Position numbers and translations under genes: made by a program
The notes under the pieces: model-generated
Databases searched by the model: none
The model's input: the letters and a program-made list of their open reading frames with translations, nothing else
What the model was told of the DNA's origin: nothing
Source: a virus
Strand: one strand, 5' to 3'
Length of the DNA: 26,250 nucleotides
Virus record (IMG/VR): IMGVR_UViG_3300039106_000528
Span: 1-26,250 of that record
Shown: positions 1 to 26,250 of the stretch, in pieces
How the letters are laid out: each line of letters begins with the position of its first letter
Position numbering within the stretch: the stretch's first letter is position 1

Positions 1-504
1 GATCTTTTGCTGTATTTCTATTTCTCTTCCTTTGAGATTTTTTCCATTTAAAAATAGATTAACCTTTTCTCTTCTTGTTTTTACAAGCTCTTCATCAATA
101 GGTATGTTAACACTAAAATTATTAAAAAACTCGTCAAATAAAAAATTTTTTGTTTGAAAATTTGGGTAAAGATCTAACTTTTTCATTCTTTTAAAAAACT
201 CTTTTGTTGTTAATTTGTTTTCATCATACTCACCTTTATTTTTAGCCTCACCTTTTGAGGTTAAAGCTATCATATGGGCATAGACGCTGACTGTTTGTTC
301 TGCTGGTTCTCTTAAACTTGATATAACATAGGTTTTATCATCTATCCTTGAGTGCCACCCACTATGAGAGTGATTATCAAATATAACCTCTACACCATTA
401 TCATTTAATTGCTTTTCGATAGGCAGGACAATATTTTGCCTTATGTGTCTGCCACCAGTTTTTCTTATATGTAAAAAATAAAATTTATTATATTTCAAAG
501 ACAC
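1..504 (-). CDS. Sulfotransferase-like protein (C-terminus cut by window edge)
   Basis: This is an open frame of 168 codons that runs off the left edge. The frame is blocked by a TGA at 520-522, so the likely start is GTG at 504, four bases after a GGAGAG ribosome site. Residues 10-18 (FLHIRKTGG) resemble the 5'-phosphosulfate-binding loop of PAPS-dependent sulfotransferases. Residues 63-75 (SLREPAEQTVSVY) resemble the 3'-phosphate-binding element (RDPxxRxxSxY), with R65 and S73 as candidate ligands. By family it would move a sulfo group from PAPS to a glycan or protein. In a phage the target could be a host surface sugar or a virion protein, which is inference. It follows a 28-aa membrane peptide by 8 bp and probably shares its transcript. 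Confidence 0.6.
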   Translation of the reverse strand, partial: MSLKYNKFYFLHIRKTGGRHIRQNIVLPIEKQLNDNGVEVIFDNHSHSGWHSRIDDKTYVISSLREPAEQTVSVYAHMIALTSKGEAKNKGEYDENKLTTKEFFKRMKKLDLYPNFQTKNFLFDEFFNNFSVNIPIDEELVKTRREKVNLFLNGKNLKGREIEIQQKI

Positions 505-512
505 ACTCTCCG

Positions 513-599
513 CTATTGCTCAACTCTATATGTCATTGCTACATAACATGCAATATATCCCATAAAAAATGCGGGAATAAGAAACAGTACATTAATCAT
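513..599 (-). CDS. 28-aa single-pass membrane peptide
   Basis: The peptide reads as an almost entirely hydrophobic helix (INVLFLIPAFFMGYIACYVAM) followed by a short polar tail (TYRVEQ). The start is supported by a strong AAAGGGGG ribosome site 5 bases upstream and by a promoter with an extended -10 (TGC-TATACT). It is the first gene of a unit that continues into the sulfotransferase-like gene. No family is recognised. Two other peptides of the same size and design occur at 14423-14512 and 16406-16483. Confidence 0.6.
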   Translation of the reverse strand: MINVLFLIPAFFMGYIACYVAMTYRVEQ

Positions 600-618
600 T
601 TGTAACCCCCTTTATATA

Positions 619-648
619 AGTATAGCACTCAGCATATGTTATTGTCTA
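619..648 (-). promoter_or_regulatory. Promoter for membrane peptide and sulfotransferase unit
   Basis: On the minus strand TAGACA (643-648), 18 bp, then TATACT (619-624) preceded by TGC, an extended -10. The transcript would start near 612, just before the AAAGGGGG ribosome site. The -35 overlaps the end of the upstream 44-aa gene. Confidence 0.6.
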
Positions 649-773
649 TGTCGCTTCTTATTGCCATACTTAGACTTAACATCAGCCTTAGCCTGATCAA
701 CAATGGCTTTCGTAATATCTTCAAGGTTAAACTCTTGATCAAAGGCTTGCTCAGTATCCATTTGTGCACTCAT
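639..773 (-). CDS. 44-aa hydrophilic protein
   Basis: A short charged protein (begins MSAQMDTEQAFDQEFNLEDI, ends in a basic KKRHRQ tail). Its ATG lies inside the last 8 codons of the upstream 69-aa gene in another frame, a typical coupled overlap. The acidic N-terminal half and basic C-terminus suggest a small binding or regulatory protein, but no family is recognised. Confidence 0.5.
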   Translation of the reverse strand: MSAQMDTEQAFDQEFNLEDITKAIVDQAKADVKSKYGNKKRHRQ

Positions 774-960
774 TTCTACTATGGTATAGCCTTATTTTTG
801 TCATTGTTTTTTTGTTTGGGGCATTTAAAATTTCATCGCAACACAAACAGTTAAACTCCCATTCTTCACTAAAGAAGTCATACCTATAACCTTTAACACT
901 AGCATATTTTCTAGTTACAAAGGTTTGAAATGGATCTGGAATCTCTAAATTATTAATCAT
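751..960 (-). CDS. 69-aa protein with CLCC motif
   Basis: This gene follows the 54-aa gene by 4 bp, which fits an operon. Residues 38-41 are CLCC, followed by DEILNAPNKKTMTK and a single later Cys. That could be half of a zinc-binding site, but the second pair is missing. No family is recognised. An overlapping plus-strand frame at 636-854 is a shadow. Confidence 0.5.
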   Translation of the reverse strand: MINNLEIPDPFQTFVTRKYASVKGYRYDFFSEEWEFNCLCCDEILNAPNKKTMTKIRLYHSRNECTNGY

Positions 961-964
961 TCTA

Positions 965-1129
965 TTAAAGCTGAGATTTTAAGAATAAAATAATATCTTC
1001 GTACATCCCAGTAATCCAAGCATGTTGTACAGAGTGTTCTTCATCTGTAATATTATTAGCTTCAAGAACTTGGTCTCGACGACTGTTGATTAGTTTTGTA
1101 ATTATGTCCATATCTTCTTTTGTTATCAT
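965..1129 (-). CDS. 54-aa leaderless small protein
   Basis: Begins MITKEDMDIITKLINSRR and is predicted to be mostly helical. The start is decided by the promoter: TTGACC, 17 bp, TACAAT, then exactly six bases (TAAATC) and the ATG, so the mRNA would begin at the start codon with no ribosome site. It is the first gene of the small operon running left to 639. Function unknown. Confidence 0.6.
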   Translation of the reverse strand: MITKEDMDIITKLINSRRDQVLEANNITDEEHSVQHAWITGMYEDIILFLKSQL

Positions 1130-1135
1130 GATTTA

Positions 1136-1164
1136 ATTGTATCAAACTTTTAAAAAAAGGTCAA
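1136..1164 (-). promoter_or_regulatory. Promoter, leaderless, for 54-aa gene
   Basis: TTGACC (1159-1164), 17-bp spacer, TACAAT (1136-1141), six bases to the ATG at 1129. The -35 overlaps the end of the upstream 35-aa gene. Confidence 0.7.
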
Positions 1165-1257
1165 GGTATCTGTATCGTTATCCCATATAATTAAACATTT
1201 AGTACACTGTATCCCTGTCTCACGCATATACCAAGTATGACTACATTCTTTTGCCAT
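1150..1257 (-). CDS. 35-aa zinc-ribbon-like microprotein
   Basis: The sequence carries CSHTWYMRETGIQCTKC: a Cys-x-His and a CxxC separated by about 11 residues, as in one-knuckle zinc ribbons. It overlaps the end of the 40-aa gene by 17 bp and has no clear ribosome site, so it is probably translated by coupling. No family is recognised. Confidence is limited by the small size. Confidence 0.45.
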   Translation of the reverse strand: MAKECSHTWYMRETGIQCTKCLIIWDNDTDTLTFF

Positions 1258-1363
1258 AAGCACACCAAACTCTACCATCAGTCATAGTCTGATGAGTCTC
1301 CCAAAATAAAGGATCTTTATGATGCATCTCACATTTTGGACATTCGTTCTTATTCAAAGTCAA
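1241..1363 (-). CDS. 40-aa CPKC microprotein (TTG start)
   Basis: The frame reads MTLNKNECPKCEMHHKDPLF and onward, with CPKC near the N-terminus, a His pair and a further Cys in RVWCAYG, a plausible zinc site. There is no ATG early in the frame; TTG at 1363 overlaps the last codons of the 46-aa gene. The chain 46 aa, 40 aa, 35 aa overlaps throughout, consistent with one coupled operon. Confidence 0.45.
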   Translation of the reverse strand: MTLNKNECPKCEMHHKDPLFWETHQTMTDGRVWCAYGKRM

Positions 1364-1490
1364 CCTGACTTTCAAAAATGTCAATGCGCTCAAGAGCGTC
1401 TGGTTTCATATCGTCATCCATAGCACCACAAATGGCACAGGTAACCTGCCCATCTAGGTCTAATTTAAAATCACAATTATGATTGTTCAT
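1350..1490 (-). CDS. 46-aa CxxC microprotein, leaderless
   Basis: Begins MNNHNCDFKLDLDGQVTCAI and contains C6 and C18-x2-C21, a short zinc-binding-like pattern, followed by an acidic tail. The promoter fixes the start: TTGCAC, 17 bp, TACACT, six bases, ATG. It heads a chain of three overlapping Cys-rich microproteins. Function unknown; small zinc-ribbon proteins of this kind are common in large phages. Confidence 0.6.
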   Translation of the reverse strand: MNNHNCDFKLDLDGQVTCAICGAMDDDMKPDALERIDIFESQVDFE

Positions 1491-1496
1491 AACTCA

Positions 1497-1538
1497 AGTG
1501 TACCAAAGTTCGGCGAAAAGTGCAACTAAAGTTCGGCG
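1497..1538 (-). promoter_or_regulatory. Leaderless promoter with a duplicated 11-bp element
   Basis: TTGCAC (1520-1525), 17 bp, TACACT (1497-1502), six bases to the ATG at 1490. Two identical 11-bp direct repeats (AAAGTTCGGCG on the plus strand, 1505-1515 and 1528-1538, period 23 bp) cover the spacer and the region just upstream of the -35. This placement is what a repressor operator would have. Confidence 0.6.
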
Positions 1539-1571
1539 CAAAATAGAGGTTGCTAAACCCTCCTATGCCCT

Positions 1572-1587
1572 AAAAGGGCACCTTTGG
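1572..1587. terminator. Short hairpin, possible terminator
   Basis: A perfect small hairpin (TGCCCT, AAA, AGGGCA) lies 13 bp downstream of the 38-aa gene that ends at 1600. It has no U-run, so termination is only a guess. Confidence 0.35.
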
Positions 1588-1599
1588 TTACTATCCCAA

Positions 1600-1716
1600 T
1601 TATGCGGGGGAATCTAAAACACTATCAACTGCATCATCTACAGTCCTAGTAAGAACAACAATATCCCTTAAGATACCACCTTGATCCCAAGATGAGGGTT
1701 TGATAAGTTCACACAT
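1600..1716 (-). CDS. 38-aa small protein downstream of oxygenase
   Basis: The frame is open further upstream into the oxygenase gene, but ATG at 1716 is one base after the oxygenase stop and is the economical start. The product (MCELIKPSSWDQGGILRDIV...) is hydrophilic and ends in DSPA. No family is recognised. Confidence 0.45.
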   Translation of the reverse strand: MCELIKPSSWDQGGILRDIVVLTRTVDDAVDSVLDSPA

Positions 1717-1717
1717 T

Positions 1718-2242
1718 TTATGATCTATAAAAGTTAGTATAGATATACCTAGTGCCATTTGTAACCATTGTGACCCCGTGTTTACAAGACTCAAATGCAG
1801 AGTGGATGACTAGGGTATTAGCGACAGGCTTATAAGATATACCTTTGTTTACATAAAATAACTCACCACCATCAAAGTCATCATTTAAATAAAATACTAA
1901 GCCCTTTTGCACATCTTCTAAAGGTGTGTTAGGGCTATTGTCAACATGGAGGGACATTGCCCACTCTTCAGGTTTGTGATTAAAAAAGTCTGGATCATAC
2001 TTATGCAGAATAGGAACTGTCTCAATATGAAGATTAGGTTCTGCTATTTTTATATAGTCTACTAACATCTTATCAAAAATATCTTTGATCTCTTGATCCA
2101 TTGTTTTTATTTCATCTTGCTTGTGTACCCCAATTTGCCAGCTTTCTTTATTTCTGGCGAAGGCTTGGCACTTCTCAAGATCTGCTATTGAGAGTACATT
2201 TTCTATATAATATATCTCTGGATCTAAATATATCTTTTCCAT
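1718..2242 (-). CDS. 2OG-Fe(II) oxygenase, prolyl-4-hydroxylase-like
   Basis: This 174-aa protein has the double-stranded beta-helix signature of 2-oxoglutarate/Fe(II) dioxygenases. The metal triad is H99-x-D101 (in MSLHVDNSP) and H155 (CKHGVT). R165 (GTRYIYTNFY) is placed to bind 2-oxoglutarate. The GGELFY segment at 125-130 is typical of the prolyl 4-hydroxylase branch. The size is that of a bare catalytic domain. It would hydroxylate a protein side chain in the cytoplasm. It lies directly downstream of a tail beta-sandwich gene and its small partner, so a virion protein is a reasonable substrate, but this is inference. TATACT lies 10 bases upstream of the ATG, so it may also have its own promoter. 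Confidence 0.85.
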   Translation of the reverse strand: MEKIYLDPEIYYIENVLSIADLEKCQAFARNKESWQIGVHKQDEIKTMDQEIKDIFDKMLVDYIKIAEPNLHIETVPILHKYDPDFFNHKPEEWAMSLHVDNSPNTPLEDVQKGLVFYLNDDFDGGELFYVNKGISYKPVANTLVIHSAFESCKHGVTMVTNGTRYIYTNFYRS

Positions 2243-2265
2243 TTAATCTTTAAGTATAGTCGGCA

Positions 2266-2502
2266 TTATACATATCCCCCATTGAATGTAACTGCCCACA
2301 TTGCTGTATCGTAATACCCAGCATCGACAAGAGTTCCTTCACTATCATATAAGCCACCATCAACATATATAAATGGCTCTACATAGATATATGTATCATT
2401 AAGGGCTATTGTAGATATATTAGGCTTTTTTACTACTACTGTATCTGGACCAAGATATGTTACTAAACTTATATTTTGTTTTTTAACTACTAACTTTAGC
2501 AT
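2266..2502 (-). CDS. Small tail-associated protein, LtfC-like partner
   Basis: A 78-aa, beta-rich protein. The C-terminal part (IYVDGGLYDSEGTLVDAGYY ... WAVTFNGG) resembles the end of the fibre protein at 22139-22597 (FVSGGAYNEPGVLVSAGLY ... WIGG), which suggests a shared small tail domain. Its ATG overlaps the stop of the upstream beta-sandwich gene. The same order, a beta-sandwich gene followed at once by a short gene, recurs at 17213-17713 and 19255-19889. Confidence 0.6.
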   Translation of the reverse strand: MLKLVVKKQNISLVTYLGPDTVVVKKPNISTIALNDTYIYVEPFIYVDGGLYDSEGTLVDAGYYDTAMWAVTFNGGYV

Positions 2503-2864
2503 TAGACTGCTCCAGAAATATCATCCGTTACTGTGATTATTCCTGTTACTATTGTATAGATAACGGCTGGAGTTGGTGTGGTATCTGTTATCTGAACATC
2601 ATAAACATAGGTGCCAGCAGATAAAGATCTTCCAACAGTAGGTGTGATCGTACATTTTACGTATGACCCTTCAGCATCTGATTCCTTAGTGGCTGTTGCA
2701 GTAATTTGAGTGCCAGAAGCTCCTCTTTGATTAGCAAGCTTGAAGGTAAAGGTTTCATAGTCGCTTACATCAAATTCAGTTCCATCTTGATTTTTTGTAT
2801 AAACCTTAAACTCAAATGTATCGCCACGATAATAGTCAAGGTTGTATGTTTTTGGAAATCCCAT
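2502..2864 (-). CDS. LtfC/p132/Gp6-like tail beta-sandwich protein
   Basis: A 120-aa protein with an N-terminal YYRGDTFEFKVY segment, a variable middle and a C-terminal strand pair (YTIVTGIITVTDD). The same plan (xRGD/KGD-x-xxFxV near the N-terminus, IxVxxDV at the end) is seen at 17213-17629 and 19255-19668. I assign these to the LtfC/p132/Gp6-type beta-sandwiches found in tail tips of actinophages; assignment is by resemblance only. The start is fixed by an extended -10 (TGA-TATAAT) exactly six bases before the ATG. It heads a unit with the small partner and the oxygenase. Confidence 0.65.
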   Translation of the reverse strand: MGFPKTYNLDYYRGDTFEFKVYTKNQDGTEFDVSDYETFTFKLANQRGASGTQITATATKESDAEGSYVKCTITPTVGRSLSAGTYVYDVQITDTTPTPAVIYTIVTGIITVTDDISGAV

Positions 2865-2870
2865 ATGTTG

Positions 2871-2879
2871 ATTATATCA
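2871..2879 (-). promoter_or_regulatory. Extended -10 promoter, leaderless, for beta-sandwich gene
   Basis: TGA-TATAAT with TATAAT at 2871-2876, six bases before the ATG at 2864. No convincing -35, as expected for an extended -10. Confidence 0.6.
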
Positions 2880-2896
2880 CAATATCGCAAGACTCT

Positions 2897-3025
2897 TTAA
2901 ATTTGGCGGGGGATATGAGAATTACTGGAAGAACAATTATAACATTTAGCCCTAGTATCTACCTTATCTATATCAACTATGGTAGTAGATCCACAGAAAA
3001 AACATAGGACTTTGACCTTTTCCAT
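2897..3025 (-). CDS. 42-aa zinc-ribbon microprotein
   Basis: Has CFFC at 8-11 and CYNC at 28-31, two CxxC knuckles about 16 residues apart, a textbook zinc-ribbon pattern, with a KHx-like tail (SHIPRQI). The ATG follows the stop of the 39-aa gene with no gap. Likely a small zinc-binding protein; target unknown. Confidence 0.6.
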   Translation of the reverse strand: MEKVKVLCFFCGSTTIVDIDKVDTRAKCYNCSSSNSHIPRQI

Positions 3026-3145
3026 TTAGCTGGATAGTCCGACTTTGAGGTGTGAAAAGCAGACAGCCAAAACCTTGTATCCAGATTCATCCTTAACGGT
3101 ATCGAGATGGGTGCCTTCCTTATCACAGTAAAAACATGTTGTCAT
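3026..3145 (-). CDS. 39-aa CxxC/CxxH microprotein, leaderless
   Basis: Starts MTTCFYCDKEGTHLDTV and ends with CFSHLKVGLSS. The pairs CFYC and CFSH could bind one zinc ion. A TACAAT hexamer lies exactly six bases upstream of the ATG. It is the first of two abutting zinc-ribbon-like genes. Confidence 0.55.
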   Translation of the reverse strand: MTTCFYCDKEGTHLDTVKDESGYKVLAVCFSHLKVGLSS

Positions 3146-3207
3146 ACATTCATTGTATCATATCTAAAAATCGGGGGAAGTCAAGGAAGCCATCTTCCCT
3201 AGTATAA

Positions 3208-3303
3208 CTAACAAACCTTACTATGATTATATAAGGTCATATAGGCGAATGAGGATTTGACCTGGATTTCTCTTTTGCACTTAGGACATATGATTATACG
3301 CAT
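3208..3303 (-). CDS. 31-aa CPKC microprotein
   Basis: Begins MRIIICPKCKREIQVKSSFA. The CPKC knuckle followed by a basic strand is a half zinc ribbon; a final Cys ends the peptide. It starts 3 bp after the stop of the 62-aa gene, in an operon-like arrangement. No ribosome site is evident. Confidence 0.4.
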   Translation of the reverse strand: MRIIICPKCKREIQVKSSFAYMTLYNHSKVC

Positions 3304-3306
3304 ATA

Positions 3307-3495
3307 CTAAGAGCGTGTACCGTTTTTTATTTTCTTGTTGATATTGTGCTTTGAACGATACTTTGATGCAGCCTTAACAGCATCTAATCTGGTCTTATAT
3401 TCCTCTGATGAATACACATTTAGTTCCAGATCTAGGAATCTCCATTTGCTGGTTTGTGTATTGATTTCTACTTTTGTCATTGGTTTTGGTCTCAT
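3307..3495 (-). CDS. 62-aa basic small protein, leaderless
   Basis: The product begins MRPKPMTKVEINTQTSKW and ends with a lysine-rich helix (AVKAASKYRSKHNINKKIKN), so nucleic-acid binding is possible. The frame is open further upstream, but the promoter decides the start: TTGACA, 17 bp, TATCCT, six bases, ATG at 3495. A DnaA box fills half of the promoter spacer, so DnaA could repress this gene. No family is recognised. Confidence 0.6.
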   Translation of the reverse strand: MRPKPMTKVEINTQTSKWRFLDLELNVYSSEEYKTRLDAVKAASKYRSKHNINKKIKNGTRS

Positions 3496-3501
3496 ATATA
3501 T

Positions 3502-3530
3502 AGGATACCAGGAAGTTATCCACATGTCAA
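3502..3530 (-). promoter_or_regulatory. Consensus promoter with DnaA box in its spacer
   Basis: TTGACA (3525-3530), 17 bp, TATCCT (3502-3507), six bases to the ATG. The spacer holds a perfect DnaA box (TTATCCACA on the plus strand, 3516-3524). Confidence 0.7.
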
Positions 3531-3963
3531 TAGGGTGGTTTTGAGAGGTTTTTCTGGTTTGATATCATAGTTATCCACAGGTTTATCCACAGATAGATCT
3601 TACTGATATTTTTTAGATTTTCTTTTAGTGGAGGAAAGTGGAGTGAAATGGAGTATGGAGCATTTAGACAGATGGGTTCGTAATGTCCAAACCTCCAAAC
3701 CTTCATATCCCCAAACCTTTATAGCGGATTATACCCCCAAACCTCCTATTTGTCAAACCTTTATAGCCTATAAAACCCTATACAAAATGGCAGAAAATGT
3801 CCAGAAAATCTAGGAAAAACCAGGAAAAAATATATAAAAGGTTTGATAATTTCTAGAAAACCAGGAAAAAAGGTTTGTCTATTTGTTATGTATTATACTA
3901 GGGGATTTGGTATGCTTTCGTAATCCCCTGCTAGATCCCGTGGGATCGTAATGTCTGATAGGA
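3516..3963. other. Candidate replication origin: DnaA boxes and direct repeats
   Basis: There is no convincing gene from 3496 to 3963. The tract has three perfect DnaA boxes in the same orientation (TTATCCACA at 3516-3524, 3571-3579 and 3583-3591), then an AT-rich stretch, then five CAAACCT copies (3684-3765), two copies of a CCAGGAAAAA...AAAGGTTTG unit (3815-3880) and three CGTAAT elements. A 14-bp palindrome (GATCCCGTGGGATC) lies at 3934-3947. DnaA boxes next to AT-rich DNA and iteron-like repeats are the usual parts of a bacterial-type origin. That it works as one is inference. Confidence 0.5.
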
Positions 3964-4340
3964 CTATTCTTCTTTGTTTGAAGGAAGACAACTAGGCTTA
4001 GTATAAAAGAAAGCCTGTTCCTTTTTGCGGCGGGAGTTAAAGAACTTCTTAATCTTAGCCATAGTAGTAGAACAACTAAGATCAGTACAAGAGTTTAACT
4101 CAGTGTGGCTAGTAAAGGTTTGTCCTACAAAATAAGGACCACCCTTTTTAGAAAAATGATTTCTGGTCATACAAACCATTATACACCTGGTTTGATATAA
4201 AAAGATTTTTCTGATATAAGGTTTGGTACGGGGAAAAGTTTTTGGAGGTTCGTAATGTTTTTTTAGGAAATGAGGTTTGTCCATCAATGGGGAAAAATTT
4301 AGCTCTATCGTAATAAGTTTTTAGGGTTTGATGGTTTGTC
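3684..4340. repeat. Dispersed CAAACCT/AGGTTTG repeats
   Basis: About 14 copies of AGGTTTG or its complement (or one-base variants) fall within some 650 bp, first as CAAACCT (five copies, 3684-3765) and then as the complement (near 3839, 3870, 4117, 4189, 4220, 4272, 4324). A few more occur around 16.05-16.56 kb. They are nearly absent elsewhere, so they belong to a specific element rather than to base composition. Confidence 0.55.
3964..4170 (-). CDS. 68-aa hypothetical protein in repeat tract
   Basis: The frame is open from 4287, but the upstream part is made of repeat sequence. ATG at 4170 is preceded by TATAAT with a seven-base gap, like the leaderless genes elsewhere. The product begins MTRNHFSKKGGPYFVGQTF, has a basic middle (KIKKFFNSRRKKE) and three scattered Cys. 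No family is recognised, and it may not be a gene. Confidence 0.4.
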   Translation of the reverse strand: MTRNHFSKKGGPYFVGQTFTSHTELNSCTDLSCSTTMAKIKKFFNSRRKKEQAFFYTKPSCLPSNKEE

Positions 4341-4366
4341 CCATATGTCCTAAATGTCTAGAACCC

Positions 4367-4380
4367 GGCCCCGCAGGGCC
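4367..4380 (-). terminator. GC-rich hairpin ending the early operon
   Basis: GGCCC-(4 nt)-GGGCC hairpin four bases after the stop of the 88-aa gene at 4385. No U-run, but actinobacterial terminators often lack one. The following GGGCCGGGTTC also follows the tRNA gene at 8127-8137. Confidence 0.5.
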
Positions 4381-4384
4381 AAGA

Positions 4385-4651
4385 TTACCCTTCGTTATCG
4401 GAAGCGGCTAAAACCTCATCAAGGCTTTCAAACCCCTCATCTTCAAGTTTTAGAGAAGCCAAGAATAATTGCCAAGTCTCAGCAATATACTTCTCTCCGT
4501 CAGATGTTACATCACATAGATTTTCTCTGGTTAGATAAGCAAGTGGTAGCCCTAGATCATTGAACTCTATGAACTCTTTAAACCCTGGCTCTTCGCCATA
4601 GTTAGAGTACACATCTGCTAGGATATCGCATATATTAGAAAAGTCGGTCAT
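4385..4651 (-). CDS. 88-aa acidic protein, last gene of early operon
   Basis: A strongly acidic, helical protein (MTDFSNICDILADVYSNYGE ... EVLAASDNEG). It overlaps the upstream gene by 17 bp and can also be made from its own leaderless promoter: TTGACA, 18 bp, TAGAAT, six bases, ATG. Both promoter boxes lie inside the end of the upstream gene. Acidic small phage proteins often mimic DNA or bind host enzymes, but nothing here shows which. No family is recognised. Confidence 0.65.
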   Translation of the reverse strand: MTDFSNICDILADVYSNYGEEPGFKEFIEFNDLGLPLAYLTRENLCDVTSDGEKYIAETWQLFLASLKLEDEGFESLDEVLAASDNEG

Positions 4652-4868
4652 GGTTATATTCTACTCTCTTTTGTTCTACTATGTCAAGTTGGAATTGAGC
4701 AGACTCTAGTACTTCTAGACCCCTGCGAAAAACGAGATAAGGAAGGCTACGAGACATATAAACCCCAACCTTTTCTAGGTCAAGATTAAAGTCTGATAGC
4801 AGTACGCCAATTCTCTCAGCAACTTTTTCCTCTTTAGTCTTTTCTACTGCACGGCTAATTCTGTACAT
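4635..4868 (-). CDS. 77-aa charged protein
   Basis: Begins MYRISRAVEKTKEEKVAERI and looks alpha-helical. A GAGAGGTG ribosome site lies 5 bases before the ATG. A promoter (TTGCCC, 17 bp, TATACT at 4885-4890) precedes it. No family is recognised. Confidence 0.65.
   Translation of the reverse strand: MYRISRAVEKTKEEKVAERIGVLLSDFNLDLEKVGVYMSRSLPYLVFRRGLEVLESAQFQLDIVEQKRVEYNHDRLF
4658..4687 (-). promoter_or_regulatory. Internal leaderless promoter for 88-aa gene
   Basis: Perfect -35 TTGACA (4682-4687), 18 bp, TAGAAT (4658-4663), six bases to the ATG at 4651. Confidence 0.65.
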
Positions 4869-4884
4869 GTTTCACCTCTCTTAT

Positions 4885-4913
4885 AGTATAGCAAAAAGTG
4901 GGAGAGGGGGCAA
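4885..4913 (-). promoter_or_regulatory. Promoter for 77-aa gene
   Basis: TTGCCC (4908-4913), 17 bp, TATACT (4885-4890) with TGC before it (extended -10). The transcript would begin about 10 bases before the GAGAGGTG ribosome site. Confidence 0.6.
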
Positions 4914-4940
4914 GCCCACCACAGCACTGCCCCCCCAGCC

Positions 4941-5327
4941 CTAGACAGAGATGACCCTACCCCTGTCTTGCTCGGCCAAAAATGCTTGCCCAATGAATTC
5001 TGGGAATGGTGTACCGTCAACAGTTTTGTTAACTAGATCAATAATCACAGTCTCGTGGTATAAATCCATTGACCCACTGTTAGTTATAGCATATATGCCA
5101 TAGCCGTATTCGTCCAAGATACTCTCAGACATAAGGTAACTAATCATCATTCGGGTGCTGTATGAGTGATCACTGATACCAATACGTATTGCAGCGTGAT
5201 TAATAGCATTAGCAATGTCGTACTGCCAAGTGGTTTCCCCCCAGTGTGAGTAAAGGACTACCCATGCGGCAGGCTCGCCTACTGCAGGCTCTGAGTCCTT
5301 GAATACAAAGTTGATTCTTGCTCCCAT
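4941..5327 (-). CDS. 128-aa conserved-type actinophage protein
   Basis: The N-terminus (INFVFKDSEPAV ... WVVLYSHWGE) is of a type I know from hypothetical proteins of actinophages; no biochemical role is known to me. It is a compact globular sequence with no membrane segment. Its ATG overlaps the stop of the 24-aa gene (TAATG), and an AAAGGAG ribosome site lies 8 bases upstream, inside that gene. It is the last gene of the long coupled operon that begins at 7999. Confidence 0.75.
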   Translation of the reverse strand: MGARINFVFKDSEPAVGEPAAWVVLYSHWGETTWQYDIANAINHAAIRIGISDHSYSTRMMISYLMSESILDEYGYGIYAITNSGSMDLYHETVIIDLVNKTVDGTPFPEFIGQAFLAEQDRGRVISV

Positions 5328-5401
5328 TACTTGTTCTCCTTTAGGTCGTAGGTGTTTTCTTCAATCATATCAAATAGTGAAGGCTGTGTCCAATTACTCA
5401 T
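5327..5401 (-). CDS. 24-aa peptide, coupled at both ends
   Basis: The peptide MSNWTQPSLFDMIEENTYDL plus KENK has no predicted membrane segment. Its ATG overlaps the end of the Cys-rich gene, and its TAA overlaps the next ATG (TAATG). It also carries the AAAGGAG ribosome site of the next gene, so it could act in part as a leader peptide. The composition (SLFD motif) looks like a real short interaction peptide. Confidence 0.55.
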   Translation of the reverse strand: MSNWTQPSLFDMIEENTYDLKENK

Positions 5402-5582
5402 CGCAGCCACAGCATTCAACGCAGATCTGCTCGTCGTCCTTGTAGCAGTTAGGGCACATGTACTCTGACATATTCATCTCAGGGTCAAGGCACCATTCAC
5501 ATATGGCCAAGGATAATTCGGCAAGGGTGTAGTCGCTTAGATGTTTCTCTAATCTATTAGTTATCATCTTCGTCCACTTCAT
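5394..5582 (-). CDS. 62-aa Cys-rich zinc-finger-like protein
   Basis: The C-terminal half holds CPNC (43-46), then CVECCGC (54-60), plus CEWC (28-31), enough ligands for one or two zinc ions. The start is either 5582 (overlap of 26 bp with the upstream gene) or ATG at 5567, which gives an 11-bp overlap; the latter fits the pattern of the operon a little better. Function unknown. Confidence 0.6.
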   Translation of the reverse strand: MKWTKMITNRLEKHLSDYTLAELSLAICEWCLDPEMNMSEYMCPNCYKDDEQICVECCGCDE

Positions 5583-5898
5583 AGATAATTTCTTTGTCAG
5601 TCATCCAATCACGGATGTGTTCATATAGGCCCTCTGCCCCATACTCTAAAGAGAAGCGATTCTTGTCTGCGTCTTGCCAGAACATTTGCCATACATCCTC
5701 TATGTCCTCTGTAGTGCAGTAATCTGGTTCGGAGCCTTCTTGTATGCTCATATATAGGTCTCTAGCAACATCCCAAGCATATACCCAAACCAAGGGTAGG
5801 CCTACAGGAAGTTTACTAATCTTTTCAATGATATATTCAATCTCAGTGTAGGTGTCAAGCATGCGTGTGCGTTCTTGTAGATCCATATCAGCCTTCAT
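5557..5898 (-). CDS. 113-aa acidic helical protein
   Basis: The frame opens at 5919, but a strong AAGGAGATATC ribosome site directly precedes ATG at 5898 (MKADMDLQERTRMLDTYTEI). The protein is acidic, helical and Trp-rich (WQMFWQDADKN), ending in EVDEDDN. It overlaps the DUF4241-like gene by 11 bp. No family is recognised. Confidence 0.65.
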   Translation of the reverse strand: MKADMDLQERTRMLDTYTEIEYIIEKISKLPVGLPLVWVYAWDVARDLYMSIQEGSEPDYCTTEDIEDVWQMFWQDADKNRFSLEYGAEGLYEHIRDWMTDKEIIYEVDEDDN

Positions 5899-6217
5899 TG
5901 ATATCTCCTTCGAAGTCAATTACAACCTTAGATACTCGTCCGTCCTCGTTCATCTGAACATAGACAGGATAGAAGCCGTCTCCGTATCCTGTAGAAAAAG
6001 CAACAGCGCTAAACCTTCCAACCTCTCCATAGTTTGACTCTATGGTGGTTGCGCTAACGCCTTGGTAGGAATACTCTCCCACCTTGCCTTCTAATTCCCA
6101 TTCCTCGCCCTCATTGGTTTTCCATTGGTCAAGATAGCAGGGGTCGCCTACCATTGCTTGTCCTGAGTCAACTCCGAAGTGTCCTGCTAAAACTAGGTCT
6201 GATAGTGTTGCTTGCAT
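5888..6217 (-). CDS. DUF4241-like protein
   Basis: A 109-aa protein whose segment FGVDSGQAMVGDPCYLDQW (14-32) and the later AVAFSTGYGDGFYPVYVQ resemble the DUF4241 family, which has the VDSGQ-x-x-x-DPCY motif. That family is widespread in bacteria and phages and has no agreed function. The ATG overlaps the upstream stop (TAAATG). Family assignment is by motif recall. Confidence 0.65.
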   Translation of the reverse strand: MQATLSDLVLAGHFGVDSGQAMVGDPCYLDQWKTNEGEEWELEGKVGEYSYQGVSATTIESNYGEVGRFSAVAFSTGYGDGFYPVYVQMNEDGRVSKVVIDFEGDINEG

Positions 6218-6577
6218 TTATTGCTCCTCGCATTGGTGTTGGTGTCCTATATCAATTGTCTCATCACAGGCTTCACAAGTCAAGTCAGGTTCAGATACTA
6301 AGACTTGAACATCTACCCCTTCAGAAAAGGGGACCTCAGTAATAAAATAACCAATCCTATTAACAAAAGACCAGCCACTCCATACATAAGTCCCACCGTC
6401 GTCTCCGTCCCCATAGGTCCAGATATAATTATCCTTAGCCTTCTTTATGAACTCATACTCATTGCCATAGGTCTCAAACATATACCCACCAAATGATGAA
6501 TCAGGGTTTATATTATTAGGGATTGGTTTGTAGGTATCAAACCACACATCAAAGTCTAGTTCAAGAAGGGTGCTCAC
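6218..6577 (-). CDS. 119-aa protein with C-terminal zinc knuckle (GTG start)
   Basis: The body is rich in aromatic residues and glycine (WTYGDGDDGGTYVWSGWSF). The tail has CEAC (102-105), then H112, H114 and C116, a possible zinc site. It starts with GTG, overlapping the TGA of the 59-aa gene (GTGA). No family is recognised. Confidence 0.6.
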   Translation of the reverse strand: MSTLLELDFDVWFDTYKPIPNNINPDSSFGGYMFETYGNEYEFIKKAKDNYIWTYGDGDDGGTYVWSGWSFVNRIGYFITEVPFSEGVDVQVLVSEPDLTCEACDETIDIGHQHQCEEQ

Positions 6578-6753
6578 AGTTTGCCTTCAATGTTCTTGGA
6601 GCCACACGGCTCACACTCACCCTCTGTAACTTCCTCCCATTGGTCAGTCTCTACATCCTCTAACATTCCCTCAGCCGTATAGATACCAAGTTTGTGTCCA
6701 GTCTCGGTATACCAGAATCGTTCTATCTGGCCACAGTCTAAGCATTTAGGCAT
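6574..6753 (-). CDS. 59-aa zinc-ribbon protein
   Basis: Reads MPKCLDCGQIERFWYTETGH and later CEPCGSKNIEGKL: two CxxC knuckles (C4/C7 and C49/C52), the plan of a small zinc ribbon. A GAGGAG ribosome site lies at the end of the upstream gene, which it overlaps by 8 bp. Function unknown. Confidence 0.65.
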   Translation of the reverse strand: MPKCLDCGQIERFWYTETGHKLGIYTAEGMLEDVETDQWEEVTEGECEPCGSKNIEGKL

Positions 6754-6985
6754 TTTGGGTCTCCTCTATTCGCTTGCGGTCTATAGATAAATTATATGTC
6801 ATAGCGTATAGATCTGTCAAGCAGTCCATATATCCCTCGGCATATTGCCAATCCTCAAACTCTTTGCTCTCCCATTCAAGAATAAGATTCTTAAGTTCTC
6901 CATGCATTATATCGATTAATGGGATAGAGGTGTCCTCTAATGCTTTAGTTAAATGTTCTGGTATAAAGGGATACTTCTCACTCAT
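6746..6985 (-). CDS. 79-aa helical protein
   Basis: Begins MSEKYPFIPEHLTKALEDTS, with a stretch WQYAEGYMDCLTDLYAMTYN typical of a small helical bundle. It overlaps both neighbours by 8 bp. No family is recognised. Confidence 0.6.
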   Translation of the reverse strand: MSEKYPFIPEHLTKALEDTSIPLIDIMHGELKNLILEWESKEFEDWQYAEGYMDCLTDLYAMTYNLSIDRKRIEETQNA

Positions 6986-7187
6986 TGATTGCCCACTCTC
7001 CTTGATTGCTTTGTTCCATTATATCGAGAGCCACTGACAAGAGGTGCTGAGTTGCGTGAATCTGCCCTGAGACAAATTCCCAATCTACAGATTCATCTCC
7101 AACTGTAGCCACGGTCTCATCTCTATCCTGTTCTAAACTAATTAGATGTACCTTCATATATTCTATAAAGCGTGATGATTTAGTCAT
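6978..7187 (-). CDS. 69-aa helical protein
   Basis: Begins MTKSSRFIEYMKVHLISLEQ; mid-part DWEFVSGQIHATQHLLSVAL resembles small phage proteins with a WxFxxGxxxxxxxLL helix. It resembles its downstream neighbour (xxxxYAEGYMDCLTDL) in overall plan. TAATG overlap with the 29-aa gene. Function unknown. Confidence 0.6.
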   Translation of the reverse strand: MTKSSRFIEYMKVHLISLEQDRDETVATVGDESVDWEFVSGQIHATQHLLSVALDIMEQSNQGEWAINE

Positions 7188-7276
7188 TAGTCCCCCTGAT
7201 TAACTAAATAAGCACGGACTTCTTCAAGGGTATTAATTGATTCCTCACACATTACAATAAGATCTTCTCTAGTCAT
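7187..7276 (-). CDS. 29-aa peptide, TAATG-coupled at both ends
   Basis: The peptide (MTREDLIVMCEESINTLEEV plus RAYLVNQGD) is one amphipathic acidic helix. Start and stop each overlap the neighbour by TAATG. It also carries a GGGGGAC ribosome-like site for the next gene. Confidence 0.5.
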   Translation of the reverse strand: MTREDLIVMCEESINTLEEVRAYLVNQGD

Positions 7277-7416
7277 TAGTCAAAGTACCCTTCTGCCCAT
7301 AGACCGTCAAGAAAGTCTAATGCTTTATTAATTGCGGCTACATCTTCACCACTTGCCTCAATACCACAAAGACCGCTAATGATATCTTGAAATTGTTCTT
7401 TAGTATAACCTAACAT
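7276..7416 (-). CDS. 46-aa small protein
   Basis: The frame is open from 7473, but ATG at 7416 overlaps the upstream stop (TAATG) and has a GGGGAGAG ribosome site. The product (MLGYTKEQFQDIISGLCGIE ...) is helical; its tail ALDFLDGLWAEGYFD is acidic and aromatic. No family is recognised. Confidence 0.6.
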   Translation of the reverse strand: MLGYTKEQFQDIISGLCGIEASGEDVAAINKALDFLDGLWAEGYFD

Positions 7417-7577
7417 TACTCTCCCCAGTACTTGACAATAGTGTTCATGGTAGTATGTATTTGACAGTAGCATTCTCCACCATTCATGTTGTCCATGAAA
7501 TCAAAGTGAGAGTAGTGGTCTTCATAGATAGCCTCTATGAGTTCTGATATTGTGTATGGTCTATGTCTTGTTGTCAT
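7416..7577 (-). CDS. 53-aa small protein
   Basis: The frame extends upstream to 7619, but ATG at 7577 is supported twice: it overlaps the stop of the 141-aa gene (ATGA), and a PafBC-like promoter places TACAAT six bases before it. The product begins MTTRHRPYTISELIEAIYED. It could thus be translated both by coupling and from a leaderless damage-inducible mRNA. Function unknown. Confidence 0.65.
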   Translation of the reverse strand: MTTRHRPYTISELIEAIYEDHYSHFDFMDNMNGGECYCQIHTTMNTIVKYWGE

Positions 7578-7999
7578 ACTTCTATTGTATCTTTGACCAC
7601 TGACATTTTGCTCTGCCATAGGGAACAGTTATTATCTAGTCTGTCTCCAAAGACACGGACATAGTCTGAGATATCCTCTGTTTGATCTGTTAGACATTCT
7701 TTGACTGTATCTACTGAAATAAAGACTCTTCCATTCCATAGACCCATAGCACCGATGTTTGTTGGTACTTCTAGACAACCAAATGTGTCTTGCTCCCAGC
7801 CAACACCCTCTGAACAAACCAAGGCATACTTATTGTCGCCGTATACATTTTTTTCTTCAAGGGTAATGAACAATAAATTATCTACAGTACATTCACTAAA
7901 GTCGCTACTATACTGTAGATTATAGATTCCATTAGCGATTACTGCTAACTTCTTGCCGTCAACTATCTGACCGATATATCCTTTGGATCTTTCTCTCAT
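7574..7999 (-). CDS. 141-aa hypothetical protein, first gene of early operon
   Basis: A mixed alpha/beta protein (MRERSKGYIGQIVDGKKLAV ... SLWQSKMSVVKDTIEV). An AAAGGAAAC ribosome site precedes the ATG, and a promoter lies at 8032-8060. It leads some twelve overlapping genes down to 4941. Its last codons also encode a PafBC-like promoter element. No family is recognised. Confidence 0.65.
   Translation of the reverse strand: MRERSKGYIGQIVDGKKLAVIANGIYNLQYSSDFSECTVDNLLFITLEEKNVYGDNKYALVCSEGVGWEQDTFGCLEVPTNIGAMGLWNGRVFISVDTVKECLTDQTEDISDYVRVFGDRLDNNCSLWQSKMSVVKDTIEV
7584..7606 (-). promoter_or_regulatory. PafBC-like promoter inside 141-aa gene
   Basis: ATGTCAGTG, 8 bp, TACAAT on the minus strand. 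Matches the RecA-NDp motif TTGTCRGTG-N8-TANNNT at every position but the first. The -10 is six bases before the ATG at 7577. Confidence 0.55.
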
Positions 8000-8031
8000 T
8001 GGTGTTTCCTTTGGTTAGTAGGTATATATTA

Positions 8032-8060
8032 ATTGTACCCGAACTGGGAAAAAATAGCAA
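8032..8060 (-). promoter_or_regulatory. Promoter of the long early operon
   Basis: TTGCTA (8055-8060), 17 bp, TACAAT (8032-8037). Just upstream are two copies of CTAMCGTAATARGGTTT (from 8061 and from 8094, 33 bp apart), a likely operator; related CGTAAT elements occur in the 3.7-4.3 kb repeat tract. Confidence 0.6.
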
Positions 8061-8141
8061 CTACCGTAATAGGGTTTTGGGAAAAATCTCACACTAACGT
8101 AATAAGGTTTGTAACAAAATGTTATGAACCCGGCCCACTTG

Positions 8142-8215
8142 CGAAGCGTACGGGACTTGAACCCGTGATCTCTACCGTGACAGGGTAGCGCATTAACCAA
8201 CTATGCTAACGCTCC
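8142..8215 (-). tRNA. tRNA-Asp (anticodon GTC)
   Basis: A complete 74-nt cloverleaf. The acceptor stem is GGAGCGT/ACGCTTC (one G-U pair). The D-arm is GCAT/ATGC with an AGTTGGTTA loop. The anticodon stem CTACC/GGTAG holds the loop CTGTCAC, giving anticodon GTC. The T-stem is ACGGG/CCCGT with loop TTCAAGT. Discriminator G; the CCA end is not encoded (the DNA reads GCAAG). Asp codons are frequent in the acidic small proteins around it. The GC-rich GGGCCGGGTTC follows its 3' end. Confidence 0.95.
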
Positions 8216-8224
8216 AATTATGGA

Positions 8225-8245
8225 GAGCAGTTTTACATCATGCTC
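8225..8245 (-). terminator. Conserved 3' stem-loop, copy 1
   Basis: GAGCA, 11-nt loop, TGCTC, 12 nt after the DUF932 stop. The same stem-loop with flanking CC...AAAACT in the RNA recurs at 9520-9542, 10072-10094 and 13195-13217, always downstream of a gene. Confidence 0.5.
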
Positions 8246-8256
8246 AGGATTTTTTA

Positions 8257-9279
8257 TTATGTTAGTTGCATAACACCTTGTACAACTTTTAGCAAACGAT
8301 TTTTTTCTGCGTTAATTGCAGGATCAAATCCAGATGCTGATGCAAGGATTGACTCGTTAGAGCCACCTCTTGCGGTACGGTACCAATCAAGGCGCTCAGT
8401 TAGTGCATTGAACGCACCCCAAGCATTACCAGCAATCATTCCGTTATATTCACCAGTGTAAATATCGTTAATCATATCTACCTTGTTTTCCCATTTCTTG
8501 CTTGAACCCTTAGCATCTTTTTCTGGCTTAGGATATGCAGCGAGAATGATTTTGTTGAAGTCAATAGCGGAGACCTCTTTCTCAATCATAGCCTTAGCCA
8601 TAAGATCGAATTCGTCCATGTATGCATTAGCAAGACCAAGAGTCTCACGAGCAATTTGTACTTTACCATTAGCGGTCTGGGTATGGCGTATCTTGAAAGA
8701 TTGCTTGATGCCCTTTTTATTCTTACGACCTACGCCACCAAGCGCAAGGTTAAGAGTATTAGCGCACACAACACGAACAGGTGTAATTGATGCTTGAATA
8801 GCAATCGAGCCGTCGTGTGATGTGTTGATGAGCAAATAAGTTTTAACCTTATCGCTTACACCATTAGGGTCTAGAATTGTCTCACGCTCAAGAGCAAGAG
8901 CGCCGAATACTACACGCCCACCCTTGATCGAGCCAGCGGTCTCCCAACGACCACCACCGTCTAGAATGTTATCACCAAATGAAAATAAATCTTCATTTTG
9001 CAATACATGGTAACGCTCACCAACTACGCCAAGAACATCTGTCTGGGTGTTGTCGGTAGGATTGGTACGCACGACATATTGGTATTCCTTGTCGCTTGTT
9101 AAGTGTGTAGGGATTGGCATATCCTCAAGACGAACATTCCAACCATTTAGATTTGCTGCTGATAGCATTTCTGTAGTTGTTTTTTCCTCAGTGAATACGG
9201 TACCCAATCCATGCCAAGCAGGTTCACGAAATGACGCAAAAGATGCAACGCCGTTTTGATTTTCTAGGTCATGTGCCAT
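8257..9279 (-). CDS. DUF932 / phage-plasmid-like protein (TIGR03299 type)
   Basis: A 340-aa protein of the DUF932 type: the N-terminus (PAWHGLGTVF, 20-29), the GVVGERYHVLQNED segment, and PVRVVCANTLNLAL are hallmarks. The family is common on phages and plasmids; a role in DNA metabolism or anti-defence has been proposed but not shown. The frame is open to 9342, but that extension runs across a PafBC-like promoter at 9314-9336, so ATG at 9279, with an AAAGAGAAAAAC leader, is the start. It forms its own unit, ending at a conserved stem-loop. Confidence 0.85.
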   Translation of the reverse strand: MAHDLENQNGVASFASFREPAWHGLGTVFTEEKTTTEMLSAANLNGWNVRLEDMPIPTHLTSDKEYQYVVRTNPTDNTQTDVLGVVGERYHVLQNEDLFSFGDNILDGGGRWETAGSIKGGRVVFGALALERETILDPNGVSDKVKTYLLINTSHDGSIAIQASITPVRVVCANTLNLALGGVGRKNKKGIKQSFKIRHTQTANGKVQIARETLGLANAYMDEFDLMAKAMIEKEVSAIDFNKIILAAYPKPEKDAKGSSKKWENKVDMINDIYTGEYNGMIAGNAWGAFNALTERLDWYRTARGGSNESILASASGFDPAINAEKNRLLKVVQGVMQLT

Positions 9280-9313
9280 GAGTTTTTCTCTTTTCTGTTT
9301 GTTTGTTAATACA

Positions 9314-9336
9314 ATCATAACACGACCCACCGACAT
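9314..9336 (-). promoter_or_regulatory. PafBC-like promoter of DUF932 gene
   Basis: ATGTCGGTG, 8 bp, TATGAT. A near-complete RecA-NDp motif; transcription would begin near 9307, 28 bases before the ATG. Confidence 0.65.
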
Positions 9337-9400
9337 ATGCAAGCCAGTCTAATTAGATATGGGGCAAATCGGACATTTCTTAAAGTGTCCTTAATCACAT

Positions 9401-9416
9401 TGTGATCTTGATCACG
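9401..9416. promoter_or_regulatory. Crp-like site 1
   Basis: TGTGATCTTGATCACG: TGTGA-N6-TCACG. Centre about 100 bp upstream of the predicted DUF932 transcript start. Confidence 0.55.
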
Positions 9417-9519
9417 GCGGGCCGGGGCAAAAATATGATCAGTTTTAGTTCATGATCAGGAACTTTCACTACCATGTATATGGAATAGTATCCATGTGTA
9501 TGGTTCTTGTGAAACTTAT

Positions 9520-9542
9520 TGAGCAGTTTTGCGACTTACTCA
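9520..9542 (-). terminator. Conserved 3' stem-loop, copy 2 (degenerate)
   Basis: TGAGCA...TACTCA; only TGAG/CTCA pair fully. It follows the coiled-coil gene by about 44 nt. Confidence 0.35.
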
Positions 9543-9585
9543 GGTCGTTAGGGTTCAGGACTTTAAGTTGCCCCCCTAAGTTTAT

Positions 9586-10011
9586 TTACAGATAACGAGC
9601 AACCGCATTGTATGTGGAAGTATTTACAACTTCCTCATCCGTCATCTTTAGAATACGGATAGCGTTTGTGATTTCCTCTTTCTGCTCACGATATTCGTGC
9701 TGACGCAGAAGTTCGTGTTCACGCTCAGGCTCTGTTGGCAGTTCTTTTTCATTGGCTACAATAATATCATAGTCAATGTTTAGTCTGTTATTGTATGAGC
9801 GATAGTTTGTACGGAAGTTTTCAGCCTTCTTGATGTTTGCAATAGCAAACGCCTGAAGTTCCTTGCGCCATTTTTCCATAGCCTTTTCATACTTTGCTTC
9901 GTTGGCTTCTTGTGTTGCGTAGTTTGCTTCTAGTTTAGCGAGTGATGACTCTAACCCTGCGATTACTCGCTGAGTAGGGATTTTTACTGATATTGCTTTG
10001 CCTCTTGACAT
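9586..10011 (-). CDS. 141-aa coiled-coil protein
   Basis: Begins MSRGKAISVKIPTQRVIAGL, then a long Ala/Glu/Lys-rich helix (30-75) and a second charged helix (95-120), so a helical hairpin or coiled coil is likely. An AAAGGAAACC ribosome site and a PafBC-like promoter at 10044-10066 precede it. I do not recognise the family; proteins of this type and size are common hypothetical genes in actinophages. Confidence 0.7.
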   Translation of the reverse strand: MSRGKAISVKIPTQRVIAGLESSLAKLEANYATQEANEAKYEKAMEKWRKELQAFAIANIKKAENFRTNYRSYNNRLNIDYDIIVANEKELPTEPEREHELLRQHEYREQKEEITNAIRILKMTDEEVVNTSTYNAVARYL

Positions 10012-10043
10012 AGGTTTCCTTTTCTTTGGTGGGTTATGTTTCT

Positions 10044-10066
10044 ATTATAGCGGGTGGGTCTGACAT
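10044..10066 (-). promoter_or_regulatory. PafBC-like promoter of coiled-coil gene
   Basis: ATGTCAGAC, 8 bp, TATAAT. Has the TGTCA core and exact spacing; GAC replaces GTG. Confidence 0.6.
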
Positions 10067-10071
10067 TGTGG

Positions 10072-10094
10072 TGAGCAGTTTAGTATCTTGCTCA
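10072..10094 (-). terminator. Conserved 3' stem-loop, copy 3
   Basis: TGAGCA, 11-nt loop, TGCTCA. Lies between the 53-aa SH3-like gene and the promoter of the next gene. Confidence 0.5.
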
Positions 10095-10148
10095 GGATAG
10101 TTCCTGCCACTTATTTAGAGTCGCTGTACATTGGCGACTATGAAAGGC

Positions 10149-10310
10149 TTACGCCTTCCAAGTAGTCCAGCGTGTTGCACCTGCAACATCTAACTTCACA
10201 CGAACTGTGCCGTTAGCGTTTGGCTTGATTTCTGTAATTGTGCCAGTTACCTTTGACTTCTGTGAAGTGTAAGTGTCGCCGACCTTGTATAGTGCTTGTG
10301 CTACTGTCAT
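10149..10310 (-). CDS. 53-aa SH3-like beta-barrel protein
   Basis: The frame opens at 10394, but ATG at 10310 has an AAAAGGAAAC ribosome site and matches the start of its paralogue. The product reads MTVAQALYKVGDTYTSQKSK and VTGTITEIKPNANGTVRVKL, a small all-beta barrel of the kind that binds nucleic acid or protein. It is a clear paralogue of the gene at 10404-10574. Function unknown. Confidence 0.65.
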   Translation of the reverse strand: MTVAQALYKVGDTYTSQKSKVTGTITEIKPNANGTVRVKLDVAGATRWTTWKA

Positions 10311-10403
10311 TTTGTTTCCTTTTCTGTTGTTGGTTATATTTCTAGTATATCTGAAAAATCTCAGAAATACAAATCCATTGGGGAATAATCTCATATTTTG
10401 AGA

Positions 10404-10574
10404 TTACTTAGAAGTCTTTACCATAGCAAAGCGGTGTGCGCCGTTTGCCAAGCGTAATGAAACTCTAGTTAGTTTAGCATTTATTGGGCTGAAGTCTGTA
10501 ATGCGACCAGTAACGCCTGTTTTGCTTGTTGTGAATAGATCACCGATTTGGTAAGTGTATCCGCTTAGTGTCAT
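10404..10574 (-). CDS. 56-aa SH3-like paralogue
   Basis: Reads MTLSGYTYQIGDLFTTSKTG then VTGRITDFSPINAKLTRVSL, matching the neighbour at 10149-10310 in length, GD-x-xTTSKTGVTG-x-ITD core and basic tail. The two probably arose by tandem duplication. ATG at 10574 has an AAAGGCAAAC leader. The promoter at 10615-10644 and a Crp-like site serve both genes. Confidence 0.65.
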   Translation of the reverse strand: MTLSGYTYQIGDLFTTSKTGVTGRITDFSPINAKLTRVSLRLANGAHRFAMVKTSK

Positions 10575-10614
10575 TTGTTTGCCTTTCTTTTGTGGTGGTT
10601 TTTCTTATATTCTA

Positions 10615-10644
10615 ATTCTAGCAAAAAAATATCAAAAATGCCAA
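10615..10644 (-). promoter_or_regulatory. Promoter for SH3-like gene pair
   Basis: TTGGCA (10639-10644), 18 bp, TAGAAT (10615-10620). It lacks the TGTC core seen in the PafBC-like promoters but keeps a Crp-like site upstream. Confidence 0.55.
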
Positions 10645-10663
10645 TTCTAGGGAGGTTTTGGGG

Positions 10664-10679
10664 TGTGTCTTTAATCACA
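10664..10679. promoter_or_regulatory. Crp-like site 2
   Basis: TGTGTCTTTAATCACA; centre about 63 bp upstream of the predicted start, close to the class I Crp position. Confidence 0.6.
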
Positions 10680-10755
10680 TCTTAAAGGCGTGTCGTAACT
10701 TGACAAATGTACTTTTTTGCGCCGGGCTTCCTTGATCACTGATAGATAAACAGAA

Positions 10756-10780
10756 TCAGTAACCAAAGAAGGACCCACCC
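10756..10780 (-). terminator. Possible terminator after GP88 gene
   Basis: On the minus strand ACTGAT, an 11-nt loop, ATCAGT, about 25 nt after the GP88 stop. The stem is short and no U-run follows. Confidence 0.3.
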
Positions 10781-10798
10781 CCACGTATTCATTAAATA

Positions 10799-11530
10799 TT
10801 ATTTCTTAGTTGCAGAGAATACAATATCTGCCTTATTAAATACACACAGTGAACATGATACGCATGCAGATCCTGCATTGCTAATTAATGGAATTGACTT
10901 TAAATTCTCAGGGCACTTTGCACCTGGTTTTGAAGTTAACTCTTTCATGTCTGCTTGACCTATTGCGAAATTTTTTGCAAGGTATGCAAGTTTAACCCCA
11001 TGATCAGTCTTAAGACCAATACCAATAGCCTTATTCTCGCTATCAGTTGAATAGTATAAGGATAGATTAGGAATATCTTTTAGAATGAGGGCCGCAGAGT
11101 TTACTCGTGTGTATACCCAGAATTGAATATCGGGGTTGTGCTCAATAACAAATTTCCATGCATTGGTATAAACATCGTTAAAGAAATCTCCGTCCCAGTG
11201 AATACGGAATAGTTTTGGAGCCTTTTTCTTTTCGCAGTCTTCAATAAACTCATCGATCATTTCAGTGAGCAACATAACCATGGTTAGACCGTCTGCATTA
11301 CGAAGTAGTTCCCAATTGTGGAGCAGATTAACTTTTACGGAAGGGAAGATCTTTTCCAATTTGCCTGCATAGCAAACACTCTCGCAGACAGACGTAGCGC
11401 CAGGACATGAATAAGCCTTACCTGCAGGAAGTCCGAATGTATTGGCAATTGCTGCCTGCTTTCCGTTTTTAGTAACAAGGTTAGCAACCTTTCTATCTTT
11501 TGATCTAAGTAATTTAGTAGTCAAGGCCAA
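10799..11530 (-). CDS. GP88-family protein with Cys clusters
   Basis: A 243-aa protein of the gene product 88 type known from actinophages. The N-terminal block NTFGLPAGKAYSCPGATSVCESVCYAG has C42, C49 and C53. The C-terminus has C206 and CVSCSLC (C223, C226, C229). Such clusters could bind an iron-sulfur centre or zinc. The core (FRIHWDGDFFNDVYTNAWKF, VYTRVNS) looks like an enzyme; the reaction is unknown to me. The start is TTG at 11530 or TTG at 11524, inside the upstream gene; no ATG fits the conserved N-terminus. It is the third gene of a unit with the two small genes upstream. Confidence 0.8.
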   Translation of the reverse strand: MALTTKLLRSKDRKVANLVTKNGKQAAIANTFGLPAGKAYSCPGATSVCESVCYAGKLEKIFPSVKVNLLHNWELLRNADGLTMVMLLTEMIDEFIEDCEKKKAPKLFRIHWDGDFFNDVYTNAWKFVIEHNPDIQFWVYTRVNSAALILKDIPNLSLYYSTDSENKAIGIGLKTDHGVKLAYLAKNFAIGQADMKELTSKPGAKCPENLKSIPLISNAGSACVSCSLCVFNKADIVFSATKK

Positions 11531-11693
11531 GGCTCATTTCTAGAGCAATGTCCTCATTAGTAACGGAGTCCGCTAATTCGCCAAGCCAGCAATGCTCACA
11601 CATAGGCATAAATTCATCACACTGGTTTTCTTTACATTCTGGACAGATATTAGCATAGTAGTCGTCATAGAATTCATCTGCGATATTTCCCAT
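11514..11693 (-). CDS. 59-aa CxxC zinc-finger-like protein
   Basis: Contains CPECKENQC (16-24) and CEHC (31-34), a four-Cys/His zinc site in an acidic context. A perfect AAAGGAG ribosome site in the end of the upstream gene serves ATG at 11693. It overlaps GP88 by 17 bp. Confidence 0.65.
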   Translation of the reverse strand: MGNIADEFYDDYYANICPECKENQCDEFMPMCEHCWLGELADSVTNEDIALEMSLGLDY

Positions 11694-11697
11694 AGGG

Positions 11698-11844
11698 TCA
11701 TTCTCCTTTTTGTTGATATTTTAATTGTAGCATTTGGGTCTGACATTTTTTGCGGTTGTAGACTTTCCTAGAAGGCACAGCAGAGGCAGCATTGCTACGG
11801 CGTAGGTCCATAAGCCTGCGTAATTCCTCTGGTGTTTTCTTCAT
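11698..11844 (-). CDS. 48-aa basic actinophage peptide, leaderless
   Basis: Begins MKKTPEELRRLMDLRRSNAA and continues with a basic, proline-containing tail. Peptides with a KKTPEELRRLMELRRSNAA-like start are a recurring hypothetical gene in actinophages. A leaderless promoter (TTGATA, 17 bp, TAGGAT, six bases, ATG) drives it. The codons for its C-terminus (CQTQMLQL) also contain a PafBC-like promoter for the two genes downstream. Confidence 0.7.
   Translation of the reverse strand: MKKTPEELRRLMDLRRSNAASAVPSRKVYNRKKCQTQMLQLKYQQKGE
11724..11746 (-). promoter_or_regulatory. PafBC-like promoter inside 48-aa gene
   Basis: ATGTCAGAC, 8 bp, TACAAT. It would drive the CxxC gene and GP88 with an AAAGGAG leader of about 20 bases. 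Confidence 0.55.
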
Positions 11845-11850
11845 ATATTA

Positions 11851-11879
11851 ATCCTAGCATACAGGGGAAAAAATATCAA
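11851..11879 (-). promoter_or_regulatory. Leaderless promoter of 48-aa gene
   Basis: TTGATA (11874-11879), 17 bp, TAGGAT (11851-11856) with TGC before it; six bases to the ATG. Confidence 0.7.
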
Positions 11880-11888
11880 CTTCTTAAA

Positions 11889-11904
11889 TGTGATATGCGC
11901 CACA
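11889..11904. promoter_or_regulatory. Crp-like site 3
   Basis: TGTGATATGCGCCACA; centre about 52 bp upstream of the ATG of the leaderless gene. One mismatch in the right arm. Confidence 0.5.
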
Positions 11905-11920
11905 GGCGGGCCGGGCCTAG

Positions 11921-12160
11921 CTAATCCTCATCTATAAAGACATAGAGTTTAAACATATCCTCAAAGGTGCAAACGGTTTCATATGTTTCACCAAAATCAT
12001 TGCGATGTGTAACTATATAGTTATCACCTGTTGCATCATCTATAACGGACAACACTTCAACAATGTCATCATCAACATTAATTAGATCGCCAACCATAAG
12101 TTGAGCGGGAGTCAGTAAGTCAGCGTATACGAATTGCATAGTTTCCATTGTAGCAGTCAT
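11921..12160 (-). CDS. 79-aa conserved-type phage protein
   Basis: The core LMVGDLINVDDDIVEVLSVI and GDNYIVTHRNDFGET reads as a small beta-barrel; very similar short proteins occur as hypothetical genes in actinophages. It ends its operon: a GC-rich GGCCCGGCCCGCC island follows 5 bases after the stop. ATG overlaps the upstream stop (ATGA). Confidence 0.7.
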   Translation of the reverse strand: MTATMETMQFVYADLLTPAQLMVGDLINVDDDIVEVLSVIDDATGDNYIVTHRNDFGETYETVCTFEDMFKLYVFIDED

Positions 12161-12285
12161 TTTACTTCCTCTACTATTACATCATCATAGCCAAATTCAA
12201 TCAACTCTTGCGCCCAATACTCTGCATCTTGCCTGGTAAGATAGTTAGAGTTCATCTCGCTACCGCCACACCATAGGGTATACAT
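12157..12285 (-). CDS. 42-aa conserved-type phage peptide
   Basis: Reads MYTLWCGGSEMNSNYLTRQD then AEYWAQELIEFGYDDVIVEE. The pattern W-x-GG-x-E-x-x-x-x-YLT-x-x-x-A followed by GYDDVxxE is one I associate with actinophage hypothetical proteins. TAATG overlap upstream, ATGA overlap downstream. Confidence 0.65.
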   Translation of the reverse strand: MYTLWCGGSEMNSNYLTRQDAEYWAQELIEFGYDDVIVEEVK

Positions 12286-12593
12286 TAGTCCTCGATCCAC
12301 TCATCAGGAATATCCTCTGCTGGCTGGATAAACCAATTAAGGTGGTGTTGATCTACGATAGCCCTTGCTGGCGCTTGCGTTTCTCCACGGTATAGTATCT
12401 GAAAGTTACCAACCATAGGCATATCTATCATTCGGTCATAGTCCTCATCATAGTATGCGTCAATAGCATCTATGCAAGGTTGCACCATCTCTGCGGGTAC
12501 TGGAGGATAGTGATTACCTTTAAGGTGATAAAGTAATTGTGTTTCCAAGTCTAGCGTTGTCTCTGCTAATCCTATTGCTGTTACTGATCCCAT
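12285..12593 (-). CDS. 102-aa conserved-type actinophage protein
   Basis: The segment TQLLYHLKGNHYPPVPAEMV (18-37), then IDAIDAYYDEDYDRMIDMP and a C-terminal ARAIVDQHHLNWFI, is a recurrent actinophage plan (LLYHL-x-x-NHYPP; A-x-AI-x-x-HHLD). No biochemical function is known to me. It is in the middle of the six-gene operon 13051-11921. Confidence 0.75.
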   Translation of the reverse strand: MGSVTAIGLAETTLDLETQLLYHLKGNHYPPVPAEMVQPCIDAIDAYYDEDYDRMIDMPMVGNFQILYRGETQAPARAIVDQHHLNWFIQPAEDIPDEWIED

Positions 12594-12594
12594 A

Positions 12595-12732
12595 TTATCT
12601 ACCTTCCCAATCTTCGATTACGCCGTCAATAGCATCGTTTATGTCTGCTTCAAATAATTCTAATTCATCTGCACTCATCTTATCTATAAGGGTTGAGTCG
12701 TGATTAGACTTCCAAGTGATAGGGTCTTTCAT
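12595..12732 (-). CDS. 45-aa acidic small protein
   Basis: Reads MKDPITWKSNHDSTLIDKMS then an acidic helix (ADELELFEADINDAIDGVIE). TAATG overlap with the upstream gene; the next ATG follows the stop by one base. Function unknown. Confidence 0.55.
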   Translation of the reverse strand: MKDPITWKSNHDSTLIDKMSADELELFEADINDAIDGVIEDWEGR

Positions 12733-12941
12733 TACTTTACCTTTACCTCTCCGTTACGATAAAAAGTCTTAGTGTACATCTTACCTGTTGGGTCTGACAA
12801 GTTATAGGTTGCGTATTCATATGCGCCACCAAAGTCCACGCACTTATTCCAAGCGTCTACGGCTTCTAGCATATCGCTAACACGCATAGTATAAACAAGT
12901 ACTCCGTCATACGAAGTAGTTAGTGAGTAGTTATATTCCAT
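12732..12941 (-). CDS. 69-aa beta-rich small protein
   Basis: Begins MEYNYSLTTSYDGVLVYTMR and ends KMYTKTFYRNGEVKVK. AAGGAAAC ribosome site; TAATG overlaps on both sides. A match to the PafBC-like motif (TTGTCAGAC, 8 bp, TAAGAT; 12778-12800) lies within its codons but has no clear target. No family is recognised. Confidence 0.6.
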   Translation of the reverse strand: MEYNYSLTTSYDGVLVYTMRVSDMLEAVDAWNKCVDFGGAYEYATYNLSDPTGKMYTKTFYRNGEVKVK

Positions 12942-13051
12942 TAGTTTCCTTCTTTCTTTACAATAATACTAGCAGAGAGGGCTGACAAGGCTTCTACCTT
13001 GCTTGCTTCTCGTTGTGCCTTTACATATTCTTTAAACTGATCTAGGTTCAT
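12941..13051 (-). CDS. 36-aa small protein
   Basis: The peptide (MNLDQFKEYVKAQREASKVE plus ALSALSASIIVKKEGN) is one long helix. It has its own AAGGAAG ribosome site and ends in TAATG with the next gene. Its codons overlap a PafBC-like promoter at 12966-12988, so it may be partly a by-product of that element; the ribosome site argues that it is translated. Confidence 0.5.
   Translation of the reverse strand: MNLDQFKEYVKAQREASKVEALSALSASIIVKKEGN
12966..12988 (-). promoter_or_regulatory. PafBC-like promoter inside 36-aa gene
   Basis: TTGTCAGCC, 8 bp, TAGTAT; about 25 bases upstream of the ATG at 12941. Confidence 0.5.
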
Positions 13052-13082
13052 AGACTTCCTTCTTTCTTAAGTTGATATTTAT

Positions 13083-13105
13083 ATCCTATCACCTATCACT
13101 GACAA
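13083..13105 (-). promoter_or_regulatory. PafBC-like promoter of 36-aa gene operon
   Basis: TTGTCAGTG, 8 bp, TAGGAT. A full match to TTGTCRGTG-N8-TANNNT. Confidence 0.7.
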
Positions 13106-13131
13106 ATGCTAATTTCTAGGGGGTTTTGGGG

Positions 13132-13147
13132 TGTGATCTTAACCACA
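13132..13147. promoter_or_regulatory. Crp-like site 4
   Basis: TGTGATCTTAACCACA; centre about 63 bp upstream of the predicted transcript start. A DnaA box (13158-13166) lies 10 bp further upstream. Confidence 0.6.
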
Positions 13148-13157
13148 CGTAAAGGGT

Positions 13158-13166
13158 TGTGGATAA
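13158..13166 (-). other. DnaA box
   Basis: TGTGGATAA on the plus strand, i.e. TTATCCACA on the minus strand. Confidence 0.55.
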
Positions 13167-13194
13167 CCTGTGGAGGACACGCCGGGCCAAACTT

Positions 13195-13217
13195 TGAGCA
13201 GTTTTAAATCTTGCTCA
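13195..13217 (-). terminator. Conserved 3' stem-loop, copy 4
   Basis: TGAGCA, 11-nt loop, TGCTCA, 11 nt after the stop of the 64-aa gene; a GGCCCGGCG island follows at about 13178. Confidence 0.5.
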
Positions 13218-13227
13218 GGATTTTTAT

Positions 13228-13422
13228 TTAATTTAGGCTAGGAGAAAACTCATCACGATTACATGCAGTGATAAAAACATCTGGTTTAAAATTTGGATTA
13301 TCCTCTGCAAAGTATCCAGCAAACTCATCAACCAAATCGTGATAAGTAAATTCATCACCGATTAAATCTTTATACGATGAAAGAATTTGAGCAACGATTA
13401 CATAGTCTTTGCGAGTCATCAT
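13228..13422 (-). CDS. 64-aa helical protein
   Basis: Begins MMTRKDYVIVAQILSSYKDL and resembles small phage proteins with a YxxVAxxL start and an AxFAxxFxxDNPxFxxxxFxxAC pattern (here EFAGYFAEDNPNFKPDVFIT), known from several phages as an uncharacterised 60-70 aa protein. TAATG overlap with the upstream gene. Confidence 0.65.
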   Translation of the reverse strand: MMTRKDYVIVAQILSSYKDLIGDEFTYHDLVDEFAGYFAEDNPNFKPDVFITACNRDEFSPSLN

Positions 13423-13628
13423 TAGTCGGCCACCTTTAGAATTGCATAAGTGCCCCGCTCATTTATTTCATCTAGTGCAGGTTTAAGAGTTGGTACTAGC
13501 AATTCTTTTAGCATTGACTCAAGCATTAGCACTTGGTCAATTTTTGAAAGTGTAAAGAAGCGTTGTGCTACTGGGTGAGTTTCATCAAATTCTGTAACGA
13601 ATTTTAGTGTGTGCTCTACTTTTTTCAT
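13422..13628 (-). CDS. 68-aa small protein
   Basis: Begins MKKVEHTLKFVTEFDETHPV, then a helix (DQVLMLESMLKELLVPTLKP). An AAAAGGAACAG ribosome site precedes it. A PafBC-like promoter lies upstream at 13701-13723. Function unknown. Confidence 0.6.
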   Translation of the reverse strand: MKKVEHTLKFVTEFDETHPVAQRFFTLSKIDQVLMLESMLKELLVPTLKPALDEINERGTYAILKVAD

Positions 13629-13645
13629 TTTCTGTTCCTTTTCTG

Positions 13646-13789
13646 TTAGTTGTTTTCAGGTGTTGTGAATAGTTGTACGCAAGCGCACTGTACAAGTTTA
13701 ATTGTATCGCCTACCACCGACAAGGTAGCAAGGGTATCGCACTCATCGCATAGGGTTATATATTGCAATTCATCAGATAGGTTGCTCAT
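13646..13789 (-). CDS. 47-aa CxxC small protein
   Basis: Contains CDEC (14-17) and CAC (34-36), a possible metal site. A strong GAGGAGAAC ribosome site precedes ATG at 13789, which overlaps the upstream stop. Codons 22-30 (TLSVVGDTI) coincide with a PafBC-like promoter that would drive the next gene. Confidence 0.55.
   Translation of the reverse strand: MSNLSDELQYITLCDECDTLATLSVVGDTIKLVQCACVQLFTTPENN
13701..13723 (-). promoter_or_regulatory. PafBC-like promoter inside 47-aa gene
   Basis: TTGTCGGTG, 8 bp, TACAAT. A full match, with G at the purine position. Target: the 68-aa gene at 13628. Confidence 0.65.
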
Positions 13790-13950
13790 TAGTTGTTCTC
13801 CTCAAATAGTTCTTTACATTTATTAGGGTTTTCCCAATGGGCTTCGCCCTCATGGTATAGTGCAGGTGCAAGCACTACCTGACCGCATGGGCAAGTATTC
13901 ATCATGCCGAGGGGATAGTGAGTAGCCTTAGCGAAAGTAGTTCGTCTCAT
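13789..13950 (-). CDS. 53-aa zinc-binding-like protein
   Basis: CPCG (20-23), a His pair near 36-40 and C47 (NPNKC) could form one zinc site. TAATG overlaps on both sides. No family is recognised. Confidence 0.55.
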   Translation of the reverse strand: MRRTTFAKATHYPLGMMNTCPCGQVVLAPALYHEGEAHWENPNKCKELFEENN

Positions 13951-14174
13951 TACTCACCAACCTTAACTGCAATAGTCGCATAGAAATCTTTCTGAGGTAG
14001 ATCACCTTTATAGTATGGTGGGCGCACCTTGATTAGATAAGCCTCATAGTTCTCACCATACCAAATTGAGGGGCGAGGTTCTGCCCATGTTATCATTCCG
14101 CTGATATTGCGAGAGTCTGAACGGTAAAACTTTCCGTCTAGTAGTTCTACGATAGAGTATTGTTTAGTTGCCAT
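13950..14174 (-). CDS. 74-aa beta-rich protein
   Basis: The frame opens at GTG 14183, but ATG at 14174 (MATKQYSIVELLDGKFYRSD) has the AAGGAAGTG ribosome site at proper distance. The sequence is beta-rich with many aromatic residues. It is preceded by two PafBC-like promoters and two Crp-like sites in tandem. Function unknown. Confidence 0.65.
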   Translation of the reverse strand: MATKQYSIVELLDGKFYRSDSRNISGMITWAEPRPSIWYGENYEAYLIKVRPPYYKGDLPQKDFYATIAVKVGE

Positions 14175-14203
14175 TATTAGCACTTCCTTTTCTTTATATA
14201 ACT

Positions 14204-14226
14204 ATTTTAGCAGTTATGGCTGACAA
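14204..14226 (-). promoter_or_regulatory. PafBC-like promoter (proximal) of 74-aa gene
   Basis: TTGTCAGCC, 8 bp, TAAAAT. Confidence 0.6.
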
Positions 14227-14263
14227 ATACAAATTCAAATTCGGACATATCAGACATATTTTG

Positions 14264-14279
14264 TGTGAGGTTAATCACA
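14264..14279. promoter_or_regulatory. Crp-like site 5
   Basis: TGTGAGGTTAATCACA, a full TGTGA-N6-TCACA match, centre about 74 bp upstream of the predicted start. An ATTCGGACATAT element (14239-14250) lies between it and the promoter. Confidence 0.65.
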
Positions 14280-14304
14280 TTACTTATGGCGTTATTTAAT
14301 TGTT

Positions 14305-14327
14305 ATAGTAGCAATACTAGCAGACAA
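14305..14327 (-). promoter_or_regulatory. PafBC-like promoter (distal, degenerate) of 74-aa gene
   Basis: TTGTCTGCT, 8 bp, TACTAT. Only the TTGTC core and spacing are kept. Confidence 0.4.
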
Positions 14328-14373
14328 CTTCCAGAAATGCAAATCGACACGCCGTAATTCGGGAAAGTTTTTA

Positions 14374-14389
14374 TGTGTTTCTTATCACA
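14374..14389. promoter_or_regulatory. Crp-like site 6
   Basis: TGTGTTTCTTATCACA; upstream of the distal promoter by about 83 bp. Confidence 0.55.
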
Positions 14390-14422
14390 TGCGACACGCC
14401 CGACTGCGCCGGGCCGCCCCCG

Positions 14423-14512
14423 TTATTCTTTTGCAAATAAATAAATAGAAACAAAAAAACTAATTAGTGAAAAAAATAAAAGTGCATTACCACTTGCGAA
14501 AAAGTTACTCAA
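14423..14512 (-). CDS. 29-aa single-pass membrane peptide (TTG start)
   Basis: The peptide starts MSNFFASGNALLFFSLISFF and continues VSIYLFAKE: one hydrophobic helix of about 18 residues. TTG at 14512 overlaps the TGA of the 57-aa gene (TTGA), typical coupling. Similar in size and design to the peptides at 513-599 and 16406-16483. Function unknown. Confidence 0.5.
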   Translation of the reverse strand: MSNFFASGNALLFFSLISFFVSIYLFAKE

Positions 14513-14682
14513 TTATTTTTCTCCAATTCTAAATCACTTTTAAACATTTCAAAGATTCTTTCTCTTTCACTATCCGCAAGGCTTGCCCATAGGTAACCTG
14601 CTAGATAGTGAACGCCAGTATCCTTATCGTTTCCACGAATTTTATTGCATACGGCTAAAACTTCTTTTGTTTCAATATTCAT
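14509..14682 (-). CDS. 57-aa helical protein
   Basis: Begins MNIETKEVLAVCNKIRGNDK, with a helical middle (AGYLWASLADSERERIFEMF). An AAAGGAG ribosome site is at the end of the upstream gene; TAATG overlap. No family is recognised. Confidence 0.6.
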   Translation of the reverse strand: MNIETKEVLAVCNKIRGNDKDTGVHYLAGYLWASLADSERERIFEMFKSDLELEKNN

Positions 14683-14858
14683 TATTTAACTCCTTTGATA
14701 TGTCCTGAGATACCAAGAGCGTCGCAAGACACTTGCAAGGTAATTGCTTTAGGTAGCGCATTAGGTAGCGCCTTGATATAGTTGTCAGCAAGAGAAGCGG
14801 TAGCAAACTCCACACGCTTAGTGTTACCATTAAACGAAGTCAATTTTACTTGTACCAT
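14682..14858 (-). CDS. 58-aa protein, paralogue of plus-strand gene at 15661
   Basis: Starts MVQVKLTSFNGNTKRVEFAT and ends VSCDALGISGHIKGVK. The plus-strand gene at 15661-15834 has the same frame (VTLTSMLGNTK ... VTCDLLGIDGYLQGV) and length, so the two are diverged copies on either side of the strand switch. A small ubiquitin-like or ferredoxin-like alpha/beta fold is possible. TAATG overlaps on both sides. Confidence 0.65.
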   Translation of the reverse strand: MVQVKLTSFNGNTKRVEFATASLADNYIKALPNALPKAITLQVSCDALGISGHIKGVK

Positions 14859-15016
14859 TACTTAGTACCTACTTTCTTGATTTTATCTGAATACATAGCG
14901 TCAGAGGCGCAATACAATTTGCATTGGCAATTAGTTAAACCTATACGGTTATTCCATAAGATATGGCGATTATATTGCTGAATATAACCTAAGTTATGAG
15001 TGAGGATATTAGTCAT
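14858..15016 (-). CDS. 52-aa Cys-containing protein
   Basis: Begins MTNILTHNLGYIQQYNRHIL; the middle CQCKLYC (30-36) could bind metal. AAAGGGTC ribosome site. First gene after the PafBC-like promoter at 15069-15091, leading a five-gene unit. Function unknown. Confidence 0.6.
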   Translation of the reverse strand: MTNILTHNLGYIQQYNRHILWNNRIGLTNCQCKLYCASDAMYSDKIKKVGTK

Positions 15017-15068
15017 TATTTTGACCCTTTCTAGTTTAAGGTATTTCCTTAACTTTCTTTATATGATA

Positions 15069-15091
15069 AGTATAGCAGGGGGGTCTGACAA
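15069..15091 (-). promoter_or_regulatory. PafBC-like promoter, leftward, of divergent control region
   Basis: TTGTCAGAC, 8 bp, TATACT. The Crp-like site 7 lies about 78 bp upstream of its start. Confidence 0.65.
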
Positions 15092-15132
15092 ATGGACTTG
15101 GACATTAAGGGGTAATTCGGACATATGGGATA

Positions 15133-15148
15133 TGTGATAAGGCTCACA
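15133..15148. promoter_or_regulatory. Crp-like site 7
   Basis: TGTGATAAGGCTCACA, full match. An ATTCGGACATAT element (15115-15126) adjoins it, as at site 5. Confidence 0.65.
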
Positions 15149-15158
15149 TTTCATAAGA

Positions 15159-15202
15159 TCACCCTGTGGATAACTTAAAGTCACCCTGTGGATAACTAAA
15201 TT
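15159..15202. repeat. Two 22-bp direct repeats carrying DnaA boxes
   Basis: TCACCCTGTGGATAACT occurs twice, 22 bp (two helical turns) apart; each copy holds a perfect DnaA box (15165-15173 and 15187-15195). They sit at the centre of the divergent control region. Confidence 0.65.
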
Positions 15203-15214
15203 TTGGCCGGGCTG

Positions 15215-15230
15215 TGTGATGTAACTCACA
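15215..15230. promoter_or_regulatory. Crp-like site 8
   Basis: TGTGATGTAACTCACA, full match, also fits TGTGA-N2-TA-N2-TCACA (the GlxR form). Centre about 74 bp upstream of the rightward start. Confidence 0.65.
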
Positions 15231-15267
15231 AAAATAAATTACGACACGCCCGAGAAAAGGGGTCAAA

Positions 15268-15290
15268 ATGTCAGTGGTAGGTGCTAGAAT
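15268..15290 (+). promoter_or_regulatory. PafBC-like promoter, rightward
   Basis: ATGTCAGTG, 8 bp, TAGAAT. Only plus-strand copy; drives the three-gene unit 15338-15834. Confidence 0.65.
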
Positions 15291-15337
15291 ACTATGTATA
15301 GAAGGTTAAAATATAACCTAAAGAAAGGTGGTCTAAA

Positions 15338-15511
15338 ATGACTACATTAGCAAAAACACAATACCTACTAACTTGGGTTGGTTCTAATATGGGTTGGACA
15401 GGTACTATCCAAGCCCTATGCGAAAGCGAGACTAAGGCTTGGGATTACCTAAGCCAAAAGGTTTTAGAGGGTTGGGTAGTCCTAGAGACTACTCTAGAGG
15501 AGGTTAAATAA
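15338..15511 (+). CDS. 57-aa small protein
   Basis: Begins MTTLAKTQYLLTWVGSNMGW; the later part (ESETKAWDYLSQKVLEGWVV) is helical and resembles a short winged-helix or helix-turn-helix, which is tentative. Ribosome site AAAGAAAGGTGG. First gene of the rightward unit. Confidence 0.6.
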   Translation: MTTLAKTQYLLTWVGSNMGWTGTIQALCESETKAWDYLSQKVLEGWVVLETTLEEVK

Positions 15512-15664
15512 ATGACTATCACTTACACACTTTGGCAGGGTAGCCAATTACTAGCAGTAAACCAAAAGGCTAACAAGCCAGAGGAGATCCTAGCGGTTAT
15601 CGCAGAATTAAATAAATTGGGTAAGGGATTTACCTATATGATTAGAGAGGTAGACACTAAATGA
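15512..15664 (+). CDS. 50-aa small protein
   Basis: Reads MTITYTLWQGSQLLAVNQKA, then NKPEEILAVIAELNKLGKGF and TYMIREVDTK, a compact beta-alpha-beta sequence. A GAGGAGG ribosome site is at the end of the upstream gene; the stop overlaps the next ATG (ATGA). Function unknown. Confidence 0.6.
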   Translation: MTITYTLWQGSQLLAVNQKANKPEEILAVIAELNKLGKGFTYMIREVDTK

Positions 15665-15834
15665 AAGTTACATTAACATCTATGCTAGGTAACACTAAAG
15701 ATATTAACCTTATGACTAAGCAAGAGGTTTATGATTTTATTGACCTATACAAAACAACACTAAAAGAAAACCAGAGAGTTAAGGTAACCTGCGATCTGCT
15801 TGGCATTGACGGTTATTTGCAAGGTGTCTCCTAG
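15661..15834 (+). CDS. 57-aa protein, paralogue of minus-strand gene at 14682
   Basis: Reads MKVTLTSMLGNTKDINLMTK ... VTCDLLGIDGYLQGVS. Shares N- and C-terminal blocks with the product of 14682-14858. Last gene of the rightward unit, followed by a GC-rich hairpin (about 15841-15862) and a T-rich stretch that may end transcription. Confidence 0.65.
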   Translation: MKVTLTSMLGNTKDINLMTKQEVYDFIDLYKTTLKENQRVKVTCDLLGIDGYLQGVS

Positions 15835-15840
15835 AAATAG

Positions 15841-15880
15841 GAGCACCGCCTACGGGCGCACTATATTTTTACAATTTTAT
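15841..15880 (+). terminator. Probable terminator
   Basis: A small GC hairpin (CGCC, TACG, GGCG) is followed by TATATTTTTACAATTTTATTT. Confidence 0.4.
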
Positions 15881-15971
15881 TTATTTATATGTGTATCGTA
15901 CATCTTAGAAAAATATTCAGATTTTGGCAAAACCCAATTTTATAATTTTTCAGATTTTCCAGGGGATACGG

Positions 15972-15977
15972 TATAAT
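15972..15977 (+). promoter_or_regulatory. -10 hexamer, leaderless
   Basis: TATAAT exactly six bases before ATG at 15984; a weak TTCAGA stands 17 bp upstream. Confidence 0.55.
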
Positions 15978-15983
15978 AAAACC

Positions 15984-16148
15984 ATGGGCATACTAGATAA
16001 CCTAGAGAACGCATGGGATGAAAACTTTGAATTTGAAAGCTCATTCTACAAACCAGAATATCCAAACCTGGCTGTAAAAATATTTTCAGAAACCTGTTGT
16101 AATGGATGTAGTTGCAAAACCTCAAATGATCACAAACCAGAAAACTAA
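15984..16148 (+). CDS. 54-aa protein with CCNGCSC motif, leaderless
   Basis: Reads MGILDNLENAWDENFEFESS, then a C-terminal CCNGCSCKTSNDHKPEN with four Cys in six residues. The frame opens at 15924, but the TATAAT before ATG 15984 decides the start. Could bind a metal ion. Its codons and surroundings carry CCAAACC/GGTTTG repeats like those in the origin tract. Confidence 0.55.
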   Translation: MGILDNLENAWDENFEFESSFYKPEYPNLAVKIFSETCCNGCSCKTSNDHKPEN

Positions 16149-16215
16149 GGTTTTATAATATAAAGGTTTGCTATTTGCGACGGTATACAAACCATTTCCT
16201 GGTTGCTGGCTAAAA

Positions 16216-16413
16216 TCACCATTTTCCAATAGGACAACTAGCCTTATCTATAAGAGTCTTTAACTTCATAAAACAGCCACACTTCTTACAACTCTGGTTG
16301 CCTTTGCGAAAGAACTCACATCCTTTACAAATAGCCAAACGCTCAGCAGCAATATCTTCTGGTGCTCTGGGAGATCCATTTATAAGATCCCAGGGTTTGG
16401 CATCATCAGACAT
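16216..16413 (-). CDS. 65-aa zinc-binding phage protein (CxxC...CxxCGCFMxLK)
   Basis: Residues 29-32 are CKGC and 42-47 are CKKCGC, followed by FMKLKTLIDKASCPIGKW. This exact plan (CxxC, about 9 residues, CxxCGCFMxLKT, CPxGKW) recurs as a small zinc-binding protein in many tailed phages, including cyanophages. The function is not established. Its ATG overlaps the stop of the membrane peptide upstream. Confidence 0.8.
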   Translation of the reverse strand: MSDDAKPWDLINGSPRAPEDIAAERLAICKGCEFFRKGNQSCKKCGCFMKLKTLIDKASCPIGKW

Positions 16414-16483
16414 TTTTAAATATCCAGAGAGTTAACAAACCTACAAGAATAATCGGCAATGTGCAAAATAAAATTATATCCAT
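16406..16483 (-). CDS. 25-aa single-pass membrane peptide, leaderless
   Basis: The sequence MDIILFCTLPIILVGLLTLW plus IFKNV is one transmembrane helix. TATAAT (16490-16495) lies exactly six bases upstream. It overlaps the zinc-protein start by 8 bp, giving a two-gene leaderless unit. Third peptide of this kind in the window. Confidence 0.55.
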   Translation of the reverse strand: MDIILFCTLPIILVGLLTLWIFKNV

Positions 16484-16569
16484 AAACCTATTATAGCCCA
16501 TATGGAGCATAGGAGCCAATATTAGACACTATTGGGAGTGTGTCCCATATGTTGTCTAGGGGAGGTTTG

Positions 16570-16606
16570 TATACCCTCTATTTTCGGCTTTGTTGTATCC
16601 CGCCGA
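16570..16606. terminator. Hairpin between divergent genes
   Basis: TTTCGGC and GCCGAAA arms around a 13-nt loop, between the leftward peptide and the rightward holin-like gene. Could be a terminator or a leader element. Confidence 0.35.
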
Positions 16607-16647
16607 AATTTAAGACTGTTATCTTAAATAATGATATAATACTTTTT

Positions 16648-16914
16648 ATGACCGTACAGGACTGGGCTTCATTAATAGTAGCAATACTTACAATTTTATC
16701 TTCAATTGCTTTTGGAATTAAATGGCTTGTAAAACACTATCTCAGCGAACTTAAACCGAATTCGGGATCATCGCTAAAAGACCAGGTTTCAAGATTAGAA
16801 AATGCCATAGAGGAACAAAGAGTTGAATCTGAAAGATCTAGAATACGCCATGAGTCTAAAATTGACAAGATGTATGATATTCTTTTAAAGCATATAGATG
16901 CTAATAACAAATAA
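16648..16914 (+). CDS. Holin-like membrane protein with coiled-coil tail
   Basis: The frame opens at 16540, but TATAAT seven bases upstream supports ATG at 16648. The 88-aa product has one transmembrane helix (8-28, ASLIVAILTILSSIAFGIKW), then a charged linker and a coiled coil (about 45-80). This is the plan of small actinophage holin-type proteins. It is located 1.6 kb from the lysozyme-like gene. Alternative: a membrane anchor of another kind. Confidence 0.6.
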   Translation: MTVQDWASLIVAILTILSSIAFGIKWLVKHYLSELKPNSGSSLKDQVSRLENAIEEQRVESERSRIRHESKIDKMYDILLKHIDANNK

Positions 16915-17212
16915 CTCTATATATATTATATACTTAATATCTTAAAACCTTTTTACAGTATATTCTTTTCTTTATATATTTTAAGTATACACTATCGATA
17001 CCCTGGACTATTAGGATAAAACGGACATTTGTAACTATTCTTATTATAACAATTTGATAACAATTTAATACTATAACTTTTTGTTATAAGAATCCTTAAT
17101 AACCTGGTTTTAAATAAATAATAAGATATAATCTTAGTGCTAGCACTCAAGTTGCCTACCCCACCCCACTGCTCTTGAGTGTTAGCCTTATTTTATGGTA
17201 TAATCAATTATT
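16915..17212. other. AT-rich non-coding region with two large inverted repeats
   Basis: No gene is seen. There is a long AT-rich stretch, an imperfect inverted repeat with arms TTCTTAT-TATAACAA and TTGTTATAAGAA (about 17037-17091), the 13-bp-stem hairpin at 17139-17186, and a TATAAT eight bases before the ATG of the next gene. Confidence 0.5.
17139..17186 (+). terminator. Strong 13-bp hairpin, likely terminator or attenuator
   Basis: GCTAGCACTCAAG and CTTGAGTGTTAGC pair with one G-U, loop of 22 nt (TACCCCACCCCACTG core), then CTTATTTTAT. It insulates the tail operon from upstream transcripts. Confidence 0.55.
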
Positions 17213-17629
17213 ATGTGCTCACCTACAATAGAACGATTTGGGGCAACCCCAGCAAATATACAATGGACTGTCGTTCGTGGAGACTATGCTTCATTTACAG
17301 TTTCATTTCTTGAAAATGATGAAGTTGAAGAATTTGATACAGTTGGATGGGGTTTTGCAGCCACAGCTTATGATCCTACTACAGACGTTTTGGATGAATT
17401 AGATATTACGGTAGATGGCTCTGTTGTTACCGTTAGTGCTCCCGCTTCAATTACTGAAAACTGGGGATCTAAATATAAGTCTGTAGTTGCAGAATTATCT
17501 TTTGACCTTCAGGCTATAGTTCCAGATGGGGATTCAACAATTACCTGGACTCCAGTAATTGGAACGATCTGTGTTCTTGGAGATGTTTCTCCATCAACTA
17601 CAAGAAATACTTTGGGTGGGGTTTCTTAA
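17213..17629 (+). CDS. LtfC/p132/Gp6-like tail beta-sandwich protein
   Basis: A 138-aa protein with the IQWTVVRGDYASFTVSF motif (17-33), a beta-rich middle and a final WTPVIGTICVLGDVSPS. It is the closest relative, in plan, of the products at 19255-19668 and 2502-2864. A tail-tip or fibre-base role is inferred from family resemblance and from the fibre genes next to it. TATAAT lies 8 bases before the ATG. Confidence 0.65.
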   Translation: MCSPTIERFGATPANIQWTVVRGDYASFTVSFLENDEVEEFDTVGWGFAATAYDPTTDVLDELDITVDGSVVTVSAPASITENWGSKYKSVVAELSFDLQAIVPDGDSTITWTPVIGTICVLGDVSPSTTRNTLGGVS

Positions 17630-17713
17630 ATGATAATTAAAATTAAAGATACTAATACAAAACTTCCACCAATTATAAGGATAAACGGTACTATTTTTAA
17701 AGTAAAGAAATAG
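17630..17713 (+). CDS. 27-aa peptide between tail genes
   Basis: The peptide (MIIKIKDTNTKLPPIIRING plus TIFKVKK) occupies the same slot as the 73-aa gene at 19668 and the 78-aa gene at 2266. Like the 73-aa product, it starts with alternating hydrophobic residues. Its ATG follows the upstream stop by zero bases. Confidence 0.5.
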   Translation: MIIKIKDTNTKLPPIIRINGTIFKVKK

Positions 17714-17716
17714 CAC

Positions 17717-18460
17717 ATGGCCATATCAAAAAATATGGATGCCCCAAAAGCAAGATATTCGGAAGCAATAAAGTCAACCAAAAGCATAGAAGCCAGTAAT
17801 ACTGAGTATATCGCTGTACCAGGAATTCAGGGTGAAAAAGGGGATCAAGGACCGATAGGACCACAAGGACCTGAAGGCCCAAAAGGTGATAGGGGAATTC
17901 CAGGAAAAGATGGTAAAGAGGGTCCTCAAGGACCGCAAGGGCCTAAAGGTGAACCTGGACGTGGTGGTGGTCAAGGATATGAAAGTCCTTCGGGTCAATA
18001 CCCAGGTTGGGCATACTATGAAAATAAAAATAGAAAACCATTATTTCTAGGACCTGATAGAGGAGATGATGGCTGGGTAAATATCTTAATGGATGATGAT
18101 GAAAACAATAATATTTTACAATTCCTTCCAGCAGGCTCAGTATCACTCTGGAGTTCAGTTACACAAAGGATTAATTTTAAGCAATTAAAAGTAGGGACTA
18201 GAGTAGACATTAGATATGATATAGCATTGACTACCGACACAAATAGCACAGAAGCCTGGATTAGAACATATATTCCAAAAGTAGAATCTCCAACAGGATA
18301 TATCGGAATGTTAAAATATAAATACCCATATGAAATGTCTGTTAGCCAAACCCTATATGTCGACTTATCAAAGATCAAATCTGAAGGTGGTATTATTCAA
18401 GCAAGAGCAGATAATGAAAGCACCATCATTTTAAAGGGTATGTATATATCGGTTTCTTGA
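17717..18460 (+). CDS. Collagen-like tail fibre protein
   Basis: A 247-aa protein. Residues 36-83 are 16 perfect Gly-X-Y triplets ([15 protein letters not shown] ... GEP GRG), which fold into a trimeric collagen-like helix in many phage fibres. The N-terminus (1-35) would anchor it; the C-terminal 150 residues form a beta-rich head that probably binds the host surface. Two prolines are in the Y position (GIP, GEP), the usual target of prolyl 4-hydroxylase; oxygenase genes lie at 1718 and at 26049. Followed by a bidirectional terminator. Confidence 0.8.
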
Positions 18461-18475
18461 TGGTATAAGTGTAAT

Positions 18476-18516
18476 AAAAAAATACCCCCACTTATTAAAG
18501 CAAGGGTATTTTTTTT
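18476..18516. terminator. Bidirectional terminator
   Basis: AAAAAAATACCC and GGGTATTTTTTTT arms around a 16-nt loop; the A/T tracts give a U-run in either direction. Sits between the convergent fibre and lysozyme-like genes. Confidence 0.85.
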
Positions 18517-18526
18517 ACCTTAAAGG

Positions 18527-19072
18527 TTATTTAGGAAACTTACTCATCCAGAACTTAGTTCTTGGAGTAATCCCCTTCCAAGAAGACCAATCATCTCCGC
18601 CTTGGGACATGTAGTGAGCAATCTCAGCATTTTTTACGGGATTAAATAACTCAGCATTAGACTCAAGATCAAACTTATCTCTACGATCTGGACCAAGTTG
18701 GTCAATCATATTAATTTGAAACACGCCATATGATGAGTCTCCTGTTTTATGGTTTCCGTTAAAAGCCAAAGGTCTGCCATTAGATTCTTTCTTAGCAATA
18801 GCCCAGGCTACAACTAAATCATTTCCCTTAAACCCAACAAGAGAAAGAAGGTGCTTTAGCTCACGATCTGTAAGATGTGTTTTATTTTCATATCTATCTA
18901 ACATTTTTGCTTTAGAAACAACAAAAGCCACCTTGGGGGTGGCAGTAAGGTTTTGAGCCTGTTTTATCGATAAATTATTTTTAGTAGTTTCGGCATTAGC
19001 AGCGTTACTCATAGGTGAGATAACCCCAACTAAAGATAGGATTCCAATCCAAGCCATTTTGTCTCTTCTCAT
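18527..19072 (-). CDS. Secreted lysozyme/transglycosylase-like endolysin
   Basis: A 181-aa protein. The N-terminus (MRRDKMAWIGILSLVGVISP, cut after NAANA near 27) is a Sec signal peptide. Residues 87-165 form a lysozyme-like domain: E96 in AKKESNGRPLAFN is the likely catalytic acid, SSYGVFQINM (113-122) is the goose-lysozyme/transglycosylase core motif, and AEIAHYMSQGG-x-x-W closes it. It would cut cell-wall glycan strands outside the membrane. An AGGAGGT ribosome site fixes the start. It is alone on the minus strand among tail genes. It could be the endolysin or a virion-associated enzyme. Confidence 0.8.
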   Translation of the reverse strand: MRRDKMAWIGILSLVGVISPMSNAANAETTKNNLSIKQAQNLTATPKVAFVVSKAKMLDRYENKTHLTDRELKHLLSLVGFKGNDLVVAWAIAKKESNGRPLAFNGNHKTGDSSYGVFQINMIDQLGPDRRDKFDLESNAELFNPVKNAEIAHYMSQGGDDWSSWKGITPRTKFWMSKFPK

Positions 19073-19084
19073 AAAAAATACCTC

Positions 19085-19155
19085 CTAGAGTACAATTGCT
19101 ACCTGTTGGTAGCATAGTACAAGTATAACATGATTTAACCTGTAGAGTCAAACTT
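19085..19155 (-). promoter_or_regulatory. Promoter and leader hairpin of lysozyme-like gene
   Basis: TTGACT, 18 bp, TATACT. The leader contains GCTACC-AACA-GGTAGC, flanked by GTAC on both sides, a stable hairpin ending about 12 nt before AGGAGGT. It may protect the mRNA or gate translation. Confidence 0.55.
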
Positions 19156-19202
19156 TTAACATTTTTTTATTTTTGTTATACATTTGTTATAATTGAAAGT
19201 GG

Positions 19203-19208
19203 TATAAT
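19203..19208 (+). promoter_or_regulatory. -10 of second tail cassette
   Basis: TATAAT about 46 bases before ATG at 19255; a second TATAAT-like box lies at about 19187. Confidence 0.45.
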
Positions 19209-19254
19209 AGAAATACCATAGCACTTAGAAATTACTGAAAGCAGGTTTAGCATA

Positions 19255-19668
19255 ATGGCAACTTATAGAGGTCAAGGCGCATCTACATATGATATTGGTG
19301 AAAAACCACCATTTATTAATTGGACAATTGTAAAAGGCGATACAGCTTCCTTTATGGTTTACGTAACAGATGATGACAAACAACCTTTGGATATCCCTGA
19401 CTGGACAATAGAGGTAGAGTTTAAAAGACCTACTACCCCAGTTGAGCCTCAAATAATTACAGACACTGCAACATTAATTTTTACAATTACACCAGAACAA
19501 GACCTAGATGATGGTGACGGTGAGTTTAAGGTTAATCTAACCGCAGCACAAACTGCACTACTAAGAACAAATGATATTTTTGATATTGAATTACGTCTTC
19601 CACAGGACACACTTGTTTGGACAGTTGCTCAAGGGAAGATTACTCTCCTTGAGGATGTTACAAACTAA
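19255..19668 (+). CDS. LtfC/p132/Gp6-like tail beta-sandwich protein
   Basis: A 137-aa protein with INWTIVKGDTASFMVYV (21-37), DWTIEVEFKRP and a closing LVWTVAQGKITLLEDVT. Its plan and the final WTxxxGxIxxLxDV block match the product of 17213-17629. It begins a second fibre operon and overlaps the next gene at TAATG. Confidence 0.65.
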   Translation: MATYRGQGASTYDIGEKPPFINWTIVKGDTASFMVYVTDDDKQPLDIPDWTIEVEFKRPTTPVEPQIITDTATLIFTITPEQDLDDGDGEFKVNLTAAQTALLRTNDIFDIELRLPQDTLVWTVAQGKITLLEDVTN

Positions 19669-19889
19669 TGGCAACAGTTGTTATAAATAACAATACCCCA
19701 GTTTTTACAAAAGTTGTTGAAAGAGTTTCTTTTTCAAATGTAGAAATTACCAAGCCAAATCGAGGGGTAAATGTAAACTCAGTACTACCATTTAGAATAA
19801 GATTTACAGCAATTCAGATCCCAAGTTCTATTGGTAATGTGCCAGCGATTCCACTACAGGTTATAGGTTTCTCTAACTATATACTTTAA
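19668..19889 (+). CDS. 73-aa tail-associated small protein
   Basis: Reads MATVVINNNTPVFTKVVERV and later RFTAIQIPSSIGNVPAIPLQ; beta-rich. It fills the same slot as the small genes after the other two beta-sandwich genes. TAATG overlap upstream. Confidence 0.55.
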   Translation: MATVVINNNTPVFTKVVERVSFSNVEITKPNRGVNVNSVLPFRIRFTAIQIPSSIGNVPAIPLQVIGFSNYIL

Positions 19890-19898
19890 AATGTGTGA

Positions 19899-19904
19899 TA
19901 TAAT
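19899..19904 (+). promoter_or_regulatory. Extended -10, leaderless
   Basis: TGA-TATAAT six bases before ATG 19911. Confidence 0.6.
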
Positions 19905-19910
19905 TCAAAC

Positions 19911-20357
19911 ATGGCCAAACTATCAATCTCAAGCATCAAGTCTTTATTTCAAACTGGAGACAGACCTACCCAAGGAAACTACGAAGATCTAATTGATAGC
20001 ACATCTGCTAGATCTACAGACCTTGGTTCAGATGGTAACAACGAGTCTACAATCAACGGCATTGAAAACTCAACAATTTTTGATAACTTTTTAGCAAGTG
20101 AGTGGAGATCTGTAAAGTATATGATCTCAATTAAAAAGACTTCTGGCGGTGCAAATAAATATTGGGCCACAGAATTAACTATAGTCCCTGACGCTACAAA
20201 TGTAAGCGTTAGTGAATATGGAACAGTAGACAATGATGGGAATATTGGCACCATCTCCGTGTCTAGAGCGGGAGATACAGTTTCACTAACTGTAGTTCCA
20301 GTAGGTGGGCAAACACCAATAACCCTGCGCTATTTGCGTATTGGGTTAAAGGCCTAA
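19911..20357 (+). CDS. Small tail fibre protein
   Basis: A 148-aa protein. The N-terminus (ISSIKSLFQTGDRPTQGNYE) is typical of phage fibres with an LFxTGDxPTxxxYxDLIDS attachment region. The C-terminal 90 residues (WRSVKYMISIKKTSGG ... LRYLRIGLKA) match the C-terminal domain of the next protein, so the two share a terminal head domain. A leaderless start is indicated by TATAAT. Confidence 0.75.
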   Translation: MAKLSISSIKSLFQTGDRPTQGNYEDLIDSTSARSTDLGSDGNNESTINGIENSTIFDNFLASEWRSVKYMISIKKTSGGANKYWATELTIVPDATNVSVSEYGTVDNDGNIGTISVSRAGDTVSLTVVPVGGQTPITLRYLRIGLKA

Positions 20358-20370
20358 CTAAGGAGATAAA

Positions 20371-22119
20371 ATGGCAACAGTAACAAAAGATTTTAGAGTA
20401 AAAGCGGGACTGGTTGTTGAGGGATCAACAGCGACCGTTAATGGAAAGAATATTATCACAGCAGGTGTCGTTGACGCTAAAGGTGATTTAATTGTTGGTA
20501 GCGCAGATGATGCAGTAGCACGTCTTGGCGTTGGAAGCAATGGACAGGTCCTCACAGCAGCGTCAGGTGCAACATATGGCGTTCAGTGGTCAGACCCAGC
20601 AGCCGTTGGCGTATTTCAAACAGAAATTTCATTTGAAGGTTCAACAGCGAATGATTTTGAGACAACTCTTACAGTAATTGACCCAACAGCAGATCGCACA
20701 ATTACATTTCCAGACGCTTCTGGTACAGTAGCACTTACTTCAGATGTTACAACACACGCAAACCTTACAGAAGCACATGGTGCAACAGGTGCGGTAGTTG
20801 GAACAACAAATACACAGACACTTACTAACAAGACTTTAACTTCACCAAAGGTAAATGAAGATGTTGCACTTTCAGCAACTTCAACAGAACTTAATATCCT
20901 TGATGGTGCAACACTTTCTACAACAGAACTTAACTATGTAGACGGTGTAACATCTGCAATCCAGACCCAGTTAAATGATAAGGCTACTGCTGGAGACCTA
21001 ACAACTCACACAGGTGCAACAGAAGCACACGGCGCAACTGGTGCGGTAGTTGGAACAACAAACACACAGACCCTTACAAACAAAACACTTACAAGCCCAA
21101 CACTTACAACACCAGCACTTGGTGTAGCGACTGCTACATCTATTAATGGAACAACAATTCCAGACACAAAGACTCTTGTTGTAACAACAGATAAGTTAAA
21201 TGTACTTGCAGCAACATCTTCATCAGAACTCGCTGGAATTATTTCAGACGAGACTGGTACTGGAGCACTTGTTTTTGCTAATACCCCAACACTTGTAACA
21301 CCAAACATTGGTGCTGCAACTGGTACATCTTTGGTTCTTTCAGGGGACCTAACAGTTAATGGTACAACAACTACAATTAACTCAACAGAAATCACAATTG
21401 ATGACAAGAACCTTGTTCTTGGTGCAGTAACATCTCCAACAGATGCAGGCGCTGACGGTGGTGGTCTTACACTCAAGGGTGCTACAGACAAGACTTTCTC
21501 ATGGATAGATGCAACTGATTCATGGACCTCTTCAGAACACCTTGATCTTGCTTCAGGCAAGGTATTAAAGATTAATGGAACTCAGGTTCTATCAGCAACA
21601 GAATATACAGGAAATGCTGCAACAGTAACAAATGGTGTTTATACAACAAGTAAGATTTCAGCACTTGCTGCAACATCTTCTTCAGAACTTGCAGGAGTTA
21701 TCTCTGACGAGACAGGAACTGGTGCTCTAGTATTTGCTAATACACCAACTCTTGTTACTCCAGAAATTGGAGCAGCAACAGGTACTAGCCTTGCTCTACC
21801 AGATGCCCTTGTTGGATCTGCTACAGCAGTTGCTGGAACTTCAGCAACAACAATTGATACATTCGCAGTAGCAACATATTCTGCTGCTAAGTATGTTGTT
21901 CAATTAAAAAATGCTGCGGGAGATATTGAAGTAATTGAAGTTCTTGTAGCGGTAGACGGAGCAAACAATGTTTACCTAACAGAATACGCAGATGTACAAA
22001 GCAATGGTGAACTAGGAACAACAAATGCTGTTTACTCAGCACCAAACGTTCTTCTACAAGTTACCGCAGCAGCAGCAGACACTGCCGTTAAGGTAAGCAA
22101 GACCTACATCGAAGCATAA
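20371..22119 (+). CDS. Long repetitive tail fibre protein
   Basis: A 582-aa protein with a ribosome site AAGGAGAT. N-terminal attachment (FRVKAGLVVEGSTATVNGKN), then a beta-helical shaft of repeats: EAHGATGAVVGTTNTQTLTN occurs twice (about 134-153 and 216-235), TTELNYVDGVTSAIQTQL once, and the ATSSSELAG-x-ISDETGTGAL block twice. The stretch LTVNGTTTTIN ... WTSSEHLDLASGK has a close copy in the 842-aa protein. The C-terminus is the same head domain as in the previous gene (AAKYVVQLKNAAGDIEVIEV). Receptor-binding fibre by context and family. Confidence 0.85.
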   Translation: MATVTKDFRVKAGLVVEGSTATVNGKNIITAGVVDAKGDLIVGSADDAVARLGVGSNGQVLTAASGATYGVQWSDPAAVGVFQTEISFEGSTANDFETTLTVIDPTADRTITFPDASGTVALTSDVTTHANLTEAHGATGAVVGTTNTQTLTNKTLTSPKVNEDVALSATSTELNILDGATLSTTELNYVDGVTSAIQTQLNDKATAGDLTTHTGATEAHGATGAVVGTTNTQTLTNKTLTSPTLTTPALGVATATSINGTTIPDTKTLVVTTDKLNVLAATSSSELAGIISDETGTGALVFANTPTLVTPNIGAATGTSLVLSGDLTVNGTTTTINSTEITIDDKNLVLGAVTSPTDAGADGGGLTLKGATDKTFSWIDATDSWTSSEHLDLASGKVLKINGTQVLSATEYTGNAATVTNGVYTTSKISALAATSSSELAGVISDETGTGALVFANTPTLVTPEIGAATGTSLALPDALVGSATAVAGTSATTIDTFAVATYSAAKYVVQLKNAAGDIEVIEVLVAVDGANNVYLTEYADVQSNGELGTTNAVYSAPNVLLQVTAAAADTAVKVSKTYIEA

Positions 22120-22138
22120 TTAGAGACGGGAGCCAACT

Positions 22139-22597
22139 GTGACAACAACAAATAGAGACTTTAAGGTAAAGCATGGGCTAGATGTAGCCCAAGGCGGTAC
22201 TTTTGGAGGAACTGTCACAGTTGGCACCCCAACTCAAAATACACATGCAGCAACAAAACTTTATGTAGATACTCTAACCGCTGCAAGCGGAATAACTGTT
22301 GGTGCAACAGCCCCAGAATCTCCATCAAATGGAAATATGTGGTTTGACACATTAACAGAGCGAGTTCATGTTTATTATGGATCTCAATGGGTTGCCATAG
22401 CAACTCTTGAAGATGCAGAAGTTCTTCAAGACCATATTCATGATACTTCAATTGACGGCAGCGGATTAATAGTAAGTACTTTTGTTAGTGGTGGGGCATA
22501 CAATGAGCCAGGTGTTCTTGTAAGTGCTGGATTATATAATACAGTATCTTGGGAAGAAACCTGGATAGGCGGGGAAGCAATAGATAACTTTAACTAA
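22139..22597 (+). CDS. Short tail fibre protein (GTG start)
   Basis: A 152-aa protein starting with GTG after a GGGAG site. The N-terminus (TTTNRDFKVKHGLDVAQGGT) matches the attachment region of the 582-aa fibre. HAATKLYVDTLTAASG and TAPESPSNGNMWFDTLTERV are standard fibre blocks (the latter as in phage chaperone or WFD-type domains). The tail FVSGGAYNEPGVLVSAGLY resembles the gene at 2266-2502. It looks like a shortened fibre or an adaptor. Confidence 0.75.
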   Translation: MTTTNRDFKVKHGLDVAQGGTFGGTVTVGTPTQNTHAATKLYVDTLTAASGITVGATAPESPSNGNMWFDTLTERVHVYYGSQWVAIATLEDAEVLQDHIHDTSIDGSGLIVSTFVSGGAYNEPGVLVSAGLYNTVSWEETWIGGEAIDNFN

Positions 22598-22638
22598 TTA
22601 TCTGATATAATATGAATACACCACTAAAGGAGCTATAA

Positions 22639-25167
22639 ATGGCAACAAGAATGCAACAGCGTAGAGGCACTGCAGCACAGTGGACCACTGCCAATCCAGT
22701 TTTAAATGCTGGTGAAATTGGATATGAAAGCGATACAAATAAATTTAAAATAGGTGACGGTGACAATCACTGGGACGACCTTAACTACTTCTTAGACGCA
22801 ATTGCTCTTGGTGGAAACATTGATGACTACATTCCATTAACACAAAGGGCTGTGGCCAACGGTGTTGCTACACTGGACGGCTCTGGTAAAGTTCCAGCAA
22901 ACCAGATTCCAAATATGGATGAGCTTTCACAAGATGCAATCAATACTGCACTTGTTGGTGGAGACGGTATAACAAAAACATATGATGATAATGGAAACAC
23001 AATTACACTAGATGTAGACATTACGTCAGGCGATGGACTAAAAATTGCAAGCAATAAACTTACAGTGGATGCAGATGTAGTTCAAAAAAGAGTTACAAAC
23101 GTTACAGATGTTGAAATTGGATACCTTGATGGAGTTTCATCAGGAATTCAAAATCAGATAAACGATAAGCTATCTATATCTGCTGGCGGAACTATGAGCA
23201 GCAGCTTTTCAATGGGTAGTAATAGACTGACAGCTCTTGGTGCACCAACTGCAGATTCAGATGCAGCAACTAAACTCTATGTTGACAACGTAACTGCTGG
23301 AATTAACTTCCATGAGTCAGTTCACGTAGCATCAACTGCAAACTCTGCTGTAATTTATAACAACGGCACAAATGGTGTAGGAGCAACTCTTACAGCAGAT
23401 ACAAATCGTGCAATTTCTACCTTAGACGGAGAATCAGTTGCTCTTGGTGAGAGAATTCTCATGAAGAACCAGACTGACGCAAAGCAAAACGGTATTTATG
23501 TATTAACAGCAGTAGGGTCAGTATCTGCTCCATGGGTAATGACTCGTGCAACAGATGCAGATAATAACCCAACTGGAGAAATGAAGACAGGTGACTTTAC
23601 ATTTGTTCAAAGAGGAACAGTAAACGCATCTGTTGGATATATCAATAACTCAACAGCAAGCCCAATCGTAATTGGAACAGACAATATTTCTTACACAGAA
23701 TTTAGTGCAGGAAAGACAGTTGTTGCAGGAAATGGTTTAACAGAAGCAACACCAGGAACTTTGTCAATTGATACATCAATTACACAGGCTCGTGTAGCAA
23801 ATGTTACAGATACTGAAATTGGATACCTTGATGGAGTTACCTCCGCTATTCAAACACAGTTAAATGATAAATTGGCAATAGCAACAGCAGCATCTACATA
23901 TGAAACAATTTCAAATGTAGCGCTAAAAGCACCGCTTGCAGATCCTACATTTACTGGAACAGTTTCTGGAATCAGCAAATCAATGGTTGGTCTTGGAAAC
24001 GTAGATAATACTTCAGATGCCAATAAGCCAGTATCAACAGCAACACAAACTGCTCTTGATGCAAAAATTTCTTCTTCAAATGCTGCATCAACTTATGCAC
24101 CACTTGCTTCCCCAACATTTACTGGGACAGTAGTTCTTCCATCAGATACATCAGTTGGAACAGTGTCATCAACAGAGCTTGGCTATGTAGATGGTGTTAC
24201 CTCATCCATTCAAACTCAACTAAATGGAAAGCAGGCAATTGTTGCTAATGTTTCGGATGTTGAGATTGGATATCTTGATGGAGTTACTTCAGCAATCCAA
24301 ACACAATTAGATGCTAAGTCAACTGCATCTAAAACTGAAACACTTACAAATAAAACTTTAACTTCACCAGTAATTAATACACCTACTGGAATTACAAAAA
24401 CAGATGTTGGTCTTGCAAATGTTGATAATACTTCAGATGCAAACAAGCCAGTATCAACTGCTACACAAACAGCACTTGCCCTTAAGGCTAATCTTGCAGG
24501 ACCTACATTTACTGGAACATTATCTGCAGCAGACTTAACTATTTCTGGGAACTTAACAGTTAACGGAACCACAACAAATCTTAACTCAACTAACCTAGTT
24601 ATTGAAGATAAGAACATTGTTCTTGGAGATGCAGCAACACCTACAGACACAACTGCAGATGGTGGCGGTATCACATTAAAGGGCGCAACAGATAAAACCT
24701 TTAACTGGGTAGATGCAACAGACTCTTGGACTTCTTCAGAGCATATTAACCTTGCTTCAGGAAAAGACTTAAAGGTAAATGGAACTGCAGTTATTAGCTC
24801 AACCGCTGGTGGTTTTATATTTACTGATGGAACTCAAACAAAAGAAGGCGTTCCATCAAGAACTCCAATTATTGCAAAGACAGATTCCTATACACTTTCA
24901 GCACTTTCTGAAAGAGATTCTTTAATTGAAGTTGCAAAGGCATCAGCAACAACAATTACTATTCCACTAAACTCAGCAGTGGCCTTCCCAGTGGGAACAT
25001 CTCTTGATATTCTTCAGACCTCTACAGGTCAGGTAACAATAGCAGGAACAGCAGGAGTAACAGTAAATGCAACACCAGGACTAAAGTTAAGAACTCAGTG
25101 GTCATCTGCAACTCTTTTTAAGAGAGCAGAAAATACATGGGTTGTCTACGGCGACTTGACAGCATAG
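22639..25167 (+). CDS. Large tail fibre with Mtd-type N-terminal domain
   Basis: An 842-aa protein. Residues 1-51 (MQQRRGTAAQWTTANPVLNA ... KIGDGDNHWDDL) form the N-terminal domain seen in many phage fibres (Mtd-N type), which attaches to the baseplate. The shaft has four copies of a VxDxEIGYLDGVTSxIQTQL repeat, two of the ITKTDVGLANVDNTSDANKP type, and FTGT-type repeats as in long tail fibres. A block at about 635-715 copies the 582-aa fibre. The end (AEVAKASATTITIPLNSAVA ... KRAENTWVVYGDLTA) is a known fibre-tip plan. AAAGGAG ribosome site. Confidence 0.85.
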   Translation: MATRMQQRRGTAAQWTTANPVLNAGEIGYESDTNKFKIGDGDNHWDDLNYFLDAIALGGNIDDYIPLTQRAVANGVATLDGSGKVPANQIPNMDELSQDAINTALVGGDGITKTYDDNGNTITLDVDITSGDGLKIASNKLTVDADVVQKRVTNVTDVEIGYLDGVSSGIQNQINDKLSISAGGTMSSSFSMGSNRLTALGAPTADSDAATKLYVDNVTAGINFHESVHVASTANSAVIYNNGTNGVGATLTADTNRAISTLDGESVALGERILMKNQTDAKQNGIYVLTAVGSVSAPWVMTRATDADNNPTGEMKTGDFTFVQRGTVNASVGYINNSTASPIVIGTDNISYTEFSAGKTVVAGNGLTEATPGTLSIDTSITQARVANVTDTEIGYLDGVTSAIQTQLNDKLAIATAASTYETISNVALKAPLADPTFTGTVSGISKSMVGLGNVDNTSDANKPVSTATQTALDAKISSSNAASTYAPLASPTFTGTVVLPSDTSVGTVSSTELGYVDGVTSSIQTQLNGKQAIVANVSDVEIGYLDGVTSAIQTQLDAKSTASKTETLTNKTLTSPVINTPTGITKTDVGLANVDNTSDANKPVSTATQTALALKANLAGPTFTGTLSAADLTISGNLTVNGTTTNLNSTNLVIEDKNIVLGDAATPTDTTADGGGITLKGATDKTFNWVDATDSWTSSEHINLASGKDLKVNGTAVISSTAGGFIFTDGTQTKEGVPSRTPIIAKTDSYTLSALSERDSLIEVAKASATTITIPLNSAVAFPVGTSLDILQTSTGQVTIAGTAGVTVNATPGLKLRTQWSSATLFKRAENTWVVYGDLTA

Positions 25168-25198
25168 TATAAATTAAACAGAAAACTAGGAGACCAAC

Positions 25199-26026
25199 AT
25201 GGCAGCAGGCAAGAAATCAGGTAGAAAGTCCCAAGCGTCAAATGACTTTTTGGAACCTTCAAATGTTACAGGCTTGTCAGCTACCGATGTTGGTACATCT
25301 CGTCCTTATTTAGCAACAGCTAATACCACCTCTGCAGCCTCTGCAGCAGGAACTGGAGCAGCAGTATCGCTATCTTGGACATTGCCAGCATTATCTCCAG
25401 CCGCTACATCTTATACAATTACAACAACTCCATCTACATACACTGTTACAACAGGTACTTCAGGTACATCTTATACCTTTCAGGGTCTTGCATCAAATAC
25501 TGCATATACATTTACGGTTCAAGCATCAAATGCCGCAGGATCTTCAACAGGAACTACATCTTCTTCAGTAACAGTCACTACTGTACCAGCAACAATGTCA
25601 GCTCCAACAGCTACCGCAGGTGTAAACTCAAACTCAATTGCTTTTACTGCACCAGCAACTGGTGGTAAAACAATTACTCTCTATACCGTTAATGGTAGCG
25701 ATGGCACAAGCGGTACTGGAGCAACATCTCCAATTGTTATTAACGATACAGCAGGAACTGCTCAGACCTATACTGTTAGAGCAACAAATGCTAATGGTAT
25801 TGGTATAGCCTCTGCTGCTTCAGGATCTGTTACAACTCTTCCTCCGTTCTTTCCTCCGTTCTTCCCTCCGTTCTTTCCTCCGTTCTTCCCACCGTTCTTC
25901 CCACCGTTCTTCCCTCCGTTCTTCCCACCGTTCTTCCCTCCGTTCTTCCCACCGTTCTTCCCTCCGTTCTTCCCACCATCATTTGGTCCATATTTCTACT
26001 ATCCACCATACTTTAGTACTTTCTAA
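25199..26026 (+). CDS. Fibronectin-III protein with C-terminal (PPFF)11 tail
   Basis: A 275-aa protein. After a basic N-terminus (MAAGKKSGRKSQAS) come two fibronectin type III domains (about 42-131 and 133-213) of the sort used for weak sugar or surface binding on virions. Residues 215-258 are eleven PPFF repeats, followed by PPSFGPYFYYPPYFSTF. Such a tail is very unusual: hydrophobic, aromatic and proline-rich, with no basic residues. An AGGAG ribosome site precedes it. The next gene starts 22 bp later and resembles a prolyl hydroxylase. Role unknown; surface adhesion or a hydrophobic plug is possible. Confidence 0.75.
   Translation: MAAGKKSGRKSQASNDFLEPSNVTGLSATDVGTSRPYLATANTTSAASAAGTGAAVSLSWTLPALSPAATSYTITTTPSTYTVTTGTSGTSYTFQGLASNTAYTFTVQASNAAGSSTGTTSSSVTVTTVPATMSAPTATAGVNSNSIAFTAPATGGKTITLYTVNGSDGTSGTGATSPIVINDTAGTAQTYTVRATNANGIGIASAASGSVTTLPPFFPPFFPPFFPPFFPPFFPPFFPPFFPPFFPPFFPPFFPPFFPPSFGPYFYYPPYFSTF
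25841..25972 (+). repeat. Eleven 12-bp tandem repeats encoding PPFF
   Basis: Eleven units of CCN-CCG-TTC-TTY; variation is limited to third positions (CCT/CCA and TTT/TTC). The near identity shows recent expansion or slippage, with frame kept because 12 is a multiple of 3. Confidence 0.9.
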
Positions 26027-26036
26027 GGATTAGTGA

Positions 26037-26042
26037 TATACT
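26037..26042 (+). promoter_or_regulatory. Extended -10, leaderless
   Basis: TGA-TATACT exactly six bases before GTG at 26049. Confidence 0.55.
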
Positions 26043-26048
26043 TATAGT

Positions 26049-26250
26049 GTGAATACTTTAAGTGTAGAAAAAAAGGAACTAGCGCCTGGTATTTTTCTAT
26101 ACAAAAACATTGATTTGTTCATGGATAATGAAATAAATACAATAGAAAGTCTGGGACTTTTAGAAAAAACAAAATGGCAAGAGTCTTATGCAATTATTAA
26201 TGGAGAAAAAATAGTAAATAAAGAAATAAGAGATTCTAACTCTTTTATAT
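26049..26250 (+). CDS. Probable second 2OG-Fe(II) oxygenase (N-terminus, cut by window edge)
   Basis: The first 67 codons are present. GTG is supported by the six-base spacing to TATACT. The sequence (KKELAPGIFLYKNIDLFMDN ... WQESYAIINGEK ... IRDSNSF) fits the N-terminal helix-strand region of prolyl-4-hydroxylase-like oxygenases (LxPGIxxxxNxL ... W). The metal-binding residues lie beyond the edge, so the assignment is tentative. It is directly downstream of the PPFF protein. Confidence 0.5.
   Translation, partial: MNTLSVEKKELAPGIFLYKNIDLFMDNEINTIESLGLLEKTKWQESYAIINGEKIVNKEIRDSNSFI

Follow-up and report, generated by a model that had tools for sequence, protein, structure and literature searches.

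PafBC is known as a repair regulator that serves the cell's own use; it is present constitutively, and single-stranded DNA activates it. Promoters dependent on it, described by the RecA-NDp motif, carry a TGTCRG box near -26 at a fixed distance from a TANNNT -10 element, often with a weak or absent -35 element; the same box also stands at recA of the small-genome actinobacteria that we tested. A different link between phages and the damage response is seen in LexA-controlled phage promoters, where phage transcription is tied to the host response via repressor release. As to gene content, the closest counterpart of the present locus is the early block of the Stanwilliamsviridae, such as the Streptomyces phage NootNoot, with which it shares DUF932 and GP88 homologues, small same-strand genes and a block size of about 10 kb. 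Among the papers listed in our literature search, we found none joining PafBC or RecA-NDp with phage promoters.

The locus analyzed here is a 26,250-nt stretch of viral DNA (hereinafter the window). A pattern scan for TGTCRG-N10-TANNNT recovered 12 sites in it, 11 on the minus strand and one on the plus strand, whereas 200 dinucleotide-shuffled sequences gave 0.44 on average and never more than 3, which rules out a chance origin of the array; when spacings of 4 to 21 were scanned, more than four sites per strand were seen at N10 only. A first-pass annotation of this DNA had reported eleven such promoters, ascribed them to the RecA-NDp grammar and placed them in the early region. All eleven are present where it located them, both attributions are supported, and the array is confirmed with the corrections given below. 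It had also named 13083 and 13701 as full motif matches; these were borne out, and a third, 7018, had been missed, bringing sites with the complete TTGTCRGTG to three of the 12. TGTCRGTG is found in six, the other half lacking the GTG, in which the window departs from the described PafBC-dependent promoters, although recA sites of the host-like lineage treated below show variation in this part as well. The sites and associated features are:

7018 to 7039, minus strand: full RecA-NDp site, TTGTCAGTG-N8-TATAAT, with an ATG 32 bp downstream; overlaps the 3' end of ORF 6978-7187
7584 to 7605, minus strand: doubtful box and -10, TGTCAGTGG, overlapping the end of ORF 7574-7999; no start codon with a Shine-Dalgarno-like stretch was found after it
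8141 to 8215, minus strand: tRNA-Asp (GTC), within the early block
8257 to 9279, minus strand: early DUF932 gene (phrog_1221), with homologues in Streptomyces phages
9314 to 9335, minus strand: predicted hybrid promoter of the DUF932 gene, with -35 TTGCAT, a TGTCGG box and TATGAT; start codon 34 bp past the -10
10044 to 10065, minus strand: predicted promoter of ORF 9586-10011, TGTCAGACCC box and TATAAT, no -35
10799 to 11530, minus strand: early gene of the GP88 family (PF17338), by family match
11724 to 11745, minus strand: predicted promoter of a 59-codon ORF (MGNIAD...), TGTCAGACCC box and TACAAT, no -35; ATG 30 bp downstream
12778 to 12799, minus strand: match to TGTCRG-N10-TANNNT within ORF 12732-12941 (69 codons)
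12966 to 12987, minus strand: predicted promoter of ORF 12732-12941, TGTCAGCCC box and TAGTAT; ATG 24 bp downstream
13083 to 13104, minus strand: full RecA-NDp site, TTGTCAGTG-N8-TAGGAT; a CRP-like palindrome (9 of 10 matches) is centered at -63.5
13701 to 13722, minus strand: full RecA-NDp site, TTGTCGGTG-N8-TACAAT; the ATG of ORF 13422-13628 lies 72 bp past the -10
14204 to 14225, minus strand: predicted promoter of a 74-codon ORF, TGTCAGCCA box and TAAAAT; ATG 29 bp downstream
14264 to 14279, no strand assigned: perfect CRP/GlxR-type palindrome, TGTGA-N6-TCACA, centered at -74.5 of the 14204 promoter
14305 to 14326, minus strand: rejected site with TGTCTG, better read as TTGCAT-N17-TAGTAT
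15069 to 15090, minus strand: ACC-form site, the consensus of relatives, TGTCAGACCCCCCTGCTATACT
15133 to 15148, no strand assigned: perfect CRP/GlxR-type palindrome centered at -78.5 of the 15069 promoter
15165 to 15195, minus strand: two DnaA-box sequences TTATCCACA (15165-15173 and 15187-15195), by sequence match
15215 to 15230, no strand assigned: perfect CRP/GlxR-type palindrome centered at -74.5 of the 15269 promoter
15269 to 15290, plus strand: predicted divergent promoter heading the early block, TGTCAGTGG box and TAGAAT

Nine of these (9314, 10044, 11724, 12966, 13083, 13701, 14204, 15069 and 15269) we regard as firm promoter predictions, and 7018 and 7584 as possible further ones. The intragenic match at 12778 is probably not a promoter, as a relative that has no box retains this coding sequence. 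One of the eleven promoters first reported, 14305, was dropped, because its box reads TGTCTG rather than TGTCRG and its context fits a sigma promoter family known from the relatives. The lack of a good -35, also claimed at the outset for the sites checked, holds at most sites, but fails at 9314 (TTGCAT-N17-TATGAT) and wherever relatives have TTG in this position, including all 35 sites that precede MAHDLE or VAHDLE starts.

A pattern scan of related phages showed that the array recurs: 79 of 80 related IMG/VR loci have at least one site, with 613 sites in total, while no record nearly identical to the window was found in the phage collection. Together with the window, the relatives furnish 414 distinct sites (distinct sequences rather than events, from loci that are not independent), and since these were gathered by the pattern itself, the letters that it fixes cannot count as separate evidence. 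When GNTANNNT is required, any single change in TGTCAG makes the distinct sites fall from 288 to at most 13, with the exception of A to G, which yields 26. Downstream, position 28 is A in 325 of 414 sites and TA stands at 27-28 in 248, a conserved signature that we take as the +1, so that the box would fall at -28 to -23 of these predicted starts. Starts predicted for the window include 10037, 13076, 14197, 15062 and 15297. This predicted placement matches that of PafBC, which a passage of PMC11804915 describes as engaging the -26 motif. A start codon lies 20 to 29 nt past the predicted transcript start in 221 of the 348 sites scored, the remaining 66 of the 414 being without one. A second spacing peak in the relatives, at N16 (203 sites), was put down to conserved bases following the -10.

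The 20 large phage records have 2 to 14 strict boxes each, and 128 of their 135 strict sites fall, with the records read as circles, within a single 14-kb interval. This concentration in phage arrays, nearly all in one early block, is again unlike the described PafBC-dependent promoters. The DUF932 and GP88 genes of the block are homologous to genes in the 10,787-bp terminal repeat of NootNoot, and the block may be the first DNA to enter the cell, though no end repeat was found at the contig ends of G001 and G018. The NootNoot repeat differs in having no TGTCRG array, its early genes showing by our own reading mostly a TTG -35, a TAGACT -10 and TGTCC, and two stretches of it that were read showing no CRP-like palindrome. 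Likewise, across 12 cultured actinophages the box occurs at chance level (12 versus 7 for the reversed pattern). WhiB is encoded by all ten large relatives considered, which supports an actinobacterial host, and the carriers of the array appear to be an uncultured group of viruses infecting actinobacteria.

Three relatives of the window sit in genome bins. Two of these bins, labeled Methylophilaceae and cyanobacterium, are taken for misbinning; the third relative (L138), in the sole actinobacterial bin (G021), has TTGACA promoters without the box and one CRP/GlxR-like palindrome. We took the small-genome actinobacteria around G021 as a host-like lineage, and phages and hosts alike are probably freshwater organisms. 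WYL proteins are present in 59 of the 60 genomes surveyed for this lineage. No NCBIfam names for PafB or PafC were found, but one PafB/PafC pair of this lineage matches chains of solved PafBC structures (2.2e-46 and 6.6e-29). The full RecA-NDp motif occurs in 41 of the 60 genomes (104 sites versus 8 for the reversed pattern, as column sums). Among 30 recA loci (L341-L370), 23 are from small genomes, and once three with less than 100 bp upstream were set aside, 16 of the 20 testable ones show the box with a LexA box behind it; in the remaining four, G021 among them, recA is without the box. The seven larger-genome loci have it in five cases, lack it in one and are unreadable in one. The box is not a general housekeeping promoter of this lineage: the relative G037 has six N10 matches in 1.2 Mb, no excess over the 1 to 12 at other spacings, and two of the six adjoin LexA boxes.

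On the sequence evidence, we consider it likely that these sites do function as promoters in the early block, used by the host housekeeping RNA polymerase together with host PafBC and triggered by single-stranded DNA. PafBC would dock on TGTCAG at about -26 in place of the missing -35 (sigma adaptation), and single-stranded DNA arising from the entering phage genome, its early replication or prior damage to the cell would turn the block on; both the binding of PafBC to the phage boxes and the nature of the trigger are drawn from the parallels above. Against this reading count the bin labels of two relatives, the missing box in L138 and at recA of G021, the lack of an N10 excess in G037, the TTG at many phage sites, the chance-level occurrence in cultured actinophages, and, as set out below, the coil gene, the long ACCCC form and the absence of CRP/GlxR-like palindromes from the host-like lineage. 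PafBC control is the best-supported reading in view of the array, its exact spacing, the start-site signature, the gene positions, the conservation, the presence of both PafBC and this box in a small-genome actinobacterial lineage, and an exchange between box and -35 in several orthologous promoters.

This exchange bears on the competing view that sigma-A reads these promoters constitutively, in the ordinary way and by an extended -10, TGTCAG being a leftover from ancestors or making a minor contact upstream. A G at position 14, as in an extended -10, is found in 74% of the 414 sites, and TTG occupies the -35 position in 150 of them, as such promoters would have it; yet TTG is absent from the other 264, and six near-invariant bases at a fixed spacing are hard to explain as baggage. 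Moreover, in the orthologous promoters of three genes the -35 is weaker where TGTCAG is present and stronger where it is absent, the mean number of -35 matches in boxed and in box-free promoters being 3.18 (39 promoters) and 5.00 (2) for the MGNIAD gene, 4.13 (31) and 4.67 (48) for the YKVGD gene, and 4.12 (74) and 4.83 (12) for the DUF932 gene, a comparison whose outcome is favored by the method, since the score used to pick the -10 takes in both box and -35. The coil gene, in which 34 of 78 promoters are without a usable -10, shows no exchange (2.86 in 35 promoters versus 3.00 in 9), and by the element-calling rule used 45 of 73 GP88 promoters have neither box nor -35. We hence judge the constitutive reading very unlikely, and the natural exchange of TGTCAG and -35 offers a ready-made test of sigma adaptation.

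The -26 box might instead be read by another activator that mimics PafBC, either a phage protein of a novel family or a different host regulator, so that the phage would have a switch of its own built on PafBC grammar. A passage of PMC10693628 has SiwR, another WYL regulator, also acting at -26, although the palindrome described for its site is imperfect and has GGA at -26. The phages themselves all encode WhiB where ten were considered, and in the NootNoot repeat TGTC is found at an equal distance, continuing as TGTCC (7 at N12 versus 0 to 3 elsewhere). However, profile matches to a phage-borne WYL regulator or Sigma70_r2 sigma factor number zero in each case across the 20 large records, some of which may be fragments, and early promoters are needed before phage proteins are made, unless these are carried in. 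Further, in the host-like lineage TGTCRG serves as the damage box in front of recA. The ACC that follows TGTCRG in 88 of the 414 phage sites is unseen in sites of the 37 nearest genomes, including their 16 NCC matches, but it occurs in 11 of 27 matches in the other 23, larger actinobacterial genomes. Altogether, such an activator seems unlikely. Least probable of the three, and very unlikely, is that the boxes and the CRP-like and DnaA-like sites form a sponge drawing host regulators off the chromosome, with promoter activity secondary: three host-type sites do occur in many copies around one block, but the boxes lie at promoter distance from start codons with a conserved -10 and +1, 2 to 14 per record are few, and PafBC, according to PMC11804915, binds the DNA of its promoters only when RNA polymerase is there.

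Under the favored reading of PafBC control, the promoters probably respond to more than damage, given the TTG at about a third of the sites and two further kinds of element that are new here. CRP/GlxR-type palindromes with 8-10 of 10 matches lie at -100 to -50 in 221 of 498 distinct boxed promoters, as opposed to 7 and 2 of 498 control stretches, a feature foreign to the described PafBC-dependent promoters; there TGTGA-N6-TCACA stands at what would be an activating distance. No such palindrome was found in 1.2 Mb of the host-like lineage or in 853 kb of further loci from it and its neighbors, and no CRP-family protein in G001 among the matches listed for 116 of its 118 ORFs of at least 90 aa (all but two large ones), 74 of them in a scan that gave the best 25 of 40 families and 42 in a second scan. 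DnaA-box sequences are abundant in the related loci, and LexA boxes without a mismatch are found in 9 of 81 loci, with none in the window, where unlike in LexA-controlled phage promoters the main element that would tie transcription to the host damage response is an activator box. The CRP/GlxR- and DnaA-like sites may modulate the early block. Boxes that often stand beside other bacterial-type control sites suggest a virus that gauges the condition of its host cell at the outset. More tentatively, and with somewhat more doubt than belief, we propose that the block is a decision board through which several host global regulators gate lytic entry, with PafBC boxes reporting single-stranded DNA and damage, CRP/GlxR the nutrient state, DnaA the replication state and, in some phages, LexA joining in, and that among related phages a change of host brings constitutive promoters in place of activator-dependent ones. 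If phages run their first genes from PafBC, the host cannot easily drop this alarm without losing repair, and how an infection ends would vary with the DNA damage that the cell carries.

Finally, the notion that the phage uses its own variant of the box fared poorly, for the host-like lineage, too, has CCC, TCC and TAC after TGTCRG, at recA or elsewhere, and the larger genomes have ACC as noted. What speaks for it is that the long ACCCC form, WTGTCAGACCCCNNTGCTANANT, had no match in the genome_contigs collection, a zero that partly reflects strictness, since two phage contigs of that collection (L139 and L140) have near forms outside its pattern. A slightly shorter form is present in at least 120 stretches of viral_contigs.

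The box TGTCRG, placed ten bases ahead of a TANNNT -10 (N10) as in the RecA-NDp motif of PafBC-dependent actinobacterial damage promoters, occurs 12 times in the window: 11 sites are on the minus strand (7018 to 15090), and the plus strand has a single one (15269). In 200 dinucleotide shuffles the pattern turned up 0.44 times on average and at most 3 times. We regard this array, in a record classed as linear, as a firm observation. The first-pass annotation, which had claimed eleven PafBC-like promoters here, is borne out in the site density and in the presence of all eleven sites where it had placed them, but 14305, which reads TGTCTG in the context TTGCAT-N17-TAGTAT, has been dropped as a box promoter. 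We doubt 7584 and 12778 as promoters because both overlap coding sequence, and 7018 is added to the set with the same reserve. A scripted search looked for ATG codons preceded by a Shine-Dalgarno-like sequence: at 8 of the 12 sites one lies 22 to 52 bases 3' of the -10, and the corresponding distance is 72 bases for 13701 and 45 for the doubtful 12778. The search returned no such ATG for 7584 or for 9314, where the start of the DUF932 gene lies 34 bases downstream of the -10.

The same spacing dominates in relatives. A DUF932 protein search of viral_contigs returned 407, of which 80 loci were kept; these contain 613 N10 sites, against 6 to 203 (the latter at N16) for each other spacing from 4 to 19, and all but one (L079) have at least one N10 site. 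When the last two letters of the box are left free, 675 distinct TGTC-N12-TANNNT matches have AG in 377 and GG in 47, against only 64 and 15 of 1,325 matches when seven control spacings are used; taken one base at a time, TGTCAG hardly varies among the distinct phage sites. Pooling window and relatives gives 414 distinct sites, with A at position 28 in 325 and TA at 27-28 in 248. We read the conserved A as the likely transcript start, 7 bases past the -10, which would put the box at -28 to -23. The array is also present in two loci (L139, L140) despite a DUF932 identity of only 53-54%.

These promoters appear to fit the grammar of PafBC promoters, in which, as expected of the site of a sigma-adapting activator, TGTCAG would substitute for a -35. 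Several orthologous genes either combine TGTCAG with a weaker -35 or lack the box and have a stronger -35, the -10 being similar: the YKVGD gene promoters read TGTCAGTAGGAAATGTTATACT versus TTGACA-N18-TATACT, and a phage contig binned with an actinobacterium (L138; 83% identical, 4.7 kb) is without any box, its GP88 and DUF932 genes lying behind TTGACA-N17 promoters. Against such an exchange, the coil gene lacks the difference and DUF932 promoters mostly carry both elements, and the scoring was biased towards showing exchange. Since several orthologous promoters exchange the two elements, we conclude that TGTCAG probably replaces the -35 here. We consider PafBC control of the phage early promoters likely; damage sensing would be the inferred purpose of the array. 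The promoter type is known; its ownership by phages and its arrangement are new, and no prior report of a PafBC-type phage promoter array was found in the literature searched, outside which most subscription journals lie.

WhiB, described as universal in Actinobacteriota and confined to them (PMC10202952), is encoded by 10 of 10 large relatives; the 20 large records have no WYL or Sigma70_r2 match. By DUF932 alignment, three relatives lie in bacterial assemblies. The closest (83%) is in an assembly of actinobacterial type (G021), and the assemblies of the other two bear the labels Methylophilaceae and cyanobacterium, two placements that we take for misbinning. Among 60 genomes around G021, the full RecA-NDp motif is present in 41 and WYL proteins in 59, with WYL genes in neighbouring pairs, and one such pair aligns with the PafB and PafC chains in solved complexes; 37 of the 39 genomes searched have perfect LexA boxes. 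At recA of the small genomes, TGTCRG-N10-TANNNT followed by a LexA box is seen in 16 of 20 testable loci, with TGG (nine), TGC (five), CCC (one) or TAC (one) after TGTCRG. The form with NCC in place of GTG has 43 matches versus 7 reversed across the 60 genomes; by our own sorting, the nearest 37 have 16 versus 3 (ACC in 0 of 16) and the other 23 have 27 versus 4 (ACC in 11 of 27). In 1.2 Mb of the genome G037, N10 gives six matches, no more than the 1 to 12 that other spacings give; five of the six are at most 60 bases from where an ORF begins, and LexA boxes accompany two of those five. Together, the recA boxes with LexA, the NCC counts and the G037 counts lead us to conclude that the box is a damage promoter in this lineage, rare and tolerant of changes to GTG. 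Four genomes (L356, L357, L360, L361) lack a PafBC box at recA; among them G021 and G037 keep the LexA box there, and G021 contains the likewise boxless phage contig L138.

Further regulator-type sites accompany the boxes. In all, 349 TGTGA-N6-TCACA palindromes are spread over 80 of the 81 loci (scrambled versions, 4 and 2), and the DnaA-box sequence TTATCCACA occurs 412 times in the 81 loci versus 12 and 18 scrambled. A palindrome with 8 to 10 of 10 matches lies at -100 to -50 in 221 of 498 distinct boxed promoters (control stretches, 7 and 2), perfect ones peaking at -64.5 (30), -74.5 (14) and -83.5 to -85.5 (25), with more near -150 to -225; the near positions are those usual for class I CRP sites. 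Three window promoters have a perfect palindrome and two a 9/10 match. The lineage sequence searched contains no such palindrome, and the phage contig binned in it carries one. Because palindromes are dense in the phage loci and absent from the lineage sequence searched, either the phage infects a different actinobacterium or the palindromes serve a phage protein, and the lineage examined is possibly not that of the host. CRP/GlxR-type palindromes in the window lie at 14264, 15133 and 15215, and these and DnaA boxes are dense around early promoters in 80 of 81 loci.

Perfect LexA boxes number ten, in 9 of the 81 loci, with none in the window; a scan of 2.16 Mb gave 16 perfect boxes and 4 with one mismatch.

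Upstream LexA boxes of the perfect form CGAACA-N2-TGTTCG in relatives' early blocks (locus:position)
L009:2575
L021:3358
L054:3476
L069:3355
L075:3121
L077:3779
L080:3474
L082:3411
L082:3579
L085:1704
L140:6044

Several of the relatives' boxes lie inside a conserved element flanked on both sides by ATGAGCSTASCAAATAAG, and a strong-looking TTGACT-N17-TAGTAT promoter family heads the early block on the minus strand of L085, L069 and L082.

In 20 larger records read as circles, strict sites (G before the -10) number 135, against 4 for the reversed pattern, and 128 of them fall within one 14-kb window per record, a 0.15 share of the sequence. The array is probably in the first DNA to enter, because Streptomyces phage NootNoot has its homologues of the early-block genes in the first 10.8 kb, a stretch that forms a 10,787-base direct terminal repeat with exact copies; this stays an inference since the contigs of two large relatives (G001, G018) show no end repeat. 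The TGTCRG pattern is at chance level (12 matches versus 7 reversed) in 12 cultured actinophages with a DUF932 protein, NootNoot and 11 others. NootNoot early promoters (L127:1-10787) have TGTCC spaced likewise from TAGACT, with 7 TGTC at N12, and most also have TTG as a -35; TGTCC is possibly a related -26 element of Streptomyces phages. Repeated GCGTGTCG (CGACACGC) and TGTCCGA (CGGACA) elements lie between early genes at 14345-15250 of the window and in L127, the latter element also within the NootNoot terminal repeat. G001 (L128-L133) encodes RecA, DNA polymerase III alpha, a B12-type ribonucleotide reductase, a P450 and a carbamoyltransferase, with five 2OG-Fe(II) oxygenase matches, and an ORF at 25199-26026 of the window ends in a long FFPPFFPP repeat.
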